64,000 bases of DNA from a bacterium. GTDB taxonomy: Bacteria > SZUA-79 > Acidulodesulfobacterales > Acidulodesulfobacteraceae. Each line of letters begins with the position of its first letter. Positions within the stretch are counted from its first letter, which is position 1. Positions 1-64,000 of the stretch are shown here, one piece after another. Under the pieces are notes generated by a model, which saw only the letters and a program-made list of their open reading frames with translations, was not told the DNA's origin and made no database searches. Made by a program: the position numbers and the translations under genes. Where the stretch lies: positions 1 through 64,000 of the forward strand of contig JAKAFU010000004.1 in NCBI GenBank assembly GCA_021825865.1. The letters are read 5' to 3'.

Positions 1-80
1 AATTTTAAATCAGCGTTGACAAACAAAAGATATTAAAAAGTTAATATTTTTGCAGTAAATAATAATTGAAATAAAATTAT

Positions 81-125
81 GACATATTAAAAGTTGACAA
101 TAATAGACATATTAAAAGTTGACAA
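81..125. repeat. 20-bp direct repeat, two copies
   Basis: Two identical 20-bp copies (81-100 and 106-125) lie 25 bp apart and each ends in GTTGACAA. The same eight bases also occur at 15-22. The core TTGACA equals a -35 box, but I see no well-spaced -10 box after any copy. The repeats lie just downstream of the minus-strand prepilin peptidase gene, and the gene that would follow on the left is outside the window. They could be operator sites or decay products of a repeat. Confidence 0.5.
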
Positions 126-164
126 CAGGGTTTTTTTAAGTTTTTTTAACAATTTTTAATATAT

Positions 165-1265
165 CTATCTTCTTATAAAATCTATATAAATATTCACAAG
201 ATAGCTTCCGTAAAAAATATATAGAACGGCAGCCGTTGAGAGAAACGGTCCGAACGGTATTTTCGATGATATAAAATCCTCATCTGATTTATCATTTAAG
301 TTTGCTCCGCGTTTCTCTAAATCTATTTCTTGGTCCGTATTGCTAATGTTAATATTAGCAATATTATCATTATTGCCCGCGCTATTTAAATTATGCGATA
401 AAGAGTTTGTATAATCAATGATATCGCTATGGCGATTGCCGCTATTATAATTATTGTTGTTTTTGATTAAATTTCCTTTATTGCTCCGGCTGCTTATTGT
501 TTTTGTGCGCTCTTGAATATTTAAATATAATACGCTCAATATAAATCCCAAAAGTCCAAAAACAGAACCTGCAAATATTGTAAAAATTACGCCTTTTACC
601 CCTAAAAATGCGCCTATCCCGGCTATAAGCTTTATATCGCCGCCGCCCAGCCCTTCTTTTTTTCTGACCGATTCATAAAAAACCGCTATCAGATAAAAAA
701 ATAAACCTCCTGCAATAAAACCGGCAAAAGGAAACAAAAACCCTTTATGCAATAGAAAAATATTAAATAAAAACCCGGCAATAATCAAAATGATGTTTAA
801 AGAGTCCGGAATTATACGGTGAAACAAATCTATAAAAGAAATAGGGATTAGAATTAATATGAAAAAACCGTATGCCATAAACAACAGCAGCCTTCGTGTT
901 AAATAATCTTTGAAAAGCGGTAAGTTATAAGAAGTTATGTTAAAATGAAAAAAAGCATTATAAAACAATTTTATAAATAATAAATAAAATAAAATAGCAC
1001 TCAGTAATTCAATAGCGGGATAAATAAAAGGTATTCTTTTACCGCAGGCGCGGCATTTTCCTCTTAATATAATATAGCTGACGACAGGAATATTGTCGTA
1101 AAATTTTATCTTCGTTCCGCATTCAGGACACGATGATGCAGGAAATAACAAAGATTTACCTTCCGGCAGCCTATATATGACAACATTAAGGAAGCTGCCG
1201 AACACCAGACCAAAAATAAATATAAAAAACGATGCAAAATAAAATAAATTATCCGTCAGCAGCAT
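165..1265 (-). CDS. pilD: Prepilin peptidase / N-methyltransferase (type IV pilus, A24 family)
   Basis: This inner-membrane enzyme cleaves the leader of type IV prepilins or pseudopilins and methylates the new N-terminus. The N-terminal methylase domain has the zinc tetracysteine (C46, C49, C71, C74) after the usual GSFLNVVIYRLP stretch. Both aspartates of the peptidase are present, in SFIDLFHRIIPD and GGGDIKL. Several hydrophobic helices follow the family pattern. Residues about 255-325 are an Asn/Ser-rich, low-complexity insertion between the last helices, which explains a length (366 aa) above the usual 250-290. The gene stands alone with no pilin genes nearby. No clear Shine-Dalgarno precedes the ATG. 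Confidence 0.93.
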   Translation of the reverse strand: MLLTDNLFYFASFFIFIFGLVFGSFLNVVIYRLPEGKSLLFPASSCPECGTKIKFYDNIPVVSYIILRGKCRACGKRIPFIYPAIELLSAILFYLLFIKLFYNAFFHFNITSYNLPLFKDYLTRRLLLFMAYGFFILILIPISFIDLFHRIIPDSLNIILIIAGFLFNIFLLHKGFLFPFAGFIAGGLFFYLIAVFYESVRKKEGLGGGDIKLIAGIGAFLGVKGVIFTIFAGSVFGLLGFILSVLYLNIQERTKTISSRSNKGNLIKNNNNYNSGNRHSDIIDYTNSLSHNLNSAGNNDNIANINISNTDQEIDLEKRGANLNDKSDEDFISSKIPFGPFLSTAAVLYIFYGSYLVNIYIDFIRR

Positions 1266-1464
1266 TTAATTATAAACTTATTTAATAAATATCATATTTA
1301 ATAAATATAGCCGATTTATTTGCACATTGCTATTAAAAACAGCATATCTTCAGATTGATTTATTTTACAATACATCTATAGTAAATTAAAGAGATTTTTT
1401 AATTTGTATCTACCGCGGAAAACAGTCAGAGCAAAGGACGCATACAGCGCATTAATATGGAATG

Positions 1465-1580
1465 AAACTTTTAGCCTTCTTGTATATAATTAATATATAA
1501 TTAAGATGGCACAAAACTTTGAGCCATCTCATGTATAATTAATATAGTATAAAACTTTGAGCTTTCTTATATAATATGAA
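1465..1580. repeat. Imperfect direct repeats in an AT-rich gap (1266-1615)
   Basis: The 350-base gap between pilD and the M29 peptidase gene holds three imperfect copies starting at about 1465, 1513 and 1551. Each begins AAACTTT(T/G)AGC and the first two continue into a shared GTATAATTAATATA tail. No credible ORF is present. Both flanking genes are on the minus strand, so the repeats lie in the leader of pilD or the trailer of the peptidase gene. Their role is unknown. Confidence 0.5.
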
Positions 1581-1615
1581 TAATGATATAAAATCTTTAC
1601 ACAACACGCAGCGGT

Positions 1616-2719
1616 TTACAGTTTGAATACAGCGCCCGATTTAGTTGTAACCGTGATATTCGGATTAAACAGAATAAAATCTTCGTGAAAATTAACCCTT
1701 ACATTTCCTCCGAAAGACGAATTATCCCCTAAAGCCATATGTATAGTACCGTAGATTTTTTCAGCCTCTAATATGTTTAAAAAATTTTTCGCCGATTTAT
1801 TTGTTCCTATGCCAAGTTCTGCAATATTTGAAACCAGTTCGTTATTTTTTATAGCCGACATAATATGAGCTTTAAATTTATCGGTACCTTCAATATATTT
1901 TACCTTGCCGTTTTCAATAAAAACAGTAAGCGGTTCGTCCAGTTTTTTAGTAGGTGAATATTCCATGACAAATTTGCCTTTCGTTCTCCCCTCTATAGGT
2001 GCTGTATAAACCTCTCCGGCAGGTAAATTACTGAATGTTCCGGGTTTGTCAAGCAGTCCGGTATCCGCCATGAATCCATTGTCTCTTATATAAAACATTA
2101 CATCTGTTCCGTTATTTGACGTTATATTGATAGTCAAAGCATCTTTAAGCTTATTATTTATTTCCAGAGTAAATTCTGCTAATTCTGCTGGGTCGATATT
2201 TAAAGCAGTACTGAAAATAGAATCTTCAAATAAAGGCAGACTGGCAAATCTGGCATCGCCGTATTTGGTGAGCAAATCTCTGAATAATGTATGGCTTGTA
2301 GAAAAATTAGGCAATGCTATAACACAATCAACGCAGCTGCCGTTGTTTGTTTTTATAAATTCTGACAGGAAATTCTTCTCATTTTGTTTTAGCGTTTTAT
2401 TTCTTATATTGTCCCATAATTTATTTTCAACAATAAAATCGGTAATTTTGTCGCCGAAAGCTGTTTCCCAAATTAAAAAAGGGGGTTCGGTGCCGTGTTC
2501 TTTAAGTGAATCGTATTCCCGATATTTTATTTTAGCAAAATCCGCTCCTATATCTTTGAAGTCATTTGCTATGCCGATAAGCTTAATTCTTCTTTGCCTA
2601 TCGTTTTCCGTCAAATTTTCGTCAGGCAAAATTTTATCGGTATATATAAGGCAAGTTTCATCAGATTTAATATTGAAATTTTTTTTGAATATATTTTCTA
2701 TAATTGTTTTTTTATCCAT
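1616..2719 (-). CDS. M29-family metallo-aminopeptidase (aminopeptidase T/AmpS-like)
   Basis: This is a cytoplasmic exopeptidase family (COG2309) that uses two metal ions to remove N-terminal residues from peptides. The 367-aa length is close to the family norm of about 370-410. The C-terminal half carries the family's metal-site order: Glu in APIEGRTKG, Glu in NIAELGIG, His in YGTIHMALGDN, and the closing His-x-Asp in FHEDFIL. The N-terminal half has the expected alpha/beta fold-like sequence. The gene is alone on the minus strand. Substrate specificity cannot be told from sequence. Confidence 0.88.
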   Translation of the reverse strand: MDKKTIIENIFKKNFNIKSDETCLIYTDKILPDENLTENDRQRRIKLIGIANDFKDIGADFAKIKYREYDSLKEHGTEPPFLIWETAFGDKITDFIVENKLWDNIRNKTLKQNEKNFLSEFIKTNNGSCVDCVIALPNFSTSHTLFRDLLTKYGDARFASLPLFEDSIFSTALNIDPAELAEFTLEINNKLKDALTINITSNNGTDVMFYIRDNGFMADTGLLDKPGTFSNLPAGEVYTAPIEGRTKGKFVMEYSPTKKLDEPLTVFIENGKVKYIEGTDKFKAHIMSAIKNNELVSNIAELGIGTNKSAKNFLNILEAEKIYGTIHMALGDNSSFGGNVRVNFHEDFILFNPNITVTTKSGAVFKL

Positions 2720-2979
2720 TTAATTCAATATTCTTTATTATTTTCTATTATTTTTATTATTTTATTTCTATTTTTATTATTATTTTTATTAATACGCTAA
2801 AATTACAGACTGTTTTATTTTCTCTTTATTTGATAATGTTCTGTTTGACAGGCAATGATTATAATAACAAAAAGCTATTTTGCCTATATCTGCCGGTATT
2901 TATCTTTATTTCATTAAAAACATGAAAATTAGCAGTTAGTTCGGTTTATATCTACCCGTATCGTATCTATCTTTAATTT

Positions 2980-3021
2980 ACCCGTCATGCGCAGCTGCTT
3001 TACGGTCTGCGTATGACGGGT
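2980..3021. terminator. Hairpin in the gap between the M29 gene and tpx
   Basis: A 15-bp inverted repeat with one mismatch (arms 2980-2994 and 3007-3021, 12-nt loop) contains ACCCGTCATGCGCAG and its near complement. It is far more G+C-rich than its surroundings. It lies about 70 bases past the stop of tpx on the minus strand, so termination of tpx is the likely role, but neither side has a good U-tract. Nothing else is recognisable in the 2720-3092 gap, which is A/T homopolymer-rich. Confidence 0.5.
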
Positions 3022-3092
3022 ATTATAATAGTTTATAAGTTAAAACTTAATATTAATAAAATATTAAGATATAAATACAGATGCTAATAAAA

Positions 3093-3593
3093 TTATTTTA
3101 ACGCCTTGAGCACATCTTCATAATCCGGTTCTTGCGTTATTTCCGGAACTAATTGTTTATAAATAATTTTGCCTTCCTTATTTACAATAAAAACCGCTCT
3201 TGCGGTTAATCCTTTCAAAGCGCCTTCGCCTATAATAACACCGTATTTTTCCATATCTTTATATCTAAAATCAGAAGCTACGGTAATGTTTTTTATACTA
3301 AAACTTTCACAGAATCTATTTTGAGCAAAAGGCAAATCCATAGAGATTATATTTACATCAATATTCTCAAACTTAGACAGGATTTCATTGAATTTCTTTG
3401 TTTCCATTTCGCATACAGGAGTGTCAAGCGAAGGTACGGTAATTATCAATTGAACTTTTGCATTTTCGCCGCCCAATTCCTTTTCCTTTAAATCTTTAGC
3501 TACAACAATAACCTTAGGAGCTTTATCTCCCACATTTAATGCCGGTCCTGCCAACGATGTAGCATTGCCTTTTAAAGAAACTGTTTCTGACAT
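3093..3593 (-). CDS. tpx: Thiol peroxidase (Tpx, 2-Cys peroxiredoxin)
   Basis: Tpx reduces H2O2 and alkyl hydroperoxides with electrons from thioredoxin. From the start chosen here the protein has 166 aa, with the peroxidatic cysteine at C61 (SLDTPVCEMET) and the resolving cysteine at C95 (NRFCESF), the same positions as in E. coli Tpx. An in-frame upstream ATG would add 21 residues, but the ATG at 3593 is preceded by AAGGAGGATTAAA, a near-perfect ribosome binding site, so the shorter form is preferred. A thioredoxin reductase gene is in the same window (44.9-45.8 kb). Confidence 0.95.
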   Translation of the reverse strand: MSETVSLKGNATSLAGPALNVGDKAPKVIVVAKDLKEKELGGENAKVQLIITVPSLDTPVCEMETKKFNEILSKFENIDVNIISMDLPFAQNRFCESFSIKNITVASDFRYKDMEKYGVIIGEGALKGLTARAVFIVNKEGKIIYKQLVPEITQEPDYEDVLKALK

Positions 3594-3864
3594 TTTAATC
3601 CTCCTTAATGTTAATTTAGCAGTTAATTTAAATTCAACGGTTAATTTCTTAACCATATTTATTTATATAAAAAATTTATATAAATAAATAGACAGATAAA
3701 CAGATTAATAATAAAAATAAAACACCATTTTATTATTAATCTGTTTAAATATATATACCATATTTTATTATTATATTCAATATAATTATCAATATTATTT
3801 ATTAAATGATATTGATAATTATTGCAGTTATAAAACCTAACTTCAATCGTCGATTGCAACTATT

Positions 3865-4059
3865 TTATTTTTTAGATTTCAAACCGGTTTTTATAGCAAT
3901 TTTATTTTTAGGCTTGTCGTAAATTTCGGAGATTTTTCTTATGACCGCTTTGTTTGCGTTGTTCTCTACCGGACGTTCTTTGATTGAAACTTCCATCGTT
4001 CCGTCGTTTAATATTTCATAGCCTTCTGTTTTTAAACCTGTTTTTACCGCAACAGACAT
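3865..4059 (-). CDS. DUF167/YggU-like small protein
   Basis: This 64-aa protein matches the core of the DUF167 (UPF0235, YggU) family: a basic strand, then the ERPVENNANKAVIRKISE segment, which corresponds to the family signature PPveGkANkal, and a closing GLKSKK. Typical members have about 95-100 residues, so this is a compact form. Function of the family is not established. It lies 44 bp downstream of the TauE/SafE gene on the same strand and may share its transcript. The 270-base stretch between it and tpx has no supported gene. Confidence 0.65.
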   Translation of the reverse strand: MSVAVKTGLKTEGYEILNDGTMEVSIKERPVENNANKAVIRKISEIYDKPKNKIAIKTGLKSKK

Positions 4060-4103
4060 TTTTTTTGCATAAAATGTTATATCTGCCTAAAAATATATCG
4101 GCA

Positions 4104-4994
4104 TTATTTAAATATATAAAAAATACCGATAAATACTAGTACGGCAATCAGCGTATAGCTAAGATATTCTTCTTTAACATACTTTGATTTTGATACTATA
4201 GGTCCTAAAGAAGAACCTGCAATTATACCCGCTATTGAAATTAATAATAAAAAAGGCAAAACATGAACACCCATAGAAAGATAATTTGTAACGCTTGTTA
4301 AAGATGAAATAAGTATAGAAAAAACGCTCGTTCCCGCAACTATCATCATCGGAAGATTCAGCATCCCCGACATAAAAGGAACCAGTAAAAAACCTCCTCC
4401 TACTCCAAATACAGACGAAATTATAGCAACAACCATACCTGCTATAAATGCAAAAATCGGATTAAAATTATATTCCTTATTAAAATATCTTATTTTTACG
4501 TTTCTGAAATTTACTTCAAGAGTTTTTATAGCATTATCTTCTAATTTTAAACCTTTGTCTGATACAGGATTAAGTTTTTGTTTTCTTTTTTTTGAAATAA
4601 TTTTATATATAAGCAGAATACTTATAAAAAGAGTGAGGTAGCCAAAAAAATATTTAAACGATTTAAGCTCATATAAATAATGTTTTGAAAACCATGAACC
4701 TAAAATAGCTCCGACTATTCCGCCGGAAGCTATTATTGCGCCTAGAATTAACGAAATTCTTTTTTGTCTTATAAACAGTGGAACGGCAATTAACGGAGTT
4801 ACTATTGTTAATATCTGACTCATAACCTTAACGGAATTTGCATCTTTTACATGCAGTATCGTAATGAAACCGAAACTGGCAAATATTCCGCCGGCTGCGC
4901 CTATTGTAGAAAAGATAAGCCCGGTAAACAAAGCCCATGCAAATGCTATAAAATAAAAGAGGAAATGGGAAAAGAAAATCACTTTCCCTCCCAC
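4104..4994 (-). CDS. TauE/SafE-family membrane permease
   Basis: This is a polytopic inner-membrane protein of the TauE/SafE (DUF81) family, members of which export sulfite, sulfoacetate or related anions. The 296-aa protein has the duplicated architecture: glycine-rich motifs at the start of each half (STIGAAGGIFASFGF and SSVFGVGGGFLLVPFM) and about eight hydrophobic segments with a charged cytoplasmic loop near residues 135-170. The annotated start is GTG at 4994. A second GTG four codons in follows GGGAGGG too closely to be clearly better, so the start is uncertain. In a sulfur-metabolising host a sulfur oxyanion is a plausible substrate, but this is inference. Confidence 0.85.
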   Translation of the reverse strand: MGGKVIFFSHFLFYFIAFAWALFTGLIFSTIGAAGGIFASFGFITILHVKDANSVKVMSQILTIVTPLIAVPLFIRQKRISLILGAIIASGGIVGAILGSWFSKHYLYELKSFKYFFGYLTLFISILLIYKIISKKRKQKLNPVSDKGLKLEDNAIKTLEVNFRNVKIRYFNKEYNFNPIFAFIAGMVVAIISSVFGVGGGFLLVPFMSGMLNLPMMIVAGTSVFSILISSLTSVTNYLSMGVHVLPFLLLISIAGIIAGSSLGPIVSKSKYVKEEYLSYTLIAVLVFIGIFYIFK

Positions 4995-5273
4995 TTGTTA
5001 AATGAAGCAAGAAAAACTTTGATAAAACTTGAGAAATTATTCTTGCTAATATTTATATATCTCGATATCAGAATACTTCTTTTTTTAATCCAGTCTAACT
5101 GACTGATTTTATAAATTACTCACTGCATATTTGCAAACCCTCAAATAAGCATATGTTAAATATTATTTATTACGACAAATAATAGCATAAATATTAAATC
5201 ATTGCAATATTATTAGGTTATTGTCATTGCTGCTCTTGGAGATTGTATCGGACTTCACATGCTTTAGGATATT

Positions 5274-5795
5274 TCAGATGCGCTGCATATTGATTATACC
5301 AGTTTCTATAGCAGCTATTTTTTTGCTGCCGTCAGGATTGTCGGAATCGCCGCCACAGCAGTATAATTGCCATTGCAGCGTCCCGCATATAGAGTATTCA
5401 GCCTGCAGACCTTCAGGTTTTCCGTTATTATAATTAAATTCTATTAAAGTTTTTTGATTTACCCAGTTTATAAATTGCCTGCCATGCAATTTTCCGTTGA
5501 GATAATTTAATTCGTAATGCTTTTTGCCGTTCTTATAAAATCCTTCAGTTTTTCCATGAAGTTCGCCGACTGCATTATAATGACATATAGACTTTATTAT
5601 TATTTTTTCTTCGTCATAATATGTAATTACTTCCTTTAATGCCTCAAGACCATGTATTTTTTCTATTGAATTTAGAATATTTAAATTATTTATTTTATTT
5701 ATGTCAATATCAATATAATAATTGTTTACAGTGTTTAAATTATTAGCATCCGATATTTGATTAAATAACGGTAAGCTGTTATCTTTTTCTTTCAT
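5274..5795 (-). CDS. YwqK/MORN_2-repeat protein
   Basis: The 173-aa protein has an Asn-rich N-terminus and, from about residue 70, a run of imperfect strands of the MORN-like YwqK type: GELHGKTEGFYKNGKKHYELNY, then NGKLHGRQF, then NNGKPEGLQAEY. Such repeats occur in proteins annotated as YwqK-family antitoxins and in bacterial surface or cytosolic proteins of unknown role. There is no signal peptide and no adjacent toxin-like gene. A weak AAGGGA precedes the ATG. I cannot assign a function. Confidence 0.6.
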   Translation of the reverse strand: MKEKDNSLPLFNQISDANNLNTVNNYYIDIDINKINNLNILNSIEKIHGLEALKEVITYYDEEKIIIKSICHYNAVGELHGKTEGFYKNGKKHYELNYLNGKLHGRQFINWVNQKTLIEFNYNNGKPEGLQAEYSICGTLQWQLYCCGGDSDNPDGSKKIAAIETGIINMQRI

Positions 5796-6075
5796 TTTAT
5801 AATCCCTTATCTATTATAATATTATATATAGTATCATTATGTCAATATAATCAATATAATATAGATATCATAATAAAATCATATAAAAATATGAAAAACT
5901 AAGAGCATAAATCATGTTGAATGACCATAAATAAATAGCTTAACCCAACTTTATCACCATTAACAGAAATACCTGATATTGCTATGTTTATGGGACACAT
6001 AAATTTTTTTTGGGGACTGCAGAAAAAAAATAAAATACAATAATATCAATAGGTTATAATTTTAAATAATAAAAA

Positions 6076-6387
6076 TTATAGATGACTTTTACCCCATTCA
6101 TGAATAGCATCTAAAATTGGTTTTAAGCTCATACCTAAATCTGTCAGCGAATATTCTACTTTAGGCGGAACAACAGCATACACTTTTCTATTAATAATCC
6201 CTTGACTTTCAAGGTCTCTTAACTGCTGAGTAAGCATTTTCTGAGTTATGCCGTTTACACATTTTTTAAGCTCATTAAAGCGTTTAGTACCTGTGAAAAG
6301 TTCGCTTAATATTCTTACCTTCCAGCTTCCTCCTATTATTTCAAGAGTTTTCTCAACAGGACATATTATTTTATTATCTGTTTTCAT
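6076..6387 (-). CDS. HxlR-family transcriptional regulator
   Basis: This 103-aa winged-helix protein has the HxlR signature CPVEKTLEIIGGSWKVRIL followed by LFTGTKRFNELKK and a recognition segment TQKMLTQQLRDLESQGII. C9 is the conserved N-terminal cysteine that in several family members (YodB, QsrR type) senses quinones, aldehydes or disulfide stress. The gene is divergent from the double-CDGSH/DoxX pair across a 375-bp intergenic region, the usual arrangement for a regulator and its target. Confidence 0.92.
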   Translation of the reverse strand: MKTDNKIICPVEKTLEIIGGSWKVRILSELFTGTKRFNELKKCVNGITQKMLTQQLRDLESQGIINRKVYAVVPPKVEYSLTDLGMSLKPILDAIHEWGKSHL

Positions 6388-6659
6388 ATTGTTAATTTTT
6401 TTTTAAATTAATTTCTATTCATCATATTATTATATTATTTTTTTAATTTATTCAAAACAAAAAATTTATTTAATAAAATAATAATCTGCTTAGCCTATTG
6501 TTATCTTAATTATTTTATTGTCATATTATTATAATAATAATATTAATGTCAGGTATATTGTAGTAATAATTATACAGATACAAATAATATTTAATTATTA
6601 TAACAGTACTAATATTAAAAGGTATATTTTTAGTATCTATATAACAAAAAAGTGCATAC

Positions 6660-6688
6660 TTTACATAATTATATATTAGTCGTATTAT
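6660..6688 (+). promoter_or_regulatory. Predicted sigma70 promoter of the CDGSH-DoxX pair
   Basis: TTTACA (6660-6665) and TATTAT (6683-6688) are separated by exactly 17 bases and lie about 75 bases before the CDGSH start codon. The gap 6388-6762 is otherwise AT-rich with no ORF. Just upstream, an AGTAT (6632-6636) and an ATACT (6656-6660) form a loose dyad that might serve the neighbouring HxlR regulator; this part is speculative. Confidence 0.45.
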
Positions 6689-6762
6689 AAAATCAATGCA
6701 GATTTTAACAAAAAAAATAATCTACAACTAATTAATTAAAAGTAATTAAAAGGAGAAAAATT

Positions 6763-6984
6763 ATGAAAAAAGAGCCGCTAGTTTTAAATGGAATTAAGGA
6801 AACAACCTATATTTGCAAATGCGGAAAATCAAAAAATATGCCTTATTGCGACGGAAGCCATAAAACGCTTTCAGGAAATATTACCCCTTTTGTTTTAGAA
6901 CCGACAAGCGAAACAGTTTATATTTGCCAATGCGGAAAATCAAAAAATTTTCCATATTGCGATGGAAGCCATAAAAATTTATAG
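6763..6984 (+). CDS. Tandem CDGSH iron-sulfur protein
   Basis: The 73-aa protein consists of two CDGSH domains. Each has the 3Cys-1His [2Fe-2S] ligand set: C18, C20, C29, H33 and C55, C57, C66, H70, in the pattern CxC-x2-S-x3-P-x-CDGSH. Such bacterial miniature proteins bind redox-active, acid-labile clusters. Physiological partners are unknown. AAAAGGAG lies at good distance before the ATG. The DoxX-like gene follows after 107 bases on the same strand, and the HxlR gene is divergent, which suggests redox or electrophile-responsive control. Confidence 0.95.
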   Translation: MKKEPLVLNGIKETTYICKCGKSKNMPYCDGSHKTLSGNITPFVLEPTSETVYICQCGKSKNFPYCDGSHKNL

Positions 6985-7091
6985 TTTAAATAAATTTGTT
7001 AAAATCTGCTTTTGATAAAAAAATAAATTAAAAAAAATAAAAAATTTATTTTTTAACTAATATTTAATAATTTTTTTATGGAGAAATAAAA

Positions 7092-7505
7092 ATGAAAGCA
7101 AATTCTGCAGCATTATTTTTTTTACGATTTGTATTATTTTTAAGTTTTTTTTATCATGGCAGCGGTATTTTGTTTGACTGGTTTGACGGTCCAGGCATTG
7201 CGGGTTTTGCCGGATATATGAATTTTCCTGTTATAATTGCTGTTTTAGTAGGAATAGCAGAATTCACGGGGAGTTTAGCGATGGTTTCCGGCGTACTAAC
7301 AAGAATAGGTGCTTTAAATATCATGCTGGTCATGCTTGGCGCTATATTTATTTTACATTTGCCCCACGGATTCGATATTATGAAAAACGGCTACGAATAT
7401 GCCCTTACCGAATTTACGATAGCTCTTTCAATTTTTATTATGGGTCCGGGAGATTACACTTTAACTTCTATCGTAAAAAAAGATCTGCCGTTTATTTTAA
7501 GATAA
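7092..7505 (+). CDS. DoxX-family membrane protein
   Basis: This 137-aa protein has four hydrophobic helices and DoxX family features: FLRFVLFLSFFYHGSGILFDWF near the N-terminus, GIAEFTGSLAMVSGVLTRIGAL in the middle and a C-terminal GPGDYTL. Relatives include the small subunit of archaeal thiosulfate:quinone oxidoreductase, but most bacterial members have no assigned role. TGGAGAAA serves as ribosome binding site. It is downstream of the double-CDGSH gene and probably in the same HxlR-controlled transcript. Confidence 0.9.
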   Translation: MKANSAALFFLRFVLFLSFFYHGSGILFDWFDGPGIAGFAGYMNFPVIIAVLVGIAEFTGSLAMVSGVLTRIGALNIMLVMLGAIFILHLPHGFDIMKNGYEYALTEFTIALSIFIMGPGDYTLTSIVKKDLPFILR

Positions 7506-7530
7506 TTAACAACTAATATATTATATAATA

Positions 7531-7703
7531 TTGTAACGGCATATTCTTATATACTCTTGGATTGGGCAATATAAAAGCTGTTTTATGTGCCGTTGATATC
7601 GTTACGGCTTATAGCCGCCGGTTTTTATACGGCTCATCACTCAGCTTATACCAGTGTGAGTATGTCAATATATTGATTGATATCAATTAATATGCCGTTA
7701 CAA
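7531..7703. repeat. 173-bp segment bounded by perfect 15-bp inverted repeats
   Basis: TTGTAACGGCATATT (7531-7545) is matched exactly by its reverse complement at 7689-7703, and two more outer bases pair. The interior contains further CCGTT/AACGG half-palindromes (GCCGTTGATATCGTTACGGC at about 7592-7611) and a G+C content above the flanks. No ORF lies inside. The segment fills the middle of the 343-base gap after the DoxX gene. It could be a small non-autonomous mobile element (MITE-like) or a large structured RNA; no target-site duplication is obvious. Confidence 0.45.
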
Positions 7704-7848
7704 TAATTATTATTATATTATTGCAGTTATTATTAATTGCAGATAAAAGGTAAAAAGTAATGAACGGTTATTAAATTTTACTCAAATAATTTCTGAGAAT
7801 CAGGGTTTTCTATAATTTTATTCCTTTATTTCTTTATTTCTTTGCGCA

Positions 7849-8178
7849 TCAAAGCGCAATATATACTGCTCCGGACTTAACCAATTTTGCAATTTCATAA
7901 ACGCCGGCAGGCACTATCGCGGCATAATCCGGCACATCGCTGTCTTTAAGGTCAAACATATTCATTGCATTTCTGCAAACGTATATTTTTGTTTTTTCAT
8001 TAAGACTGTCCTTGAGCTGATTTCTTAGCTGAGCGTGATGAAGAAGCGAAACTACCGAAGGTCCGAAAAATACGACGGTTATTTCTTCCGTATCTTCTAT
8101 TGCAGACAAATTTTTAATTACGTTAAATGAAAGAGCAGGCATTATAGTGCCGTTTGTAACCTGAATAACATATTTCAT
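7849..8178 (-). CDS. DsrE-family protein (first of three in the window)
   Basis: From the ATG at 8178, which is preceded by TGGAGG at good spacing, this is a 109-aa protein of the DsrE/DsrF-like fold; an upstream in-frame start would add 26 residues without a ribosome binding site. The family pattern is clear: strand KYVIQVTN, VVFFGPSVVSLL, the single cysteine C68 in KIYVCRNAMN, and the end AGVYEIAKLVKSGAVYI. In DsrE-like carriers a cysteine at this place holds persulfide. Its partner is unknown, and the gene is isolated. Confidence 0.85.
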   Translation of the reverse strand: MKYVIQVTNGTIMPALSFNVIKNLSAIEDTEEITVVFFGPSVVSLLHHAQLRNQLKDSLNEKTKIYVCRNAMNMFDLKDSDVPDYAAIVPAGVYEIAKLVKSGAVYIAL

Positions 8179-8340
8179 AAAAAACCTCCATAAAATTATA
8201 AAATTAACTTGTGGCGGAGAAACTATTTCTCCGCCGAAGGATAAAGAAAATCCCACAATTTATTTACGTATGAATATTTTATGGCAGACGCAATATTGCA
8301 GTATTTGTTAAAGTGAACTATCCATCAATAAATTGAAATG

Positions 8341-8480
8341 GTAAGCAGTCTGAAGGCTGCTTAAAAACATACATGTTTCATCGTATGGCGGCGATTGTCC
8401 GGTACTTTAAATACCCCCGCCGGAGCATACTCCGCATGCGTCGGCATTAATGCCGGTTCAGGCAATACCCGCCTTACCTT
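8341..8480 (+). other. G+C-rich intergenic patch, possible transposon remnant
   Basis: The 8179-8519 gap contains a stretch that is much richer in G+C than its surroundings, with a hairpin AAGCAG/CTGCTT (8343-8362) and palindromic CCGCCGG and TGCCGG runs. In the + frame through 8395 it reads WRRLSGTLNTP...ACVGINAG. That resembles the variable C-terminal tail of IS605-family TnpB proteins and their structured 3' end. No catalytic TnpB region is present. This is a weak suggestion only. Confidence 0.22.
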
Positions 8481-8519
8481 ATATATAGAGTATAGCACAT
8501 TATTAATAATAACCACATA

Positions 8520-9068
8520 TCAGTGCATCATCTGCACTTTTTTCATCATTTGCTTATGCATCATCTGCATTGTTTTCATCCAGTTCATTTTAGCAAGTCT
8601 GCGATATAGGGATTGCTGCGAAGGATAAAGAACGCGGTATCCTTTTATATGAAAAGGTATCATTTCATATCCAAGGTATGTTTCTGCGTTACCTACAGCC
8701 TTAACGTCACTAATTAATTTGCTTATGCTTGGATTACTCTGCATGGCATCCATTCTGTATTGTTTAAGCGCTTTTTTAAGCATCATTACGCCTTTTATTG
8801 TGCTATGCATCATCCCCATAGTAAGCATTTTTTCCTGTTTAAGCTGTGAAGAATTAAGATTAAAAGATTTAGCATGCATTAAAATCCAATGTGGACCTGG
8901 ATGAAATCTGTAAAAAATAGGAACAAATTTTAAACTATTATGCATAAAAATTTTCTCCACTTTCATCATCTTAGCTTTACTCATCATCATAGCGTTTGAT
9001 TTAGCAGTATTAAGACCTAAAAAAAATATTAGGGCTATCAATGTAAATAATGTAGCTTTTTTAATCAT
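8520..9068 (-). CDS. Met/His-rich periplasmic protein, Spy/CpxP-like
   Basis: The 182-aa protein starts with a signal peptide (MIKKATLFTLIALIFFLGLN...SNA). The mature part is exceptionally rich in Met, His and Lys, with HPGPHW, MGMMH and a C-terminal MQMMHKQMMKKVQMMH. Two segments (FNLNSSQLKQEKML and YRVLYPSQQSLYRRL) fit the LTxxQ-like motifs of the Spy/CpxP/ZraP family of periplasmic chaperones and metal-resistance proteins. Clustered Met and His suggest Cu(I) or Zn binding, by inference. ACGGAGG precedes the ATG. An apparent Crp/Fnr-type operator lies upstream (9146-9175). Confidence 0.7.
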   Translation of the reverse strand: MIKKATLFTLIALIFFLGLNTAKSNAMMMSKAKMMKVEKIFMHNSLKFVPIFYRFHPGPHWILMHAKSFNLNSSQLKQEKMLTMGMMHSTIKGVMMLKKALKQYRMDAMQSNPSISKLISDVKAVGNAETYLGYEMIPFHIKGYRVLYPSQQSLYRRLAKMNWMKTMQMMHKQMMKKVQMMH

Positions 9069-9124
9069 GGTTGAACCTCCGTTAAAGTAATTATTATTAA
9101 TTTATATTGTAACTGAATAATAAA

Positions 9125-9175
9125 AGTATAACACATATGAAAAATTTTAATATGTCACTTAAGTGACATATTAAA
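9125..9175 (-). promoter_or_regulatory. Class II Crp/Fnr-type promoter: 30-bp perfect palindrome plus -10 box
   Basis: Bases 9146-9175 form a perfect palindrome with core TGTCACTTAAGTGACA, i.e. TGTCA-N6-TGACA, the half-site spacing of CRP-type operators. On the minus strand TATACT (9130-9125) follows 30 bases after the palindrome centre, which puts the centre at about -42.5, the activating position of class II promoters. No good -35 box is present, as expected for an activator-dependent promoter. The regulated gene is the Spy-like one; the Crp/Fnr regulator gene is directly upstream on the same strand. Confidence 0.6.
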
Positions 9176-9222
9176 TATTCTTTAACTAAAATTAAAAAAA
9201 ATTTCATTATAAGAAGAATAAG

Positions 9223-9966
9223 TTAATTTGCTGTAAACTCGGCTATATTTTTTAGTTTTATCAAATCTTTTATAATGATATTTTTTTTATCAAAACTAAT
9301 AATCCCGTTATGTTTTAATTTGTCTAATGCTATTGTAGTTCTCTGTCTTGATGCCCCGATAAGATTTGAAATTTCTTCATGGGTCAATTTAATGTTTATT
9401 TTATAGCAGTCTTTAAATGTTAATCCTGAAGAAAGTGCTGAAATTTTTTTAATTCCAAAATTATTTGCCAAATAGATTAGAGTCTCCGCAATTCTAGCGT
9501 CTATGCTTTTATATGCCAATGATGTAATTTTTGTAGATATATATTTAAACCGTAATCCTATCAATTTTAAAATTTTATTGCTTATGGAAGGATAAAGACT
9601 TAATATCTTATCAAAATCATCTTTTTTAAATTTACAAACTTCCGCATCTGTCAAAGCCTGAGCATTTTCGGCATTTAAAAAATCAAAGACCTCCACGCCG
9701 TCAAATGAAAAATCGCCAAAATTACCAAAAATTTCATCTGGCTTTAAAATTTCTGTTATAAATTCCCTGCCGTATTCTGTCGACAGCGATATTTTTATAT
9801 GACCTTTTTTTAAAACATAAACATAGCTTGATTTTGATTCCTCTATATATATAATGTCATTTTTTTTATAAATTTCCATTTTTGATAATTTATCTATCAA
9901 ATCGATATCTCTTTTTGAAAGATTTTGAAAAATTTTCAAATTTTGCAATAACCAGAGTTTATTCAT
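9223..9966 (-). CDS. Crp/Fnr-family transcriptional regulator
   Basis: The 247-aa protein has an N-terminal cyclic-nucleotide-binding-like beta-barrel (about residues 15-125, with DIIYIEESKSSYVYVLKKGHIKIS and an EILKPDEIFG segment) and a long dimer helix. A C-terminal Crp-type winged helix follows (about 165-240), with LTHEEISNLIGASRQRTTIALDKL as helix-turn-helix. It lacks the N-terminal cysteine cluster of Fnr, so direct [4Fe-4S] oxygen sensing is unlikely. Its ligand is unknown. It sits 154 bp upstream of the Spy-like gene, whose promoter holds a matching palindrome. Confidence 0.92.
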   Translation of the reverse strand: MNKLWLLQNLKIFQNLSKRDIDLIDKLSKMEIYKKNDIIYIEESKSSYVYVLKKGHIKISLSTEYGREFITEILKPDEIFGNFGDFSFDGVEVFDFLNAENAQALTDAEVCKFKKDDFDKILSLYPSISNKILKLIGLRFKYISTKITSLAYKSIDARIAETLIYLANNFGIKKISALSSGLTFKDCYKINIKLTHEEISNLIGASRQRTTIALDKLKHNGIISFDKKNIIIKDLIKLKNIAEFTAN

Positions 9967-10201
9967 ATTATCAATAAAGTAATCATGAAAAAATATAAAT
10001 TAAAATTATATATTCAATATTGTATCATAAAAAAATCAATGCTATAACTTTATAATATGAAATGGTCTATAACAAAATGACTGCTAAATATAAAAATTTA
10101 TATAGGCTTCCGGCATCAATTATGTTTGCCTTTTGTACATAAATAATAATTTTTACATATAAGGTTTTATATCCGGTCTTTTGTGAGTATAGGCAAAATC
10201 A

Positions 10202-10606
10202 TTAATTCTCGTCCAGTATATCGATAACGGGGCATTCGTTATCATCTGAATTTTTTTCACATAAATTTTTAAGTTTTATCAAGCGGTTTTTTAAAGCTAT
10301 TGAAGCATCAATTCTTTTATTCAGTTCATTGATTTTTATTTCGGTCATTTTTTTAATTTTATTACAAGAATTTTTATGGTTCGATTTATTAATAGACAGA
10401 AGCTCTGAAATATCTTTGAGGGAAAATCCTATTTCTTTAGCGTGCATTATAAATTTTATAGTCTTGATTGAATTTTCATAATACTGCCTATAACCGGATT
10501 CGCTAAGTTCAGGTTTTGGCAAAAGTCCTATTTTTTCATAGTATCTTATCGTTCCGCTTTTTATATCGGCTAATTTTGCCAGATCGCCAATTTTTAAAGG
10601 TTTCAT
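10202..10606 (-). CDS. MerR-family metal-responsive regulator
   Basis: This 134-aa protein has the MerR winged helix (KIGDLAKLADIKSGTIRYYEKIGLL), a dimerisation coiled coil and a metal-binding tail. Cysteines C81, C116 and C125 (NSC, NLC, NECPVID) show spacings of 35 and 9 residues, the same as the Hg(II)-binding triad of MerR (C82, C117, C126) and the PbrR triad, whereas ZntR-type proteins have 10 in the second interval. A soft thiophilic metal is thus the likely signal. It lies 16 bp after pfkB; no efflux ATPase or mercuric reductase is adjacent. Confidence 0.9.
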   Translation of the reverse strand: MKPLKIGDLAKLADIKSGTIRYYEKIGLLPKPELSESGYRQYYENSIKTIKFIMHAKEIGFSLKDISELLSINKSNHKNSCNKIKKMTEIKINELNKRIDASIALKNRLIKLKNLCEKNSDDNECPVIDILDEN

Positions 10607-10622
10607 AATAAAAATAAATAAA

Positions 10623-11564
10623 CTATAACTTTAGTTGTTCTATCTGAATTTTATCTGCTAATTTATCAACTAAATCCATGGTAAACAGTTCCGTGCCGGG
10701 TTTTTGAACAGTCGCAGAGCCGCATGCAATACCCAGTTTCAATGCTTTTACGGCATTGCCGTCTTCGCTGCTGATTACGCTTAATAGTCCGGCTACCATA
10801 GAATCTCCTGCACCTACACTCGAAACAACCGGCACCTCCGGCGACTCTGCATGAAATACGCCCTCGCTTGACGCAAGTATGGCTCCTTCATGCCCGAGAG
10901 AGACAAATACGTATTCTATGCCGTATTTTTGCAGTTCTTGAGCTGCATAAGCCGCCTCTATAACAGAATTTATATTTCTGTTCATTAATCTTTTTAGTTC
11001 ATGAATGTTTGGTTTGATAATATAAGGTTTTGCTTTTACGGCGTTTTTTAAAAGGTCGCCGTCAGCGTCAATGAGACATTTTACGCCTAATTTTTGAAGC
11101 CTTGCGGCTAAAATATAGTAGATATTCGGAGATATATTTAACGGACATGAGCCTGTAATAACCGCAAATCCGCCTTTTGAATTTTTATAGAGGTCTTTTT
11201 CTAATCTATCAATTACCGAAGAATCGATATCCGGACCAATACCGTCAATTTGATACTGCGTTACAGGGTCAATCTGATGTATGACACAATTTATTCTTGT
11301 TTCGCCTTCTCCCCATATAAAATGCGGGTCGTCTAATTCGCCGGTCAGGGTATTGGAAATTAATTTGCCTATCTCTCCTGCTAAGACACAGCAGGCGGAG
11401 GCTCTGAATCCTAGTTTTTTGAGAGCTCTCGCAACATTGATACCGTTTCCTCCTGCATCAAAGCGGGTTTCAAACGAATGAACTTTTTCGTCGTTGACCA
11501 TTCTTTGAATTTTATAAGATACGTCAAGAGCCGGATTTAATGTCAATGTTGCGATTAAGCTCAA
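10623..11564 (-). CDS. PfkB-family hexose kinase (1-phosphofructokinase type)
   Basis: This ribokinase-fold enzyme phosphorylates fructose 1-phosphate, fructose 6-phosphate or tagatose 6-phosphate. It opens with TLTLNPALDVSY, has the substrate motif GGNGINVARALKKLG, and near the C-terminus the ATP/catalytic motif VSSVGAGDSMVAGLL. Its length (313 aa) fits the FruK/PfkB/LacC group. TTG at 11564 is chosen as start because AGAGGA lies at the right distance. It sits between bfr and merR on the same strand, with gaps of 43 and 16 bp, an odd operon for a sugar kinase; no PTS genes are near. Confidence 0.9.
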   Translation of the reverse strand: MSLIATLTLNPALDVSYKIQRMVNDEKVHSFETRFDAGGNGINVARALKKLGFRASACCVLAGEIGKLISNTLTGELDDPHFIWGEGETRINCVIHQIDPVTQYQIDGIGPDIDSSVIDRLEKDLYKNSKGGFAVITGSCPLNISPNIYYILAARLQKLGVKCLIDADGDLLKNAVKAKPYIIKPNIHELKRLMNRNINSVIEAAYAAQELQKYGIEYVFVSLGHEGAILASSEGVFHAESPEVPVVSSVGAGDSMVAGLLSVISSEDGNAVKALKLGIACGSATVQKPGTELFTMDLVDKLADKIQIEQLKL

Positions 11565-11607
11565 AATTTTCCTCTGATTATATTAGAATCTTAACATCAT
11601 ACCTGTT

Positions 11608-12072
11608 CTATATCTGTTTTGAAAGATATACCTGAATGCCCATTTGTTTAATCTGGTCAAGCTGAATCTCTATTGAATCAATATGGTCTTCTTCATCTTC
11701 TAAAATAGACTGAAGCAGTTCTTTGGTTCCGTTATCGCCTAATTCTGTTGCAAGTTTAATATCGTCATTGTAATCTTTTATTGCCTGTTCTTCCGCAATA
11801 CGGTCATTTTTAAGCTGTGATTCTACATCGGCACCTATATATAATTTTTTTAAATCAGAAACAACGGGTCTGCCTTCTAAAAACAAAATGCGTCCGATAA
11901 GCTTTTCTGCATGTTTCATTTCATCTATCGCTCTTTTTTCAATAGACTTATGAAGTATATCATAGCCCCAATTATCGCACATCTCCGCATGAACCATGTA
12001 TTGATTAATCGCGGTTAATTCGTCTGCCAATCTTGCATTAAGCTTTTCAATAACTTTGTCGTTTCCTTTCAT
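11608..12072 (-). CDS. bfr: Bacterioferritin
   Basis: Bacterioferritin oxidises Fe(II) at a di-iron centre and stores the mineral in a 24-mer shell. The 154-aa protein has all expected residues: E18, E51 and H54 of the ferroxidase site, the second-half set in RIAEEQ and EDEEDHID, and M52, the haem ligand at the subunit dimer interface, in DEMKHAE. AAAAGGAG precedes the ATG. It is first in a minus-strand cluster with pfkB and merR. Confidence 0.96.
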   Translation of the reverse strand: MKGNDKVIEKLNARLADELTAINQYMVHAEMCDNWGYDILHKSIEKRAIDEMKHAEKLIGRILFLEGRPVVSDLKKLYIGADVESQLKNDRIAEEQAIKDYNDDIKLATELGDNGTKELLQSILEDEEDHIDSIEIQLDQIKQMGIQVYLSKQI

Positions 12073-12195
12073 ATAGCGTCTCCTTTTAAATTTTGCTTAA
12101 TAATAATTTATAATAATTTTAAACAGCCGATTCTGCAGATTCCATTAACAGGAAATTAACAGAAATTCATTCTTACATTATAGCATAAAACTTTA

Positions 12196-12225
12196 TTTTA
12201 CAAAACCTGTAAAATATGTTATTTT
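12196..12225 (+). promoter_or_regulatory. Dyad and possible promoter between bfr and the small membrane-protein gene
   Basis: TTTTACA (12196-12202) and TGTAAAA (12208-12214) form a perfect 7-bp dyad with a 5-nt spacer. TTTACA can also be read as a -35 box, with TATTTT (12220-12225) 17 bases on. This would drive the rightward gene at 12270, and the dyad could be an operator affecting bfr as well. Which protein would bind is unknown. Confidence 0.3.
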
Positions 12226-12269
12226 AAATGGATATTTATAATTTTTAAAAAACGGCAAAAATTTAAATA

Positions 12270-12689
12270 ATGAAAAAGTACCTGCAGATTATTTTTATTT
12301 CTCTCTCTTTTCTCAGCGTTGCATTGTCTATAGGCATGCATGATTTGAACTATCTTTGCAATATATCTTCAGCCGGTACTTACCGCAGTAAAATATATCA
12401 TGGCAAAACATTATTTGTACAACATTTCAGCAATATTTTAACAATTAAAAAATTGCCTTCTATTCTTATAAGTTCTCATAATCTTTCTTTAAAGCGCATC
12501 GAATTTGCTAATTGTTTGGAATGTCAAAATATACCCGCATCCTTGTTTCATATTTTCGGATATTTTCGGATAGTTTTGCTATTAGCGGCTATGCTCTATA
12601 TTTTTCTTCAAACATTATTTATATTTCCTATCATTCATCCTCCAAAATTTTCTTACCTTCATTCATTCTATTTTAATAAATTAATCTAA
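12270..12689 (+). CDS. Hypothetical membrane or secreted protein
   Basis: This 139-aa ORF starts with a signal-peptide-like stretch (MKKYLQIIFISLSFLSVALS) and has a second hydrophobic helix at about residues 95-120 (FRIVLLLAAMLYIFLQTLFIF). In between lies a CLEC pair. It is not recognisable as a known family. The start lacks a clear ribosome binding site, but a promoter-like element is upstream and the TlpA/CcdA genes follow on the same strand. It may be a small envelope protein, or not a gene. Confidence 0.4.
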   Translation: MKKYLQIIFISLSFLSVALSIGMHDLNYLCNISSAGTYRSKIYHGKTLFVQHFSNILTIKKLPSILISSHNLSLKRIEFANCLECQNIPASLFHIFGYFRIVLLLAAMLYIFLQTLFIFPIIHPPKFSYLHSFYFNKLI

Positions 12690-12798
12690 GTTAAATTCAA
12701 TCTTTTAAAACTTAAGACTGCTATTTCGTTAGTAAAAAATATAATTTTATATAATTTTTTTCTAATGTCATTTTGTTTTATACTAAGATAAGATTAAC

Positions 12799-12888
12799 GA
12801 AGCATAAAATTAAAATTCAAAATTAATAATATGCTTAAATAAAATGAAGCATAAAATTAAAATTTAACATTAATAATATGCTTAAATA
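12799..12888. repeat. Tandem 43-bp repeat, each copy an inverted repeat, upstream of the TlpA-like gene
   Basis: Two nearly identical 43-bp copies (12799-12841 and 12846-12888, three mismatches) lie 47 bp apart. Each copy is bounded by AAGCATA and TATGCTT, so each is itself an imperfect dyad. The second copy ends just before the AGGAG ribosome binding site of the TlpA-like gene. This could be a double operator, or hairpins in the mRNA leader that control translation or stability. Confidence 0.55.
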
Positions 12889-12905
12889 ATAGGAGTGTAT
12901 CTGTT

Positions 12906-13505
12906 ATGAAAAATAAATCCGATAAACGGAAAGATTCTAATAAATATAAATATAAATTATGGATAATCATTTCGGCAGCCGTGCTGATTGTTTTTGCAGG
13001 TTCTTTAGTGATAATAAAAAATCAGGGCTGGTTTGAGTACACAGCCAAAGCTCTTAAAATAAATAAATCGGGCAATGAAACTTTTGCGCCTCAATTCACG
13101 GTAAAAAGTATTAATTATCCGGATAAAATTTTATCTCCTAAAAAATACAGCGGACACGTAATCTTAATTAATTTTTTTGCAACATGGTGTCCGCCTTGCC
13201 GTGCTGAAATGCCGGGGATTGAAAAATTTTATAAGGCTCATAAAAATGAGGGGCTGCGCGTTATAGGGCTGTCGGTGAATAACAGCGGACCTGAAGCGGT
13301 TCTCAATTTTTTTAAACATTTTGACGGCGGACATATAACATATCCTATCGGTATGGCAACTTACGGAATAGAAAAAGCTTACGGCAAAATAAGCGAGATA
13401 CCGCAATCTTTTATAATTGACAAGCAGGGCAGCATTGTGGCGCATTTTACCGGCGAACTTCCGCCCGGATTTTTAAGCTACTACTTTAAGAAATATAATA
13501 AATAA
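12906..13505 (+). CDS. TlpA/ResA-like membrane-anchored thioredoxin
   Basis: The 199-aa protein has a charged N-terminus, one membrane anchor (about residues 18-37) and a periplasmic thioredoxin-like domain. The active site is ATWCPPCRAEMP with C95 and C98, the CPPC form seen in TlpA/ResA reductants that keep apocytochrome c thiols reduced. A cis-proline-type segment (EIPQSFIIDKQG) follows. TAGGAG precedes the ATG. The ccdA gene follows 32 bp later, so the pair forms a transmembrane reductant relay, probably serving the multihaem and c-type cytochromes of this cell. Confidence 0.93.
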   Translation: MKNKSDKRKDSNKYKYKLWIIISAAVLIVFAGSLVIIKNQGWFEYTAKALKINKSGNETFAPQFTVKSINYPDKILSPKKYSGHVILINFFATWCPPCRAEMPGIEKFYKAHKNEGLRVIGLSVNNSGPEAVLNFFKHFDGGHITYPIGMATYGIEKAYGKISEIPQSFIIDKQGSIVAHFTGELPPGFLSYYFKKYNK

Positions 13506-13537
13506 TAACTACAATACAATTTGGAGGTAATTTATAT

Positions 13538-14305
13538 ATGGATTCTTTTTTTACGCCTAATGTGTCATTTTTAGTAGCATTTTTAGCGGGATTATTTTCT
13601 TTTATAAGTCCGTGCGTTTTTCCGTTAATACCGTCCTATCTGTCTTATATATCCGGTTTATCGGTTAAAGAATTGACAGGTGCTGAAGCGTCAAAGGACA
13701 AGCCTAAAATTAAATTTACGGCGGTTAAACATTCATTAATGTTTATTTTGGGATTTACTATAGTATTTGTTCTGTTAGGCGTGTTTTCAAGCGCCGTGGG
13801 GAGCTTGCTCCATTCGATATGGCTTATGAGAATAGCGGGTATTTTTATAATAATTATGGGATTATTTATTCTGGGAGCTTTTAATAAGGTCAAATTTCTG
13901 TCCTTTATGAACGCAGAAGCCAATATAAATATCAAAAATAAACCGCTGGGACTCATCGGCTCCGCTCTTGTGGGCATTGTATTCGCTGCTGCGTGGACGC
14001 CGTGCATCGGACCGATACTTGCGTCTATTCTTTTTATAGCTTCAACCATGCACAATACGACGGCGGGAGCAGAACTTCTGTTTGTTTACGCTATGGGGCT
14101 CGCCGTTCCTTTTTTTATAAGCTCCGTATCGTTAAATTTATTCTTATCGGCGTTTAAAAGAATACGGCCTTTTATAAAAACTATATCGGTTATAAGCGGA
14201 GTTATTTTAATAGCCGTGGGTTTGCTAATATTTTTCAATTATTTGTCGATAATATCTTTATATTTCGGCAACGCTTTTCATTACAATATACCATATAACG
14301 GATAA
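13538..14305 (+). CDS. ccdA: CcdA-type thiol-disulfide transporter
   Basis: CcdA moves reducing equivalents from cytoplasmic thioredoxin across the inner membrane to periplasmic thioredoxin-like proteins. The 255-aa protein has six hydrophobic helices and the two redox cysteines in their conserved settings: FISPCVFPLIPSY (C26) and AAAWTPCIGPILAS (C156). TTGGAGG is the ribosome binding site. It is directly downstream of the TlpA-like gene and the two probably act as a unit in cytochrome c maturation. Confidence 0.95.
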   Translation: MDSFFTPNVSFLVAFLAGLFSFISPCVFPLIPSYLSYISGLSVKELTGAEASKDKPKIKFTAVKHSLMFILGFTIVFVLLGVFSSAVGSLLHSIWLMRIAGIFIIIMGLFILGAFNKVKFLSFMNAEANINIKNKPLGLIGSALVGIVFAAAWTPCIGPILASILFIASTMHNTTAGAELLFVYAMGLAVPFFISSVSLNLFLSAFKRIRPFIKTISVISGVILIAVGLLIFFNYLSIISLYFGNAFHYNIPYNG

Positions 14306-14386
14306 ACCATATTCCTTGATATTTATTATGGCAATTATATTGAAGCAGCTCAACGAAAGTTCAATAGTTTCATTTTTTCTTCTATT

Positions 14387-14998
14387 TTAAGAGTATCTGT
14401 TATATTTTAATAATAGCAGGTACTCTTTTAAAACGGAAAAACAATCCTTTAATACTCCTTTGCTATGATTAGATTTTGCAGTCATAATGCATCCTTCAAA
14501 TGACGCAATTATAAAATTAGCGACGGAACTTTCGTTTAATTCCTGTTTAACAATCTTTTTCGTTTTCGCTATACGAAGAGCTTTGTTTATATAGCCATGC
14601 CATGTTTTCATTATTTCATTTGTTAAAACTGACAGAGCAGGGTCTTTTGCGGATAATTCAAGGATTAGATTGCCTAAAGGGCATCCTGTTTTAGCAAGAT
14701 TGTCCGCGCTATTTAAATATACTTCATCGATAATGCGGCATATTCCGTCTATCGGGTCGTCAAACTTATAGACACTTGACCATGCGCGTTCAAATAAAGG
14801 CTTAATTACTTCTTCTATCACTGCTGCGGCAATATCTTTTTTTGATTTAAAATAATAATAGATGCAGCCCTTAGTTGCGTTGATATTATTTATAATATCC
14901 TGCAAACCCATATCTTCATAACCTTTTTCAAGCATTATCGCATAGGCTGCATCTATTATTTCTGTTCTTTTTCTGTCTTTAAACTTAACATCCACCAT
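14387..14998 (-). CDS. TetR/AcrR-family transcriptional regulator
   Basis: The 203-aa protein has an N-terminal TetR helix-turn-helix (RTEIIDAAYAIMLEKGYEDMGLQDIINNINATKGCIYYYFKSKKDI) and an all-helical ligand domain containing GCPLGNLILELSAKDP, a pattern frequent in TetR proteins linked to drug or aldehyde efflux and reductases. The gene lies 77 bp downstream of a DsrE gene on the same strand. Its effector cannot be predicted. The gene is convergent with ccdA. Confidence 0.92.
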   Translation of the reverse strand: MVDVKFKDRKRTEIIDAAYAIMLEKGYEDMGLQDIINNINATKGCIYYYFKSKKDIAAAVIEEVIKPLFERAWSSVYKFDDPIDGICRIIDEVYLNSADNLAKTGCPLGNLILELSAKDPALSVLTNEIMKTWHGYINKALRIAKTKKIVKQELNESSVANFIIASFEGCIMTAKSNHSKGVLKDCFSVLKEYLLLLKYNRYS

Positions 14999-15075
14999 GT
15001 TTAATTATCATGTGCAGTCAGTTTGGTAAAATTAACTTCATTATTTTAACACAAATGTAATATATTACAGTCCGA

Positions 15076-15426
15076 TTAAAAAGTCAACGGCTGATATCCT
15101 TCTGACATAATTTGCGCAATTGCCTGTCCGGCATGTACTAATTCAACTTTTTTATCAATCAGAATTTTGCTGACCCCATAGCCGTCAGCAACGGCGACAC
15201 ATGCCTGCGGGATTATATTATTGCTTAAAACCTGCTCATAAGCTTCTATGATTTCCTTATCTTCTGTTTTGGCAATAAATTCTTCCCCGGGTCCGAAAAA
15301 AATCAGCTTCACGTCCTCAAATGCTCCGCTGTTTTTAGTCCTCCACGCAACATTTAAACCAAGCTTTACTTTGACAGGATTATCGCTGCCGGATAAAATA
15401 ATAATTAATGCTTTTGCTTTTGCCAT
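15076..15426 (-). CDS. DsrE-family protein (second)
   Basis: This 116-aa member of the DsrE/DsrF-like superfamily opens with KAKALIIILSGSDNPVKVKLGLNVAWR, has VKLIFFGPGEEF in the middle, a cysteine C76 in PQACVAVADGYGV at the place of the persulfide-carrying residue, and a helix ending in IMSEGYQPLTF. Such proteins are often next to sulfur-transfer or TetR-type regulatory genes. A strong AAAAGGAGG site precedes the ATG. A TetR gene follows on the same strand and may be co-transcribed. Confidence 0.88.
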   Translation of the reverse strand: MAKAKALIIILSGSDNPVKVKLGLNVAWRTKNSGAFEDVKLIFFGPGEEFIAKTEDKEIIEAYEQVLSNNIIPQACVAVADGYGVSKILIDKKVELVHAGQAIAQIMSEGYQPLTF

Positions 15427-16109
15427 TTTAATACCTCCTTTTAATTAAGTTATACTTCTTTTCTATTTTTAAACTTATGTATACTAGCCATGAAATCGCT
15501 TACCATGGAATGCAAAACCTGTATATTTATTTTTTTAGAATTATATAAAAATTATTAAAATATTATTTATAATATCTTTAAAATAAAAATGTTATCAATA
15601 TTAATTAAAAAATAACTAATACCGACTGGTTTGTATTTTATTATATATACAAATATTTGTCAATATTTATTTGTCATCCTGTCATTTAAATTTTAAAACC
15701 GAACTCTTTTTATTAAATCCATTCATTAATTCATTTCTTTATTTATTCATTTATTTATTCATTTTTAATCTTTTTAAAATTAATATTATCTTAGATATAA
15801 TAAAAATAATCATTATTTAATTTTTTTTACGTAAACAGTCAAAAAAAAACGAAATTTGTGCTATAATTAATTAAAAAGTATATTAATTTCTTATTACGTT
15901 AAGGCATATTTATATTTTTAATCTTAAAATTTATACATTTTACAATTTTATAAAATAAATTTAAGGAAAATTAGTCTAATTTTGGTATTTAATGATTTAT
16001 TTTATCTTTGAAACAAAGTTCAATTTATTTCTATTGATACTCTTTAGCTAATAAATTGATTTCTTTCAATCAGTAATAGTTTCATACTTTTTAAAAAGAG
16101 GAAAAATAT
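15427..16109. other. 683-base AT-rich intergenic region
   Basis: This is the longest gene-free stretch. It holds the promoter regions of the DsrE gene (leftward) and the H+-ATPase gene (rightward). I see an ACAAATATTTGT palindrome at about 15648-15659, an ATAC...GTAT partial dyad with ACTGGT core at 15620-15637 that might bind the nearby TetR protein, and a slippage-prone tract of ATTTATTC units near 15720-15765. No ORF, tRNA or recognisable riboswitch is visible. Confidence 0.4.
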
Positions 16110-18482
16110 ATGACCGATAATGAAACCGTTAAAAATTCCGGCTCAGAAAGTTCAAAATCTGATACTGTTCAAGACTTAAAAGGTTTAACAACGGAAGAAG
16201 CAAAAAAATTATCGCAGCAATATGGATTAAACGCCATAAAGGAACAAAAAAAAGGTGCTTTCCTTATTTTTCTTTCAAAATTTTGGGGCCCTGTTTCATG
16301 GATGCTTGAATTTACATTTATCATCGAATTAATTCTTGGCAAATATGCGGAAGCATATATCATTATAGGTTTAATTTTATTTAATGCCATTATTGCCTTT
16401 ACTCAAGAAAACAAAGCAAATGAGGCATTAGAGCTGTTGAAACAGCAGCTCAAAATTATAACACGAGTCTTAAGGGATGGAAAATGGATAAAATTATCTG
16501 CGGAGCAGTTAGTACCCGGAGACATTATTCATATAAGAATGGGTGATTTAGTACCTGCAGATACGGAAATAATATCTGGCAACGTTATGGTTGACCAATC
16601 GTCTCTTACCGGAGAATCCCAGCCTGTAGATAGAGAGCAGGGCGGAACTATATACTCAGGTTCGGTAATTAAAAGAGGGGAAGCAACCTGTAAAGTTATA
16701 GCAACAGGTGCGAACAGCTACTTCGGCAAAACAGCGGAACTTATAAAATCCGCTAAAACAAAAGGTCATTTAGAAGAACTTATTATGAAAATCGTAAGAT
16801 ATTTTATTATGATTGACGGTATGTTAGTGGGAGCAATTTTAATTTATGCCTTTATATACAAATTAAATTTTGCTGAAATTTTACCTTTTGCTTTAATTTT
16901 ACTTGTTGCTTCTATCCCTGTTGCTCTTCCGGTCACGTTTACTTTAGCAACGGCTCTTGCATCATTAGAATTATCTAAAAAAGGCATTCTTGTAACTCAT
17001 TTGTCCGCTATCGAAGATATTGCGTCAATGGAAGAATTATGCAGCGATAAAACAGGCACTCTGACGGAAAATATTCTTACGCTTTCAGCTTTTAAATCTT
17101 TTCAGCCGTTCAGCGATAATGAACTGTTATCTTATGCGATGGCTGCATCCGATGAATCTGACCAGGACCCCATAGACATGTCTATAATTTCATATATTAA
17201 AAATAATAAAACTAAAATTATAGAATTTGGAAATAAAATAAAATTTATCCCTTTTGACCCGCAGACTAAAAGGTCTGAAGCAATTTACGAAAAATCTAAT
17301 GACAAACAAAAAATAAGGATAGTAAAAGGTTCACCCATCGTTATTTCGCAAATAGCCCATAATTCAGAATTAATTTCTAAAGAATCTAAAAATTTTGAAG
17401 CAAACGGTTTTCGAGTACTTGCCGTAGCTATGGGTAATGAAAACGATGAAAAATTAACTCTTGTCGGTCTTTTAGGTTTATCAGACCCGCCGAGAGAAGA
17501 TTCAAAACAATTATTGCAGGAACTTAAAGATTTAGGGGTTAGGGTGAGAATGGTAACAGGCGATACTGAACTGACGGCAAAAACAATTGCTGCGAAAATT
17601 GGGCTCGGGCAAAATATATGCAAACGAGATAGTTTTAAAAACCCTGCCCAATGCGATGTTTTTGCCGGTGTATTTCCTGAAGATAAGTTTCATCTGGTTC
17701 AGGGATTACAAAAACTTAAAAAAATAACCGGCATGACCGGCGACGGAGTGAATGATGCGCCTGCACTAAAACAGGCAGAAGTCGGAATTGCCGTTTCTAA
17801 TGCAACAGATGTTGCAAAAGCATCTGCAAGCTTAATATTAACAAAGCCCGGATTGGAAAATATAGTAGATGCGGTAAAAGACGGTAGAATGGTTTATCAG
17901 AGAATGCTGACTTACACGTTAAATAAAATATCTAAAACATTTCAGGTTGCTTTTTTTTTAAGTCTGGGTTTATTAATTTTTGGAGTATTTGTAACAACCC
18001 CGACTCTTATTCTGATTCTAATATTTGCAAACGATTTTGTAACAATGTCGTTAGCAGAAGATAACGTTGTATATTCAAATAAACCTGATAAATGGCATAT
18101 CAAACTGATTGTAACCGCTTCGCTGATTATTGCAGGCGCGTGGCTTATTTATTCATTCTTAGTATATATTATAGGTGCCGATGTTTTGAATTTATCCCTG
18201 GCAAAGATTCAAACCTTAGTATTTCTTGCACTTGTATTCAGCGGTCAAGCAACGGTTTATCTTGTAAGAGAAAGAAGGCATTTTTATAAATCCCGTCCCG
18301 GAACTTATTTGATGCTCGCTACTCTGGGAGATTTAATTGCAGTTACACTAATGGCATATTTCGGTATCTTAATGGCGCCTATTTCTTTAATATACATTGC
18401 AAGCCTATTATTTGGAACATTTATTTATATGGTTATATTAGATTTTATAAAATTTCCGCTGATGAAAAAATTAATAAGCTAA
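16110..18482 (+). CDS. P3A-type plasma-membrane H+-ATPase
   Basis: This P-type ATPase pumps protons out at the cost of ATP. The 790-aa protein has the actuator TGES (167-170), the phosphorylated aspartate D313 in CSDKTGTLT, the nucleotide region with KGSP, and TGDGVNDAPALKQAEVGIAVSNATDVAKASA. It lacks CPC metal-site and Ca2+-pump signatures and matches the short bacterial/archaeal PMA1 type, which has few regulatory extensions. AAGAGGAAA serves as ribosome binding site. In an acidic habitat it would help keep cytoplasmic pH near neutral. The ATP synthase Fo genes are convergent next to it. Confidence 0.93.
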   Translation: MTDNETVKNSGSESSKSDTVQDLKGLTTEEAKKLSQQYGLNAIKEQKKGAFLIFLSKFWGPVSWMLEFTFIIELILGKYAEAYIIIGLILFNAIIAFTQENKANEALELLKQQLKIITRVLRDGKWIKLSAEQLVPGDIIHIRMGDLVPADTEIISGNVMVDQSSLTGESQPVDREQGGTIYSGSVIKRGEATCKVIATGANSYFGKTAELIKSAKTKGHLEELIMKIVRYFIMIDGMLVGAILIYAFIYKLNFAEILPFALILLVASIPVALPVTFTLATALASLELSKKGILVTHLSAIEDIASMEELCSDKTGTLTENILTLSAFKSFQPFSDNELLSYAMAASDESDQDPIDMSIISYIKNNKTKIIEFGNKIKFIPFDPQTKRSEAIYEKSNDKQKIRIVKGSPIVISQIAHNSELISKESKNFEANGFRVLAVAMGNENDEKLTLVGLLGLSDPPREDSKQLLQELKDLGVRVRMVTGDTELTAKTIAAKIGLGQNICKRDSFKNPAQCDVFAGVFPEDKFHLVQGLQKLKKITGMTGDGVNDAPALKQAEVGIAVSNATDVAKASASLILTKPGLENIVDAVKDGRMVYQRMLTYTLNKISKTFQVAFFLSLGLLIFGVFVTTPTLILILIFANDFVTMSLAEDNVVYSNKPDKWHIKLIVTASLIIAGAWLIYSFLVYIIGADVLNLSLAKIQTLVFLALVFSGQATVYLVRERRHFYKSRPGTYLMLATLGDLIAVTLMAYFGILMAPISLIYIASLLFGTFIYMVILDFIKFPLMKKLIS

Positions 18483-18567
18483 TGACTGTTATTATTTAAT
18501 GAAATCTAAATGTGGCAAATACTATAGCACGATATACATTATTAGCTATATACATTATAAAACATAA

Positions 18568-18669
18568 ATAAAACCGATGGAGCATTGGTATATGGTCGTC
18601 TTTCTTGGTATCGGAGGTCAATAAGTAATCGCTTACTAATTTTTATAGCGGGCATTGAGACGGTTTTAT
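18568..18669 (+). other. Structured, relatively G+C-rich intergenic segment
   Basis: ATAAAACCG (18568-18576) pairs with CGGTTTTAT (18661-18669), enclosing an inner hairpin AGTAA-TCGC-TTACT and other short pairings. It lies between the end of the H+-ATPase gene and the terminator of the atp genes. It may be the 3' structure of the ATPase mRNA or a small RNA. The GATGGAG element faintly recalls the fluoride riboswitch but the rest does not fit. Confidence 0.25.
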
Positions 18670-18734
18670 GGCATAAGTATGCGAACAATAAATAACTGAA
18701 TATTAATAATTGCGTACTATTTTATTTGATAATA

Positions 18735-18774
18735 ATAAAAAAGCTGCCGTTCATAAGATTCTGAACGGCAGCTT
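18735..18774 (-). terminator. Rho-independent terminator of the atp genes
   Basis: A perfect 13-bp stem AAGCTGCCGTTCA / TGAACGGCAGCTT (18741-18753 and 18762-18774) with an 8-nt loop is followed on the minus strand by TTTTTTATTATTA. It lies about 60 bases after the atpE stop codon. Confidence 0.85.
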
Positions 18775-18834
18775 AAAACAAAGTGTTGAAATTCCAATAA
18801 TAGTTTATGTTAACCTTTTTAGATATATATAAAC

Positions 18835-19233
18835 TTATTTTAAAATTATTGCTTTGAACGGATTTGCATAAAATAAAATAAATGTAATTAGCAGAGCGTA
18901 TAAAGCTAACGATTCCATAATTGCCATACCGGTAATCATCCATACGATAAGTTTCTTTTCCATTGCAGGATTTCTGCCCATAGATTCCAATGCTCCTCTG
19001 ACTGCGCTTCCCATACCAACGCCTGCTCCAATAACACCTAAACCAATAGCCAAACCTCCGCCGAGTGCAGACAGCCCAAAAAATAAACTTTTAGACATGA
19101 CGTCCGCATGTGACGAAGCTGCCGCATGAACTGCGGATACCGTACTGCTGCCTGCAATATTTGCTGCAAAAACCTTTACGCTTTCAAGCATTACAAGTGC
19201 GAAAGCGACCAAAACAGAAAAAACTTTTAACAT
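18835..19233 (-). CDS. atpE: ATP synthase Fo subunit c
   Basis: Subunit c forms the rotor ring of the F-type ATP synthase. The 132-aa protein is longer than the usual 75-90 because of an N-terminal signal-peptide-like extension plus an Ala/Ser-rich spacer (residues 1-45), a form known in some Deltaproteobacteria. The hairpin helices follow, with the ion-binding carboxylate E107 in MAIMESLALYAL. The helix-1 site of Na+ rings (Gln) is occupied by Met in GVGMGSAV, which favours H+ coupling. ATTGGAGGGG precedes the ATG. Confidence 0.95.
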   Translation of the reverse strand: MLKVFSVLVAFALVMLESVKVFAANIAGSSTVSAVHAAASSHADVMSKSLFFGLSALGGGLAIGLGVIGAGVGMGSAVRGALESMGRNPAMEKKLIVWMITGMAIMESLALYALLITFILFYANPFKAIILK

Positions 19234-19303
19234 TTCCCCTCCAATACAATATTATTTTTAAATTAATTTATTAAGTTATATATATATATTAAACTATTAA
19301 ACG

Positions 19304-19972
19304 CTAAACTTCTTCCATCTCTTCCGATTCTAAAGAAAGTGCTATATAAATTATAGCCAGAAGATAAAAAACGAAAGCCTGCATAAAATCGGTAAAAATT
19401 TGCATGTACATCATTATAGCCGGAACTACCCATGGAAGCAGAAACAATAAAACCGTTACCATAAATTCTTCGGCAAATATATTTGCAAATAGTCGTAATG
19501 CATGCGAAAAAGGTCTTGAAAGCGCCGACATAACTTCTATTATTATCATAATGGGCGCTAAAACTATTAACGGACCCAAAAATTTTTTCAGATATTTAAA
19601 TCCGTGTTTTTTTGCTCCCATAAAATGGGATAATACAAATACTATCAACGCTAATGTAGCAGTAGTATCGATTGTTGCTGTAGGGGAAGTAAACCCCGGA
19701 ATGCTGCCAAGTAAGTTAGAGAATAATATAAAGACGGCAAATGAAGCAATCAGCGGCAAATACATTTCGCCTTCATCACCGATTATTTCCCTCAGGAAAT
19801 ATTCCGTCATGATAATTATGAGTTCAAAAAAACTTTGAACAGCGCCTGGAACGACTTTCAAACTTTTTCCGACAATGAACGCAAATGCAAGAATCACTGC
19901 CATTACAATAATAGTCATAGTCCAGTAAATAGGTATCCCCGGAATATTAATCAAAATCGGTGCTTTTAACAT
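19304..19972 (-). CDS. atpB: ATP synthase Fo subunit a
   Basis: Subunit a forms the stator proton half-channels against the c-ring. The 222-aa protein has five to six hydrophobic helices and the essential arginine R160 in SHALRLFANIFAEE, followed by the C-terminal helix with FTDFMQAFVFYLLAIIYIALS. It lies 70 bp upstream of atpE, and 151 bp after atpI. The alpha, beta, gamma, delta, epsilon and b genes are not here, so the synthase genes are split into at least two loci. Confidence 0.96.
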   Translation of the reverse strand: MLKAPILINIPGIPIYWTMTIIVMAVILAFAFIVGKSLKVVPGAVQSFFELIIIMTEYFLREIIGDEGEMYLPLIASFAVFILFSNLLGSIPGFTSPTATIDTTATLALIVFVLSHFMGAKKHGFKYLKKFLGPLIVLAPIMIIIEVMSALSRPFSHALRLFANIFAEEFMVTVLLFLLPWVVPAIMMYMQIFTDFMQAFVFYLLAIIYIALSLESEEMEEV

Positions 19973-20123
19973 ATATTAAACCTCATAATTTATTAACTAT
20001 ATATTATTTATATTTTAATTCGCACAACTGCTATATTATGCAGCTATTATATATATCTATACAATATATATAATTAAGTGCTCAATAATTTTATTTAGGC
20101 TATCTATTTAGTTTAGTCATTCT

Positions 20124-20558
20124 TTAGTCATTATTGATTAGACGTAAAACCAGCGCTAGAAAAACTGACAAAGGCATAATAGCAAAACCTATAGAAACTC
20201 CGATATAATCATAATAAATTAATTTATATGTTATTATAAAAAAAAAAGAGATTAAGAGCAAGTTTTTTATTAAATTAATAAGGAGCATAGCAGGATTTAA
20301 ATTTTTCTTTTCAATATGTTTAGAAACATATAAACCCATGTCGGCATAAAAAACAAAAGCAATTAAGAATCCGATAAATATACTTAGTGTAAAATTTAAA
20401 TTTTTAAATAAAATTGCTATTAATAAACTAATTATAAAAAAAATTATTATACCGAGCAGGAAAGGAGTATATATCAGAGATGCTATTTTTTTATAATTTT
20501 CATATTTTAGTATTAAGCTCTTTTTTAATTTGTTTATAAATTTCATAAATTCCGGCAA
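20124..20558 (-). CDS. AtpI-like Fo assembly protein
   Basis: The 144-aa protein has four hydrophobic helices with short loops and a lysine-rich N-terminus, matching the ATP synthase subunit I (AtpI/UncI) group by topology, size and position between atpZ and atpB. AtpI assists c-ring assembly. Sequence conservation in this group is low. The reading frame overlaps the 3' end of atpZ; the listed TTG at 20558 and the ATG at 20546 are both possible starts and neither has a strong ribosome binding site. Confidence 0.7.
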   Translation of the reverse strand: MPEFMKFINKLKKSLILKYENYKKIASLIYTPFLLGIIIFFIISLLIAILFKNLNFTLSIFIGFLIAFVFYADMGLYVSKHIEKKNLNPAMLLINLIKNLLLISFFFIITYKLIYYDYIGVSIGFAIMPLSVFLALVLRLINND

Positions 20559-20715
20559 TGAATCCGATTAAAGTGAAAATAATTACGAAAAGATAAATAT
20601 ATCCTGTATATTTATCTAAATAGTATCCTATTGCAAATCCTATAACGGAAGAAATTATAACGTTTAAGCCCAATGAACTCATTCTGGTTATTTGTTTTAT
20701 AAACTGTTTATCCAT
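20500..20715 (-). CDS. AtpZ/AtpQ-like small membrane protein
   Basis: The 71-aa protein has two hydrophobic helices joined by a short polar turn, with GFAIGYYLDKYTG between them and GFIAGIYEIYKQIKKEL at the end. This is the pattern of the AtpZ/putative F0F1-ATPase subunit family encoded at the head of many atp loci. It is the first gene of the atpZ-atpI-atpB-atpE set, right after a terminator on the same strand. Confidence 0.8.
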   Translation of the reverse strand: MDKQFIKQITRMSSLGLNVIISSVIGFAIGYYLDKYTGYIYLFVIIFTLIGFIAGIYEIYKQIKKELNTKI

Positions 20716-20756
20716 TTTTTTTAATTTGTAAATCCATTGTACAATAAGTTATTAAA

Positions 20757-20794
20757 AAATAGGCATTTACTTAAATAAAAGTAAATGCCTATTT
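20757..20794. terminator. Terminator after the Rieske/cytochrome b operon
   Basis: A perfect 16-bp stem (20757-20772 and 20779-20794) containing AGGCATTTAC and its complement has a 6-nt loop. On the minus strand it is followed by ATTTTTTAATAA, and on the plus strand by a T-rich run, so it may act in both directions. It separates the cytochrome operon from atpZ. Confidence 0.8.
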
Positions 20795-20896
20795 GATTTT
20801 TGATTTTATAGCAAAAAAATAAATAAAAGCTCTAAACAGCGAAGCATAGCTGATAAACAATTATGCCGCATAAATTTATTTACTTTATTGAGACTT

Positions 20897-22720
20897 TTAT
20901 TTTAGTGAATCTACATATGTTGCTACAGTTCTCAATTGTGCCGGATTCAAATGATGGTCAGGCATTATCGATGACGGGTCATGAACTCTTGGCGTCTGAA
21001 TTTGCACTTCAATCCAGTGTACGCTGTGACCTCTGTTGCCTTCCTGCGATAAATTTGGTCCTACTGCACCGCCTTTGCCGTCTATTGTATGACATCCTAA
21101 GCATCCTTGAGCGTCGATTATCTTCATTGCAGCCGTTTTTAAAGCAGCCCCGCTAGGCAATGTTACGGCTTTCACGGCAGGTTTCGCTTTAGACGCTGCT
21201 TTGACTTTTTTTGATTTCTTCGTCTTTGCAGTTGTAGATACAGCAGGTTTACCCCATGGCAATGCCGCAGGCGGTGCCCATTTTTTATGTTCTTTTTCAA
21301 GATGCTGATTGTAAGCAATGATGTTTAAAGAGTCTAAATAATGCACGACTTCCTTAGCTTCTGCCAACGTAATAGGACAGCCGTTCACGATTCTCATCTG
21401 ATGTTCTACAAGATGCTTAAACGGGCCGTATGCCTTGCCGTTATACCGTTCAACCCTGTTCAGCGTATGACATATCACGCACTTATCGTGCAATATTCCA
21501 TATCCTTTTTTCACAGGCCACGGATAAATAATTGGAGCAATGTATTTTGTCCCGTTCAGGTTCATCGTCTGATAAATTATTCTGTCTTTACCTCTGGCCA
21601 TTATCTTCATGTAGCCCATAAGCGGAACATTGAATGCTACTAATAATCCGCCGACTATAAGAAATAATTGCGGTATTTTTGAAATAGTTCCGAATTTAAA
21701 ATTAGGCGTTAAATCTTTGAGATAAAATCCGAGTGTCATAAATCCTGTAATAAACAACCCTGTGAGTGCTAAATATTTAACAGGCTGCATATTACCTAAC
21801 ACGCCCATTGAAAGAGGCAGAGCGCCAAATCCCAACGCTACAATCGCAACTATTATAAAAAAACCTATCAAGCCCACAGATACGGTTGGTTTGCTCTTGT
21901 CTCTTCCGTTAATTAATTTCCAGAGCATATAAATAAAGTTCAGGATCAATGCTCCCCCGAGTGATTCCAAGAAATCGTACATTATCCACTGATATTTCCC
22001 AAGCATTATTCTGTTAAATCCATCGCTGGAGGTAGCTCTATAATGTTTAAACCATCCAAAATAGACAATAGGGTAAGCTATCAAGAACATTACGGTTATT
22101 ATGCTGGCGAATGAACCCATCCAGTCGTAAAATTCTTTGTCCTCCTTTTTAGAAGAAATGATATATCTTACTGCTGCATAAATTGCAAGAACGGCAGCCG
22201 ATAATGCAAAAAGCTGGATATTTTTTTCAATAGACAGCAGTATTGACATCGGCGTTCTTATAGCAGTTTTTGGCGTAGGACCCATTGTATAACTTTCGGT
22301 TATTGTATAAAAAACGTCCGAAGCGTATCCTGCAACGAATGCCAATATTCCTATAAAAACATTCCAACCCTGTTTGCCCCGTTCAGGATCAGAATTGAAA
22401 CCCGCATAGTATATTGCTCCCAAAACTAAAAACAGCAGCAGAAAATCCATCGAGTATCCTATAACTCCGGGCTGCAATTTGCTCATAAGTATCCAAAAAT
22501 TTGGTATACCGTTTCTGAGCATGCTTAAAAAATAGAAATAAACAATTGTCTGTATTGTACCGATTATCAGCGATATAAGTATTAACGGCTTTGCAAGCCT
22601 GAAATACCTGTCGTTTTTTTTAAATATCCCTATGTAGTGAGATATAAACGCGATTGCCATAAATCCTAATGCCAATCGATTTATAAATAGGTTTAATATA
22701 TCTACAGTTCCTAAATTCAT
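20897..22720 (-). CDS. Membrane protein fused to two c-type haem domains (third subunit of Rieske/cyt b operon)
   Basis: The 607-aa protein has about ten hydrophobic helices in residues 1-400 and then two c-type cytochrome domains. The first has CVICH (414-418) and the second CLGCH (540-544), with MPDHH as likely Met-ligand region of the second. A flexible Ala/Lys linker (about 493-520) joins them. It follows Rieske and cytochrome b genes and would serve as the electron exit of the complex. The membrane part is not a bc1 cytochrome c1 anchor; it has vague similarity to quinol-oxidase-like subunits (for example NMQPVKYLALTG), which I cannot establish. AAGAGGAG precedes the ATG. Confidence 0.75.
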   Translation of the reverse strand: MNLGTVDILNLFINRLALGFMAIAFISHYIGIFKKNDRYFRLAKPLILISLIIGTIQTIVYFYFLSMLRNGIPNFWILMSKLQPGVIGYSMDFLLLFLVLGAIYYAGFNSDPERGKQGWNVFIGILAFVAGYASDVFYTITESYTMGPTPKTAIRTPMSILLSIEKNIQLFALSAAVLAIYAAVRYIISSKKEDKEFYDWMGSFASIITVMFLIAYPIVYFGWFKHYRATSSDGFNRIMLGKYQWIMYDFLESLGGALILNFIYMLWKLINGRDKSKPTVSVGLIGFFIIVAIVALGFGALPLSMGVLGNMQPVKYLALTGLFITGFMTLGFYLKDLTPNFKFGTISKIPQLFLIVGGLLVAFNVPLMGYMKIMARGKDRIIYQTMNLNGTKYIAPIIYPWPVKKGYGILHDKCVICHTLNRVERYNGKAYGPFKHLVEHQMRIVNGCPITLAEAKEVVHYLDSLNIIAYNQHLEKEHKKWAPPAALPWGKPAVSTTAKTKKSKKVKAASKAKPAVKAVTLPSGAALKTAAMKIIDAQGCLGCHTIDGKGGAVGPNLSQEGNRGHSVHWIEVQIQTPRVHDPSSIMPDHHLNPAQLRTVATYVDSLK

Positions 22721-22854
22721 CTTGATTTGCTCCTCTTAAGTATATAATTGTTATTAGCAACTCAGCAATTAATATTTAATAATAAATTACTACTCTGGCT
22801 ATTGCTGCTTATGGCAAAGTTATCAGCGCCTGAGTGTCCATTATTAAATATACA

Positions 22855-23961
22855 TTAAACGGTTGCCGGCGCTTTCGGTTCCCCGCCTATTAATGTTAAA
22901 TAAACTAACAAAAGTAGAAAGAGTATCCCCAAGACGGTTGCCGCCGGTCTTTTAAACGGACTTCTTTCCTTTGTTCTGTCAATAAACGGGAGAAGGAATA
23001 ATATTCCAAAACCGATTGAAGGAATAAGAAATGTTGAAAATATAATAAGTCCGTGCCCGGGAAAGTATTTCAGTATTTCTTCGTTTGCTAAGAAATACCA
23101 GTCTGCTTCAGGAGCAAAGTTTAACGCCAAGGGTCTGTACATCGGACCTATCGGCGCGCCGACATATACCGCCAATATATAAATAACCGCAAATACAACT
23201 AATGATACAATCATGTCTTTATAAAACTGATCCGGAAAAAAAGGTACTGTTCCATCCGGTTTCAGCCATCTTTTTTCATCATCTTCGCTTATTTTGCTAT
23301 TTTTGTATTCTAATGCCATACCCTGATGACCGGTTTTTCTTATTAAGAATAAGTGTATCGGTATAAACATTATTACCACAATAGGCAATAACCACACATG
23401 AACGGCAAAGATATGCTGCATAGTTAAAACGCTTGTCTCCGTGCCGCCTCTGGCGATTTCTCTTATAAAACCTCCAATAAACGGAGTATGAGAGGCAACA
23501 TTAGTAAGAACGTTTATAGTCCACCATGAATTTTCGTTACCGACAAGCATATAACCTGTCAAACCTAAGACAACAACCACGGAAAACAGTACCATACCTG
23601 CAATCCATTGCATTTCCCTAGGTTTTTTATAAGCTCCGGAAAAGTACACCCTTGCCATGTGTATGAGTATAACGAATATCATGGTAAAGGCGCCCCAGAG
23701 ATGAATGCCTAATAATATATTTCCAAAAACAACATGGTGCTTCAGAAAATATGTGGCATTTCTTGCTATCGGAAAATAAGGAACATAATAAAACAGCAAA
23801 AATATGCCTGTCACTACCTGAACGGTAAAAAGAAAAGCAAGCAGACTTCCTAAGGTATACGCCCAGCCTCCGCGTCTCGGTATTCTCTCACCGTTAAATT
23901 CTTCTATTACTTTAGTAAGACCGATTCTTTCATCGAACCAGTTCTGAATTTGTTTAAACAT
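22855..23961 (-). CDS. qcrB: Cytochrome b of a quinol:cytochrome c (bc/b6f-type) complex
   Basis: The 368-aa protein has about eight hydrophobic helices and four haem-b histidines: H87 and H101 (13 residues between) and H188 and H203 (14 between). The 14-residue spacing in the second pair is the b6-type pattern. The quinol site motif PEWY is present as PEADWYF (284-290), common in low-potential, menaquinone-type complexes. The N-terminal and C-terminal halves are in one polypeptide. Its start overlaps the Rieske stop by one base, so translation is probably coupled. Confidence 0.95.
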   Translation of the reverse strand: MFKQIQNWFDERIGLTKVIEEFNGERIPRRGGWAYTLGSLLAFLFTVQVVTGIFLLFYYVPYFPIARNATYFLKHHVVFGNILLGIHLWGAFTMIFVILIHMARVYFSGAYKKPREMQWIAGMVLFSVVVVLGLTGYMLVGNENSWWTINVLTNVASHTPFIGGFIREIARGGTETSVLTMQHIFAVHVWLLPIVVIMFIPIHLFLIRKTGHQGMALEYKNSKISEDDEKRWLKPDGTVPFFPDQFYKDMIVSLVVFAVIYILAVYVGAPIGPMYRPLALNFAPEADWYFLANEEILKYFPGHGLIIFSTFLIPSIGFGILFLLPFIDRTKERSPFKRPAATVLGILFLLLLVYLTLIGGEPKAPATV

Positions 23962-24485
23962 CAGATCCCCCTGTCTTTTGGATTGTCTTTGAACTTATTT
24001 TGAATGTAAACAGTATCCTTATCTTTGCCAAATTTATGAACCCATTGATAAAGAGGTCTTGGCGGAGGTCCGCCGACTACCTGCCCTGTTGCGTTGAACA
24101 TGCCGCCATGGCAAGGGCACAAAAATTTTTGTCTTGCAGCTATCCAGTGTAAGGGACATCCTAAATGCGTGCACTGATTTGAAAAGAACAGCAAATCGCC
24201 GTTAACCTGCTTTACCACAACTACCTGCCTTGGCAAAGTATTAACGGACCAGCCTTCTTTAACTCTAAAATAAACAGGAACAAACTTCGGAGTTAACGGT
24301 TTTAAATTTAAATCACTGATTTTGCCAAGTTTTGTCCAGACAATATCTCTTTTTCTGAACAATGGATTTAAGACTGCACCAAGAATAGGAACCGCTAACG
24401 CGATACCGATAACTGTTGAAATCAATCCAATGACAACCATCATAAAAGTTCGCCTTGAAGGCGATTCTTCCGAGCTTTTTGCCAT
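23961..24485 (-). CDS. qcrA: Rieske iron-sulfur protein
   Basis: The 174-aa protein has an N-terminal Tat-like/membrane anchor (SRRTFMMVVIGLISTVIGIAL) and a Rieske domain. The [2Fe-2S] ligands are C105, H107, C123 and H126, with the stabilising disulfide pair C110 and C125, in CTHLGC and CPCHGG. The twin-arginine SRRTF suggests Tat export of the folded cluster protein. AAGGGGGG precedes the ATG. It is first in the operon with cytochrome b and the membrane-dihaem protein. Confidence 0.96.
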   Translation of the reverse strand: MAKSSEESPSRRTFMMVVIGLISTVIGIALAVPILGAVLNPLFRKRDIVWTKLGKISDLNLKPLTPKFVPVYFRVKEGWSVNTLPRQVVVVKQVNGDLLFFSNQCTHLGCPLHWIAARQKFLCPCHGGMFNATGQVVGGPPPRPLYQWVHKFGKDKDTVYIQNKFKDNPKDRGI

Positions 24486-24543
24486 TTTTTACCCCCCTTT
24501 AGTTTAAATATTATGAATTTAAAAATAATTAATTTGAAAAATT

Positions 24544-24593
24544 AATCTTGTAGGTATTTATATTAATCGTGTAATAAATTTCATTACAAGATT
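24544..24593 (-). terminator. Putative terminator downstream of uvrA
   Basis: AATCTTGTA (24544-24552) and TACAAGATT (24585-24593) form a 9-bp stem with an inner GTAAT/ATTAC pairing. On the minus strand it is followed by AATTTTTC. It lies between uvrA and the Rieske gene. The stem is AT-rich, so strength is doubtful. Confidence 0.4.
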
Positions 24594-24673
24594 TATTTTT
24601 TATCACTATCTCAGTCTAAAGTCAATACTTTTTTATAATTATATTTCCGGTAATATCGTTCTGTATGCAGTAT

Positions 24674-27514
24674 TTATGCGTTGTTGATGCCTATTTCATT
24701 TTTTAAATATTTTCCTGTCAGCGAATCTTCATTTAATATTATTTCGCAAGGACTGCCTTCCGCTACGACAAAACCTCCGCCGTCTCCGCCTTCAGGTCCC
24801 ACGTCAATTATATAATCGGCACATTTTATAACATCCATATTGTGTTCAATGACTACGACGGTGTTTCCTGAATCTACCAATAGATTAATAATTTTTAATA
24901 ACTTTTTTATATCTTCAAAGTGCAGCCCCGTCGTGGGCTCGTCCAATATATAAAGTGTTTTGAACTCATTTGGTCTGGACAATTCTTTTGATAATTTTAT
25001 TCTTTGAGCTTCGCCTCCGGACAGTGTTGTTGCAAGCTGCCCTAAAGTAATATAGTCAAGTCCCACGTCTATTAAAAATTTTATCTTATGCGCTAATGAC
25101 GGTACGCTTCCGAAAAAATCGTATGCTTCTTTAAACGTCATATTTAATACATCGTAAATATTTTTATCTTTATATTTGACCTCAAGCGTTTGGCTGTTAT
25201 ATCGCCTGCCTTTGCAAACATCGCAGGTAACATAAACATCCGGCATAAAAAGCATCTCAATTTTTTTAACCCCGTCACCGGCGCAAGCTTCGCATCTGCC
25301 TCCCTTAACATTAAAACTGAATCTTCCGGGCTGGTAACCCCTTATTTTGGATTCTTTCGTCTCTGAAAACAGGGTTCTTATGCTCGTAAAAATACCCGTG
25401 TAGGTTGCGGGATTAGACCTTGGGGTTCTCCCTATCGGAGATTGGTCAATATCTATCACTCTTTCAATCAGATTTATATTTTCAATCAAATCGACATCAA
25501 ATTTTGAAAAATCTTTTATTCCGTTTTTATAGCCGGATACAGCTTCATATAACGTGTCAATAACGAGGGTACTTTTGCCCGAACCGGAAACGCCCGTAAC
25601 GCAGACTAAATTACCTAAAGGAATTGCAACATCTATGTTTTTTAAATTATTTTTTTTAGCCCCTATAATTTTTATAAAACCTTGAGCCTGCGGTCTTCTT
25701 CTTGCCGGAATATCTATTTTTAATTTTTTAGTTAGATATTTTCCGGTCAAAGAATCCGGATTACGCATTATTTCTTCCGGAGTTCCTGCAGCCACAACAA
25801 ATCCTCCGTTTTTACCGGCTCCCGGACCCATATCTATAATATAATCGGATTTCAGCATAGTCAGCTCGTCATGTTCTACAACTATCAGACTGTTGCCTTT
25901 ATCTCTTAAATCAAATATAGTCTTTAAAAGCCTTTCATTGTCACGCATATGAAGACCTATACTGGGTTCGTCTAAAATATATAGAACGCCTGTAAGTCCG
26001 GAACCTATCTGCGTTGCCAGCCTTATTCTTTGAGATTCGCCGCCTGAAAGGGTGGAGGCTGACCTTGAAAGAGTAAGATAATCTAATCCTACATTTACGA
26101 GAAAAGATAACCTTTCGGTAATTTCCTTAATGATTCTGTCGGCTATACCAAGTTCATATTCATTGAGACTGATATTCTTAAAAAAATACAGTGCATCTTT
26201 TATGCTTAAATTTGTAATATCAACTATTGATAAATTATTTATTTTATAGCTTAAAGATTCTCTTTTCAGCCTGAACCCGCTACATTCGGGACAAGGCTTT
26301 TCACTCATAAATTTATAAGGGTCGATAATATAATTTACGGAATTATTATTCAGACTCTTTTTAAGCATAGGAATAATCCCTTCCCATTCTTTTGAATTAA
26401 AACTTTGCTTGTCTGAATGTTCATCGTAAAACTCGATTTTTTCGCCGTTTGAGCCGTATAAAATAATTTGCTGTATATTTTCGTCAAGTTCTTCATAAGG
26501 TGTATTCGGATTAAACTTATAATGCAGAGCTAAACTGTTTACAATATGATTTCTGTAAACAGGACTCGAATTTTTTAGTACAGCTACGGCGCCGTCTTTT
26601 AACGACAGTTTTTTATCCGGAATTATCAGATCTTCGTCAAAAAATGTTTTATAGCCCAATCCTCCGCAAGAAGGGCATGCTCCTGCAGGACTGTTAAAAG
26701 AAAACATCGCAGGCTCCGGCTTACCGTAATTAATACCGCAATCTAAACACACGGAATGTTCGCTCAAAAATATGTCCGTTTCCTTTTCGTCTTCAGCTAT
26801 AAATTTCAGTTTTAATGTACCAAGAGATAATTTTAATGCAATTTCTATAGAATTATATAATCTTTGTTTGATTTCTTTTTTTATAACAAGCCTGTCTATG
26901 ACAACGTCAATATCATGTTTTTTATTTTTATCTAGAATAATATCGTCTTCTAAGCTATACTGCACGTTATCAGCGTATATTCTTGAAAATCCGTGCTTTA
27001 AATATTCTTCAAATTTTGTTTTAAATTCGCCTTTACGTCCTATGACCACCGGAGATAAAACTATCAATCTGCCGCCGCGCTTCCCATAGTCAAAAATAAC
27101 ATCTATCATCTGGTCTATAGTTTGCGGTTCAATTTTTTTGCCGCATTTATAGCAATAAGGAGTACCTATTCTTGCGAAAAGCACCCTTAAATAATCATAT
27201 AAATCCGTTATTGTGCCGACTGTAGAGCGGGGATTCTTACTGACTGATTTCTGTTCAATGGAAATAGTAGGGGATAAACCTTCAATTGAATCAACATCGG
27301 GTTTATCCATCTGTTCCATAAATTGCCGCGCATAAGAAGATAGGGATTCTAAGTATCTTCGCTGTCCTTCTGCAAATATTGTGTCAAAGGCAAGACTTGA
27401 TTTTCCGGAGCCTGATAAGCCGGTTATAACAACAAGTTTATCTTTGGGAATTTCTAAATTTATATTTTTTAAATTATGCTGCCTTGCGCCTTTTATTATT
27501 ATTTTTCTTTCCAT
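24674..27514 (-). CDS. uvrA: Excinuclease ABC subunit A
   Basis: UvrA is the DNA damage sensor of nucleotide excision repair and loads UvrB. The 946-aa protein has the full family length with two ABC ATPase modules: Walker [10 protein letters not shown] near the N-terminus and GVSGSGKST near residue 640, two LSGGE signatures ([14 protein letters not shown] and [14 protein letters not shown]), and zinc-finger cysteines in CLDCG...CPSCGG and CEACAGDG...CDVCKG. The start overlaps the 3' end of pdxA by 16 bases. It is last in the long nadA-to-uvrA minus-strand run that also carries mfd, which works in the same repair pathway. Confidence 0.97.
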
Positions 27515-28548
27515 TTTAATCTGTTATCCGCAATTTTAGAAGCAAGCAATATTGAATAAATTATACTTCTTGCGTCCGCAATATTTTTTCCTGCGATATC
27601 GTAAGCAGTTCCGTGTACGGGCGATGTTCTGACGACAGGCAGTCCAACCGTTACATTAGCTCCGTAATTGAATGATAAAAGTTTAAAAGGAATTAATGCC
27701 TGGTCATGATACATAGATATTATAATATCAAAATCTTTATATCTTTTTGCATAAAAACTGTCGGAAGGGAAAGGACCTTCTATATTAAAATTATTTCGTT
27801 TAAATTCAGCAATGACGGGACTGATTATATTAATTTCTTCTTTTCCGATTTCTCCATTTTCTCCTGCATGAGGATTTAACCCAAGAACTGCAATATGCGG
27901 ATTATTTATATCAAAATCAATTCTAAGCGATTTGTAAGCTATATTGATAATTTTTTCTAACAAATTTTCGGTTATTTTCTCCGAAACAAATTTTAAGGGT
28001 ATATGAATAGTAGCAAGTATGGTTATTAATTCTTTTGAATAAAAAAGCATTGCATAATTTTCTTCGGAAGTAAGATGGGCCAAAAGCTCCGTATGAGCAT
28101 GAAACATTGCTCCGCCTTTAAACATCATATTTTTATTGATAGGCGCCGTAGCGATGCCCTTTATCTTGCCCGACTTAGCAAATTCAACCGCCTTTAATAT
28201 AAATTTTTCTGTATCTTTAGCATAATTATAATTTTCAACTCCGAAATTGACTGATATATATGACTCATCTGAACAATTAATAACGTTTATGCAATCATTC
28301 CTGTAATATTTTAAACTGTCTTCTTCGCTATTTATATCATCCGGACAGATAGAATTAATTTTATATTTTGATTTCACGACATAATTGTTTACAAAATCTA
28401 TATATGCTGCCGAACCAAAAATTACGGGCATAATAATCCTGCTATTTTTTTCTAGAAAATATTTGCACGACAAAATAGAGATTTCCGGTCCGACTCCACC
28501 GGGATCGCCCATAGTTATGCCGATAATATTATTTTTTTTCAACGGCAT
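27499..28548 (-). CDS. pdxA: 4-hydroxythreonine-4-phosphate dehydrogenase
   Basis: PdxA oxidises 4-phosphohydroxy-L-threonine in the DXP-dependent pyridoxal phosphate pathway. The 349-aa protein starts [15 protein letters not shown], has the metal-binding [10 protein letters not shown] and [11 protein letters not shown] motifs, and ends with the conserved [24 protein letters not shown]. It follows the SurA-like gene by 53 bp and overlaps uvrA by 16 bp. Confidence 0.96.
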
Positions 28549-28601
28549 TTTTTCTTAAATTTTATATTTATCAGTTTTAATTGAATTAGTTCTGGATAAA
28601 A

Positions 28602-29642
28602 TCAAGAAACTAAAAGCAGTTTAATAAATGAATCTTTTCTGGCTTTCTTTACAAGTTTCGATAAATATTTACCTGTTTTAATTTTTTCCAGCAGCATAAA
28701 GATTTTTGATTTAACCTGTCTGAAAGACTTATATGAGCCGTATTTTTTACCTACAGACTTAAGCAGTGTATAACCGAATTTTGACGGAATTATTTTGCTT
28801 ATCTGCCCTACTTTTAATTTGAATGCCGCCGAGGAAAAAGCTGGCGACAATTTGTCTTTATAAACATAACCTATCCTGCCGCCATTTTTTTCGGAAGGAT
28901 CGTCCGAATATTTTGAAGCTAGCGACGAAAAGCTGACATCCCCCTTAATGGCGATATTTCTGATATGAAGCATTCTGCGATATATTTTTTCTCTCAATAT
29001 TTTACTTGCATCTGTAGGAACTGAAATAAATATAAGCTTTAAGTCTTCCTCTTCCCTGCCTCTGAATTCTTCAATATTTTTCTTGTAATAATTGAGAAGC
29101 ATTGCATTAGTAATATTCATTTTACTGCCGTATATTTTTCTCAAGAGGCTGAACTGCATAAAATGTTTCTCAAGCTGTTTTTTGTACTCATGAAAACTAA
29201 TTCCCCTAGTTTTCAGCATTTTTTTAAATTCAGATACCGTCATATTGTTTGATTTCGCAACAGCTTGAATATAAGCATCAATTTTTTTAGGCGATATGTA
29301 AAGAGCGGCTTTTTGTTCTTCCTGCTTTATAAGCAATTTATCGACCAAAAAATTAATAATTTTTTTCGTCTGCGTCATTATCCTTGCATCATTGCTGTTA
29401 AATATACCGTTTGACGCGTCTTTTTGCATTTGTTCGTAATTCTCAAACGCCGGTTTGTTAAATTTAGCAAAATCATATTGCGTGATAGGAGTTTTGTTGA
29501 CAACGGCCATCACTTGGTCTGCTATAATTGCGTGGACGTTCAGTACGGGCAAAAAGATATAAACCGATAAAAATACAATAAGAGACGCAGTAAAAATACG
29601 TCTCTTATTGCTGTTATAACTTGACTTAACTTTTTTACTCAT
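28602..29642 (-). CDS. SurA-like periplasmic peptidyl-prolyl isomerase/chaperone
   Basis: The 346-aa protein has a membrane-anchoring or signal sequence (about residues 15-37), a SurA_N-type helical chaperone domain starting with DQVMAVVNKTPITQYDF, and one parvulin domain (about 197-300) with SFSSLASKYSDDPSEKNGGRIGYV and FGYTLL. E. coli SurA has two parvulin domains; the single-domain form is common in delta-like lineages. It would assist outer-membrane protein folding. The neighbouring gene encodes a second parvulin. Confidence 0.88.
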   Translation of the reverse strand: MSKKVKSSYNSNKRRIFTASLIVFLSVYIFLPVLNVHAIIADQVMAVVNKTPITQYDFAKFNKPAFENYEQMQKDASNGIFNSNDARIMTQTKKIINFLVDKLLIKQEEQKAALYISPKKIDAYIQAVAKSNNMTVSEFKKMLKTRGISFHEYKKQLEKHFMQFSLLRKIYGSKMNITNAMLLNYYKKNIEEFRGREEEDLKLIFISVPTDASKILREKIYRRMLHIRNIAIKGDVSFSSLASKYSDDPSEKNGGRIGYVYKDKLSPAFSSAAFKLKVGQISKIIPSKFGYTLLKSVGKKYGSYKSFRQVKSKIFMLLEKIKTGKYLSKLVKKARKDSFIKLLLVS

Positions 29643-29724
29643 ATTTTATTATTTCCCGTATTAAATTTGAAACATATTAATACACATACATAAAAAAACA
29701 ATAATTATTAATAACTATTGAATA

Positions 29725-30675
29725 TTATTTTTTCGAAGGCGTTGAAGCCGATGGTTTAAATTGATTTAACGCCGCTAAATTTTTATAATAATATGTGATC
29801 TTGGAAGCTTTTTTGACTTTGTTAAGGTAATTTTTAAACAATTTTTGTCCTTCTTTTTCTTTCATGATCATAATGATTTGATTTTTTATTTTAGAAAACG
29901 GTTTTGGCTTACCCGATAAAATATTATTGAGCCTGACGATATCAAAATTTTTACCTACAGGTACTATATTGGAATAACCGCCTATTTTAGGTATGCTGAA
30001 TGCAGCCTGATTAAACGAAGGCGCCGTCTCCCCGAATTTTATCCAGCCGAGAGCTCCTCCGCTTTTTGCATTCGGAGCCGCAGAATATTGTTTTGCCAAT
30101 TTTGGGAAAGAAACCCCTTTTTGCAAATCTGCATATACTTTTTTTGCGGCAGCTAATGAACTAAGTTGAATATAGCTTACATTAATTTTAGACGGCAAAT
30201 TAAATGTAGCAAGATGTTTTTTATAAAAATTCTTAGCAGCCTGATCGGTAATTACCAATTTTTTTTGCACTTTTTCATTTAACAAAAGCTGCACAAGCAA
30301 ACCTTTTTTAAAATCAGACAGCTGCATTTTATATGCCTTTGATTTATTAAGTCCGTCTTTAATTGCTCTATCTGCCAAAATTTGTCTTTCTACCATACTG
30401 TTGAGAAATCGCTTTTGTCCTTGCGGCGTTGATACAAATGACGTAACAGAAGGAGGCAGTTTTGCAATCTCTGATTTAAATTCATTGAGTGTTATCGGTT
30501 TGCCGTTTACCGTTGCTAAAACCTTTGCCGAAGGAGCAGGTTTTTTTGCGCATCCGTAAAGTCCGAAAGATATTGCAAATAAAAATAAACTAAATACGAT
30601 AATTTTTGAAAATCTCCTAGTGAATTCTGATTTGTTTGACAAATTAACTTTGCCGTTTTTCTTCCCGAAATACAT
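29725..30675 (-). CDS. PpiC/PrsA-like parvulin lipoprotein
   Basis: The 316-aa protein has a signal peptide ending in the lipobox LYGC (lipidated C42), a SurA_N-like segment starting VLATVNGKPITLNEFKSEI, and a parvulin domain (about 165-265) with FPKLAKQYSAAPNAKSGGALGWI. GGGAGA precedes the ATG. It lies between mfd and the SurA-like gene; two foldases side by side probably arose by duplication and may handle different envelope clients. Confidence 0.9.
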   Translation of the reverse strand: MYFGKKNGKVNLSNKSEFTRRFSKIIVFSLFLFAISFGLYGCAKKPAPSAKVLATVNGKPITLNEFKSEIAKLPPSVTSFVSTPQGQKRFLNSMVERQILADRAIKDGLNKSKAYKMQLSDFKKGLLVQLLLNEKVQKKLVITDQAAKNFYKKHLATFNLPSKINVSYIQLSSLAAAKKVYADLQKGVSFPKLAKQYSAAPNAKSGGALGWIKFGETAPSFNQAAFSIPKIGGYSNIVPVGKNFDIVRLNNILSGKPKPFSKIKNQIIMIMKEKEGQKLFKNYLNKVKKASKITYYYKNLAALNQFKPSASTPSKK

Positions 30676-30745
30676 TTAGTTTCTCCCGAAATAATTTGAA
30701 TTTTTTTATAAGGATTATTAAATTGATTTACACATATATTTTATC

Positions 30746-33700
30746 TTAAATATTAACATAGCGGTCTATTTCTTGCAAGATAAATATAATAGCGTCTATA
30801 TCCGGAGTACTTTCAGCGGCTGCGTTATAAATATTATCTTTTGAGTCGTTTTTGTTTTTTTTCGCCTTTATCTTTAGTTTATATTCAGAAATGAAATTAA
30901 TCAGATATTTAGACAGTATTTCTTTATCATTTACAAAACTTATTAATGCTTTTGCGAATTCTACATTTTCATCGTTTAAATCATTTGATGTTTGTATAGC
31001 CGAAAATTCAGGAATATAAGCTCCGGAGTATAATTCTTCACTGTTATAGCTAAATTTCTCAGGGCGTTCTTCGTATCCGGCAGCCCCTCCGCTTTTGTTA
31101 TTTTTATCAGAGTTATTATAAAATTCAATATCAAATCCTTCTTTGTGAATATCGATAAATTTTACTTTTATTTTTCTCATACAGACCTTTAGCTTAGAGA
31201 TATTTATTAAATTGCCGACCTCTTCAGGATATCTTCCGAACCTGTCTATCAATTCTTCTTCTATGCCGGCAACCTCTTCAATGCTGCTGCAGGTTGACAG
31301 CCTGCGGTAAAAACTTAATTTTATTTTGCCGTCTGTTATATAACCGTCCGGAATATACATATTCAGATTAACCTTAACTTCCGGAAATATTTCTAAAGGC
31401 AGAACCTTGCCCTCTATTTTTTTAATCTCGTCTTTAAGCATTTGCATGCACATTTCTAAACCTATAGAATTTATATTGCCGGATTGGGCTCCGCCTAAAA
31501 TATTGCCTGCGCCCCTTATCTCTAAATCTGCCATAGCCAGTCTGAAACCGGAGCCTAAATCATTATATTCCATGATAGCTGCAAGCCTTTTGTTCTGCTC
31601 TTTGGTCAACTCTTCAGAATTGGTCAGCAGTACGCAATAAGCCTGCAGATACGACCTGCCGACCCTGCCTCTTAATTGATATAGCTGGCTTAAACCCAAA
31701 CCTTCCGCATTATTTATAATAATAGTATTTACATTCGGATTGTCGAGACCGGCTTCAATTATAGATGTGCTGAGCAGTATATCGTATTCCTTATGATAAA
31801 ATTTGTGCATTATTTCCTCAAGGCTGTCGGCATCAAGCCTGCCGTGAGCAACGCCAACCCTTATATCAGGCATAAACTTGTTAAATTTATTCAGCAAGGA
31901 TTCAAGATGCGCTATTCTGTTATCTATGAAATAAACCTGTCCCCCTCTCATTATTTCCCTATAAATATATTCTTTTATCAGAGTTTCACTGTACAACGAA
32001 ATGACAGTGTGTATATTTTTTCTGCCTATAGGCGCCGTATTCAGAATGCTTATATCTCTTATGCCGGACACCGAGAGATAAAGAGTCCTCGGTATTGGGG
32101 TCGCGCTTAAAGCAAGCACGTCAATAGAAGATTTTAATTTTTTTAATTTTTCTTTTTGGAAAGCTCCAAATTTTTGTTCTTCGTCGATTACTAAAAGTCC
32201 AGGGTCTTTAAGTTTTATTTTATCCGATAATAGCTTGTGGGTTCCTATTATTATATCGACGCTGCCGCTTTCTATTGATTTTATCGTTTCTTTTTCTTCC
32301 TTTGCAGACATAAATCTGGATAAATAAGCAATTTTAATCGGATATTTTTCAAAACGTTTTGAAAAATTAGTGAAATGCTGTTCAACTAATAAAGTCGTAG
32401 GAGCTAAAAATACTACCTGCTTCCCGTCCATAGCAGCTTTAAAAGCAGCTCTTATCGCAATTTCCGTTTTGCCGTAGCCGACATCTCCGCAAACTAATCT
32501 GTCCATCGGTTTATTAGATTCCATATCTGCAAGAACATCTTTTATTGCTTTAGCCTGGTCTTCTGTTTCCTCATATTCAAAATTTTCTTCAAACTCCCTG
32601 TAAGAGTCATCTTCTTTTGAAAAAGCAAACCCCTGTTCTGATTTTCTTTTAGCGTATAATTCAACAAGGTCTTTAGCTATCTCTTCGATTTTTTCTTTAG
32701 CTTTTTTCTTTGATTTTTCCCAAGTTCTGGTTCCCAATTTATTTAATTCAGGTTCCGTTTCTCCTGAATTTATATACTTATGTATAAGATATATCTTTTC
32801 GGAAGGCACATATACTTTATCGCCTCCGGCGTAAATAATTTCAAAATAATCGGCGGTCAAATTTCCCGCTCTTATTGTTTTTATTCCTGTAAATTTCCCT
32901 ATGCCATGATTGACATGAACTACAAAATCGCCCGGATTTAACTCTCTGATATTTTCAAAAAAATCTGTGTTGTCTGTTTCTTTTTTAAATTCACTTTCCC
33001 CAATAATCTCTTTGCGTTTTTCGGACGAGTGCCGTTCCGGTGAAATGAGAAATTTACGTTTTTTGGAAAAAAAATCCTCAGAATAATAATCCAATTTATA
33101 GTAATTTTTTGCGGAGCGTATATAACTTCCATCCGTGTTTAAATTAAAATAAAAAATATCATTATTATATTTTTTTAATAAATTATTAACCTGATTTTCA
33201 AGAAAGGCAATTTCACTATCATAACCTGCGGCTGCATTTGCCGTAAAATTCTGCTCATCCTGATTTTCTGCATTATTGTTATTGATGCGCCGGCTATTAT
33301 TGTTATCAATAATATTTATTACTTCGTTTATATTTTCTTTATTATCATTTAAATCAGATTCTTCCGCAAAAATTAACGGCTTTCCAATAATCTCAAGTAT
33401 ATTTAATTTTTTTTTCAGCATACCGTCTTTTAACGGGAATATTATATAATTATCTATTTTATGAATACTTCTTTGACTGTTTATATCAAAATATCTTATA
33501 TCCTGAACTTCATCATCAAAAAAATCAATTCTTACAGGATTATCAGTGTCGCCTCCGTATATATCTATTAATTCTCCTCTGACAGAAAATTGAAACGGGT
33601 CATGGATATACTCTGTTTTCTCATATCCGAAAGATAATAAATTATTAATTAAATTATTCCTGTCTAAAATATGTCCTTTTTTTACTTTTATAATTGTCTC

Positions 33701-34093
33701 GTCAATATCAAGCCGGGAAGGAACATCACTTAAAAATGATTGGCAGGTGAGTATTAAACTGACAGAAATATTAGCGTCTTCATTTGATTTGCCATTCAGC
33801 AGTTCATATAAAATGCTTGCCGGAATTATTTCTTCGCACAGAACCGCTTTTTTATGTTTAGTTTCAATTGAAATTTTCTGATTAACTTCATCATTCTTTT
33901 CAAAAAAAGCAGGCCGGCGGCAAGATAATAAATTCATATCTTTGTACAAGTTTCTTGCAGTATATGCATTTTTGCATATAAAAATAGTAACACCGCCGGC
34001 ATCGGCATTGCCGTCAATAAGCTCAGACGCTTCTATCGCAAATGCGGATAAAATGTTTAAGATGTTTTTATCTGTATGTAAATTATTTATCAT
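30746..34093 (-). CDS. mfd: Transcription-repair coupling factor
   Basis: Mfd removes RNA polymerase stalled at lesions and recruits UvrA. The 1115-aa protein has UvrB-like N-terminal regions, the RNA-polymerase interaction domain (about 380-450: PGDFVVHVNHGIGKFTGI, DYFEIIYAGGDKVYVP), the translocase with Walker A GDVGYGKTE (about 537) and DEEQ (about 638), the SLYQLRGRVGRS motif VI, and a C-terminal TRCF domain. Two low-complexity inserts are seen: an Asn-rich one at about 255-285 and another at about 995-1045. The ATG overlaps the ppdK stop by 11 bases. Confidence 0.96.
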   Translation of the reverse strand: MINNLHTDKNILNILSAFAIEASELIDGNADAGGVTIFICKNAYTARNLYKDMNLLSCRRPAFFEKNDEVNQKISIETKHKKAVLCEEIIPASILYELLNGKSNEDANISVSLILTCQSFLSDVPSRLDIDETIIKVKKGHILDRNNLINNLLSFGYEKTEYIHDPFQFSVRGELIDIYGGDTDNPVRIDFFDDEVQDIRYFDINSQRSIHKIDNYIIFPLKDGMLKKKLNILEIIGKPLIFAEESDLNDNKENINEVINIIDNNNSRRINNNNAENQDEQNFTANAAAGYDSEIAFLENQVNNLLKKYNNDIFYFNLNTDGSYIRSAKNYYKLDYYSEDFFSKKRKFLISPERHSSEKRKEIIGESEFKKETDNTDFFENIRELNPGDFVVHVNHGIGKFTGIKTIRAGNLTADYFEIIYAGGDKVYVPSEKIYLIHKYINSGETEPELNKLGTRTWEKSKKKAKEKIEEIAKDLVELYAKRKSEQGFAFSKEDDSYREFEENFEYEETEDQAKAIKDVLADMESNKPMDRLVCGDVGYGKTEIAIRAAFKAAMDGKQVVFLAPTTLLVEQHFTNFSKRFEKYPIKIAYLSRFMSAKEEKETIKSIESGSVDIIIGTHKLLSDKIKLKDPGLLVIDEEQKFGAFQKEKLKKLKSSIDVLALSATPIPRTLYLSVSGIRDISILNTAPIGRKNIHTVISLYSETLIKEYIYREIMRGGQVYFIDNRIAHLESLLNKFNKFMPDIRVGVAHGRLDADSLEEIMHKFYHKEYDILLSTSIIEAGLDNPNVNTIIINNAEGLGLSQLYQLRGRVGRSYLQAYCVLLTNSEELTKEQNKRLAAIMEYNDLGSGFRLAMADLEIRGAGNILGGAQSGNINSIGLEMCMQMLKDEIKKIEGKVLPLEIFPEVKVNLNMYIPDGYITDGKIKLSFYRRLSTCSSIEEVAGIEEELIDRFGRYPEEVGNLINISKLKVCMRKIKVKFIDIHKEGFDIEFYNNSDKNNKSGGAAGYEERPEKFSYNSEELYSGAYIPEFSAIQTSNDLNDENVEFAKALISFVNDKEILSKYLINFISEYKLKIKAKKNKNDSKDNIYNAAAESTPDIDAIIFILQEIDRYVNI

Positions 34094-36740
34094 TTTTTAT
34101 TGCAGCATGGGCAGCGGCAATTATTGCAACCGGCACTCTAAACGGAGAACAGCTTGCGTAATTTAAACCTAAAATATGACAAAACTCAATAGAACTTGGG
34201 TCTCCGCCATGTTCGCCGCATATTCCGAGCTTAATATCTTTCCTTGTCTTTTTTCCGCCTTCAACCGCAATTTTCATTAAACTGCCTACCCCTTCCCTGT
34301 CAAGTTCGATAAACGGGTCTGTTTTTAAAACATTTCTTTCTAAATAATCAGGCAAAAAAGAACCTATGTCATCTCTGGAAAAACCAAATGTAGTCTGCGT
34401 CAGGTCATTTGTTCCAAATGAAAAGAATTCAGCTTCTTTGGCAATATCGCCGGCTATAACACATGCCCTTGGAAGTTCTATCATTGTGCCGACAAGATAA
34501 TTCAGTTTAACCCCTCTGGATGCCATAACCTCATTTGCCTTTTTATCTACCATAGCCTTCAATATTCTTATTTCTTCATAAATACCTACAACAGGTATCA
34601 TAATTTCAGGAATTATTTCATTGCCCTGCGAATAAAAATCACATGCAGCCTCCATAATTGCTTCTACCTGCATTTCATATATTTCCGGATAGCTTATTCC
34701 GAGCCTGCATCCCCTATGTCCCAACATAGGATTAATTTCATGCAGAGAATTTGCTTTTGTATTTAATTTATCAAATGAAACATTCATTATTCCTGCAAGT
34801 TCTTTTATCTCTTCTTCTGTTTTAGGCAGAAACTCATGCAGAGGAGGGTCTAAAAGTCTTATGGTAACGGAATATCCTTTCATTTCATTGTATATATCTA
34901 AAAAATCGCCTTTTTGCATAGGCAGCAATTTTCTGAGGGCTTTTTCTCTTTCCTCTTTTGAATCGGCTAAAATCATTTCTCTGACTGCTTTAATTCTATC
35001 GCCTTTAAAAAACATATGCTCCGTTCTGCACAGCCCTATGCCTTCGGCACTGTAATTTCTGGCAACTTTCGCATCTTCAGGAGTATCGGCGTTAGCCCGT
35101 ATTTTTAATTTTTTAAGCCCGTTCGCAAAACCCATTATCGTAAGAAAATCGTCGTTTAATTCGCTTCTTATCATATCTACGTTTCCGTAATATACTTCCC
35201 CTGTAGAACCGTTTAAAGTGACGGTATCTCCTTTTTTTATAACTCTTTCGCCTATAATTATCTCGCCTTTCTTTTCATTAATTTCAAGAGCGGAACAGCC
35301 GGTTATAGCACATTTACCCATGCCTCTCGCAACAACGGCAGCGTGTGAGGTCATACCGCCCCTTGCTGTGAGTATTCCTTCTGAAACGCTCATTCCATGT
35401 ATATCTTCAGGAGATGTTTCCATTCTTACGAGAATAACCTTTTTGCCTTTTTTTGATTCTGCCTCCGCTTCTTCTGCAGAAAATACAACTTCTCCGCTTG
35501 CAGCGCCCGGAGAAGCGGGCAAACCTTTTGCGATAACATCTTTCTTTGATTTTGGGTCTACTGAAGGATAGAGCAACTGAACAATTGAATTGGGGTCTAC
35601 TCTTAAAACAGCCGTTTTTTTATCGATTAAACCTTCATTATACATATCAAGAGCAATTTTCACCGATGCTTTTGCAGTTCTTTTGCCTGAACGCACCTGA
35701 AGCATATACAAAATTCCTTCCTGAATAGTAAACTCCAGGTCAAGCATGTCTTTATAATGATTTTCAAGAATTTTTGCGTATTCTATGAGTTCTTTATATA
35801 CCGAAGGTAAAGCATCTTCCAATGAAACGTCGCTTTTATTCTTCTTCGACATATTATTTATAGGCTGCGGCGTTCTGATACCTGCTACGACATCTTCGCC
35901 TTGCGCGTTAATCAGATATTCGCCGTAAAACCCGTTTTCGCCTGTTGAAGGATTTCTAGTAAAAGCGACGCCTGTGCCTGAATTATCACCCATATTTCCG
36001 TACACCATGGAGACAACATTTACGGCAGTTCCCCAATCTTCCGGTATATGATTTAACTTTCTGTATGTAATAGCTCTCGGAACATTCCATGATTCAAATA
36101 CCGCAGAGATACCCATCCACAGCTGTTTGTAAGGGTCATCCGGAAAATCTATCCCCTTCTGTTCTTTTACGACGTCTTTAAATTTATATACAAGCTCTTT
36201 TAAATCCGATGCGCTGAGTTCGTTATCGTTGTGAACATTTTTTTCTTTCTTTTTTTTCTCTAATATTGATTCCATAATTTTAGAATCTAAACCAAGAACT
36301 ACATTTGAAAACATCTGGATAAATCTTCTGTACGTATCGTAGGCAAACCTTTCATTGCCTGATTTTTTAATTAAGCCTTTTATTGTTTCATCATTTAAAC
36401 CAAGATTCAGGACGGTATCCATCATTCCGGGCATAGAAATTCTCGCTCCGCTTCTAACGGATACGAGCAAAGGATTCTCGGCATCACCGAATTTCGTTCC
36501 CATAGTCTTTTCAACAGTTTCTAAATTGACCTGCAATTTATTCTCTAAGTCTTCAGGATATTTTCTGCCGTGTTCATAAAAATAAGTGCATACCTCAGTA
36601 GTAATGGTAAAACCGGCTGGAACTCTTATGCCGAGTTTTGTCATTTCAGCTAATCCGGCACCTTTTCCTCCCAATAAATTTTTCATAGAACCATCGCCAT
36701 CAGCATATTTATTGCCGAAGAAATATACGTATTGCGCCAT
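34083..36740 (-). CDS. ppdK: Pyruvate, phosphate dikinase
   Basis: PpdK interconverts pyruvate + ATP + Pi and PEP + AMP + PPi. The 885-aa protein has the N-terminal ATP-grasp region (LLGGKGAGLAEMTKLGIRVPAGFTI), the swivelling His domain with GGMTSHAAVVARGMGK (phosphorylated His near 465), and the PEP-binding barrel ending in GICGEHGGDPSSIEF with the catalytic Cys near 843. GGGAGG precedes the ATG. It lies between glyS and mfd. It may serve gluconeogenesis or pyrophosphate-linked glycolysis. Confidence 0.97.
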   Translation of the reverse strand: MAQYVYFFGNKYADGDGSMKNLLGGKGAGLAEMTKLGIRVPAGFTITTEVCTYFYEHGRKYPEDLENKLQVNLETVEKTMGTKFGDAENPLLVSVRSGARISMPGMMDTVLNLGLNDETIKGLIKKSGNERFAYDTYRRFIQMFSNVVLGLDSKIMESILEKKKKEKNVHNDNELSASDLKELVYKFKDVVKEQKGIDFPDDPYKQLWMGISAVFESWNVPRAITYRKLNHIPEDWGTAVNVVSMVYGNMGDNSGTGVAFTRNPSTGENGFYGEYLINAQGEDVVAGIRTPQPINNMSKKNKSDVSLEDALPSVYKELIEYAKILENHYKDMLDLEFTIQEGILYMLQVRSGKRTAKASVKIALDMYNEGLIDKKTAVLRVDPNSIVQLLYPSVDPKSKKDVIAKGLPASPGAASGEVVFSAEEAEAESKKGKKVILVRMETSPEDIHGMSVSEGILTARGGMTSHAAVVARGMGKCAITGCSALEINEKKGEIIIGERVIKKGDTVTLNGSTGEVYYGNVDMIRSELNDDFLTIMGFANGLKKLKIRANADTPEDAKVARNYSAEGIGLCRTEHMFFKGDRIKAVREMILADSKEEREKALRKLLPMQKGDFLDIYNEMKGYSVTIRLLDPPLHEFLPKTEEEIKELAGIMNVSFDKLNTKANSLHEINPMLGHRGCRLGISYPEIYEMQVEAIMEAACDFYSQGNEIIPEIMIPVVGIYEEIRILKAMVDKKANEVMASRGVKLNYLVGTMIELPRACVIAGDIAKEAEFFSFGTNDLTQTTFGFSRDDIGSFLPDYLERNVLKTDPFIELDREGVGSLMKIAVEGGKKTRKDIKLGICGEHGGDPSSIEFCHILGLNYASCSPFRVPVAIIAAAHAAIKNDK

Positions 36741-36906
36741 TGAAATTTTCCTCCCAGATTTATTTATTTAAATATTAATTATTATTAATTATAATATAAT
36801 TATATAACTAAAATCATATTAATATAAATTCCGTGCGTTAGCAGCGGAACATTAATTGATATTGCTATACCGGCTTAATTTATACTAACGGTATAATATA
36901 ACTGAG

Positions 36907-39141
36907 CTAATATGATAATTTGGAAAAATCGCATAAATTTTTTAATTCGAGCAGTATGCTATTCAAAAGACCTATTCTTGAATTTCTTAACTCTAAGTCA
37001 TCAACATTAACCATCACATTATCAAAAAATTTATTAACCGGATGCACTATTTCATGATATAGATTCATTAATTTATAATAATTATTTAATTTAATATATC
37101 TATGAGATTCATTTTTAATAAATTCATATGATTTAATAAGGGATATTTCTTCTTTTAAAATTAATTTTTCGCTGGCAAAAAAAACTATGCCGCCTGAATT
37201 AAAGGTAATATTATTCAATCTTTTAAAAATCAATGTTAAATTATACATATATTCATGCAATTTATTTTTAGAAACAAAATCTATTTTTAAGTAAGATGTA
37301 TAAATATCATCAAAAATAATATCATCTGATACAGACGATATTTCATCAAAATTATAATTTAAGGATACCATTATATTTTTAAATCTTGTTTTGGCAAATA
37401 AAATAAAAATATCTTTTAAATTTATTAAATCCAAACTTTTATCTTTATAAAAATTATTAAAATAAAAATCAAATATTTTATTTAATGATATGCTATATTG
37501 CTTTTCAAGCATAATTTCAATAATACCTATCATCGCTCTTCTTATGGCAAAAGGGTCAGATTCGCCTGTAGGAAGCTTATTTAGCATTGCAAATGACAAA
37601 ACGGTGTCAAATTTGTCGGAAATTGCCGAAATATCGCCAAATTTATCTGCCGGCATTAATTTTTTTCCATGTTTCATTGTCGGATAATAATGTTCTTCTA
37701 TAGCTCTTGCGACAATTTCGCTTTCTCCGAATTTATTTGCATAAATTTTGCCGATAACCCCCTGCAGTTCCGGAAATTCATATACGACATGCGTGGTTAA
37801 ATCAAATTTTAATAAAGACATGCATCTTTCAATTATTTTTTTATTTTTAATATTTGCGCTTTCTGTTTCTGATGTATCCGGCGTATCTATTGAAGAAACT
37901 GCTGAAGATGAAGAAACTGCTGAAGATGAAGAAACTGCTGAAGATGAAGAAACTGTATTTTTATTTCCAAAGATATTCTTAAAAATATACGGAGCAAGTT
38001 GTTTCAGCCTTTCCGTTTTTTCATAATATGTGCCGATACCTTTATAAAAAACAACATCTTTTGTTTTATCTATAAAATAATCTATAGATTTTTTCATATC
38101 TTCTTTATAGAAAAAATCGGCATCGTTTAATCTTGCCGCCAAAACTCTTGAATAACCCCGTGAAATGTTATTGTCCCTTAGCTCATCATGCTGCAAATTT
38201 GAAGTTATATTTGCAACGCCTATAAAATAAGGCATTAGCTTAGAGCCGTCTTTTGCAAATAAAGGAAAAAATCTTTGATGCTTTTTCATAACTAAAGATA
38301 AAAGCTCATGAGGTATATGTAAAAATTTTTTGTCAAATTGTCCTTGAACTGTATGCGGATTTTCGGTAATTCCGACAATTTCGCTAATAAGATTGTCGTC
38401 GTCTTCAAAAATGCATCCAATTTTTTTTGCATTATTTATTAATTCATTTTCTATAAAATTTTTTCTTTCGAGATTATTTAATATTATGCCTGCTTTTTTA
38501 AGTTTTTCAATGTAGTCGTTTGTATTTTCAATTTTTACGAATGATTTTAAAAACGAATCTTTTCTTAAAATATACGAATAATTGCCGGCTTTACAGTCTC
38601 CATAATTAAATCGCACAATTTTCCCGTCAAATAAAGCAAGAATCCATAAAATCGGCCTCGGATACCTTACATCGGCATTAGACCAATGCATAGATTTTTT
38701 GAACTGCAGTTTTTTAAGAATAGCAGGAATATTTTCCGACAATATTTTTTCTGCATTTCTTCCTTTAATAATTGTTTTATAAGCTGCATATTCACCCTTT
38801 TTCTGGCTGACGGCATAAATTTTTTTATCATTTTTTATATTATTTTTTTTTATAAACTGCGTCAGCGGAGCTGCAGGGCTGCCATCCGGCATATAACATA
38901 CTTTTAGAGGAGGTCCGATTATTTCTGCTTCTTTATCTTCCGTTTTCAAAGGCATATTTTTAACTAACAGAACTACCCTTCTGGATGTTGAATAATATTC
39001 AACATTTTTATTTTCGTCATCTTTAAAATCTAATTCATTTGCACAAAAAGTTTTAAACGACTCTGCAAGTCTGGGAGGAAATGCTGAAACCTCCTGATAA
39101 GGAAGCTCGCCTGAACCTATTTCTAATAAAAATTCGCTCAT
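36907..39141 (-). CDS. glyS: Glycyl-tRNA synthetase beta subunit
   Basis: The beta subunit of the alpha2beta2 glycyl-tRNA synthetase binds and positions tRNA-Gly. The 744-aa protein begins with the conserved FLLEIGSGELPYQEVSAF, has the HD-like region (KLMPADKFGDISAISDKFDTV, KLPTGESDPFAIRRAMIGII) and ends in a DALR-like domain (PVNKFFDNVMVNVDD). A serine-rich insert at about 389-427 is encoded by an 18-bp tandem repeat. The gene starts 10 bp after the glyQ stop. Confidence 0.95.
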   Translation of the reverse strand: MSEFLLEIGSGELPYQEVSAFPPRLAESFKTFCANELDFKDDENKNVEYYSTSRRVVLLVKNMPLKTEDKEAEIIGPPLKVCYMPDGSPAAPLTQFIKKNNIKNDKKIYAVSQKKGEYAAYKTIIKGRNAEKILSENIPAILKKLQFKKSMHWSNADVRYPRPILWILALFDGKIVRFNYGDCKAGNYSYILRKDSFLKSFVKIENTNDYIEKLKKAGIILNNLERKNFIENELINNAKKIGCIFEDDDNLISEIVGITENPHTVQGQFDKKFLHIPHELLSLVMKKHQRFFPLFAKDGSKLMPYFIGVANITSNLQHDELRDNNISRGYSRVLAARLNDADFFYKEDMKKSIDYFIDKTKDVVFYKGIGTYYEKTERLKQLAPYIFKNIFGNKNTVSSSSAVSSSSAVSSSSAVSSIDTPDTSETESANIKNKKIIERCMSLLKFDLTTHVVYEFPELQGVIGKIYANKFGESEIVARAIEEHYYPTMKHGKKLMPADKFGDISAISDKFDTVLSFAMLNKLPTGESDPFAIRRAMIGIIEIMLEKQYSISLNKIFDFYFNNFYKDKSLDLINLKDIFILFAKTRFKNIMVSLNYNFDEISSVSDDIIFDDIYTSYLKIDFVSKNKLHEYMYNLTLIFKRLNNITFNSGGIVFFASEKLILKEEISLIKSYEFIKNESHRYIKLNNYYKLMNLYHEIVHPVNKFFDNVMVNVDDLELRNSRIGLLNSILLELKNLCDFSKLSY
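37892..37954. repeat. 18-bp tandem repeat (3.5 units) inside glyS
   Basis: The unit GAAGAAACTGCTGAAGAT is repeated three and a half times without a mismatch. On the minus strand it encodes the hexapeptide Ser-Ser-Ser-Ser-Ala-Val. Perfect identity points to recent slippage; as the unit is a multiple of three, copy-number change would not break the frame. Confidence 0.95.
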
Positions 39142-39151
39142 AAATAAGATT

Positions 39152-39997
39152 TTATTTTAATTGATTTTTATATTTTACGGCGCATTGCTCTGCAAGCGTC
39201 CTTACTTTTAATATATAATTCATTCTTTCGGAAACGCTGATAAACCCTCTTGCGTCAAGCAGATTAAAAACATGCGAACATTTGAGGCAATATTCATACG
39301 CCGGTTTAATCAATTTTTCATCGGATAAAACTACTTTTGCTTCATTTTCATAAATATTAAAAAGTGTAAACAATGCATCTGCAGAAGCTAATTCAAAATT
39401 ATATTTTGAAGTTTCATATTCATCGTCTTTATGAATATCTCCATATGTTAAATAATTATTCCATGATAAATCGAATACGCTTTCTTTTTCCTGCAGATAC
39501 ATCGCTATTCTTTCTAATCCGTACGTAATTTCAATAGCTATATTTTCAAGTTCTATGCCGCCGATTTGCTGAAAAAAAGTAAATTGAGATATTTCCATAC
39601 CGTCAATCCAAACTTCCCAGCCCAGCCCCCATGCCCCAAGCGTAGGCGATTCCCAATCGTCTTCTATAAATCTTATATCATGCTCATTAGAAGTAATATT
39701 TAATGTTTTAAGACTTTTTAGATATATTTCCTGAATGTCTTTAATATAAGGCTGTAAAATAACCTGAAATTGATAATACCTTGCCAATCTGTTGGGATTT
39801 TCTCCGTATCTGCCGTCCGTAGGTCTCCTTGAAGGCTGAACGTAAGCCGCTTTCCAAGGTTTTTCTTCCAGACATTTCAGAAATGTATAGGGAGAAAATG
39901 TGCCCGCTCCGACTTCCATATCGTACGGCTGCATAACAACGCAGCCAAAATCAGACCAGTATTTTTGAAGTTTAAAAATTAAATCTTGGAAATTTAT
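39152..39997 (-). CDS. glyQ: Glycyl-tRNA synthetase alpha subunit, apparent non-AUG start
   Basis: The alpha subunit carries the aminoacylation site. From the first in-frame ATG (39934) the protein would begin at [12 protein letters not shown] and lack about 21 conserved residues. Reading upstream in frame gives [21 protein letters not shown], the normal family N-terminus. The codon at the usual Met position is ATA (39995-39997); further upstream in frame is ATT (40019-40021), just after AAGGA, and then a stop. No ATG, GTG or TTG lies in any frame in this stretch. Catalytic-core segments ([34 protein letters not shown]) are intact. Start position is thus uncertain, identity is not. Confidence 0.93.
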
Positions 39998-40050
39998 ATG
40001 ATTTTTTTTATTATTATTAATTTTTCCTTACCTTTTTATTTTTATATTCG

Positions 40051-40977
40051 TTATAGCACAAGCATATTTTCAATTGAATTTCTGGCTTTCAGCCTGATAT
40101 CCTCAGGAATTTCGATTATATTTTTCATATTAGAAAGGGAATCGATTATATTGTCTAAATGTGTTTTTTTCATATTAGGACAGACAAGACCTTTATGCGC
40201 TGAAATAAAAACCTTATCAGGGTTCTCAGCCTTCATTTTATACATTATACCTCTTTCCGTTCCTATAATAAAATATTTTGCGTCGGTCTGTCTTACATAT
40301 CGGTACATGCCGGAGGTTGAAGAAACATTGTCTGCGACGTCTATGGTATCATGCGGGGATTCCGGATGCGCAACAAATAATGCGCCGGGGTATTTTTCTT
40401 TTAATTTTTTTATATCTGCCGGCGTTGTTCTGTTGTGAGGCGGACAAAACCCCGGCCAGTTTATTATTTCTTTTTGCGTAAATCTCTGAACATAGTCTCC
40501 CAGATTTTTATCGGGAATCATTATAACTTTTTTATTAGGCAATGAATTTACGACCTTAACAGCATTTGCGGATGTGCAGCAGATATCGCTGACGGCCTTA
40601 CACGCAGCTGAAGTATTGACGTAAGCTACTACTGCGGCGTCAGGATATTCGGCTCTCATATTTAATATATCTTTGACGGTAATCATGTCTACCATAGGAC
40701 ATCCTGCATTTTCGGCAGGCAATATGACTTTTTTGTCCGGATTCATTATTGCAGCGCTTTCCGCCATAAATCTCACGCCGCAAAAGACTATAATATCGGC
40801 ATCCGTTTGATTGGCTTTGATAGATAATTCAAGAGAATCACCCTGAAAATCGGCAATTTCTTGAATTTCATCTCTCTGATAATTATGCGCCAGCAAAATA
40901 GCATTTTTTTTCTTAAGCAATTCTTTTAACAAGTTTTGCTTTCTTTTGATTGTGCCGTCTGTCATTTCTGTTTCCAT
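40051..40977 (-). CDS. nadA: Quinolinate synthase
   Basis: NadA condenses iminoaspartate and dihydroxyacetone phosphate to quinolinate for NAD synthesis, using an oxygen-sensitive [4Fe-4S] cluster. The 308-aa protein has the three cluster cysteines C93 (AGCPM), C178 (GFCPPHN) and C266 (GLVCPNM), and the triplicated-domain motifs LLAHNYQRDEIQEIADFQGDS and VVAYVNTSAACKAVSDICCTSANAV. It is the first gene of the long minus-strand run; nadB and nadC are not in the window. The start could also be Met5. Confidence 0.97.
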   Translation of the reverse strand: METEMTDGTIKRKQNLLKELLKKKNAILLAHNYQRDEIQEIADFQGDSLELSIKANQTDADIIVFCGVRFMAESAAIMNPDKKVILPAENAGCPMVDMITVKDILNMRAEYPDAAVVAYVNTSAACKAVSDICCTSANAVKVVNSLPNKKVIMIPDKNLGDYVQRFTQKEIINWPGFCPPHNRTTPADIKKLKEKYPGALFVAHPESPHDTIDVADNVSSTSGMYRYVRQTDAKYFIIGTERGIMYKMKAENPDKVFISAHKGLVCPNMKKTHLDNIIDSLSNMKNIIEIPEDIRLKARNSIENMLVL

Positions 40978-41327
40978 ATTTTTTATCGCTTGACTTTTAT
41001 TTGTTTCATTTTTTTATTTTTTTAATTAATTAAACTCATATTTTATCATATTTATTATTATAATAACAATAGCATTTTATAAATATTTATTTTAAATTAT
41101 AAAAATATAAACAGACCGGGCAGACTGCCCTGCAATAGGATTTTCATCTATAATTGTATAAAAATTATATATAAATGCAGCCGACATATAATATAATTTG
41201 GTCAGCAGGTAGTATATTATAATAAAATAATGATGATAATGATGTTTATTATTAATAAGAATTCACGAAAAAAGAAAATCGTAAGAAAATGGCAGCTGTT
41301 CCTAATTTAAGCCAATTAAACAAAAAC

Positions 41328-41357
41328 TTGATTTTAGATATAAAAGAATATTATAAT
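41328..41357 (+). promoter_or_regulatory. Predicted promoter giving a leaderless trpS mRNA
   Basis: TTGATT (41328-41333) and TATAAT (41352-41357) are separated by 18 bases. Transcription would begin at about 41364, three bases before the ATG at 41367. The rest of the 40978-41366 gap is AT-rich and contains a GGGCAG/CTGCCC hairpin at 41118-41130 but no ORF that I support. Confidence 0.45.
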
Positions 41358-41366
41358 ATCCGAATA

Positions 41367-42428
41367 ATGGATAATACAAAACGGAATTCTGCCGTAGCAT
41401 CGGAATTTAAATTCGAAAATACACAAAATACTTCTAAAAAATCATACGCCAGAATATTAACCGGAGACAGACCTACAGGTCCTCTTCACTTAGGACACTT
41501 CTGCGGTTCCTTAAAAAATAGAGTCGCCCTGCAAAATATATATGATACATTCATATTAATTGCCGATGTTCAGGCTTTAACTACTAATTTTGACCATCCC
41601 GAACTTCTCAGACAAAACATATTTAATGTTGCATTAGACTATCTAGCCGTCGGGATTATGCCTGAAAAATCCACAATTATAATTCAGTCTATGATTAATG
41701 AAATAGCGGAACTGACAATATTTTTCTCGATGTTTATTTCCATAAATGCATTAAAACATAATCCGACCATTAAAACAGAAGCAAAGGAAAGAGGATACAA
41801 AGAACTTAATTACGGTTTTTTAGGATATCCCGTCAGCCAAACCGCCGACATAGCTATATTCAAAGCCGACTTGGTCCCTGTCGGGATAGACCAGCTGCCG
41901 CACATAGAATTGTCAAGAAAAATAGTAAGAAGATTCAATGAACTTTACGACGGGGCTCTGATTGAACCGGAAGCTCTTTTAAGCGAATTTCCGAAACTGA
42001 TAGGTCTCGACGGAAGTTTGAAAATGAGCAAGTCTTATGGAAACGCAATCTTTCTGTCTGATGATTTTGATACGATAAAATCTAAAATAAGAACTGCATT
42101 AACCGATAAGTCGCGTATACATCCGTCAGATCCCGGACATCCCGATATATGCACTATCTTTTCTTATCATAAAACTTTTTCTGAGAGCAGCTTAACAAAA
42201 AATATTGAACACGACTGCATTGCCGGTTCAATAGGCTGCGTACAGTGCAAAAATAATCTTCACGAATCAATTAAAAATATTTTAATACCTATGAATGAAA
42301 AACGGCAATATTACAAAGAACGGGCTTCCGAGGTCTGGGATATTTTATTCGCCGGCACAAATAAGGCAAAAAAAATTGCATCGGAAACCCTCAAGGAAGT
42401 AAAAGAAAATATGAAAATTAATTATTAA
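41367..42428 (+). CDS. trpS: Tryptophanyl-tRNA synthetase
   Basis: TrpS charges tRNA-Trp. The protein (353 aa from the ATG at 41367) has the class I motifs HLGH (residues 41-44, in RPTGPLHLGHFCG) and LKMSKSYGN, plus GFLGYPVSQTADIAIFKADLVPVGIDQLPHIELSR. An in-frame ATG at 41289 would add 26 non-conserved residues; I prefer the shorter form since a promoter places the RNA start just before it. A short cysteine-bearing insert (HDCIAGSIGCVQCKNN) lies near the C-terminus and recalls the variant TrpS class with extra Cys motifs. Confidence 0.92.
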   Translation: MDNTKRNSAVASEFKFENTQNTSKKSYARILTGDRPTGPLHLGHFCGSLKNRVALQNIYDTFILIADVQALTTNFDHPELLRQNIFNVALDYLAVGIMPEKSTIIIQSMINEIAELTIFFSMFISINALKHNPTIKTEAKERGYKELNYGFLGYPVSQTADIAIFKADLVPVGIDQLPHIELSRKIVRRFNELYDGALIEPEALLSEFPKLIGLDGSLKMSKSYGNAIFLSDDFDTIKSKIRTALTDKSRIHPSDPGHPDICTIFSYHKTFSESSLTKNIEHDCIAGSIGCVQCKNNLHESIKNILIPMNEKRQYYKERASEVWDILFAGTNKAKKIASETLKEVKENMKINY

Positions 42429-42512
42429 TTTATTAATTTAAAAATAAAATTAAGTAAAATACAATTAAGCGGGGACAAATTAACTTAACTTAACTTAAAT
42501 GAGGAGAAAAAC

Positions 42513-42890
42513 ATGGCAAACAAATTATTTATTATGCTTCAAAATACGACACCTGAAAATCCGCACCAGTTAGGCGCGCCGTTTTTTCAAGCTGCTGCTG
42601 CGGCTACTATGGATTATGAAGTTGAAATGATACTTACTGCGGATGCAGGACTTCTTATGAAAAAAGGCATAGCAGAAAATTTAAGGGTGAAAGAAGGCAG
42701 TCCTAAATCTGTATATGATTTCATTAAAGATGCCTATGAAGCCGGAGTTGTTTTTAAAGTCTGTACGCCTGCCTTAGAATTAAACGATTTTACCAAAGAC
42801 GACCTTATACCTGAATGCAGCGGAGTCGTCGGCGGAGCTTATGTCGTCGAGATGGCTATGGATGACGATGTAAAAGTATTGGCTTACTAA
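42513..42890 (+). CDS. DsrE-family protein (third)
   Basis: The 125-aa protein is of the DsrE/peroxiredoxin-like (DsrE/F/YchN) group: KLFIMLQNTTPENPHQLGAPFFQAAAAATMDYEVEMILTADAGLLMKKG is the family's first half, and C84 in FKVCTPALEL is the likely persulfide-carrying cysteine, with a second C102. ATGAGGAG precedes the ATG and a terminator hairpin follows. It lies 84 bp after trpS but has its own ribosome binding site and perhaps promoter. Confidence 0.9.
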   Translation: MANKLFIMLQNTTPENPHQLGAPFFQAAAAATMDYEVEMILTADAGLLMKKGIAENLRVKEGSPKSVYDFIKDAYEAGVVFKVCTPALELNDFTKDDLIPECSGVVGGAYVVEMAMDDDVKVLAY

Positions 42891-42907
42891 AATTAATATA
42901 CCGTTAA

Positions 42908-42931
42908 GAGGACAGACTTAAATCTGTCCTC
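42908..42931 (+). terminator. Terminator of the third DsrE gene
   Basis: A perfect 9-bp stem GAGGACAGA/TCTGTCCTC (42908-42916, 42923-42931) with a 6-nt loop begins 18 bases after the stop codon and is followed by CGCCGTTTATTTTATT. Confidence 0.7.
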
Positions 42932-43036
42932 CGCCGTTTATTTTATTATGAAAATTTAAGTTAGAATTATTGTAATACTTTTACCAGTCAACACACTGAC
43001 AACACAAATAATAAATAGCCGGCTCAAATCAATAAA

Positions 43037-43051
43037 CGCCGGTATGCGGCG
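43037..43051 (-). terminator. Possible terminator of the mini-activase gene
   Basis: CGCCG (43037-43041) and CGGCG (43047-43051) form a short G+C-rich hairpin 19 bases past the stop codon of the minus-strand gene, followed on that strand by TTTATT. It is short, so confidence is low. Confidence 0.35.
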
Positions 43052-43069
43052 GGCAATTATGCCACAATT

Positions 43070-43732
43070 CTACAAAGTTATATCATTTTTTTTGCTCGCA
43101 GCATACTCAAGAACACCTTCAAGCAATGTAAATCTATCTAAACAAATTGTTTCCACAGGCATAGACTTTATAAAAAGCGTATTATTTACCAAACCGCCGG
43201 TCAAATAAATTTTATCGGGTTTTCTTGCAAATCTGTACATTGACATACATACGCCTTTTATTAATCTTGCCGCCGCAATTCCGGGTTCTACGCTGGAAGC
43301 GACCATATCAAAAACGTGCCCCATACCTAAAAGTCCGCACGTGGCAGTAATAAACTCTTTCTGAGGTTCTATAGCATTATAGTTTAAATTTAAATAACTT
43401 CCGAGAATCTCAATAGCCTGTCCGGTAAACGCCCCGCATTCGGTATTCCAATCGCTATGAATAAAATTACCGTTTTCAAAAATAACATATTTTGCATCCC
43501 TTGAGCCGACATCCAACAATGTAAATGATTTTTCTTTTATTAATCTTTTGCCGGCGTAAGAGAGTGCGATAATTTCGTTTACGGACTGTTTTGCAAATCT
43601 GTTTATATTGTGCCCCGTCCCTATGTCCGCCTTAAATGTTTTTTCAAGCTCTGCAACTTTTTTGACGGTCTTTTCATTAGTTTCGGTATTTAATATTTTT
43701 GCATATGTAGTCCCTGCATCTAAAAGTATCAT
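43070..43732 (-). CDS. Miniature BadF/HgdC-like ASKHA-fold ATPase (dehydratase activase type)
   Basis: The 220-aa protein is an unusually small member of the BadF/BadG/HgdC activase family, which use ATP to push electrons into 2-hydroxyacyl-CoA dehydratases and related reductases. The phosphate-1 loop is reduced to LLDAGTTYAKIL, then LLDVGSRDAKYV, and GG in YLTGGLVNN. The two cysteines that bridge a [4Fe-4S] cluster across the homodimer seem retained as C99 (ECGAFTGQA, for CAAGTGSFL) and C132 (TCGLLGMGH, for GRCTVF). Its upstream neighbour on the same strand is an unrecognised six-cysteine protein, likely its target. Confidence 0.75.
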   Translation of the reverse strand: MILLDAGTTYAKILNTETNEKTVKKVAELEKTFKADIGTGHNINRFAKQSVNEIIALSYAGKRLIKEKSFTLLDVGSRDAKYVIFENGNFIHSDWNTECGAFTGQAIEILGSYLNLNYNAIEPQKEFITATCGLLGMGHVFDMVASSVEPGIAAARLIKGVCMSMYRFARKPDKIYLTGGLVNNTLFIKSMPVETICLDRFTLLEGVLEYAASKKNDITL

Positions 43733-43818
43733 TTCAATATTTCCGCCCGATTTTTTAATTTAATCTCTATTAACAATTCTGATATTTCAGAAATATGCGA
43801 TTCAGTTATTTTTTTTAT

Positions 43819-44745
43819 TTATACGACAACCCCGTTAAGCTGCAAAAATGCGGTAAGTTTCGCCACTGTGCTTCGCGTAAGCCCCAAATCCATATCTATA
43901 AAAATACCTCTCGGATGTTTGCTTGCAAGATAGGAAGCCAGTCCTGCTTTTGGACAAAAACTCTGCGCGAAAAAAACAGTGGGTATATCAGGGTCAAATT
44001 CCAACTCAAGTTTCAAATCACCCGGCGTTAAATTTTCGACGCATCTCGTCCAGCCGTAAATATGTGTTTCGTCCGGAAAATAGCTTGCTAATGAAAAGTC
44101 TCCCCACGGAGGCGTTCCCCAAAATGCGCATTTCGGCTTGACATATTCGGGTCTGAACGGTTTTTTCTTTTCAATATCTCTATAAAAATAACCTGCAATT
44201 TGTCCGAATTTATCATCTAGAGGGATACCGCTTTTGCAAATAAAATCGCCTTTTCTTTCTAAGTCGTTATTTTTAACACGGGTCAATTTTATTTTTAATT
44301 CATTTTCAATAAAATCCGCAACAAACCCCATTTCATTACATCTCGATATTTCTGAATCTTCAATTATTATCTCTGATATTGGGTTTCTTCCTACAAGAAC
44401 GGAATCGACGACATCTTCTGTCCAGTAATCAGTCGCAGCCAAGATATTAGCTATAATACGTTTAATTTGGGCGCAATATGCTTTAGGAAGAATATTTTCG
44501 GTAGGTTCTGTAATTAATTGGTCAACTTTATACATATCTAAAGACAAGATGATTGCATTTTTTTTAATAAGGTCTTCCATAACCTCTTTTGGAGGAATTC
44601 CGATAATTCCGATAAACGGTTTGTCTTTCGGATTTTGAAGAAATGATTTTTCTTTGCCCTTGACAAAACCATGCCTTGTCAAAACCATATCCTGAGAAGG
44701 ATCATAATTGCTATTTTCGGTTTCTTTTTTATCTTTATCTTCCAT
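43819..44745 (-). CDS. Unrecognised six-cysteine protein paired with the mini-activase
   Basis: I do not recognise this 308-aa protein with certainty. It is soluble, acidic/lysine-rich at the N-terminus, and has six cysteines (C91, C136, C170, C206, C235, C264). Segments such as KPFIGIIGIPPKEVMEDLIKKN, PKCAFWGTPPWGDFSLASYF and PTVFFAQSFCPKAGLASYL hint at the HgdB/BcrC-type cluster-binding fold, whose members receive electrons from HgdC-like activases. GAGG lies before the ATG. It is followed at 86 bp by the mini-activase gene, and preceded by trxB at 180 bp. A dedicated activase-target pair is the best inference. Confidence 0.6.
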   Translation of the reverse strand: MEDKDKKETENSNYDPSQDMVLTRHGFVKGKEKSFLQNPKDKPFIGIIGIPPKEVMEDLIKKNAIILSLDMYKVDQLITEPTENILPKAYCAQIKRIIANILAATDYWTEDVVDSVLVGRNPISEIIIEDSEISRCNEMGFVADFIENELKIKLTRVKNNDLERKGDFICKSGIPLDDKFGQIAGYFYRDIEKKKPFRPEYVKPKCAFWGTPPWGDFSLASYFPDETHIYGWTRCVENLTPGDLKLELEFDPDIPTVFFAQSFCPKAGLASYLASKHPRGIFIDMDLGLTRSTVAKLTAFLQLNGVVV

Positions 44746-44925
44746 TTTAACGGCCTCTTATTCTTTGCAGGTAAATATGCAGCCTCTTTTATATAGCATA
44801 TATAATGTATGTTATATACAGTTATATATGGGTAATATTCTACAATTTAATTTTTATGTTAAATATGACATTTATCACAAAATGTATAAAAACATAATAT
44901 AAAAAAATACTAAAAAATATTCTAA

Positions 44926-45837
44926 TCAACAAATATCGCAAACAAATTCTTCCGCAGAGGTTGCCGCTAAAGCGCCTTCTCCAACCGCGGTTGCCACCTG
45001 AAGAAGTTTCTTGGAATGCGAATCTCCTGCGCAAAAAACTCCCGGCATAGAAGTCATTAAAGTATAAGGGTCTGCTTTAATAAAACCAAGTTCGTCTTTA
45101 TCAACATTGTGTAAAAAAGAAGTCTGCGGTTTTATTCCGACAAATATAAAAACGCCTTTTACCGGAATAGTACTTCTTTCTTTCGTCTTAACATTTTCTA
45201 TAGTTATAGACTCCACTCCTTTATCTCCGTTTATAGAAACGGGTATATGCTCTAATTTAAGCGAAACGTTGTTAGCATGATTCAGTCTTTCCTGAATTAT
45301 TTTTTCCGCTCTGAGTTCTTTTCGTCTGTGTATTAGGACAACGGATTTTACAAGTTTAGAAAGATAATGTGCTTCTTTTACTGCCGTATCTCCGCCGCCT
45401 ATAACGGCAATATCCTGGTCTCTAAAAAACGGACCGTCGCATGTTGCGCAGTAAGAGACCCCCTTGCCGGTATATTCAATTTCGCCCGGAATCCCCAATC
45501 TTTTTGGTGAAGCTCCGACCGCTACTATAATGCTTCTTGTCTCGTAATTGTTTTCGGCGCCTTTTAATGTTTTGTACTCGACATTATCCGTTATTTCTTT
45601 TATTTCGTCATATACTATTGTTAAACCCAATCCTTTTGCATGTTCTTCGAACTTAGTCATAAGTTCATAGCCTGAAAGCGAAGGAAAACCCGGATAATTT
45701 TCTATATTATCGGATAATGCTATTTGACCGCCGACTGCCATTTTTTCTATTAATATTATATTCATACGGGCTCTTAAGGCATAAATAGCTGCCGACAAAC
45801 CGGCAGGTCCGCCTCCGATAATTATTAAATCGTACAT
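44926..45837 (-). CDS. trxB: Thioredoxin-disulfide reductase
   Basis: The 303-aa low-molecular-weight flavoprotein reduces thioredoxin with NADPH. It has the FAD-binding GGGPAGLSAAIYALRA near the N-terminus, the redox CATC (C130-C133), the NAD(P)H-binding GGGDTAVKEAHYLSK and HRRKELRAEK, and the closing GVFCAGDSHSKKLLQVATAVGEGALAA. GGAGG precedes the ATG. It can feed Tpx (3.1 kb) and the CcdA relay (13.5 kb). It is upstream of the activase pair on the same strand. Confidence 0.95.
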   Translation of the reverse strand: MYDLIIIGGGPAGLSAAIYALRARMNIILIEKMAVGGQIALSDNIENYPGFPSLSGYELMTKFEEHAKGLGLTIVYDEIKEITDNVEYKTLKGAENNYETRSIIVAVGASPKRLGIPGEIEYTGKGVSYCATCDGPFFRDQDIAVIGGGDTAVKEAHYLSKLVKSVVLIHRRKELRAEKIIQERLNHANNVSLKLEHIPVSINGDKGVESITIENVKTKERSTIPVKGVFIFVGIKPQTSFLHNVDKDELGFIKADPYTLMTSMPGVFCAGDSHSKKLLQVATAVGEGALAATSAEEFVCDIC

Positions 45838-46171
45838 AATTTATACCTCCATAAAATTTACTATTTATTATTTTCTTAAATATTTTATTAATAAAATACA
45901 ACAGGTTAAATAAAATAATGCCGGCTTTTTTTGTCTCTAATATTGAATTTTATTGAAATTAAAAAAATATTTGTGTACTATTTTATAATGTGCTCAAATA
46001 TAATTTATATAATTTACCGCAGTAATTAGAAATAATTATGAGAAATATAGTCAGAATCTAATTAAAATATAATTTTATAATACCGTCTTTGATAACATTT
46101 AATCATATTAAAAGTTTTAAATCAAATAATTGAAACCAAATAACTAACTGAAATAAAATAATTGAAAAACA
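45838..46171. other. Divergent intergenic region between trxB and the permease gene
   Basis: This 334-base AT-rich stretch must hold the leftward promoter of trxB and the rightward promoter of the amino acid permease gene. I see no well-spaced consensus promoter, no stable hairpin and no ORF. Confidence 0.3.
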
Positions 46172-47746
46172 TTGAAAAAAAAATTAAAAAAATCATTAAA
46201 TCTTTTACAGCTGACATTTGCTTCTACCGGCGCAATAATCGGTTCAGGCTGGCTCCTCGGCATATATTTCAGCGCTAAATATGCCGGTCCGTCCTCGATT
46301 ATTTCCTGGATAGCGGGCGGTTTTGCGGTCATGCTTATAGCGCTTGTCTATAGCGAATTGGGCAGTATGCTTCCGCTGTCCGGCGGCATCGCCAGATATC
46401 CAAAATATACCCACGGAGCACTTCTCGGTTTCATTTCAAGCTGGATATTGGTAATATCGGGAGCCGCCGTCAGTTCAATAGAAGCGGAGGCTTCAGTCCA
46501 ATATTTAAATTATTATATTCATGGGCTTTATATAAATTCTTCCCTCACGCCTTCAGGTTTATTTATAACATTTTTTCTGCTTATGCTATTTTTTGTTATT
46601 AATATATTCGGGGTAAAAATTCTTGCAAAAACTAATACCTTTTTAACATGGTTTAAATTAGCCATTCCCGTAATTGCGGCATCGGCTTTAATTTATGCCG
46701 CCTTTAAAAATAATAATATTTCTTATATAAATCGTTACAGTTTTATGCCTTACGGGTTCAACGGAATGATGAAAAGCATTTCTTTAGGCGGCATTATGTT
46801 TTCTTTTTTAGGATTCAGGCAATCAATAGAACTTGCCGGCGAATCTAAAAATCCGGGCAGGGATGTTCCGCTGGCTACTATAATATCCGTGCTAATCGGA
46901 ATCATTATATACGGAGCACTGTCTGTGAGCTTTATTTTTTCTGTTCCTTTTGTAAAATCTAACAACTGGCACGCCTTAAATTATTCATCCCCTTTTATAA
47001 ATTTATCTAATAACTATAACCTATTTTTTTTGACCGTGCTTGTAATTATCGGCGCTATTATTTCTCCGTTCGGAACCGGGTTAACATATATGGGAACTAC
47101 TTCGCGGGTCAGCTATGCTATGTCAAAAATGGATTTTTTGCCGCGTAAACTTTCACAATTTAATAAATACGGTATTGCATATATTTCGCTTATTTTTGTA
47201 TTTTGTCTTTCCGTAATATACATAATGCCCTTTCCAAGCTGGCAAGCCTTGGTCGGGCTTATAACTTCAAGTATCGTGTTTACGTATATACTCGGTCCTG
47301 TAAGTCTGATGTCTTTTCGGAAATTAACGCCAAAGCTCAAAAGACCGTTTTATCTTCCTTTTGCATCAATTATATCTCCAATCGCTTTCATTGTCGGCAC
47401 ATTAATAATTTACTGGTCAGGTTTCGGGGTTTTATGGAAACTTTTTATCGGCATAGCGGCAGGATGCATAATATTTATAATAAAAGACCACAGGAAGAAA
47501 AGTTTCAAAAAAAATTTTTTACCCGGAATCTGGTTTTTATTTTACATAATTACGATAATAATCTTATCATATTTAGGCAGCAATGATTTCGGCGGAATAA
47601 ATCTGCTTATATTTCCTTATGATATTGTAGCTGTTGCGGCAGCTGCTCTAATCTACTACAGTATATCGATAAGAACATTCATTAAAACGGATGAAATCAA
47701 GATGATTCTGGAGGAGCAGTTTATAAGCGAAGAGTTTGATGAATAA
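46172..47746 (+). CDS. APC-family amino acid permease
   Basis: The 524-aa protein has 12-14 hydrophobic helices and the opening of the amino acid/polyamine/organocation superfamily: LLQLTFASTGAIIGSGWLLGIYFSAKYAGPSSIISWIAGG. The GxGW-type unwound helix-1 motif (GSGW) and helix-6 region (GGIMFSFLGFRQSIELAGESKNPGRDVPLA) follow the pattern of bacterial APC importers. Substrate unknown. TTG at 46172 is the assumed start, with no convincing ribosome binding site. Confidence 0.88.
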   Translation: MKKKLKKSLNLLQLTFASTGAIIGSGWLLGIYFSAKYAGPSSIISWIAGGFAVMLIALVYSELGSMLPLSGGIARYPKYTHGALLGFISSWILVISGAAVSSIEAEASVQYLNYYIHGLYINSSLTPSGLFITFFLLMLFFVINIFGVKILAKTNTFLTWFKLAIPVIAASALIYAAFKNNNISYINRYSFMPYGFNGMMKSISLGGIMFSFLGFRQSIELAGESKNPGRDVPLATIISVLIGIIIYGALSVSFIFSVPFVKSNNWHALNYSSPFINLSNNYNLFFLTVLVIIGAIISPFGTGLTYMGTTSRVSYAMSKMDFLPRKLSQFNKYGIAYISLIFVFCLSVIYIMPFPSWQALVGLITSSIVFTYILGPVSLMSFRKLTPKLKRPFYLPFASIISPIAFIVGTLIIYWSGFGVLWKLFIGIAAGCIIFIIKDHRKKSFKKNFLPGIWFLFYIITIIILSYLGSNDFGGINLLIFPYDIVAVAAAALIYYSISIRTFIKTDEIKMILEEQFISEEFDE

Positions 47747-47756
47747 TATAATTATT

Positions 47757-48965
47757 CTAATGAGTTTTTGATTTTTTATTTGATTTTTCAGGAGACATCC
47801 TTCTTACCATAAAATATAAAATAATGGATGACAAAACTAAAATAACCGGAATAATTCCAAAATAATTTTTAAATAAAAATCCTGCGAGAACTCCTCCTGC
47901 AAAACTTCCGGAAAATTGAAAAGTATTATATATGCCCATTGATGTTCCTACAAAAGAAGGGTCGGAAGACGAAGAGACCAAGGACGGCATTATAGGTTCG
48001 GTAATAGAAAATCCGGTAAAAAATAAAATTCCTCCTATTATTATTGCGGGCAGCGAATACACTCCGCTGTTTGAAAATACAAACAATGCAGAAATCCCCA
48101 TAAGCAAATAGCTTAATTTCAATAAACGGCTTTCATATCCCATATCGGCTTTTTTTGATGCTTTCATCATTGCAAATAAAGAAAAAAAGACCATAGGGAT
48201 TAATACCTTATAATAATCATCCATTCCTAACCGCGACTTGACGAGCATAGGAAGCGCAAAAAAGAAAACAGTCATAAAAAAAGATAATATAAAACCCTGC
48301 ACGGAAAGATTGGCAACTATTTTATTTTTAAATATGTTTATAAACCTGTCAAATGACACTTCTATCTCTTTGAGAACTTTTTTATTTTTAGGTTCTTCAA
48401 CAAATAGATAGATGAAAATTGCCGATAGTATTCCGAGCGCGCCTGATAAATAAAATAAAAAAGGGTATCCGAAATACAGCGAAAGGAGCGGTCCGAGAAC
48501 TATTCCGACAACAAAACTTAAACCTATCGGAATACCGAGATATGCAAGAGCGGTAGCCCTTTGATTTTCCGAAACTGTATCTGAAACAAGAGCAAAAGCC
48601 ACTGAACTTTCAGCTGCAACCCCCTGTAAAAATCTTAGCAGTATCAGTTCTAAAATATTAGATGAAAATCCTATAAAAATAGTAAAAATACCGAACAGCA
48701 GCATACCTATAAAAAGAATATTCTTCCTGCCGTATTTATCGGATAAAAATCCGAAAGGTATCTGAAATATTGCCCTTGATAAACCGTATATTCCAAAGGC
48801 AAGACCTATAAGCAGATAACTGTTTGTAAATTGTCGGGCATACAAAGTAAAAACCGGCAATATTAAGAAAACTGCCAGCATTCTCAGTCCTACGACAGAA
48901 CTCATTGCGCCTATAGTTTTTTTTTGTGCGGACGTAAACGGCATATTGTGTAATTTTAATAACAA
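47757..48965 (-). CDS. MFS transporter (12-helix drug/metabolite efflux type)
   Basis: The 402-aa protein has 12 hydrophobic helices and the major facilitator motif A between helices 2 and 3 (GFLSDKYGRKNILFIG) and the motif-C-like GIPIGLSFVVGIVLGPLLS of drug:H+ antiporters. A charged central loop (VEEPKNKKVLKEIEVSFDRF) divides the halves. The start may be Met8 (MPFTSAQKK, 48944). It is convergent with the APC permease with a 10-bp gap. Confidence 0.88.
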   Translation of the reverse strand: MLLKLHNMPFTSAQKKTIGAMSSVVGLRMLAVFLILPVFTLYARQFTNSYLLIGLAFGIYGLSRAIFQIPFGFLSDKYGRKNILFIGMLLFGIFTIFIGFSSNILELILLRFLQGVAAESSVAFALVSDTVSENQRATALAYLGIPIGLSFVVGIVLGPLLSLYFGYPFLFYLSGALGILSAIFIYLFVEEPKNKKVLKEIEVSFDRFINIFKNKIVANLSVQGFILSFFMTVFFFALPMLVKSRLGMDDYYKVLIPMVFFSLFAMMKASKKADMGYESRLLKLSYLLMGISALFVFSNSGVYSLPAIIIGGILFFTGFSITEPIMPSLVSSSSDPSFVGTSMGIYNTFQFSGSFAGGVLAGFLFKNYFGIIPVILVLSSIILYFMVRRMSPEKSNKKSKTH

Positions 48966-49119
48966 CGTGATAAAAAAATATAAGTAATAACTATAGTAAT
49001 ATCAAAAGCAAACAATATTTTACATCAAATATATTATTGACCTATTTTTTAATTTATCAAACCATCATCCGCATGTCAACAGAGAAAGTACGCTAGCTGC
49101 ATTCACATCATGAAGTAAT

Positions 49120-49956
49120 TTATCTGCCCTGCCTTATCTGGCGAAACTGATAACTTCTTATGGCTCTTAGAAAATCAATCTTTCTGAATTCAGGCCAATA
49201 AGCATCGCAAAAATAATATTCGCTGTAGGCGCTCTGCCATAACAAAAAACCTGAAAGCCTCACTTCTCCGCTTGTCCTTATAATAAGTTCAGGGTCGGGG
49301 ATGCCTGTTGCGTAAATATACTTAGAGATGTTTTCGATTGTTATCAGGTTTGATAAGCTGCTGCAAGACAATGTTTGAGCAGAAGATATATTTTTATTGT
49401 TTTCATCTTCTTTTACCGCAAGTGATATATCGCAAAAATGAGCCGCTATAAATTTGCCGAATGCATCGCAAATTTCTTGTCTGCCGCCGTAACCTAATGC
49501 AATATAAAGATATAAGTCGGAATACGAAGCTGTCTTTTCTTCCAGCCGTCTAATGACGTCTTTTAAGTCATCGGGAAGTAAATTTTTTTTGCCTATAATA
49601 TTAACTTTTATTTTATTTTTATTTATAAAATCAGAATCTATATATAATTCTAATTTAGATTTTATTATATTAAATAATGAATCTACTTCCCCTTCCGTCC
49701 TCTTAAAATTGTCTGTGGAAAACCCCCATATAGTAACAATTTTAATATTAAGTTCCAGGCACCATAATATTACCTCATCAATCTTGTCGGCGCCTTGGCG
49801 GTGTCCCTGCGACACATTCGTAAAGCCTTTTCTTTCCGCATATCTTCTGTTGCCGTCAAGTATAATACCGACATGAGAAGGTACTTTTTTGTTTAATACT
49901 TCCTTCTGTAATTTTTTTTCATAATAGTAATAAATTAATTTTTTCAAAAAAAACAT
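49120..49956 (-). CDS. uppS: cis-prenyltransferase (undecaprenyl diphosphate synthase)
   Basis: UppS elongates farnesyl diphosphate with isopentenyl units to the lipid carrier for peptidoglycan and O-antigen. The 278-aa protein has VGIILDGNRRYAERKG with the catalytic D34, VTIWGFSTDNFKR, and the C-terminal PDPELIIRTSGEVRLSGFLLWQSAYSEYYFCDAYWPEF. Relative to typical family members (about 240-250 aa) it has an Asn/Ser-rich insert near residues 172-200 and an N-terminal basic extension. The usual MDGNGRWA is LDGNRRYA, nearer to a variant group. Confidence 0.92.
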   Translation of the reverse strand: MFFLKKLIYYYYEKKLQKEVLNKKVPSHVGIILDGNRRYAERKGFTNVSQGHRQGADKIDEVILWCLELNIKIVTIWGFSTDNFKRTEGEVDSLFNIIKSKLELYIDSDFINKNKIKVNIIGKKNLLPDDLKDVIRRLEEKTASYSDLYLYIALGYGGRQEICDAFGKFIAAHFCDISLAVKEDENNKNISSAQTLSCSSLSNLITIENISKYIYATGIPDPELIIRTSGEVRLSGFLLWQSAYSEYYFCDAYWPEFRKIDFLRAIRSYQFRQIRQGR

Positions 49957-50191
49957 ATTAGCAAGCAGTCCATATTTGATGTATTATGTATATTGAGCAA
50001 AATAATACCTTAAATAAATACAAAAAACACAACTTAATAAAATTTAAATAAATTTAAATTAAAACGTCTCCGCATAATCAAAAGAAATTAAAATAATTAA
50101 TTACAGGCTATAATCTTAAGCTGCATGAATATAATTTATATATAATATATCATAAACAAGAGATAATCAAAAAGAAATAATCAAATTTAAT

Positions 50192-51031
50192 ATGCCTTTT
50201 ATTACAATACAGGAAGAATTAGAAATATTTTATATATTGCATGAAAAAAATGAACACGCAAAAACTATCGTTTTAGTACATGGCGCCGGCGGCAATCATT
50301 TATCGATGCTTTATATTTTTAATTATATCAAAAAAAAATGGGGCAATTTTTTTAATATTATAATTTTTGACCTTCCGTTTCATTATAAATCAACCTATGT
50401 AAAAAATACAAATGCAATACATACAACTAATAAAAAAATTACTATTAATTTTTATTCGTCGGTTTTACATGAACTGCTTGAAAAACTGCATCTGAGTTCT
50501 AATAATAGTATTATAATGGTCGGTCATTCTATGGGGGTTCAAATAGCTTTGCGGTATGCCTCTCTTTTTGCCGAAAATATTAACAAAATTATGCTCATAG
50601 CAGGATGCGATAATGTTCTTGTAAAAGACAGTTTTATTTTAAGTTTGCATAATAATTACGATAGAACAATTAAGCTGTTTCTGAAAGACGCTTATTCCAA
50701 TGAAACATATTATGACAAAGTTAAATTTAAAAACGCTATAGACGACATAAACAGAACACATTATAAAATTGTCATAAATGATTTTGCCGCGGTTAAATCT
50801 TTTAATAAATCCGAAAAAGATATCGATTTTGCAGAATTAAATAAAAAGAATATTTATTTCAATATTTTATACTCCGAACAGGATAAAATTATTAATCAAG
50901 ATTGCATATTAGCTCTAAAAAATAAATTATCCCTGTCAAAGTTAAATTTAATAGAAAAAAAGAGCCATATAGAAATTATTTTTGGCAGTCGTCAACTGAA
51001 CAATTTTATAGATGAGTTTTTAGAACAATAA
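50192..51031 (+). CDS. Alpha/beta hydrolase
   Basis: The 279-aa protein has the alpha/beta hydrolase fold: an oxyanion region VLVHGAGGNHLSM, nucleophile elbow GHSMG with S113, and candidate acid and base residues in SEQDKII and KSHIEIIFG near the C-terminus. There is no signal peptide. Substrate unknown; esterase or lipase-type action is likely. It is divergent from uppS. Confidence 0.85.
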   Translation: MPFITIQEELEIFYILHEKNEHAKTIVLVHGAGGNHLSMLYIFNYIKKKWGNFFNIIIFDLPFHYKSTYVKNTNAIHTTNKKITINFYSSVLHELLEKLHLSSNNSIIMVGHSMGVQIALRYASLFAENINKIMLIAGCDNVLVKDSFILSLHNNYDRTIKLFLKDAYSNETYYDKVKFKNAIDDINRTHYKIVINDFAAVKSFNKSEKDIDFAELNKKNIYFNILYSEQDKIINQDCILALKNKLSLSKLNLIEKKSHIEIIFGSRQLNNFIDEFLEQ

Positions 51032-51304
51032 ATTTTTATTGACATCGCAATAGTATTAGTTATAAACTTAAAAATTGAATTTAAACTCCCTTCTTTGATA
51101 TTTATATTCATATTTTTTTTATGTATTAATAAAAATTTAATAAAAAAAAATAAATGCAATGCTAATTTAATAATTATGTTTTATTTTATTTACTTTTCAC
51201 TTTTTTTTGAGAATATTTAAATTTAAACTTTAATATTTGCCAATTTATTGATAAGATATACAGTCAAGTAAAACTAAAACATTATTTTATTTAAGGGGTC
51301 ATTT

Positions 51305-53158
51305 GTGGAAACCGGCAAATTAAAAAGAACGTTATCCGGAGAAATAAACGAAAGCTGTACAGGTTCCGAATTTAATCTGAAAGGCTGGGTTATGCATTAC
51401 AGAGACCACGGAGGACTTATATTTATCGACTTGCGTGATTATGCAGGCATTATTCAGATAGTTTTTGACGAGACGGTATCTCATGAGTCTTTTAATATTG
51501 CAAAAAAGATTAAAAATGAATATGTTATTTCCGTTACCGGCAAGGTTAGAATCCGTCCTGAAGGAACAGAAAATGAAAATTTAGAAACAGGCAAAATAGA
51601 AATTGAGGCTAAAGCTCTTGAAATCTTAAACGAATGCGAAGTTCTCCCGTTTCAGATAGAAGAAGAATCCGATACAAATGAACTGCTCCGCCTGAAATAC
51701 AGATACCTTGACCTTAGAAGAAAAAAAATGAAGGATAATCTAATATTCAGGTCTAAATTTAATTTTTTAATAAGAGAATTTTTAAATAAAAACGGTTTTT
51801 TTGATATAGAAACTCCATTTTTGACTAAAAGTACACCGGAAGGCTCAAGAGATTTTCTTGTGCCTTCACGGCTCAATAACGGAAGTTTCTATGCCCTTCC
51901 CCAATCCCCTCAGCTATTCAAACAAATTTTAATGGTGAGCGGTTTCGAAAAATATTATCAAATAGTAAGGTGCTTTAGGGATGAAGATTTAAGAGCAGAC
52001 AGGCAGCCGGAATTTACTCAGCTAGATATGGAGATGTCCTTCGTCGAACAAAAAGATATTATGTCTCTTGCTGAAGAAATGTTTGCATTTATTTTTGACA
52101 AACTTTTAAATATCAAATTAAATCTGCCTATAAAAATTATGGACTACGACGATGCAATGGAAATTTACGGCAGCGATAAACCGGACACGCGATTTGCAAT
52201 GCAGCTCAACACGGTTTCCGACATTTTTAAAAATTCTTCTCTGAATGTTTTTAAAGACTGTCTGTCAAAAAAAGGCGTTATAAAGGCTATATGTTTTAAA
52301 AACGGGGCAGATTTGCTTTCCAGGAAAGATATAGACGAACTTTTAACGGTCGTTAAAGATTTTGGCGGAAAAGGTCTTGCATGGACAAAAGTCGCGGCAG
52401 CTGAAGAAAAATCAAAATCAGATAAATGTTCCGCTCATAACGCTGAAAGTATTTATATTCAAAAATGCAGATTAGAAGGCGGAATAGCTAAATTTATCAC
52501 GGAAGAAGAAGGAAATATTCTGCTCGGCAGACTTAAAGCGGAAAGCGGCGATATTATATTTTACCAGGCTGACGAAAAAAAAATTGCCGACATGGTTCTC
52601 GGCAGACTCAGGCTATATTTAGCAAAAAAATATAATCTTATTCCGGACAACAAATTTAATTTTTTATGGGTCGTTAATTTTCCCCTTTTCGAATATTCTG
52701 AAGAGGAAAAGAAAATAGTTGCGATACATCACCCTTTTACAGCTCCAAACGTAGAAGATATTGAGCTTCTTGACGCAAATCCTCTCATTGCAAAATCCAA
52801 GAGTTATGATCTGGTTTTAAACGGTGAAGAAATAGGCGGCGGAAGCATAAGAATTCATAAACCGGAGCTGCAGGCGAAAATATTTGAAATTCTTTCTATT
52901 AAGCCGGAGGATGCAAGATTAAAATTTGGTTTTCTATTAGATGCTCTCAGCTTCGGCGCTCCTCCTCACGGCGGGATAGCTTTTGGAATAGACAGGATTC
53001 TTATGCTTCTTAGAAACGAAGATTCTATAAGGGACGTAATAGCATTTCCAAAAACTCAGAAAGCTCAGTGTCCGTTATCCGACGCTCCATCCGAAATAAA
53101 ATATGAACAATTGCGCGAATTAGGAATTAAAGTAATAGAAAAAGATAAACATATATGA
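51305..53158 (+). CDS. aspS: Aspartyl-tRNA synthetase
   Basis: The 617-aa class IIb synthetase has an N-terminal OB-fold anticodon domain (FNLKGWVMHYRDHGGLIFIDLRDYAGIIQIVF), motif 2 (RCFRDEDLRADRQPEFTQLDMEMSF), the bacterial GAD insertion (about 290-430) and motif 3 (GAPPHGGIAFGIDRILMLL). Residues 363-388 within the GAD part are a low-complexity stretch with a cysteine. The start is GTG, preceded by AAGGGG. Confidence 0.96.
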   Translation: METGKLKRTLSGEINESCTGSEFNLKGWVMHYRDHGGLIFIDLRDYAGIIQIVFDETVSHESFNIAKKIKNEYVISVTGKVRIRPEGTENENLETGKIEIEAKALEILNECEVLPFQIEEESDTNELLRLKYRYLDLRRKKMKDNLIFRSKFNFLIREFLNKNGFFDIETPFLTKSTPEGSRDFLVPSRLNNGSFYALPQSPQLFKQILMVSGFEKYYQIVRCFRDEDLRADRQPEFTQLDMEMSFVEQKDIMSLAEEMFAFIFDKLLNIKLNLPIKIMDYDDAMEIYGSDKPDTRFAMQLNTVSDIFKNSSLNVFKDCLSKKGVIKAICFKNGADLLSRKDIDELLTVVKDFGGKGLAWTKVAAAEEKSKSDKCSAHNAESIYIQKCRLEGGIAKFITEEEGNILLGRLKAESGDIIFYQADEKKIADMVLGRLRLYLAKKYNLIPDNKFNFLWVVNFPLFEYSEEEKKIVAIHHPFTAPNVEDIELLDANPLIAKSKSYDLVLNGEEIGGGSIRIHKPELQAKIFEILSIKPEDARLKFGFLLDALSFGAPPHGGIAFGIDRILMLLRNEDSIRDVIAFPKTQKAQCPLSDAPSEIKYEQLRELGIKVIEKDKHI

Positions 53159-53425
53159 TTATATTATTTTTATTTTCCTTCATAATTAATATATAAAACA
53201 AATTATTATACATTAATTAGTTTATTTTATAGCTATGTCAGGAAGCGGACAGATAAAAAGGGGACTAATAGCACATAAATAAAGAAAAAATTTATGAAAC
53301 CAGTATATATAACAAAAATTAATAAATAACTTTAATATATTAATATATTATTATGGATTATGCAGCGATAATATTTTTAATAAAAATTATTTATTAACTA
53401 TTTAATTTTATAGGAGGATATAAAA

Positions 53426-54925
53426 TTGGATAAAACAAGTTCTTTACCGCACCCTTATTTTGTTTCTCATCCAAACTGGAAATGGTTTATCCTTACCACG
53501 GTTTTGATAGGCGCGACCATGTCGGCGCTTGATGTCAGCATAGTAAATGTTGCCATGCCGACCATGGAACACGGTTTTAACGTTTCTATGGCGGTTATAG
53601 AGTGGGTTGCCATGGCTTACATGCTTACCCTTACCATATTCCTGCCGCTTTTCGGCAGGCTCGCCGATATGTTCGGCAGAACAAAGATGTATAATATAGG
53701 TTTCATTGTTTTTACAACCGGTTCTGCGCTATGCGGTTTTGCTCCGGATGCAAATTTTATTATAGCGTCTCGTGTTATTCAGGCTGTCGGTGCAGGAATG
53801 CTTCAGGCAAACTCCGTTGCTATAATAACTCAGGCGTTTCCTTCAAATGAATTAGGAAAAGCGATCGGTCTTCAGGGTGCTGTTCAGGCTATTGCAATGT
53901 CAATCGGACCTTTTATAGGCGGTATGATTATAAGCGCAATCGGCTGGAGATTTATATTTTATGTTAATGTTCCCATAGGAATAATAGGAACCATCGCAGC
54001 CATGTATATTTTACCGGCAAGCAAGAAAAACGAGAAAAAGGAAAAAATAGATTTTTTCGGAATTTCTGTTTTTGCAGCCGGTCTTGCATTGCTGGTTCTG
54101 GCAGTTAACCAGGGGAGCACATTTGGCTGGTCATCACCTCTAATAATCGGATTTTTTATTGCTGCTGCTATTTTGCTGCCGCTTTTTGTATATATAGAAT
54201 TAAAAGTGGAACATCCGATGATTGATTTAACGCTATTCAAAAAATGGGCTTTTTCTGCAGGAAATATAACGGGAATGATGTCGTACTACGTCCTATTTGC
54301 CGTCTTGTTTCTAATGCCGTTTTATTTTGAGGATGTTTTAAAATATAATGCTGCAGCCACAGGTATCATGCTAACGCCTATACCTCTTTCAATGGCTATT
54401 ATAGCGCCTTTTGCCGGATCTATCTCTGATAAAATAGGTTCAAGAATAATGACGTCGCTCGGAATGTTTGTATGTACAATAGCAACTCTCAGTTTTGTTT
54501 TCATCGGAACAAGTGCAAACATTATTTTACTGCTGATAGAATTTATAGTATTGGGAATCGGCATGGGTCTTTTCACGCCGCCCAACAACAGCAGCATAAT
54601 GCATTCTGCTCCTCCGGAAAGACTCGGTGTCGCAGGCGGGATACTGAATATGATGCGCGCTTTAGGATTAATATTCGGCGTTGCCATTTCAGGTCTTTTA
54701 TTTACTTCTTTACAGAATAACTATTTAACAAATTATATGGTTTCTCATCATATACATATATCGAAAGTTTCCGAAATGATAAAAAACAACGCATTTGTTC
54801 ACGGTATAGCATTCGTTATGTTCACGTTAGTTGCAATTAATTTGGTTGCAACAATTTTATCTGCTGCAAAAAAAGATGTTAAAGGCGGTAAAATTGAAGG
54901 TGCCGAACCTATAGACCTTATGTAA
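53426..54925 (+). CDS. DHA2-family (EmrB/QacA-type) MFS multidrug transporter
   Basis: The 499-aa protein has 14 hydrophobic helices, typical for DHA2. It opens with MSALDVSIVNVAMPTM, has motif A GRLADMFGRTKMY and motif C-like GAVQAIAMSIGPFIGGMI. It probably exports hydrophobic drugs or metabolites with H+ antiport. No membrane-fusion (EmrA) gene is adjacent. TTG is the start, preceded by an excellent AGGAGG. Confidence 0.92.
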   Translation: MDKTSSLPHPYFVSHPNWKWFILTTVLIGATMSALDVSIVNVAMPTMEHGFNVSMAVIEWVAMAYMLTLTIFLPLFGRLADMFGRTKMYNIGFIVFTTGSALCGFAPDANFIIASRVIQAVGAGMLQANSVAIITQAFPSNELGKAIGLQGAVQAIAMSIGPFIGGMIISAIGWRFIFYVNVPIGIIGTIAAMYILPASKKNEKKEKIDFFGISVFAAGLALLVLAVNQGSTFGWSSPLIIGFFIAAAILLPLFVYIELKVEHPMIDLTLFKKWAFSAGNITGMMSYYVLFAVLFLMPFYFEDVLKYNAAATGIMLTPIPLSMAIIAPFAGSISDKIGSRIMTSLGMFVCTIATLSFVFIGTSANIILLLIEFIVLGIGMGLFTPPNNSSIMHSAPPERLGVAGGILNMMRALGLIFGVAISGLLFTSLQNNYLTNYMVSHHIHISKVSEMIKNNAFVHGIAFVMFTLVAINLVATILSAAKKDVKGGKIEGAEPIDLM

Positions 54926-54977
54926 GCAAAAATCATTATTACTTAATTTTTTTTACCCAATTAATTAAAGATAAATT

Positions 54978-56750
54978 ATGCAATTATTTAATAAAAATAA
55001 TAAAAATACTCTTTTAAATAAATTTGAAAAAAAAATAATTCCCGGCATTGAAATAATTTTTCAGAGAGCTAAGGGTAACGGCGTAAATAATCTTTTTTAC
55101 GATGAGAATATTAATTATTTATTGCCTGAGGTATTATTAGATCTATCTGCTGTTAAAAAATACTCGAATATTAATTTGCTATGGTTCAGCGTGTTTGCCT
55201 TAAGCATTGCCAGGCAGAGAAGCTTTATTGTCTGCAATGCCGATTCTTTTTTTAGTTTTTCTCAGCTTGAAGACATTTTTTTAAAACCAAATCAGTTTTA
55301 TGGCGGCGTAGTAATATGTCTTCTTAATAGAAGCAGCTATAATAATTTTTCCGCTGAAATTGAAAAAAAATTTCCTATTTTTAATTATTCTAAATTAGAT
55401 GAATTTATTGATTTAATCCCTTCTGAATTTCAACTGTCTGAGAAGTTGAAACTTCCTGTAATAATTTATCTTAATAATTCTATACTGTCTGAATATAAAA
55501 TATGCGACAGCAATAAATTTGCGGAAAGAACTGAAGCAAAAACTATTCTTAAGGTGTCCGACAATTTAGAATCCGGTAAAAATCAATTCATTTTGCCGGC
55601 TAATTATGAAGGTTTTAAAAATTACAATAATTCGATTGAATTTATGCTGAATGAAAACTCTGAAAACTTAATTTTATGCGACTCTAAGGCTTTTCCGGAG
55701 ATAATAGAAAAGTTTAACGATGATAATATAATTTATTTTAAATTATTAAATCCGTTAGACCTGGAAAAACTTAGAAGCATATTTGATAATATTCCGGAAA
55801 AATTATTTAAACAGATTATCATTTATGACTGCTACAATCTATTATCAAAACCGTTATATTCTTTTTTTAAGAATAATAATAAAATTAAATTTAATAAATT
55901 AACTTTAATAAACAATTCTGCTAAGGAAAATGCCGGCTGTTTTTATCTCGAAAACTTTACTCCCGCAGATGTTCATGTCAGCCCCTCTTTTTGTATAGGA
56001 TGCAATCTTTTTGCCTTTTTACAGAAGCTCAATAAAATTGATAATAAAGATACTATCCTGGTAGGCGATACAAATTGCTTTTCGCTTATATCCTCAAGTC
56101 CTTTAAAATTCTCATTTCCGGATTTGTTTTTGATAAAAGAGCCCGTTTATTTTATTTCAAACATGGATACTAAAAATTTAAACAAAAAAATTTACCTGAT
56201 TATATCTTATTCTAATTTCTTAAATAATATTAACTTAATTATCGATAAGATAAACAATCTTGCCCCTAAGGAAACAATGTATTTTGTTGTTTATGATTCA
56301 ATTTTTGATTATAGTAATAATTCTATAAAAATTAATTATGATTTACCGCAGTTAAAAAATATTAAAACAGAAATATTAAAAAATAACTCAACTCTTCATG
56401 ATTTTAAAACACAATATAAAGCTAACCTCATTTTTATTGAAGATAATTGCATAAAAAAATCCGGCGGAACCAAGAATTACGACTTTTATAGATATTTAAA
56501 AATTAATAACGATATTTGTTTAAAATTTGAATGTAAACTATGCTTTCAAACTAGCGGCTGTCCTGCTATTAAAATAGAAGAAACAAATAATTTTGTTATT
56601 GACCCTGTTATATGCACGCATTGCAAATTATGTATTGCAATTTGTCCTCATAACGCTATAAAAATGCATAAGAGAAGAAAAGTAAAAATTAAGGAGAACA
56701 TAGAAAATAAAATTAATCTAAAAAAATTTAAGAAAAATAAAATTACTTAG
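54978..56750 (+). CDS. Degenerate IorA-like protein (indolepyruvate:ferredoxin oxidoreductase alpha-like) with intact-looking Fe-S tail
   Basis: The 590-aa protein shows the outline of IorA: a mid region SFCIGCNLFAFLQKL (for PxLCPGCPHR), then VGDTNCFSLISSSPL (for GDIGCYTL), and a C-terminal ferredoxin-like domain with C519, C522, C528 and C546-x2-C549-x2-C552-x3-C556. The thiamine-diphosphate/Mg site GDSTFFH is replaced by ISYSNFL and the following helix motif is also lost. The first Fe-S motif has C514 at an unusual spacing. The next gene is IorB-like. Very AT-rich with many Asn/Lys codons. A keto-acid oxidoreductase activity seems unlikely as it stands. Confidence 0.55.
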   Translation: MQLFNKNNKNTLLNKFEKKIIPGIEIIFQRAKGNGVNNLFYDENINYLLPEVLLDLSAVKKYSNINLLWFSVFALSIARQRSFIVCNADSFFSFSQLEDIFLKPNQFYGGVVICLLNRSSYNNFSAEIEKKFPIFNYSKLDEFIDLIPSEFQLSEKLKLPVIIYLNNSILSEYKICDSNKFAERTEAKTILKVSDNLESGKNQFILPANYEGFKNYNNSIEFMLNENSENLILCDSKAFPEIIEKFNDDNIIYFKLLNPLDLEKLRSIFDNIPEKLFKQIIIYDCYNLLSKPLYSFFKNNNKIKFNKLTLINNSAKENAGCFYLENFTPADVHVSPSFCIGCNLFAFLQKLNKIDNKDTILVGDTNCFSLISSSPLKFSFPDLFLIKEPVYFISNMDTKNLNKKIYLIISYSNFLNNINLIIDKINNLAPKETMYFVVYDSIFDYSNNSIKINYDLPQLKNIKTEILKNNSTLHDFKTQYKANLIFIEDNCIKKSGGTKNYDFYRYLKINNDICLKFECKLCFQTSGCPAIKIEETNNFVIDPVICTHCKLCIAICPHNAIKMHKRRKVKIKENIENKINLKKFKKNKIT

Positions 56751-56843
56751 TTTTACTTATAATCGAAAAACATTATTAAATTGAATTATAACTTAAATTT
56801 ATTTTAAACTTAAATTTATTTTAAAAAGGATAAGTCAAAATAG

Positions 56844-57434
56844 ATGGAAAATATTAATTTTAATTTTGTTATTAACGGAGCTGACATCGAAGAAATAAAA
56901 TTTTTAAGTCAGATATTATATTTATCATTATTAAATGAAAATTATAATACCTCAATCGCAATTAAATCGCTGTCAAATATTTCTAATTACAATTTTGCTT
57001 CCAGCCTTATAAAAATCGGCAGTACCCGTTCAGCCGTATGCGCAAAAAATATAAACGCATTAGTCAGTCTAGATTACCAGTCTATAGTGAACTATTTAGA
57101 TTTTTTTGACAGCAGCACAATAGTATTAGTTAATTATTCTAAATTTAATATATGCAATTATTTTCTTTCAGACAATGATAATGTTGACAAAAATATAAAA
57201 CAAAAAACAGCTAATCTGCTTAAAATTCCGGTAGAAAAAATAGCAAATATTGATCTAATGGGTAAAAATAAGGTAAGTCCTAATATTTCTTTGCTGGGAG
57301 CATTATCCGCAAAATCCGGGATAATTGATTTAAATAATATTACGTCTGTTTTAGCTTCTATGGCTAAAAACGATGCTGAAAAGAAGAACTACATAAACGC
57401 TTTAATTGCAGGTTACGATTTTGCTAATTCTTAA
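56844..57434 (+). CDS. Degenerate IorB-like protein (2-oxoacid oxidoreductase gamma-like)
   Basis: The 196-aa protein aligns by eye with IorB/POR-gamma proteins: FNFVINGADIEEIKFLSQILYLSLLNE replaces the ...VGVGGQGxxxxSxxL opening, and SLIKIGSTRSAVCAKNINALVSLDYQSIVNYLDFF follows the 'RIG...GEADVLIALE..EALRY' course. The glycine-rich GGQG and the MAQRGG motif are lost. AAGGATAAG lies before the ATG, 93 bp after the IorA-like gene. The pair probably evolved from IorAB and now acts differently or is decaying. Confidence 0.5.
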   Translation: MENINFNFVINGADIEEIKFLSQILYLSLLNENYNTSIAIKSLSNISNYNFASSLIKIGSTRSAVCAKNINALVSLDYQSIVNYLDFFDSSTIVLVNYSKFNICNYFLSDNDNVDKNIKQKTANLLKIPVEKIANIDLMGKNKVSPNISLLGALSAKSGIIDLNNITSVLASMAKNDAEKKNYINALIAGYDFANS

Positions 57435-57444
57435 CAAAAATTTA

Positions 57445-57900
57445 TCAATTTGAAGTTTTATTTTTGCAATTATTGCATAGACCGAAAAACTCGACATTGT
57501 ATCCAGTGATACTATATTCTTTTTTTAATTTAGGGTTAATATAAATTTCAGTCATTTCATCGTTCGAATCGTCATAAACCTGTAAATCAATTATTTCTTT
57601 GCAGCTTCTGCAAATTATATGCGCGTGAGGGGACACATCGCCGTCATATCTGACAGCACTTTGAAAAGATTTAATTTCACGGACTTCATTTATTTCCAAA
57701 AGCATAGCAATATTTTTATATACGGTATTCAGAGAAATCATAGGATAAACTGATTTTACCCTTGAATAAACGTCAACTGCAGAAGGATGATTTTTTGATT
57801 CTGCAAGTATCCTAATAATTTCATATCTTTGAGGGGTAAGACTATAACCGTGTTTTTTTACTTTATTTAATATTTGGTCTAACCTGTTATTGTTAATCAT
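57445..57900 (-). CDS. Fur-family regulator, PerR-like
   Basis: The 151-aa protein has a Fur winged helix (YSLTPQRYEIIRILAESKNHPSAVDVYSRVKSVYPMISLNTVYKNIAML) and a C-terminal metal/dimer domain with HAHIICRSCKEIIDL and the second pair CNNC, giving the structural zinc Cys4 site. The motif set and length suit PerR (peroxide sensing through Fe-catalysed His oxidation), consistent with Tpx and other antioxidant genes in the window. It is convergent with the IorB-like gene. Confidence 0.92.
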   Translation of the reverse strand: MINNNRLDQILNKVKKHGYSLTPQRYEIIRILAESKNHPSAVDVYSRVKSVYPMISLNTVYKNIAMLLEINEVREIKSFQSAVRYDGDVSPHAHIICRSCKEIIDLQVYDDSNDEMTEIYINPKLKKEYSITGYNVEFFGLCNNCKNKTSN

Positions 57901-58164
57901 TTTATTTATTAGTCTCTATAATGAATTAAATTAAATTATAACTTATATTTGATAATTAATATTAATTATCAAATAATATATTATCAATATTTTTACATTA
58001 AAATTTTATTTAAATATAAACGCTTGCATCCAAACAAAATGCAGAACATCATAATACATTTATATTATAATAATCATTATTATATAATTTATAAAATTAA
58101 ATGTCAAATAAAATCATTAATTTTACAACAGGCATTCTTACATTATTATTTTTAAAGTGAAATC

Positions 58165-61158
58165 TTATACAAAGCATTTATTGTTTTTATTTAAGCTATC
58201 GTAAAAAGCTTCAAGTCTGGTAACATATCCGGCGTCTGCATTGTGTTCATCTATTTCAATTTCTAAATAAGGTTTATTTTTCATATAATCGGCAAAAAAA
58301 GTTTTGATAAATGAGTCCGGTCCGCAGCTGTAGCTGGTTAAATATACCGCATTCAGTTTAGGACTGTCTTTTATTATTTTCGCTGCCGACAATATTTTAT
58401 GTCCGGCGTGCCAGAACATATTGTCGTGTTCTGAAAATATAGACACTTCATTATAATCAAGAAAATCCATAGGCATGACCGTCATGCCTAACGATGCAAT
58501 CTTATCGGGAATTGCAAGATTAATTCCGTCATCTCCGGCATTATAAGGTCTGCCGATAAGAACGGTTATATTATCACATTTCTCAAGAATATCCCTGCCT
58601 TTATTTTTAAGTGCATTGAAAAAATCAATCTGTTTAGATAATGCATTATCTAATGCCTTAATAATTTTTTTCCTTGAAATTTTAAACTTTTTTAAATAAT
58701 GGGTTAGGCTGCGAATAGTTGTGTCTATATCCTGTTTATTATTATTTAATCTAAATTCCGGCGTGATAAGATATATGTCGCCGAAATCGACAAGCGATTT
58801 AGTAGAAAAAGGGACACCCTGTATATATGGGCACTGTGAGGTGTTCGTCTGAAGTTTATGATTTTTTTCTCTATTTATCAGTGCAGGCAGAAATATTGCA
58901 TCCACCTTCTTATCGATAAGATTTTTTGAATGGCCCAGAAGCACTTTAACCGGAAGACATGTATCTGTTATAGACTGCATATTTGAACTGCTTATTATAG
59001 ATTTATTTGTTTCATCGGATAGTATTACCGTAAAACCGAGTTCTGTAAATAAGCTGTTATAAAGCGGAAACAGGTCATATGTTTCCAAGCATAAAGGTAT
59101 GCCTATACGCGGTTTAGAGAAATCATTTTCGTTTTTTTGCTTATCATATTTTTCAAATAATAAATTTTTTCTATCAATAAAAAAATTTTTGCCTTTTTTA
59201 ATCTTATTTTTTTCTATTTCAAATATATCGCATCTTGCCCCGTAATAATGCGGCGGTTCTTTCTCCACGGAAACCTTATTAACCTCGCATAGATTTGAAC
59301 ATTTTTTGCATTCAAAAGATTCCTGTTCATATTTTCTGTTTCTTAAATCAAATCCTACAAATTTTGATTTTCCCTCCGTTCTGTAAGACAGCAATGCACT
59401 CCCTATAGCTCCTGTCACTTCATTGTGCTCCGGTACTATAATCTTTTTATTTAACAAAGTTTCAAAAGCGCTGACTACCGCCTTGTTTAATGCAACCCCG
59501 CCTTGAAAGAGGATATGTTCTCCTACAGGCTTCCCCAACACTACTTTGTTTAAGTAATTTTCAACGATAGAGTAGCTTAGTCCTGCCAGAAGCTGGTCCT
59601 TTGAAGCTCCTTTCTGCTGATGCGATACAAGATCCGATTCCATAAAAACAGTGCATCTTTCTCCAAGACTGCATGGATTCTCAGCTCTAAACGCCGATTC
59701 AGAAAATTCTTTTATTATATCAATATGCAATTTATCAGCCTGTTCCTCAAGAAAAGAACCTGTTCCTGCGGCGCATGCCTTATTCATTTCAAAATCTATT
59801 ACTACGCCGTTATTAATTCTTATGTATTTTGAATCCTGTCCGCCTATTTCAAAAACTGTATCAACTTTATCATCTATAAACACCGATGCTTCCGCTTGGG
59901 CAGTTATCTCATTTTTAACGACATCGGCACCTATAAAATCAGCAATCAGATATCTTCCGGAGCCGGTTGTGCATACCCCTTTGACTTCAGGAATTATACG
60001 GCAATCAGTGAGTTCGCAATAAATTTCAAATAATGTTTCCATTACAACTTTAATCGGCTCGCCGTTCGTTTTTTTATATTTTTTAATTACAAGCTCTTTA
60101 TTGTCATCCAATAATACTATATTAGTAGAAACGGAACCCGTATCTACTCCAATATAGACAGGAACCGTCAACCCGGCATATTTGCTCAGATTTTTGTTCT
60201 GGTCAAAACTAAAATCAGATTCTTTTTTTGCCGTCGGTTTATTAAGATTAGGGTGAGATTTTCCGGTTAATCTGCTCTCGTCTAGAAATTTTTCTAACTT
60301 ATCCAATCCGTTAAATTTAAAACAATTATTACCGTTTTTTTCGACTTCACTTTTTGATATTAGAGCAATTCCGATTGCTGCCATTACGGTATGATGCTCC
60401 GGTATAATCAATTCTCCGCGCTTCAAACCCAATACGTCTTCAAACGCACGTATCATACCTTTATTGTATGCAACTCCGCCTTGAAAAATTACCGGTTTTT
60501 TTATTTTTTTGCCTTTAGCGACAACGCCCATAAAATTCCTTGCCACGGCATAGCACAAACCTGCGACTATATCCTGTATAGGAGTGGAAATTTGCTGCAG
60601 ATGAATCATATCTGATTTAGCAAATACTGTGCATCTGCCGGCTATTTTTGCGGGATTTTCGGATGAAGCGGCTAATCTGCTAAAATCTTTTTCTATATCA
60701 ATATGAAGCCTATCCGCCTGCTGATCTAAAAATGAGCCTGTACCGGCGGCACATAAATCATTTAATCCGAAATCTTCTAAGTATATATTTCCGGTTTTTT
60801 CATTTTTATTTAATAATATAAATTTTGAATCCTGTCCGCCCATTTCGATTATTGTTTTTACCTCCGGATAAAAATATTTAACAGATTCCGTCTGGGCAAC
60901 GAGTTCGTTTATATTAGGTATGTTTAATATATCGCCGAGGGTTTTAGAGCCGGAACCGGTAACACCCATTGAATAAAAATTTTCAGCCGGAAATTTGCTA
61001 AAAGTATTTTTTAATACATCGCAGGCTGTTTTAAGAGATTCTCCGTTTGACCTTGTATATGTTTTGGCAACTATATTTAATTTTTCATCTAATATCGCAG
61101 TTTTAACAGTCGTTGAGCCTATATCTATACCTAAAAAAAACTTATTCAATTTATTCAT
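58165..61158 (-). CDS. Large double-ASKHA acyl-CoA dehydratase activase with DUF2229-type domain
   Basis: This 997-aa protein (start at the ATG 61158, after AAAAGGA; an upstream ATG at 61176 overlaps moaE and lacks such a site) has two HgdC-like ATPase modules. The first (about 1-275) has GIDIGSTTVKTAIL, CAAGTGSFLDQQAD and GRCTVFAKSD; the second (about 330-600) has GVDTGSVSTNIVLL, CAAGTGSFLEEQAD and GERCTVFMESD. A DUF2229/HgdB-like C-terminal region ends with SCGPDSFIKTFF and TRLEAFYDSL. Related bacterial fusions are often about 1400 aa, so this is a shorter form. No dehydratase subunits adjoin; the moa genes lie just upstream. Confidence 0.9.
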   Translation of the reverse strand: MNKLNKFFLGIDIGSTTVKTAILDEKLNIVAKTYTRSNGESLKTACDVLKNTFSKFPAENFYSMGVTGSGSKTLGDILNIPNINELVAQTESVKYFYPEVKTIIEMGGQDSKFILLNKNEKTGNIYLEDFGLNDLCAAGTGSFLDQQADRLHIDIEKDFSRLAASSENPAKIAGRCTVFAKSDMIHLQQISTPIQDIVAGLCYAVARNFMGVVAKGKKIKKPVIFQGGVAYNKGMIRAFEDVLGLKRGELIIPEHHTVMAAIGIALISKSEVEKNGNNCFKFNGLDKLEKFLDESRLTGKSHPNLNKPTAKKESDFSFDQNKNLSKYAGLTVPVYIGVDTGSVSTNIVLLDDNKELVIKKYKKTNGEPIKVVMETLFEIYCELTDCRIIPEVKGVCTTGSGRYLIADFIGADVVKNEITAQAEASVFIDDKVDTVFEIGGQDSKYIRINNGVVIDFEMNKACAAGTGSFLEEQADKLHIDIIKEFSESAFRAENPCSLGERCTVFMESDLVSHQQKGASKDQLLAGLSYSIVENYLNKVVLGKPVGEHILFQGGVALNKAVVSAFETLLNKKIIVPEHNEVTGAIGSALLSYRTEGKSKFVGFDLRNRKYEQESFECKKCSNLCEVNKVSVEKEPPHYYGARCDIFEIEKNKIKKGKNFFIDRKNLLFEKYDKQKNENDFSKPRIGIPLCLETYDLFPLYNSLFTELGFTVILSDETNKSIISSSNMQSITDTCLPVKVLLGHSKNLIDKKVDAIFLPALINREKNHKLQTNTSQCPYIQGVPFSTKSLVDFGDIYLITPEFRLNNNKQDIDTTIRSLTHYLKKFKISRKKIIKALDNALSKQIDFFNALKNKGRDILEKCDNITVLIGRPYNAGDDGINLAIPDKIASLGMTVMPMDFLDYNEVSIFSEHDNMFWHAGHKILSAAKIIKDSPKLNAVYLTSYSCGPDSFIKTFFADYMKNKPYLEIEIDEHNADAGYVTRLEAFYDSLNKNNKCFV

Positions 61159-61160
61159 AA

Positions 61161-61589
61161 TTAAATCCTTTTCCATTTTTCATATTCGCCGAAGGATTCT
61201 TTTTTCCATATAGGCACTGTTTCTTTTATATTATCTATTAAAAATTTTGACGCCGTATAAGAAGAATCTCTGTGCGGGCTGGAAACTGCAATTGAAATTG
61301 AAATTCCGCCTATTTCTATCTTTCCTGTTCTATGAATAACGGCAATCTTATTTAAATCATATTTTTCGAAAGCGGCGCTTATAAGTTTATCTATTTCTTT
61401 ATACGCCATTTCTTCATATGCTTCATAATAAAGAAATTTAACGGGCGTCCCGTCCTCATTATCTCTAACCGTTCCGTTAAACAAAAGTGTCGAGCCTGAT
61501 GCCGCATCATTCACAAAGTTCAAAGGTATATTTACATCAATGGGTATTTTAACTATATCTATATAATAAAAACTATTACCGATAGCCAT
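61161..61589 (-). CDS. moaE: Molybdopterin synthase large subunit
   Basis: MoaE transfers two sulfurs from thiocarboxylated MoaD to precursor Z to make molybdopterin. The 142-aa protein has GSTLLFNGTVRDNEDGTPVKFLYYEAYEEMA, IHRTGKIEIGG, SSPHRDSSYTASKFLIDNIKETVPIWKKE with the active-site lysines of this segment. AAGGA precedes the ATG. It is third in moaB-moaD-moaE, followed directly by the large activase gene. Confidence 0.96.
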   Translation of the reverse strand: MAIGNSFYYIDIVKIPIDVNIPLNFVNDAASGSTLLFNGTVRDNEDGTPVKFLYYEAYEEMAYKEIDKLISAAFEKYDLNKIAVIHRTGKIEIGGISISIAVSSPHRDSSYTASKFLIDNIKETVPIWKKESFGEYEKWKRI

Positions 61590-61604
61590 TATTTTAATTC
61601 CTTT

Positions 61605-61856
61605 TTATTTTAATCCGCCGCTGACCGGCATTATGATTGTAACTTCATCGTTATTATTTAAAACAGGATTGCAATCTTGATACTCCATATTTACGGCAAA
61701 TTTAGAAATACGGAGTAAATGATTTATCTGAGGGTAATGAGTTGTGAGATAGTTTTTTAAGTCTTCTAACGTGTCGCCTTCCTTAAAATTTAAATCTAAC
61801 TCGCTTTTTCCTATTAAATCTTTAAATGCCGCAAACAGCCTTAGTTTAATTTGCAT
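61605..61856 (-). CDS. moaD: MoaD, molybdopterin synthase sulfur carrier, with residues after the diglycine
   Basis: The 83-aa ubiquitin-like protein has the MoaD pattern (LRLFAAFKDLIGKSELDLNF, then NDEVTIIMPVSGG). Normally the chain ends in Gly-Gly, which is adenylated and thiocarboxylated. Here two residues, Leu and Lys, follow before the TAA stop at 61605-61607, so the carboxyl group must be exposed by trimming, or the protein is not functional as such. It lies 15 bp upstream of moaE. Confidence 0.92.
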   Translation of the reverse strand: MQIKLRLFAAFKDLIGKSELDLNFKEGDTLEDLKNYLTTHYPQINHLLRISKFAVNMEYQDCNPVLNNNDEVTIIMPVSGGLK

Positions 61857-61901
61857 ATTTATATTATTTTTATATTATTATGTTATCAAAATTACACACA
61901 A

Positions 61902-62420
61902 CTATTTAGTAATTTCATAATATATGTGTCCTATTTCTTTAATTATTATCTTTTCAGTTGCCAATTTAACAGCATTAAGAGAGCCTGGAATGGAGAAAAT
62001 AATTTTATTATTATAAATACCGCAAGACGCCCTTGACATAATCGACGCGGTACCGATTTCTTCAAAGCTAAGATATCTGAATAATTCTCCGAATCCGTAT
62101 ATCTCTTTATCATAAAGTTCACTCACAGACTCATATGTATAATCTCTTTGCGATATACCCGTTCCGCCGTTGATTATAACGGCATTTACATCTGTATGAA
62201 AATTTTCGGCACATATATTAACTAATTCTTTCTGAAGCAAATCTTTATCGTCTTTTAATATTGTATAGCCTGTTATAACGTGATTATTTTTAGTTAAATA
62301 ATTTTTTAAATAAATTCCGCTTTCATCTGTTTCTTTATTTCGTGTATCACTTAATGTTATAACAAATATATTTAAAGATTTTTTTGCGTTACTGTCTGAT
62401 TTGTGTTCTAAATGTCCCAT
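61902..62420 (-). CDS. moaB: MoaB/MogA-family molybdenum cofactor protein
   Basis: The 172-aa protein adenylates molybdopterin for metal insertion (MoaB/MogA activity). It has the family motifs VITLSDTRNKETDESG, NGGTGISQRDYT, GFGELFRYLSFEEIGTASIMSRASCG, and FSIPGSLNAVKLA, which match MoaB more than MogA. No ribosome binding site precedes the ATG, and the predicted promoter puts the RNA start only about four bases before it. It is first in moaB-moaD-moaE-activase. Confidence 0.95.
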   Translation of the reverse strand: MGHLEHKSDSNAKKSLNIFVITLSDTRNKETDESGIYLKNYLTKNNHVITGYTILKDDKDLLQKELVNICAENFHTDVNAVIINGGTGISQRDYTYESVSELYDKEIYGFGELFRYLSFEEIGTASIMSRASCGIYNNKIIFSIPGSLNAVKLATEKIIIKEIGHIYYEITK

Positions 62421-62430
62421 AATATATGAA

Positions 62431-62459
62431 ATTCTAAACTATTTTTTTTTTATTGTCAA
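62431..62459 (-). promoter_or_regulatory. Predicted promoter of the moaBDE genes, near-leaderless
   Basis: On the minus strand TTGACA (62459-62454) and TAGAAT (62436-62431) are separated by exactly 17 bases. The predicted RNA start is near 62424, with the moaB ATG at 62420, so the mRNA would have a leader of about four bases. This agrees with the lack of a Shine-Dalgarno. Confidence 0.65.
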
Positions 62460-62473
62460 ATAAAACAATTGAC

Positions 62474-62505
62474 TAATAAATCATATTATATAATATGATT
62501 TATTA
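62474..62505. promoter_or_regulatory. 32-bp perfect AT-rich palindrome upstream of the moaB promoter
   Basis: Bases 62474-62505 are perfectly palindromic around ATTATATAAT, with AATAAATC and GATTTATT as outer parts. It ends 14 bases before the -35 box of moaB. It might be an operator for the moa genes, a cruciform-forming element or an accident of AT-rich sequence; length without mismatch makes chance less likely. Confidence 0.45.
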
Positions 62506-62591
62506 AAAAGCTATACATAACCTTATTTTATTTGCTGATTATATCTTTAGATTCATTTTTGTTTACAAAACATCAAAACTAAATTTAGCAA

Positions 62592-62645
62592 AAAAAATGC
62601 CGATTACAGAGCGACGATTGTTCACTCTGTTTTTCGGCATTTTTT
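62592..62645 (-). terminator. Rho-independent terminator of groEL
   Basis: A 12-bp outer stem AAAAAATGCCGA/TCGGCATTTTTT (62592-62603, 62634-62645) and an inner ACAGAG/CTCTGT pairing (62606-62611, 62625-62630) make a long hairpin, with a T-tract on the minus strand. It lies about 60 bases beyond the groEL stop. Confidence 0.85.
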
Positions 62646-62703
62646 AGTTTATTAATTTTTAGCTTAATATATTTTTCTTTATTAATTAAAATTCATTAAT
62701 TAA

Positions 62704-64000
62704 TTAATACATTCCGCCCATGCCGCCCATGCCTTGCGGCATTCCGCCAGGCATTCCGCCTTTATCTTTATCTTCAGGTTTGTCGGCTATCATTGCCTCT
62801 GTGGTGAGCATTAAGGAAGACACGCTTGCTGCATTTTGCAGAGCTGTCCTTTCAACTTTGGTCGGGTCGATAATACCTGCAGCAATTAAATCTTCATACT
62901 TGTCTGCTGCTGCATTATACCCGAAAGAGCCTGCGTTATTTAACACTTTGTCGACTACTATCGAAGCTTCCACTCCTGCATTTTCAGAAATCATTCTTAA
63001 CGGTTCCTGAACCGCTCTTCTGATTATTTTAATACCTGCATCTTCATCAGTATTAGCGCCTGCAAGTTTATCTAAAGCTTTTGATGCTCTTAAGAGCGCA
63101 ACGCCGCCGCCGGGAACAATACCTTCTTCAACAGCCGCTCTTGTTGCATGGAGTGCGTCTTCAACTCTTGCTTTCTTTTCTTTCATTTCAGTTTCGGTAG
63201 CAGCTCCGACATTAATTACTGCAACGCCGCCTATTAATTTGGCAAGCCTTTCTTGCAGCTTTTCTTTATCATAGTCTGAGCTTGATTCTTCTATCTGAGC
63301 TCTGATTTGCTTGACTCTTTTTTCAATACCTTCTTTGCTGCCTGCGCCGTCTATTATAGTCGAATTGTCTTTGTCAACGGTAATTCTTTTTGCTTTTCCA
63401 AGATCCTGAAGGGTAATTGACTCTAATTTGATGCCTAAATCTTCGGAAATAACTTGTCCGCCGGTCAGAATGGCTATATCTTCAAGCATTGCTTTTCTTC
63501 TGTCGCCAAAGCCTGGAGCTTTAACAGCACAGCAGTTTAATGTGCCTCTTAATTTATTCACTACTAATGTTGCAAGGGCTTCCCCTTCAACTTCTTCTGC
63601 CAATATAACAAAAGGTTTGCCTGACTTCGCTATCTGTTCCAAAATTGGAAGAAGGTCTTTCATTGCAGAAATCTTCTTTTCATGGATAAGTATATACGGG
63701 TCATCAAGCACACATTCCATTCTTTCGGAATCCGTAACAAAATAAGGAGATAAATAACCTCTGTCAAACTGCATTCCCTCAACTACTTCTAACGTAGTTT
63801 CCATGCTTTTCGCTTCTTCAACCGTTATAACGCCTTCTTTACCTACTTTGTCCATAGCTTCGGCAATAATATTCCCGATTGTCTCGTCGTTATTTGCGGA
63901 AATTGTTCCGACCTGTGCAATTTCTTTCTGATTTGCAATCGGCTTAGACATAGCCTTTAATTCTTTTACCATAACATCTACTGCCTTATCAATCCCTCTT
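62704..64000 (-). CDS. groL: Chaperonin GroEL (60 kDa), 5' end outside the window
   Basis: GroEL folds proteins in a double-ring cage with GroES. The visible part covers from [14 protein letters not shown] (about residue 115 of a full-length protein) to the end, and includes [90 protein letters not shown], and the Gly/Met-rich tail [18 protein letters not shown]. The reading frame continues past the last base of the window, so the gene is incomplete here; the internal ATG at 63972 is not the start. Confidence 0.98.

Follow-up and report, generated by a model that had tools for sequence, protein, structure and literature searches.

A perfect palindrome before a Spy-like gene as the probable class II operator of a neighbouring Crp/Fnr regulator with CooA-type DNA specificity

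Results

We propose that a perfect palindrome in the window (the whole stretch of 64,000 nucleotides analysed here) is the class II operator of the neighbouring Crp/Fnr activator, which would have CooA-type DNA specificity and would switch on a Spy-like gene; judged by sequence, we consider this very likely. The computed basis consists of the site, its spacing to the -10 element, its co-occurrence with the regulator gene and the resemblance of the recognition helix to that of CooA.

On the minus strand the elements follow in the order Crp/Fnr gene (9223-9966), palindrome TTTAATATGTCACTTAAGTGACATATTAAA (9146-9175), -10 hexamer TATACT (9130-9125), ribosome-binding site GGAGGTT (9074-9080, by eye) and Spy-like gene of 182 amino acids (8520-9068). 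The palindrome, the proposed operator, may double as a hairpin ending the crp transcript, and its 16-bp core TGTCACTTAAGTGACA (TGTCAC-N4-GTGACA, 9153-9168) is proposed as the regulator binding site on the basis of the same site type in relatives. Written as half-sites it reads TGTC-ACTTAAGT-GACA. With the first base of TATACT set at -12, the predicted start falls at about 9118 and the palindrome centre, 9160.5, at about -42.5, 30.5 nt from that first base; the best match to a -35 box 16-18 nt before TATACT is 2/6 bases. The original prediction had named a perfect 30-bp palindrome, a centre 42-43 bases upstream of the start given by TATACT, a missing -35 box and the Crp/Fnr gene as the next gene upstream on the same strand, and the computation recovered each of these.

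Dinucleotide-shuffling the window 100 times gave perfect palindromes of no more than 26 bp, with no shuffle reaching 30 bp (0/100), so the one at 9146-9175 is beyond chance. The window holds two other long perfect palindromes. A Fur/PerR-like gene (57445-57900, minus strand; family by eye) starts 45 bp downstream of the first, TATTTGATAATTAATATTAATTATCAAATA (30 bp, 57946-57975), which is probably a self-regulating Fur/PerR-type operator. The second (32 bp, 62474-62505) separates the end of a groEL-like gene from a MoaB-like one; both genes are on the minus strand and were assigned by eye.

A genome search for the core, which the original prediction had put forward, returned 9153-9168 as the sole exact match to TGTCAC-N4-GTGACA. 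Scanning the window with a position-weight matrix gave no second site of at least 9 bits, and therefore neither autoregulation of crp nor control of other genes in the window is indicated. The matrix rests on seven sites, of which three are Spy sites, and high scores at these sites are by construction. We do not count two further TGTCA-N6-TGACA sites of the genome, on contig C54, as part of the regulon: the genes around them look flagellar by eye, one site is inside an ORF, and genus mates that lack the regulator have identical 16-mers.

The target protein is Met/His-rich with a signal-peptide-like start (by eye), and is predicted to act outside the inner membrane. It has no Pfam or NCBIfam match, the former in contrast to Spy/CpxP/CnrX/ZraP proteins. 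Its structural model has a mean pLDDT of 69 from a two-sequence alignment, with 79-92 per block of ten across residues 61-160. According to VIA-align, the top 19 rows for this model are NccX, CnrX, CpxP, Spy, STV and ZraP (8-16% identity) at Z 7.9-10.3, where values under about 13 can reflect an arrangement common in helical bundles. The best Foldseek hit has an E-value of 0.039 (prob 1.00), and since all E-values are above 0.03, “Spy-like” is likely but not proven; a Spy/CpxP/CnrX/ZraP fold is probable from the model. Members described so far are regulated by Cpx, Bae, Zra or CnrYXH and are not known to be under Crp/Fnr control. Downstream of the Spy-like gene, a DsrE/DsrF-like gene (7849-8178, minus strand; PF02635) is a possible further target by putative co-transcription.

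Within the genus, a relative of the Spy-like gene with at least 79% identity is present in five of the six other genomes. G003 and G005 carry the same palindrome letter for letter. The gene order in G003 is that of the window. In G005 the palindrome adjoins the remaining 3' end of crp, and a second contig carries further pieces of the gene. The pieces of the G005 regulator gene (L068 and L069; contigs C89 and C32), of which those on C89 adjoin pieces of the cytochrome gene, possibly result from insertion, recombination or misassembly. The alignment of G000, G003 and G005 has 60 unchanged columns from before the palindrome through TATAC, with changes on both flanks. In G002, G004 and G006 we found no regulator orthologue and no site before the Spy-like gene: the best 16-mer within 400 nt scores at most 0.4 bits vs 26 in the window, and 0/5 of their Spy-like copies score above 1.4 bits. 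In G002 and G006 the Spy-like gene directly follows another gene, DsrE-like by eye. The site that was predicted to be conserved upstream of orthologues is thus kept in G003 and G005 and absent from the three genomes where no regulator orthologue was found, a presence/absence test that is weak alone because the genomes are close relatives.

In other genera, regulator orthologues with 68-75% identity occur in G009, G017, G011 (two, of which that on contig C36 is interrupted by stops within the match) and G023. The regulator is patchy, occurring in 7 of 30 family genomes (in pieces in G005), and the G009 and G017 proteins are 96% identical though they come from different genera, which together suggests transfer. 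In these orthologue genomes crp is convergent on a multihaem cytochrome c gene (MtrC/F-type match), whose operon opens with the gene of a Cys-rich NPCG-repeat protein, about 67 aa long and exported (by eye). Upstream of the NPCG-cytochrome operon lies TGTCACAATCGTGACA in G009, G017 and G011 C36, and an exact TGTCAC-N4-GTGACA precedes the operon converging on crp in G009, G017 and G011. G011 C1 carries three sites: TGTAACAATCGTGACA precedes the NPCG-cytochrome operon, another stands in front of a DsrE-family gene (PF02635), and TGTCACTTAAGTGAAT lies upstream of a Spy-like gene. A different Spy-like gene, on G011 C66, is preceded by TGTCACTTAAGTGACT, and G023 has a single site between DsrE and the cytochrome operon. 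These sites before neighbouring operons mostly lie 29.5-30.5 nt from a -10.

Among the Spy-like copies that we examined from regulator-carrying genomes, 5/11 have a site (19.5-26.1 bits) and 6/11 have none within the upstream DNA examined (best 2.1 bits; G009 C1, G017 C34, G011 C42 and G023 C43, C62 and C44), so only some copies belong to the regulon. The predicted layout of a dedicated regulator and its class II target therefore survives as a class II neighbour target, with a site that follows the regulator across genera, a kept -10 spacing and CooA-like half-sites, and loses the word “dedicated” to the site-less copies.

Several side observations were made at these loci. At L065, TGTCACCAAGTTGACA (264-279) with TATGAT at 29.5 stands before a radical SAM/SPASM and PqqD-like pair; 53 bp upstream of this site, at 211-226, is another, weaker one (14.7 bits). 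The small exported NPCG-type protein encoded upstream of the cytochrome gene (L063, L064, L065, L066) has repeated NPCG/NACGKKK motifs and no Pfam match, and similar motifs are also seen near the N-terminus of some Spy-like paralogues. In L123 (G016:C155) and L124 (G007:C9) the cytochrome gene is convergent with a Spy-like gene; no regulator was found in either genome, and the pair may therefore travel together. Three loci came up in a scan of genome contigs, two in metagenome bins (YF2.bin80, LSA5.bin80) and one as a weak match in Treponema.

With one mismatch allowed, TGTCAC-N4-GTGACA has 29 matches in the 30 family genomes. Exact matches are present in 6/7 regulator-carrying genomes vs 1/23 others, the latter under a 107-aa ORF. 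A -10 (at least 5/6, at 29.5 or 30.5) accompanies 10/13 one-mismatch sites in regulator-carrying genomes vs 2/16 elsewhere (Fisher p 0.0007), a p-value that is only a guide since related genomes and an apparently mobile locus overstate independence. None of these ten sites with a -10 is under an ORF of at least 100 aa, and the remaining three are inside ORFs. Of the two sites elsewhere, that of G015 lies before a ccdA-like gene and that of G016 before an NPCG-type and then a TlpA-type gene (all by eye); by these genes they look like the same regulon, and no regulator orthologue was found in either genome (91% and 78% complete, respectively). A looser pattern with TANNNT at the right distance is present in 7/7 regulator-carrying genomes and also in 8/23 others, and several of its matches are one recurring sequence (G011, G013, G017, G019, G028).

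In G010, which we counted among the genomes without the regulator, a disrupted relative of the regulator is directly followed by TGTCTCCATCGAGACA, TATAAT at 30.5 and a DsrE-like gene (by eye; L156 6047-6654, C27). The downstream gene belongs to the family of L063:151-522 and has no Pfam match. By its sequence the locus is the layout of the window with another target; the site was found by a pattern that demands a -10, and is therefore not independent for spacing.

We compared the spacing in five distinct promoters: Spy (window), Spy (G011), NPCG-cytochrome, radical SAM and DsrE/cytochrome (G023, read in the cytochrome direction, with its -10 at 29.5). An earlier set of seven had counted two paralogous Spy and two DsrE promoters. 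All five (5/5) have a -10 hexamer, matching in at least 5/6 bases, whose first base is 29.5 or 30.5 nt away from the centre of the site, compared with an average of 0.5 promoters in shuffles, where 0/5000 rounds reach five; because the window promoter raised the hypothesis, four of the five are new evidence. Matches to a -35 box 16-18 nt before the -10 reach at most 3/6. In all five, then, an operator centred near -41.5 from the predicted start is combined with a -10 and no -35 box, as in class II promoters. Counting against a fixed spacing, the best -10 of the G011 and G023 DsrE promoters lies at 27.5 when read in the DsrE direction. In the NPCG-cytochrome promoters, GTGACA inside the site and TAAAGT at 24.5 can form an alternative sigma-70-like pair (9/12).

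The palindrome might instead be an intrinsic terminator of crp with no regulatory role. It lies 47 bp beyond the end of the crp stop codon, and on the minus strand it can fold into a strong hairpin (-16 kcal/mol, z -6.75) with AATTTTTC after it; consensus scans flag both of its strands as terminator-like, and also find a promoter-like pair on the plus strand, GTGACA-18-TAAAAT, that overlaps it. However, only 3 G-C pairs are present in the 13-bp stem, and the part that recurs in relatives, before other genes and with crp convergent or elsewhere, is the 16-bp core and not the outer arms. A location mainly at gene ends, which the original prediction had named as evidence for a terminator, was not what we found, and termination leaves the fixed -10 spacing unexplained. 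We therefore regard a pure terminator as unlikely, although the strong hairpin after the stop codon makes a second role as crp terminator possible.

The regulator of 247 amino acids belongs to the Crp/Fnr superfamily, with PF00027 (5.1e-13) and PF13545 (1.3e-12) both over the cut-off. Its best full-length PDB matches are actinobacterial CRP relatives (4cyd, presumably GlxR; 3i54 and others), with which, as with E. coli CRP, it shares the two-domain architecture by sequence and the class II geometry. A query with the HTH alone gave as best PDB match CooA 1ft9, which we take to be the R. rubrum protein (E 8.7e-5, NLIGSSRQTTSTAL against NLIGASRQRTTIAL). Among CooA structures (1ft9; Carboxydothermus 2hkx and 2fmy) is thus the closest solved recognition helix, EIANLIGSSRQTTSTAL in the regulator against EISNLIGASRQRTTIAL in CooA; CooA-1 (2hkx) likewise has TRQ. 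The recognition helix SRQRTT is part of residues 205-212, ASRQRTTI, which are identical in the six aligned regulator proteins. In keeping with this SRQ/TRQ-type helix, the window site TGTCAC-N4-GTGACA fits the CooA consensus TGTC-N8-GACA given in PMC7306483, and CooA sites appear as TGTCGGCNNGCCGACA in PMC545781.

The sensor half lacks the ligand residues that we looked for from CooA, CRP and Fnr. In CRP the cAMP phosphate cassette uses Glu72 and Arg82. The regulator has Asn82 in place of the cassette Glu in 6/6 aligned orthologues, and the column of the Arg reads V/S/S/S/K/R in the alignment to 4cyd. In contrast to CooA it lacks the haem-position histidine (IFGNF against IFCTH): Phe83 occupies, in 6/6 orthologues, the column of the only local His in Carboxydothermus CooA, taken as the haem His. 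According to PMC12937710, the haem ligands of CooA are His77 and Pro2 and its 72-82 region is absent; in the regulator, the cavity loop is longer, not shorter, and residue 2 is Asn or Ser rather than proline. The N-terminal Cys cluster for [4Fe-4S] of Fnr is absent in the six orthologues, whose cysteines are at 111 (in all, the only one common to the six), 187 (four) and 65 (one). A predicted structure of the regulator was poor (pLDDT 45.8) and was left out of the analysis.

Might another protein bind the site, for example the second Crp/Fnr protein, the sole other PF13545 protein of the genome (contig C16)? Crp/Fnr matches besides the regulator are common in the family, and G015, with a site and no orthologue, has one. 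However, the C16 protein has the helix AREVVSR, and in 7/7 genomes read the paralogue helix is GTAREVVSRAL, Arg-Glu...Arg as in CRP, where the regulator has Arg-Gln. Since CRP, according to PMC12531629, contacts bases through Arg180, Glu181 and Arg185, such a helix suggests TGTGA-type sites. With Gln in its own helix and Glu in that of the paralogue, the regulator is the better candidate for a TGTC site, and we infer that this Gln sets the C. Moreover, among the 23 genomes without the regulator a one-mismatch site with a -10 occurs only in G015 and G016, and G016 (78% complete) has no Crp/Fnr match at all. Binding by another protein is accordingly very unlikely.

Discussion

From the computed observations we infer regulator binding, activation and a role in periplasmic redox or metal chemistry. 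The regulator dimer would bind TGTCAC-N4-GTGACA through its Arg-Gln (CooA-type) recognition helix at about -42.5, where it would substitute for a -35 box, and would recruit RNA polymerase by class II activation, upon which the Spy-like gene would be transcribed. That the bound regulator instead represses this gene is highly improbable: Crp/Fnr proteins can repress, and PMC545781 predicts repression by HcpR from sites that cover the -10, but a site at -42.5 or -41.5 without a -35 box in 5/5 promoters is the layout of activation.

In related genera, the same regulator would activate a small, mostly local regulon through the same geometry: the NPCG-repeat protein with the multihaem cytochrome c, exported DsrE-like proteins, some Spy-like proteins and a radical SAM/PqqD pair. 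In contrast to those of CooA, none of the targets identified is a CO gene. The arrangement resembles the HcpR regulon of metal-reducing deltaproteobacteria, where a local Crp/Fnr gene beside a redox target was found via a palindromic site and gene order; according to PMC545781, however, HcpR sites are TTGTGA-N6-TCACAA or ATTTGACC-N2-GGTCAAAT and its targets are hcp and sulfate-reduction genes. While the operator arrangement is of a well-known type, the regulator and its small regulon are apparently undescribed; our literature search, which covered few subscription papers, found no paper on either.

To what chemistry could such a regulon belong? As a guess from sequence, the targets (Spy/CnrX-like, NPCG, cytochrome, DsrE and radical SAM/PqqD) may point to periplasmic redox, thiol or metal chemistry, and CcdA/TlpA are perhaps also among the family targets. 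With regard to the sensor of envelope or metal stress in the original prediction, the targets look like exported proteins of redox or metal type, and the sensing itself stays conjecture. A broader reading, which in our judgement could as easily prove wrong as right, is that the regulator represents an undescribed Crp/Fnr subfamily with CooA-type DNA specificity and a different sensor pocket. In this uncultured family it would move between genera with an operator-marked periplasmic module (NPCG protein, multihaem cytochrome c, DsrE and Spy/CnrX-like protein), sense a redox or metal signal and switch the module on.

A pattern spotted by eye can thus be put to the test as a regulator with its operator and a small regulon, in genomes that we know as metagenome bins. 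Spy/CnrX-type proteins, a multihaem cytochrome and DsrE proteins would be linked to one switch, in which a Crp/Fnr DNA specificity would have been retained with a different sensor.

Follow-up and report, generated by a model that had tools for sequence, protein, structure and literature searches.

What does a two-gene relative of indolepyruvate:ferredoxin oxidoreductase (IorAB) do once its thiamine diphosphate (ThDP) motifs are gone? The question is raised by a locus on contig JAKAFU010000004.1, within a stretch of 64,000 nucleotides that was analysed as a whole (the window), from a bacterium of the Acidulodesulfobacteraceae. Ca. Acidulodesulfobacterales has been described from acid mine drainage (PMC6776010). 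The gene dsrA was above the cut-off in 23 of the 30 family genomes; it was not found in the genome that carries the window, and no match was obtained in five of the seven genomes of the same genus (G000, G001, G003, G004 and G005, one of them 99% complete). A first-pass annotation of the window, made from the letters and open reading frames, had proposed that the two genes, here ORF A and ORF B, form a repurposed electron-transfer protein and are not in simple decay. In this study, the descent, catalytic motifs, iron–sulphur ligands, selection and neighbourhood of the pair were investigated.

Gene layout and descent of the pair

54978..56750, + strand: ORF A, putative IorA-like pseudoenzyme subunit, 590 aa, uninterrupted
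Residues of ORF A: PYR-like domain at about 1–178, then a middle domain, PP-like domain at about 331–500, dicluster ferredoxin domain at 506–565
56844..57434, + strand: ORF B, IorB/POR-gamma-like subunit, 196 aa, open, GGQG lost

Both reading frames are intact exactly over these intervals, in agreement with the first-pass annotation, and the IorAB outline that it had recognised was confirmed by profile and fold comparisons tying A to IorA and B to IorB/POR-gamma. In the profile alignment that had been suggested as a check, a profile of A (25 sequences) and one of the family's intact IorA were aligned with 97% probability and an E-value of about 1e-10 (hhalign). The match was confident in the PYR-like domain at the N-terminus and in the ferredoxin domain and weak in the PP-like domain (59%), with a weaker segment at FCxGC...GDxxC. 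The best NCBIfam match of A was IOR_alpha (2.4e-16), a model matched by 25/25 orthologs of A, and its score of 59 bits lay far below the cut-off of 650.9; the intact IorA copy at C40 also falls below it with 581 bits. On A, Pfam detected nothing but Fer4-type domains (Fer4 7.6e-6), and on B a POR domain (4.5e-8), and NCBIfam matches of B to 2-oxoacid oxidoreductase gamma/IorB models were weak throughout. In sequence searches of the PDB, all matches of A were of ferredoxin type and all matches of B were chance ones. Because the alignment of B with intact IorB, represented by two sequences only, was weak (hhalign, 14.6%, E 0.002), the assignment of B rests on the Pfam POR domain and on its fold.

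The AlphaFold model of B was good (pLDDT 86) and matched PORC/OORC gamma chains in Foldseek (best 2raa, 5e-11). The model of A was weak (mean pLDDT 62, below 50 in the ferredoxin domain) and matched ThDP enzymes and OFORs. The structural modelling suggested in the first-pass annotation was informative in part: it covered the folds of A and B, and the weakness of the model of A limits what it says of cluster geometry and pocket, which counts against the explanation that we prefer below. On the evidence of profiles and predicted models, A and B belong to the IorAB/OFOR superfamily by fold and descent. A second, intact iorAB had been proposed as worth looking for, and the genome holds two intact pairs elsewhere, at C40 and C25. 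The pair at C40 (locus L003, genome G000) is preceded by two ORFs that by eye resemble a methylene-THF reductase, MetF with a MetV-like partner.

Lost catalytic motifs and kept cysteines

56202..56222, + strand, codons 409–415 of A: ISYSNFL where IorA has the ThDP/Mg motif GDSTFYH, from hhalign and column counts
55992..56003, + strand, codons 339–342 of A: C-x-G-C with C339 and C342, the first two of the putative ligands of the proximal [4Fe-4S] cluster, invariant in 25 orthologs
56064..56078, + strand, codons 363–367 of A: G-x3-C with C367, putative third proximal-cluster ligand; GDIGC in IorA
56448..56450, + strand, codon 491 of A: C491, invariant, fourth of the putative proximal-cluster ligands; C565 in IorA
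56517..56645, + strand, codons 514–556 of A: C-x4-C-x2-C-x5-C and C-x2-C-x2-C-x3-C, dicluster ferredoxin domain, 8/8 Cys invariant

The replacement of the ThDP motif by ISYSNFL, first noticed from the letters alone, was reproduced by hhalign, in which residues 409–415 of A align with IorA 'KKIIALVGDSTFYH'. The GDSTFYH positions are replaced in 25/25 orthologs, and the position of the Mg-binding Asp is occupied by S, Y or A in all 25 and by D in none, whereas GDSTF-H and ILDN are invariant in the intact IorA of the family (12 compared). Intact motifs in relatives had been named as the sign of a sequencing error or misalignment; all 25 orthologs are without the ThDP motif, so both are excluded. 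The YPGTP motif of the PYR domain is lost in all orthologs of A, and opposite the NE motif, which carries the catalytic Glu of this domain and is invariant in the family's intact IorA, A has a gap (hhalign) in a region without a conserved Glu. The disappearance of GGQG from the small subunit was likewise borne out in every ortholog of B: where intact IorB has GxGGQG, the N-terminus of B reads INGADIEE, and N-G-A-D stands instead of the motif with G12 and D14 invariant. Judged by sequence, the pair is thus without the marks of a catalytically active IorAB, namely the ThDP/Mg motif, YPGTP and NE, GGQG, and a score above the IOR_alpha cut-off. Two cysteines of B (56844-57434), C66 and C104, are invariant.

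The equivalent of ILDN in A, placed by eye at residues 437–440, is VVYx; its Asn position holds K, D or R, and N in two sequences. This stretch is newly constrained, Y439 being invariant and S441, I442 and D444 nearly so; together with a dN/dS of 0.13 in the PP-like domain, this would suit a neofunctionalised enzyme whose former ThDP pocket takes up a different substrate or cofactor, to be oxidised or reduced at the proximal cluster. We consider such an enzyme improbable, given that the ThDP motif is replaced by no known cofactor motif and none was found by Pfam or NCBIfam.

The cysteines of A are conserved more often than its other residues. Among the 25 orthologs, 12/18 Cys are invariant and 6/18 variable, compared with 53/572 invariant among the other residues (Fisher p = 1.3e-8, indicative only, as the sequences share ancestry). 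Eight of the invariant Cys lie in the ferredoxin domain (C514, C519, C522, C528, C546, C549, C552 and C556), and four in the ThDP half at proximal-cluster positions (C339, C342, C367 and C491). The earlier claim that seven to eight cysteines of the Fe–S domain persist holds for that domain, with eight, and was an undercount for the protein, since the four in the ThDP half had been left out. The latter correspond to C384, C387, C420 and C565 of IorA; C491 was paired with C565 by eye, judging by its position and surroundings, at a place where hhalign gives no confident alignment. Through IorA, they match the CxGC, GxGC and later Cys of OFOR beta subunits (e.g. residue 197 of 5b48_B), which bind the proximal cluster in OFOR structures. 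The first ferredoxin half of A reads C-x4-C-x2-C, unlike the C-x2-C-x2-C of IorA, and this difference counts against the explanation that follows.

We regard it as probable that A–B is a lineage-core and divergent relative of IorAB that has dispensed with ThDP/Mg2+ binding and 2-oxoacid chemistry, keeps three putative [4Fe-4S] sites and has a role in electron transfer. Loss of ThDP/Mg2+ binding would have ended the 2-oxoacid chemistry, and the kept ligands would outline an Fe–S path with one proximal [4Fe-4S] cluster in what was the catalytic half and a further two in the ferredoxin domain. We infer that the clusters assemble in A and that an A–B complex, perhaps A2B2 as in its relatives, would be an electron-transfer protein in which electrons run between the side of the emptied pocket and the ferredoxin domain and are exchanged with a partner protein. 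The two intact iorAB pairs would be left to do the original reaction. From the kept ligands, the carrying of electrons is the most likely task of A.

Distribution, selection and neighbourhood

The A–B pair was present in 25/30 family genomes from six genera in the same order and synteny, and B adjoins A in 25/25 of these. Of the five genomes without it, three (G002, G009 and, at 59% completeness, G029) also have no match to the essential aspS, and in two the contig ends nearby, 126 bp past aspS in G016 and at the MFS gene in G014. Absence of A–B from these five is therefore indistinguishable from missing assembly. A functional linkage drawn from the joint absence of A/B, the MFS gene and the ATPase gene was dropped, as the same genomes give no aspS match or have contigs ending at the locus. 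Outside the family, no full-length relatives were found in 386 sampled genomes with the B profile or in 61 with the A profile.

Strong purifying selection acts on A–B. Within the genus, dN/dS (NG86) was 0.10–0.17 for A and 0.04–0.10 for B, compared with 0.05–0.09 for intact IorA. Similar values were obtained in a second genus (A 0.12–0.19, with one near-identical pair set aside; B 0.03–0.09). By domain of A, the Fe–S domain had the lowest dN/dS (0.08), and the others ranged from 0.13 to 0.18. B is conserved better than A, and the protein sequence of A changes about 1.5 to 3 times faster than that of intact IorA, which counts against the explanation that we prefer. This faster change and the low GC content of the pair (A 26% and B 28%, vs 36% for aspS and 40% for the MFS gene) are what a decaying pseudogene or a sequencing or assembly error would have in its favour; the frames are nevertheless open in 25 genomes, the ligands are invariant, and the low GC is alike across genera. 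As dN/dS lies far below 1, and not near 1 as had been named for a pseudogene, neutral decay is excluded; this explanation is ruled out by dN/dS together with orthologs that are intact, and we give it next to no weight. The view that the pair is repurposed rather than decaying is supported by dN/dS, by the motif loss in relatives, by the two intact iorAB pairs elsewhere in the genome and by the Fe–S ligands being best conserved. A and B were the AT-richest among the genes measured in 8/8 related loci.

The genes around the pair are as follows:

53426..54925, + strand: MFS transporter (DHA2 type), ends 52 bp before A, syntenic
57445..57900, − strand: Fur-family regulator, convergent, syntenic
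58165..61176, − strand: 'archerase'-like protein of 1003 aa, two BadF/HgdC-type ATPase domains and DUF2229, convergent

In eight related loci of 20 kb, the order was aspS-MFS-A-B facing Fur-ATPase-moaE/D-mog-cpn60, with exceptions in G007 and G008. At the G007 locus (L098), a different gene replaces the MFS gene and Fur is missing, and A, B and the ATPase gene stay; at the G008 locus, moaE and mog are missing. The MFS gene is thus not obligatory for A–B, being missing at the G007 locus. Promoter and terminator scans were near chance level. A sigma-70 consensus with 12/12 matches and a 17-bp spacer was located at 58107-58079 on the − strand, upstream of the Fur-family gene.

The adjoining Fur-family regulator lends some support to another role, in which A–B would be a redox or iron–sulphur sensor, a regulatory subunit or a scaffold, whose clusters report the redox state or hold the fold with no electron throughput; the pair might then bind another enzyme, such as intact IorAB or the adjoining ATPase. 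The loss of the catalytic centre with fold, pairing and cluster ligands kept would fit such a role, as would the better conservation of B, expected of an interface protein. The kept path of three clusters, however, goes beyond a sensor's need, and Fur is missing at the G007 locus. We judge this role unlikely, though deserving some weight, and redox sensing by A–B less likely than electron transfer.

The 1003-aa ATPase is encoded near B in 8/8 of the loci examined; the housekeeping genes share this synteny, so the adjacency is weak evidence for a partnership, and the 'archerase'-like ATPase as the partner of A–B is speculative. On a doubtful proposal, this convergent double-BadF/DUF2229 ATPase would have in the ThDP-free IorAB its dedicated relay of low-potential electrons. 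If true, an ATP-driven reductase would have gained its electron donor from a former 2-oxoacid oxidoreductase.

Comparison with known systems

A narrow open-access literature search found no ThDP-free member of the IorAB/OFOR group. A core, selected three-cluster 'wire' derived from a catalytic enzyme would show the recycling of electron-transfer modules, and genes like A–B advise caution against annotation as indolepyruvate oxidoreductase.

With IorAB (TIGR03336/TIGR03334), A–B shares gene order, subunit sizes and the POR-gamma fold of B, and A shares the PYR-like and PP-like domains, the C-terminal dicluster ferredoxin domain and the positions of the proximal-cluster Cys. It differs in being without the ThDP/Mg, YPGTP, NE and GGQG motifs and in the first ferredoxin motif of A. 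In OFOR/KOR/POR enzymes (PDB 5b48, 6n2n and 8ys5), the beta-subunit CxGC, GxGC and later Cys equate, through IorA, with C339/C342, C367 and C491, and the gamma fold matches B; these enzymes bind ThDP and oxidise 2-oxoacids, whereas A is without the residues for either. A PFOR-family enzyme binds its catalytic cluster through three conserved Cys and its two ferredoxin clusters through eight (PMC13285125). The C-terminal eight-Cys domain of A resembles 2[4Fe-4S] ferredoxins and the dicluster domains of RnfB and HdrA type, but in A it forms the end of an OFOR-fold protein of 590 aa that has a gamma-type partner dedicated to it.
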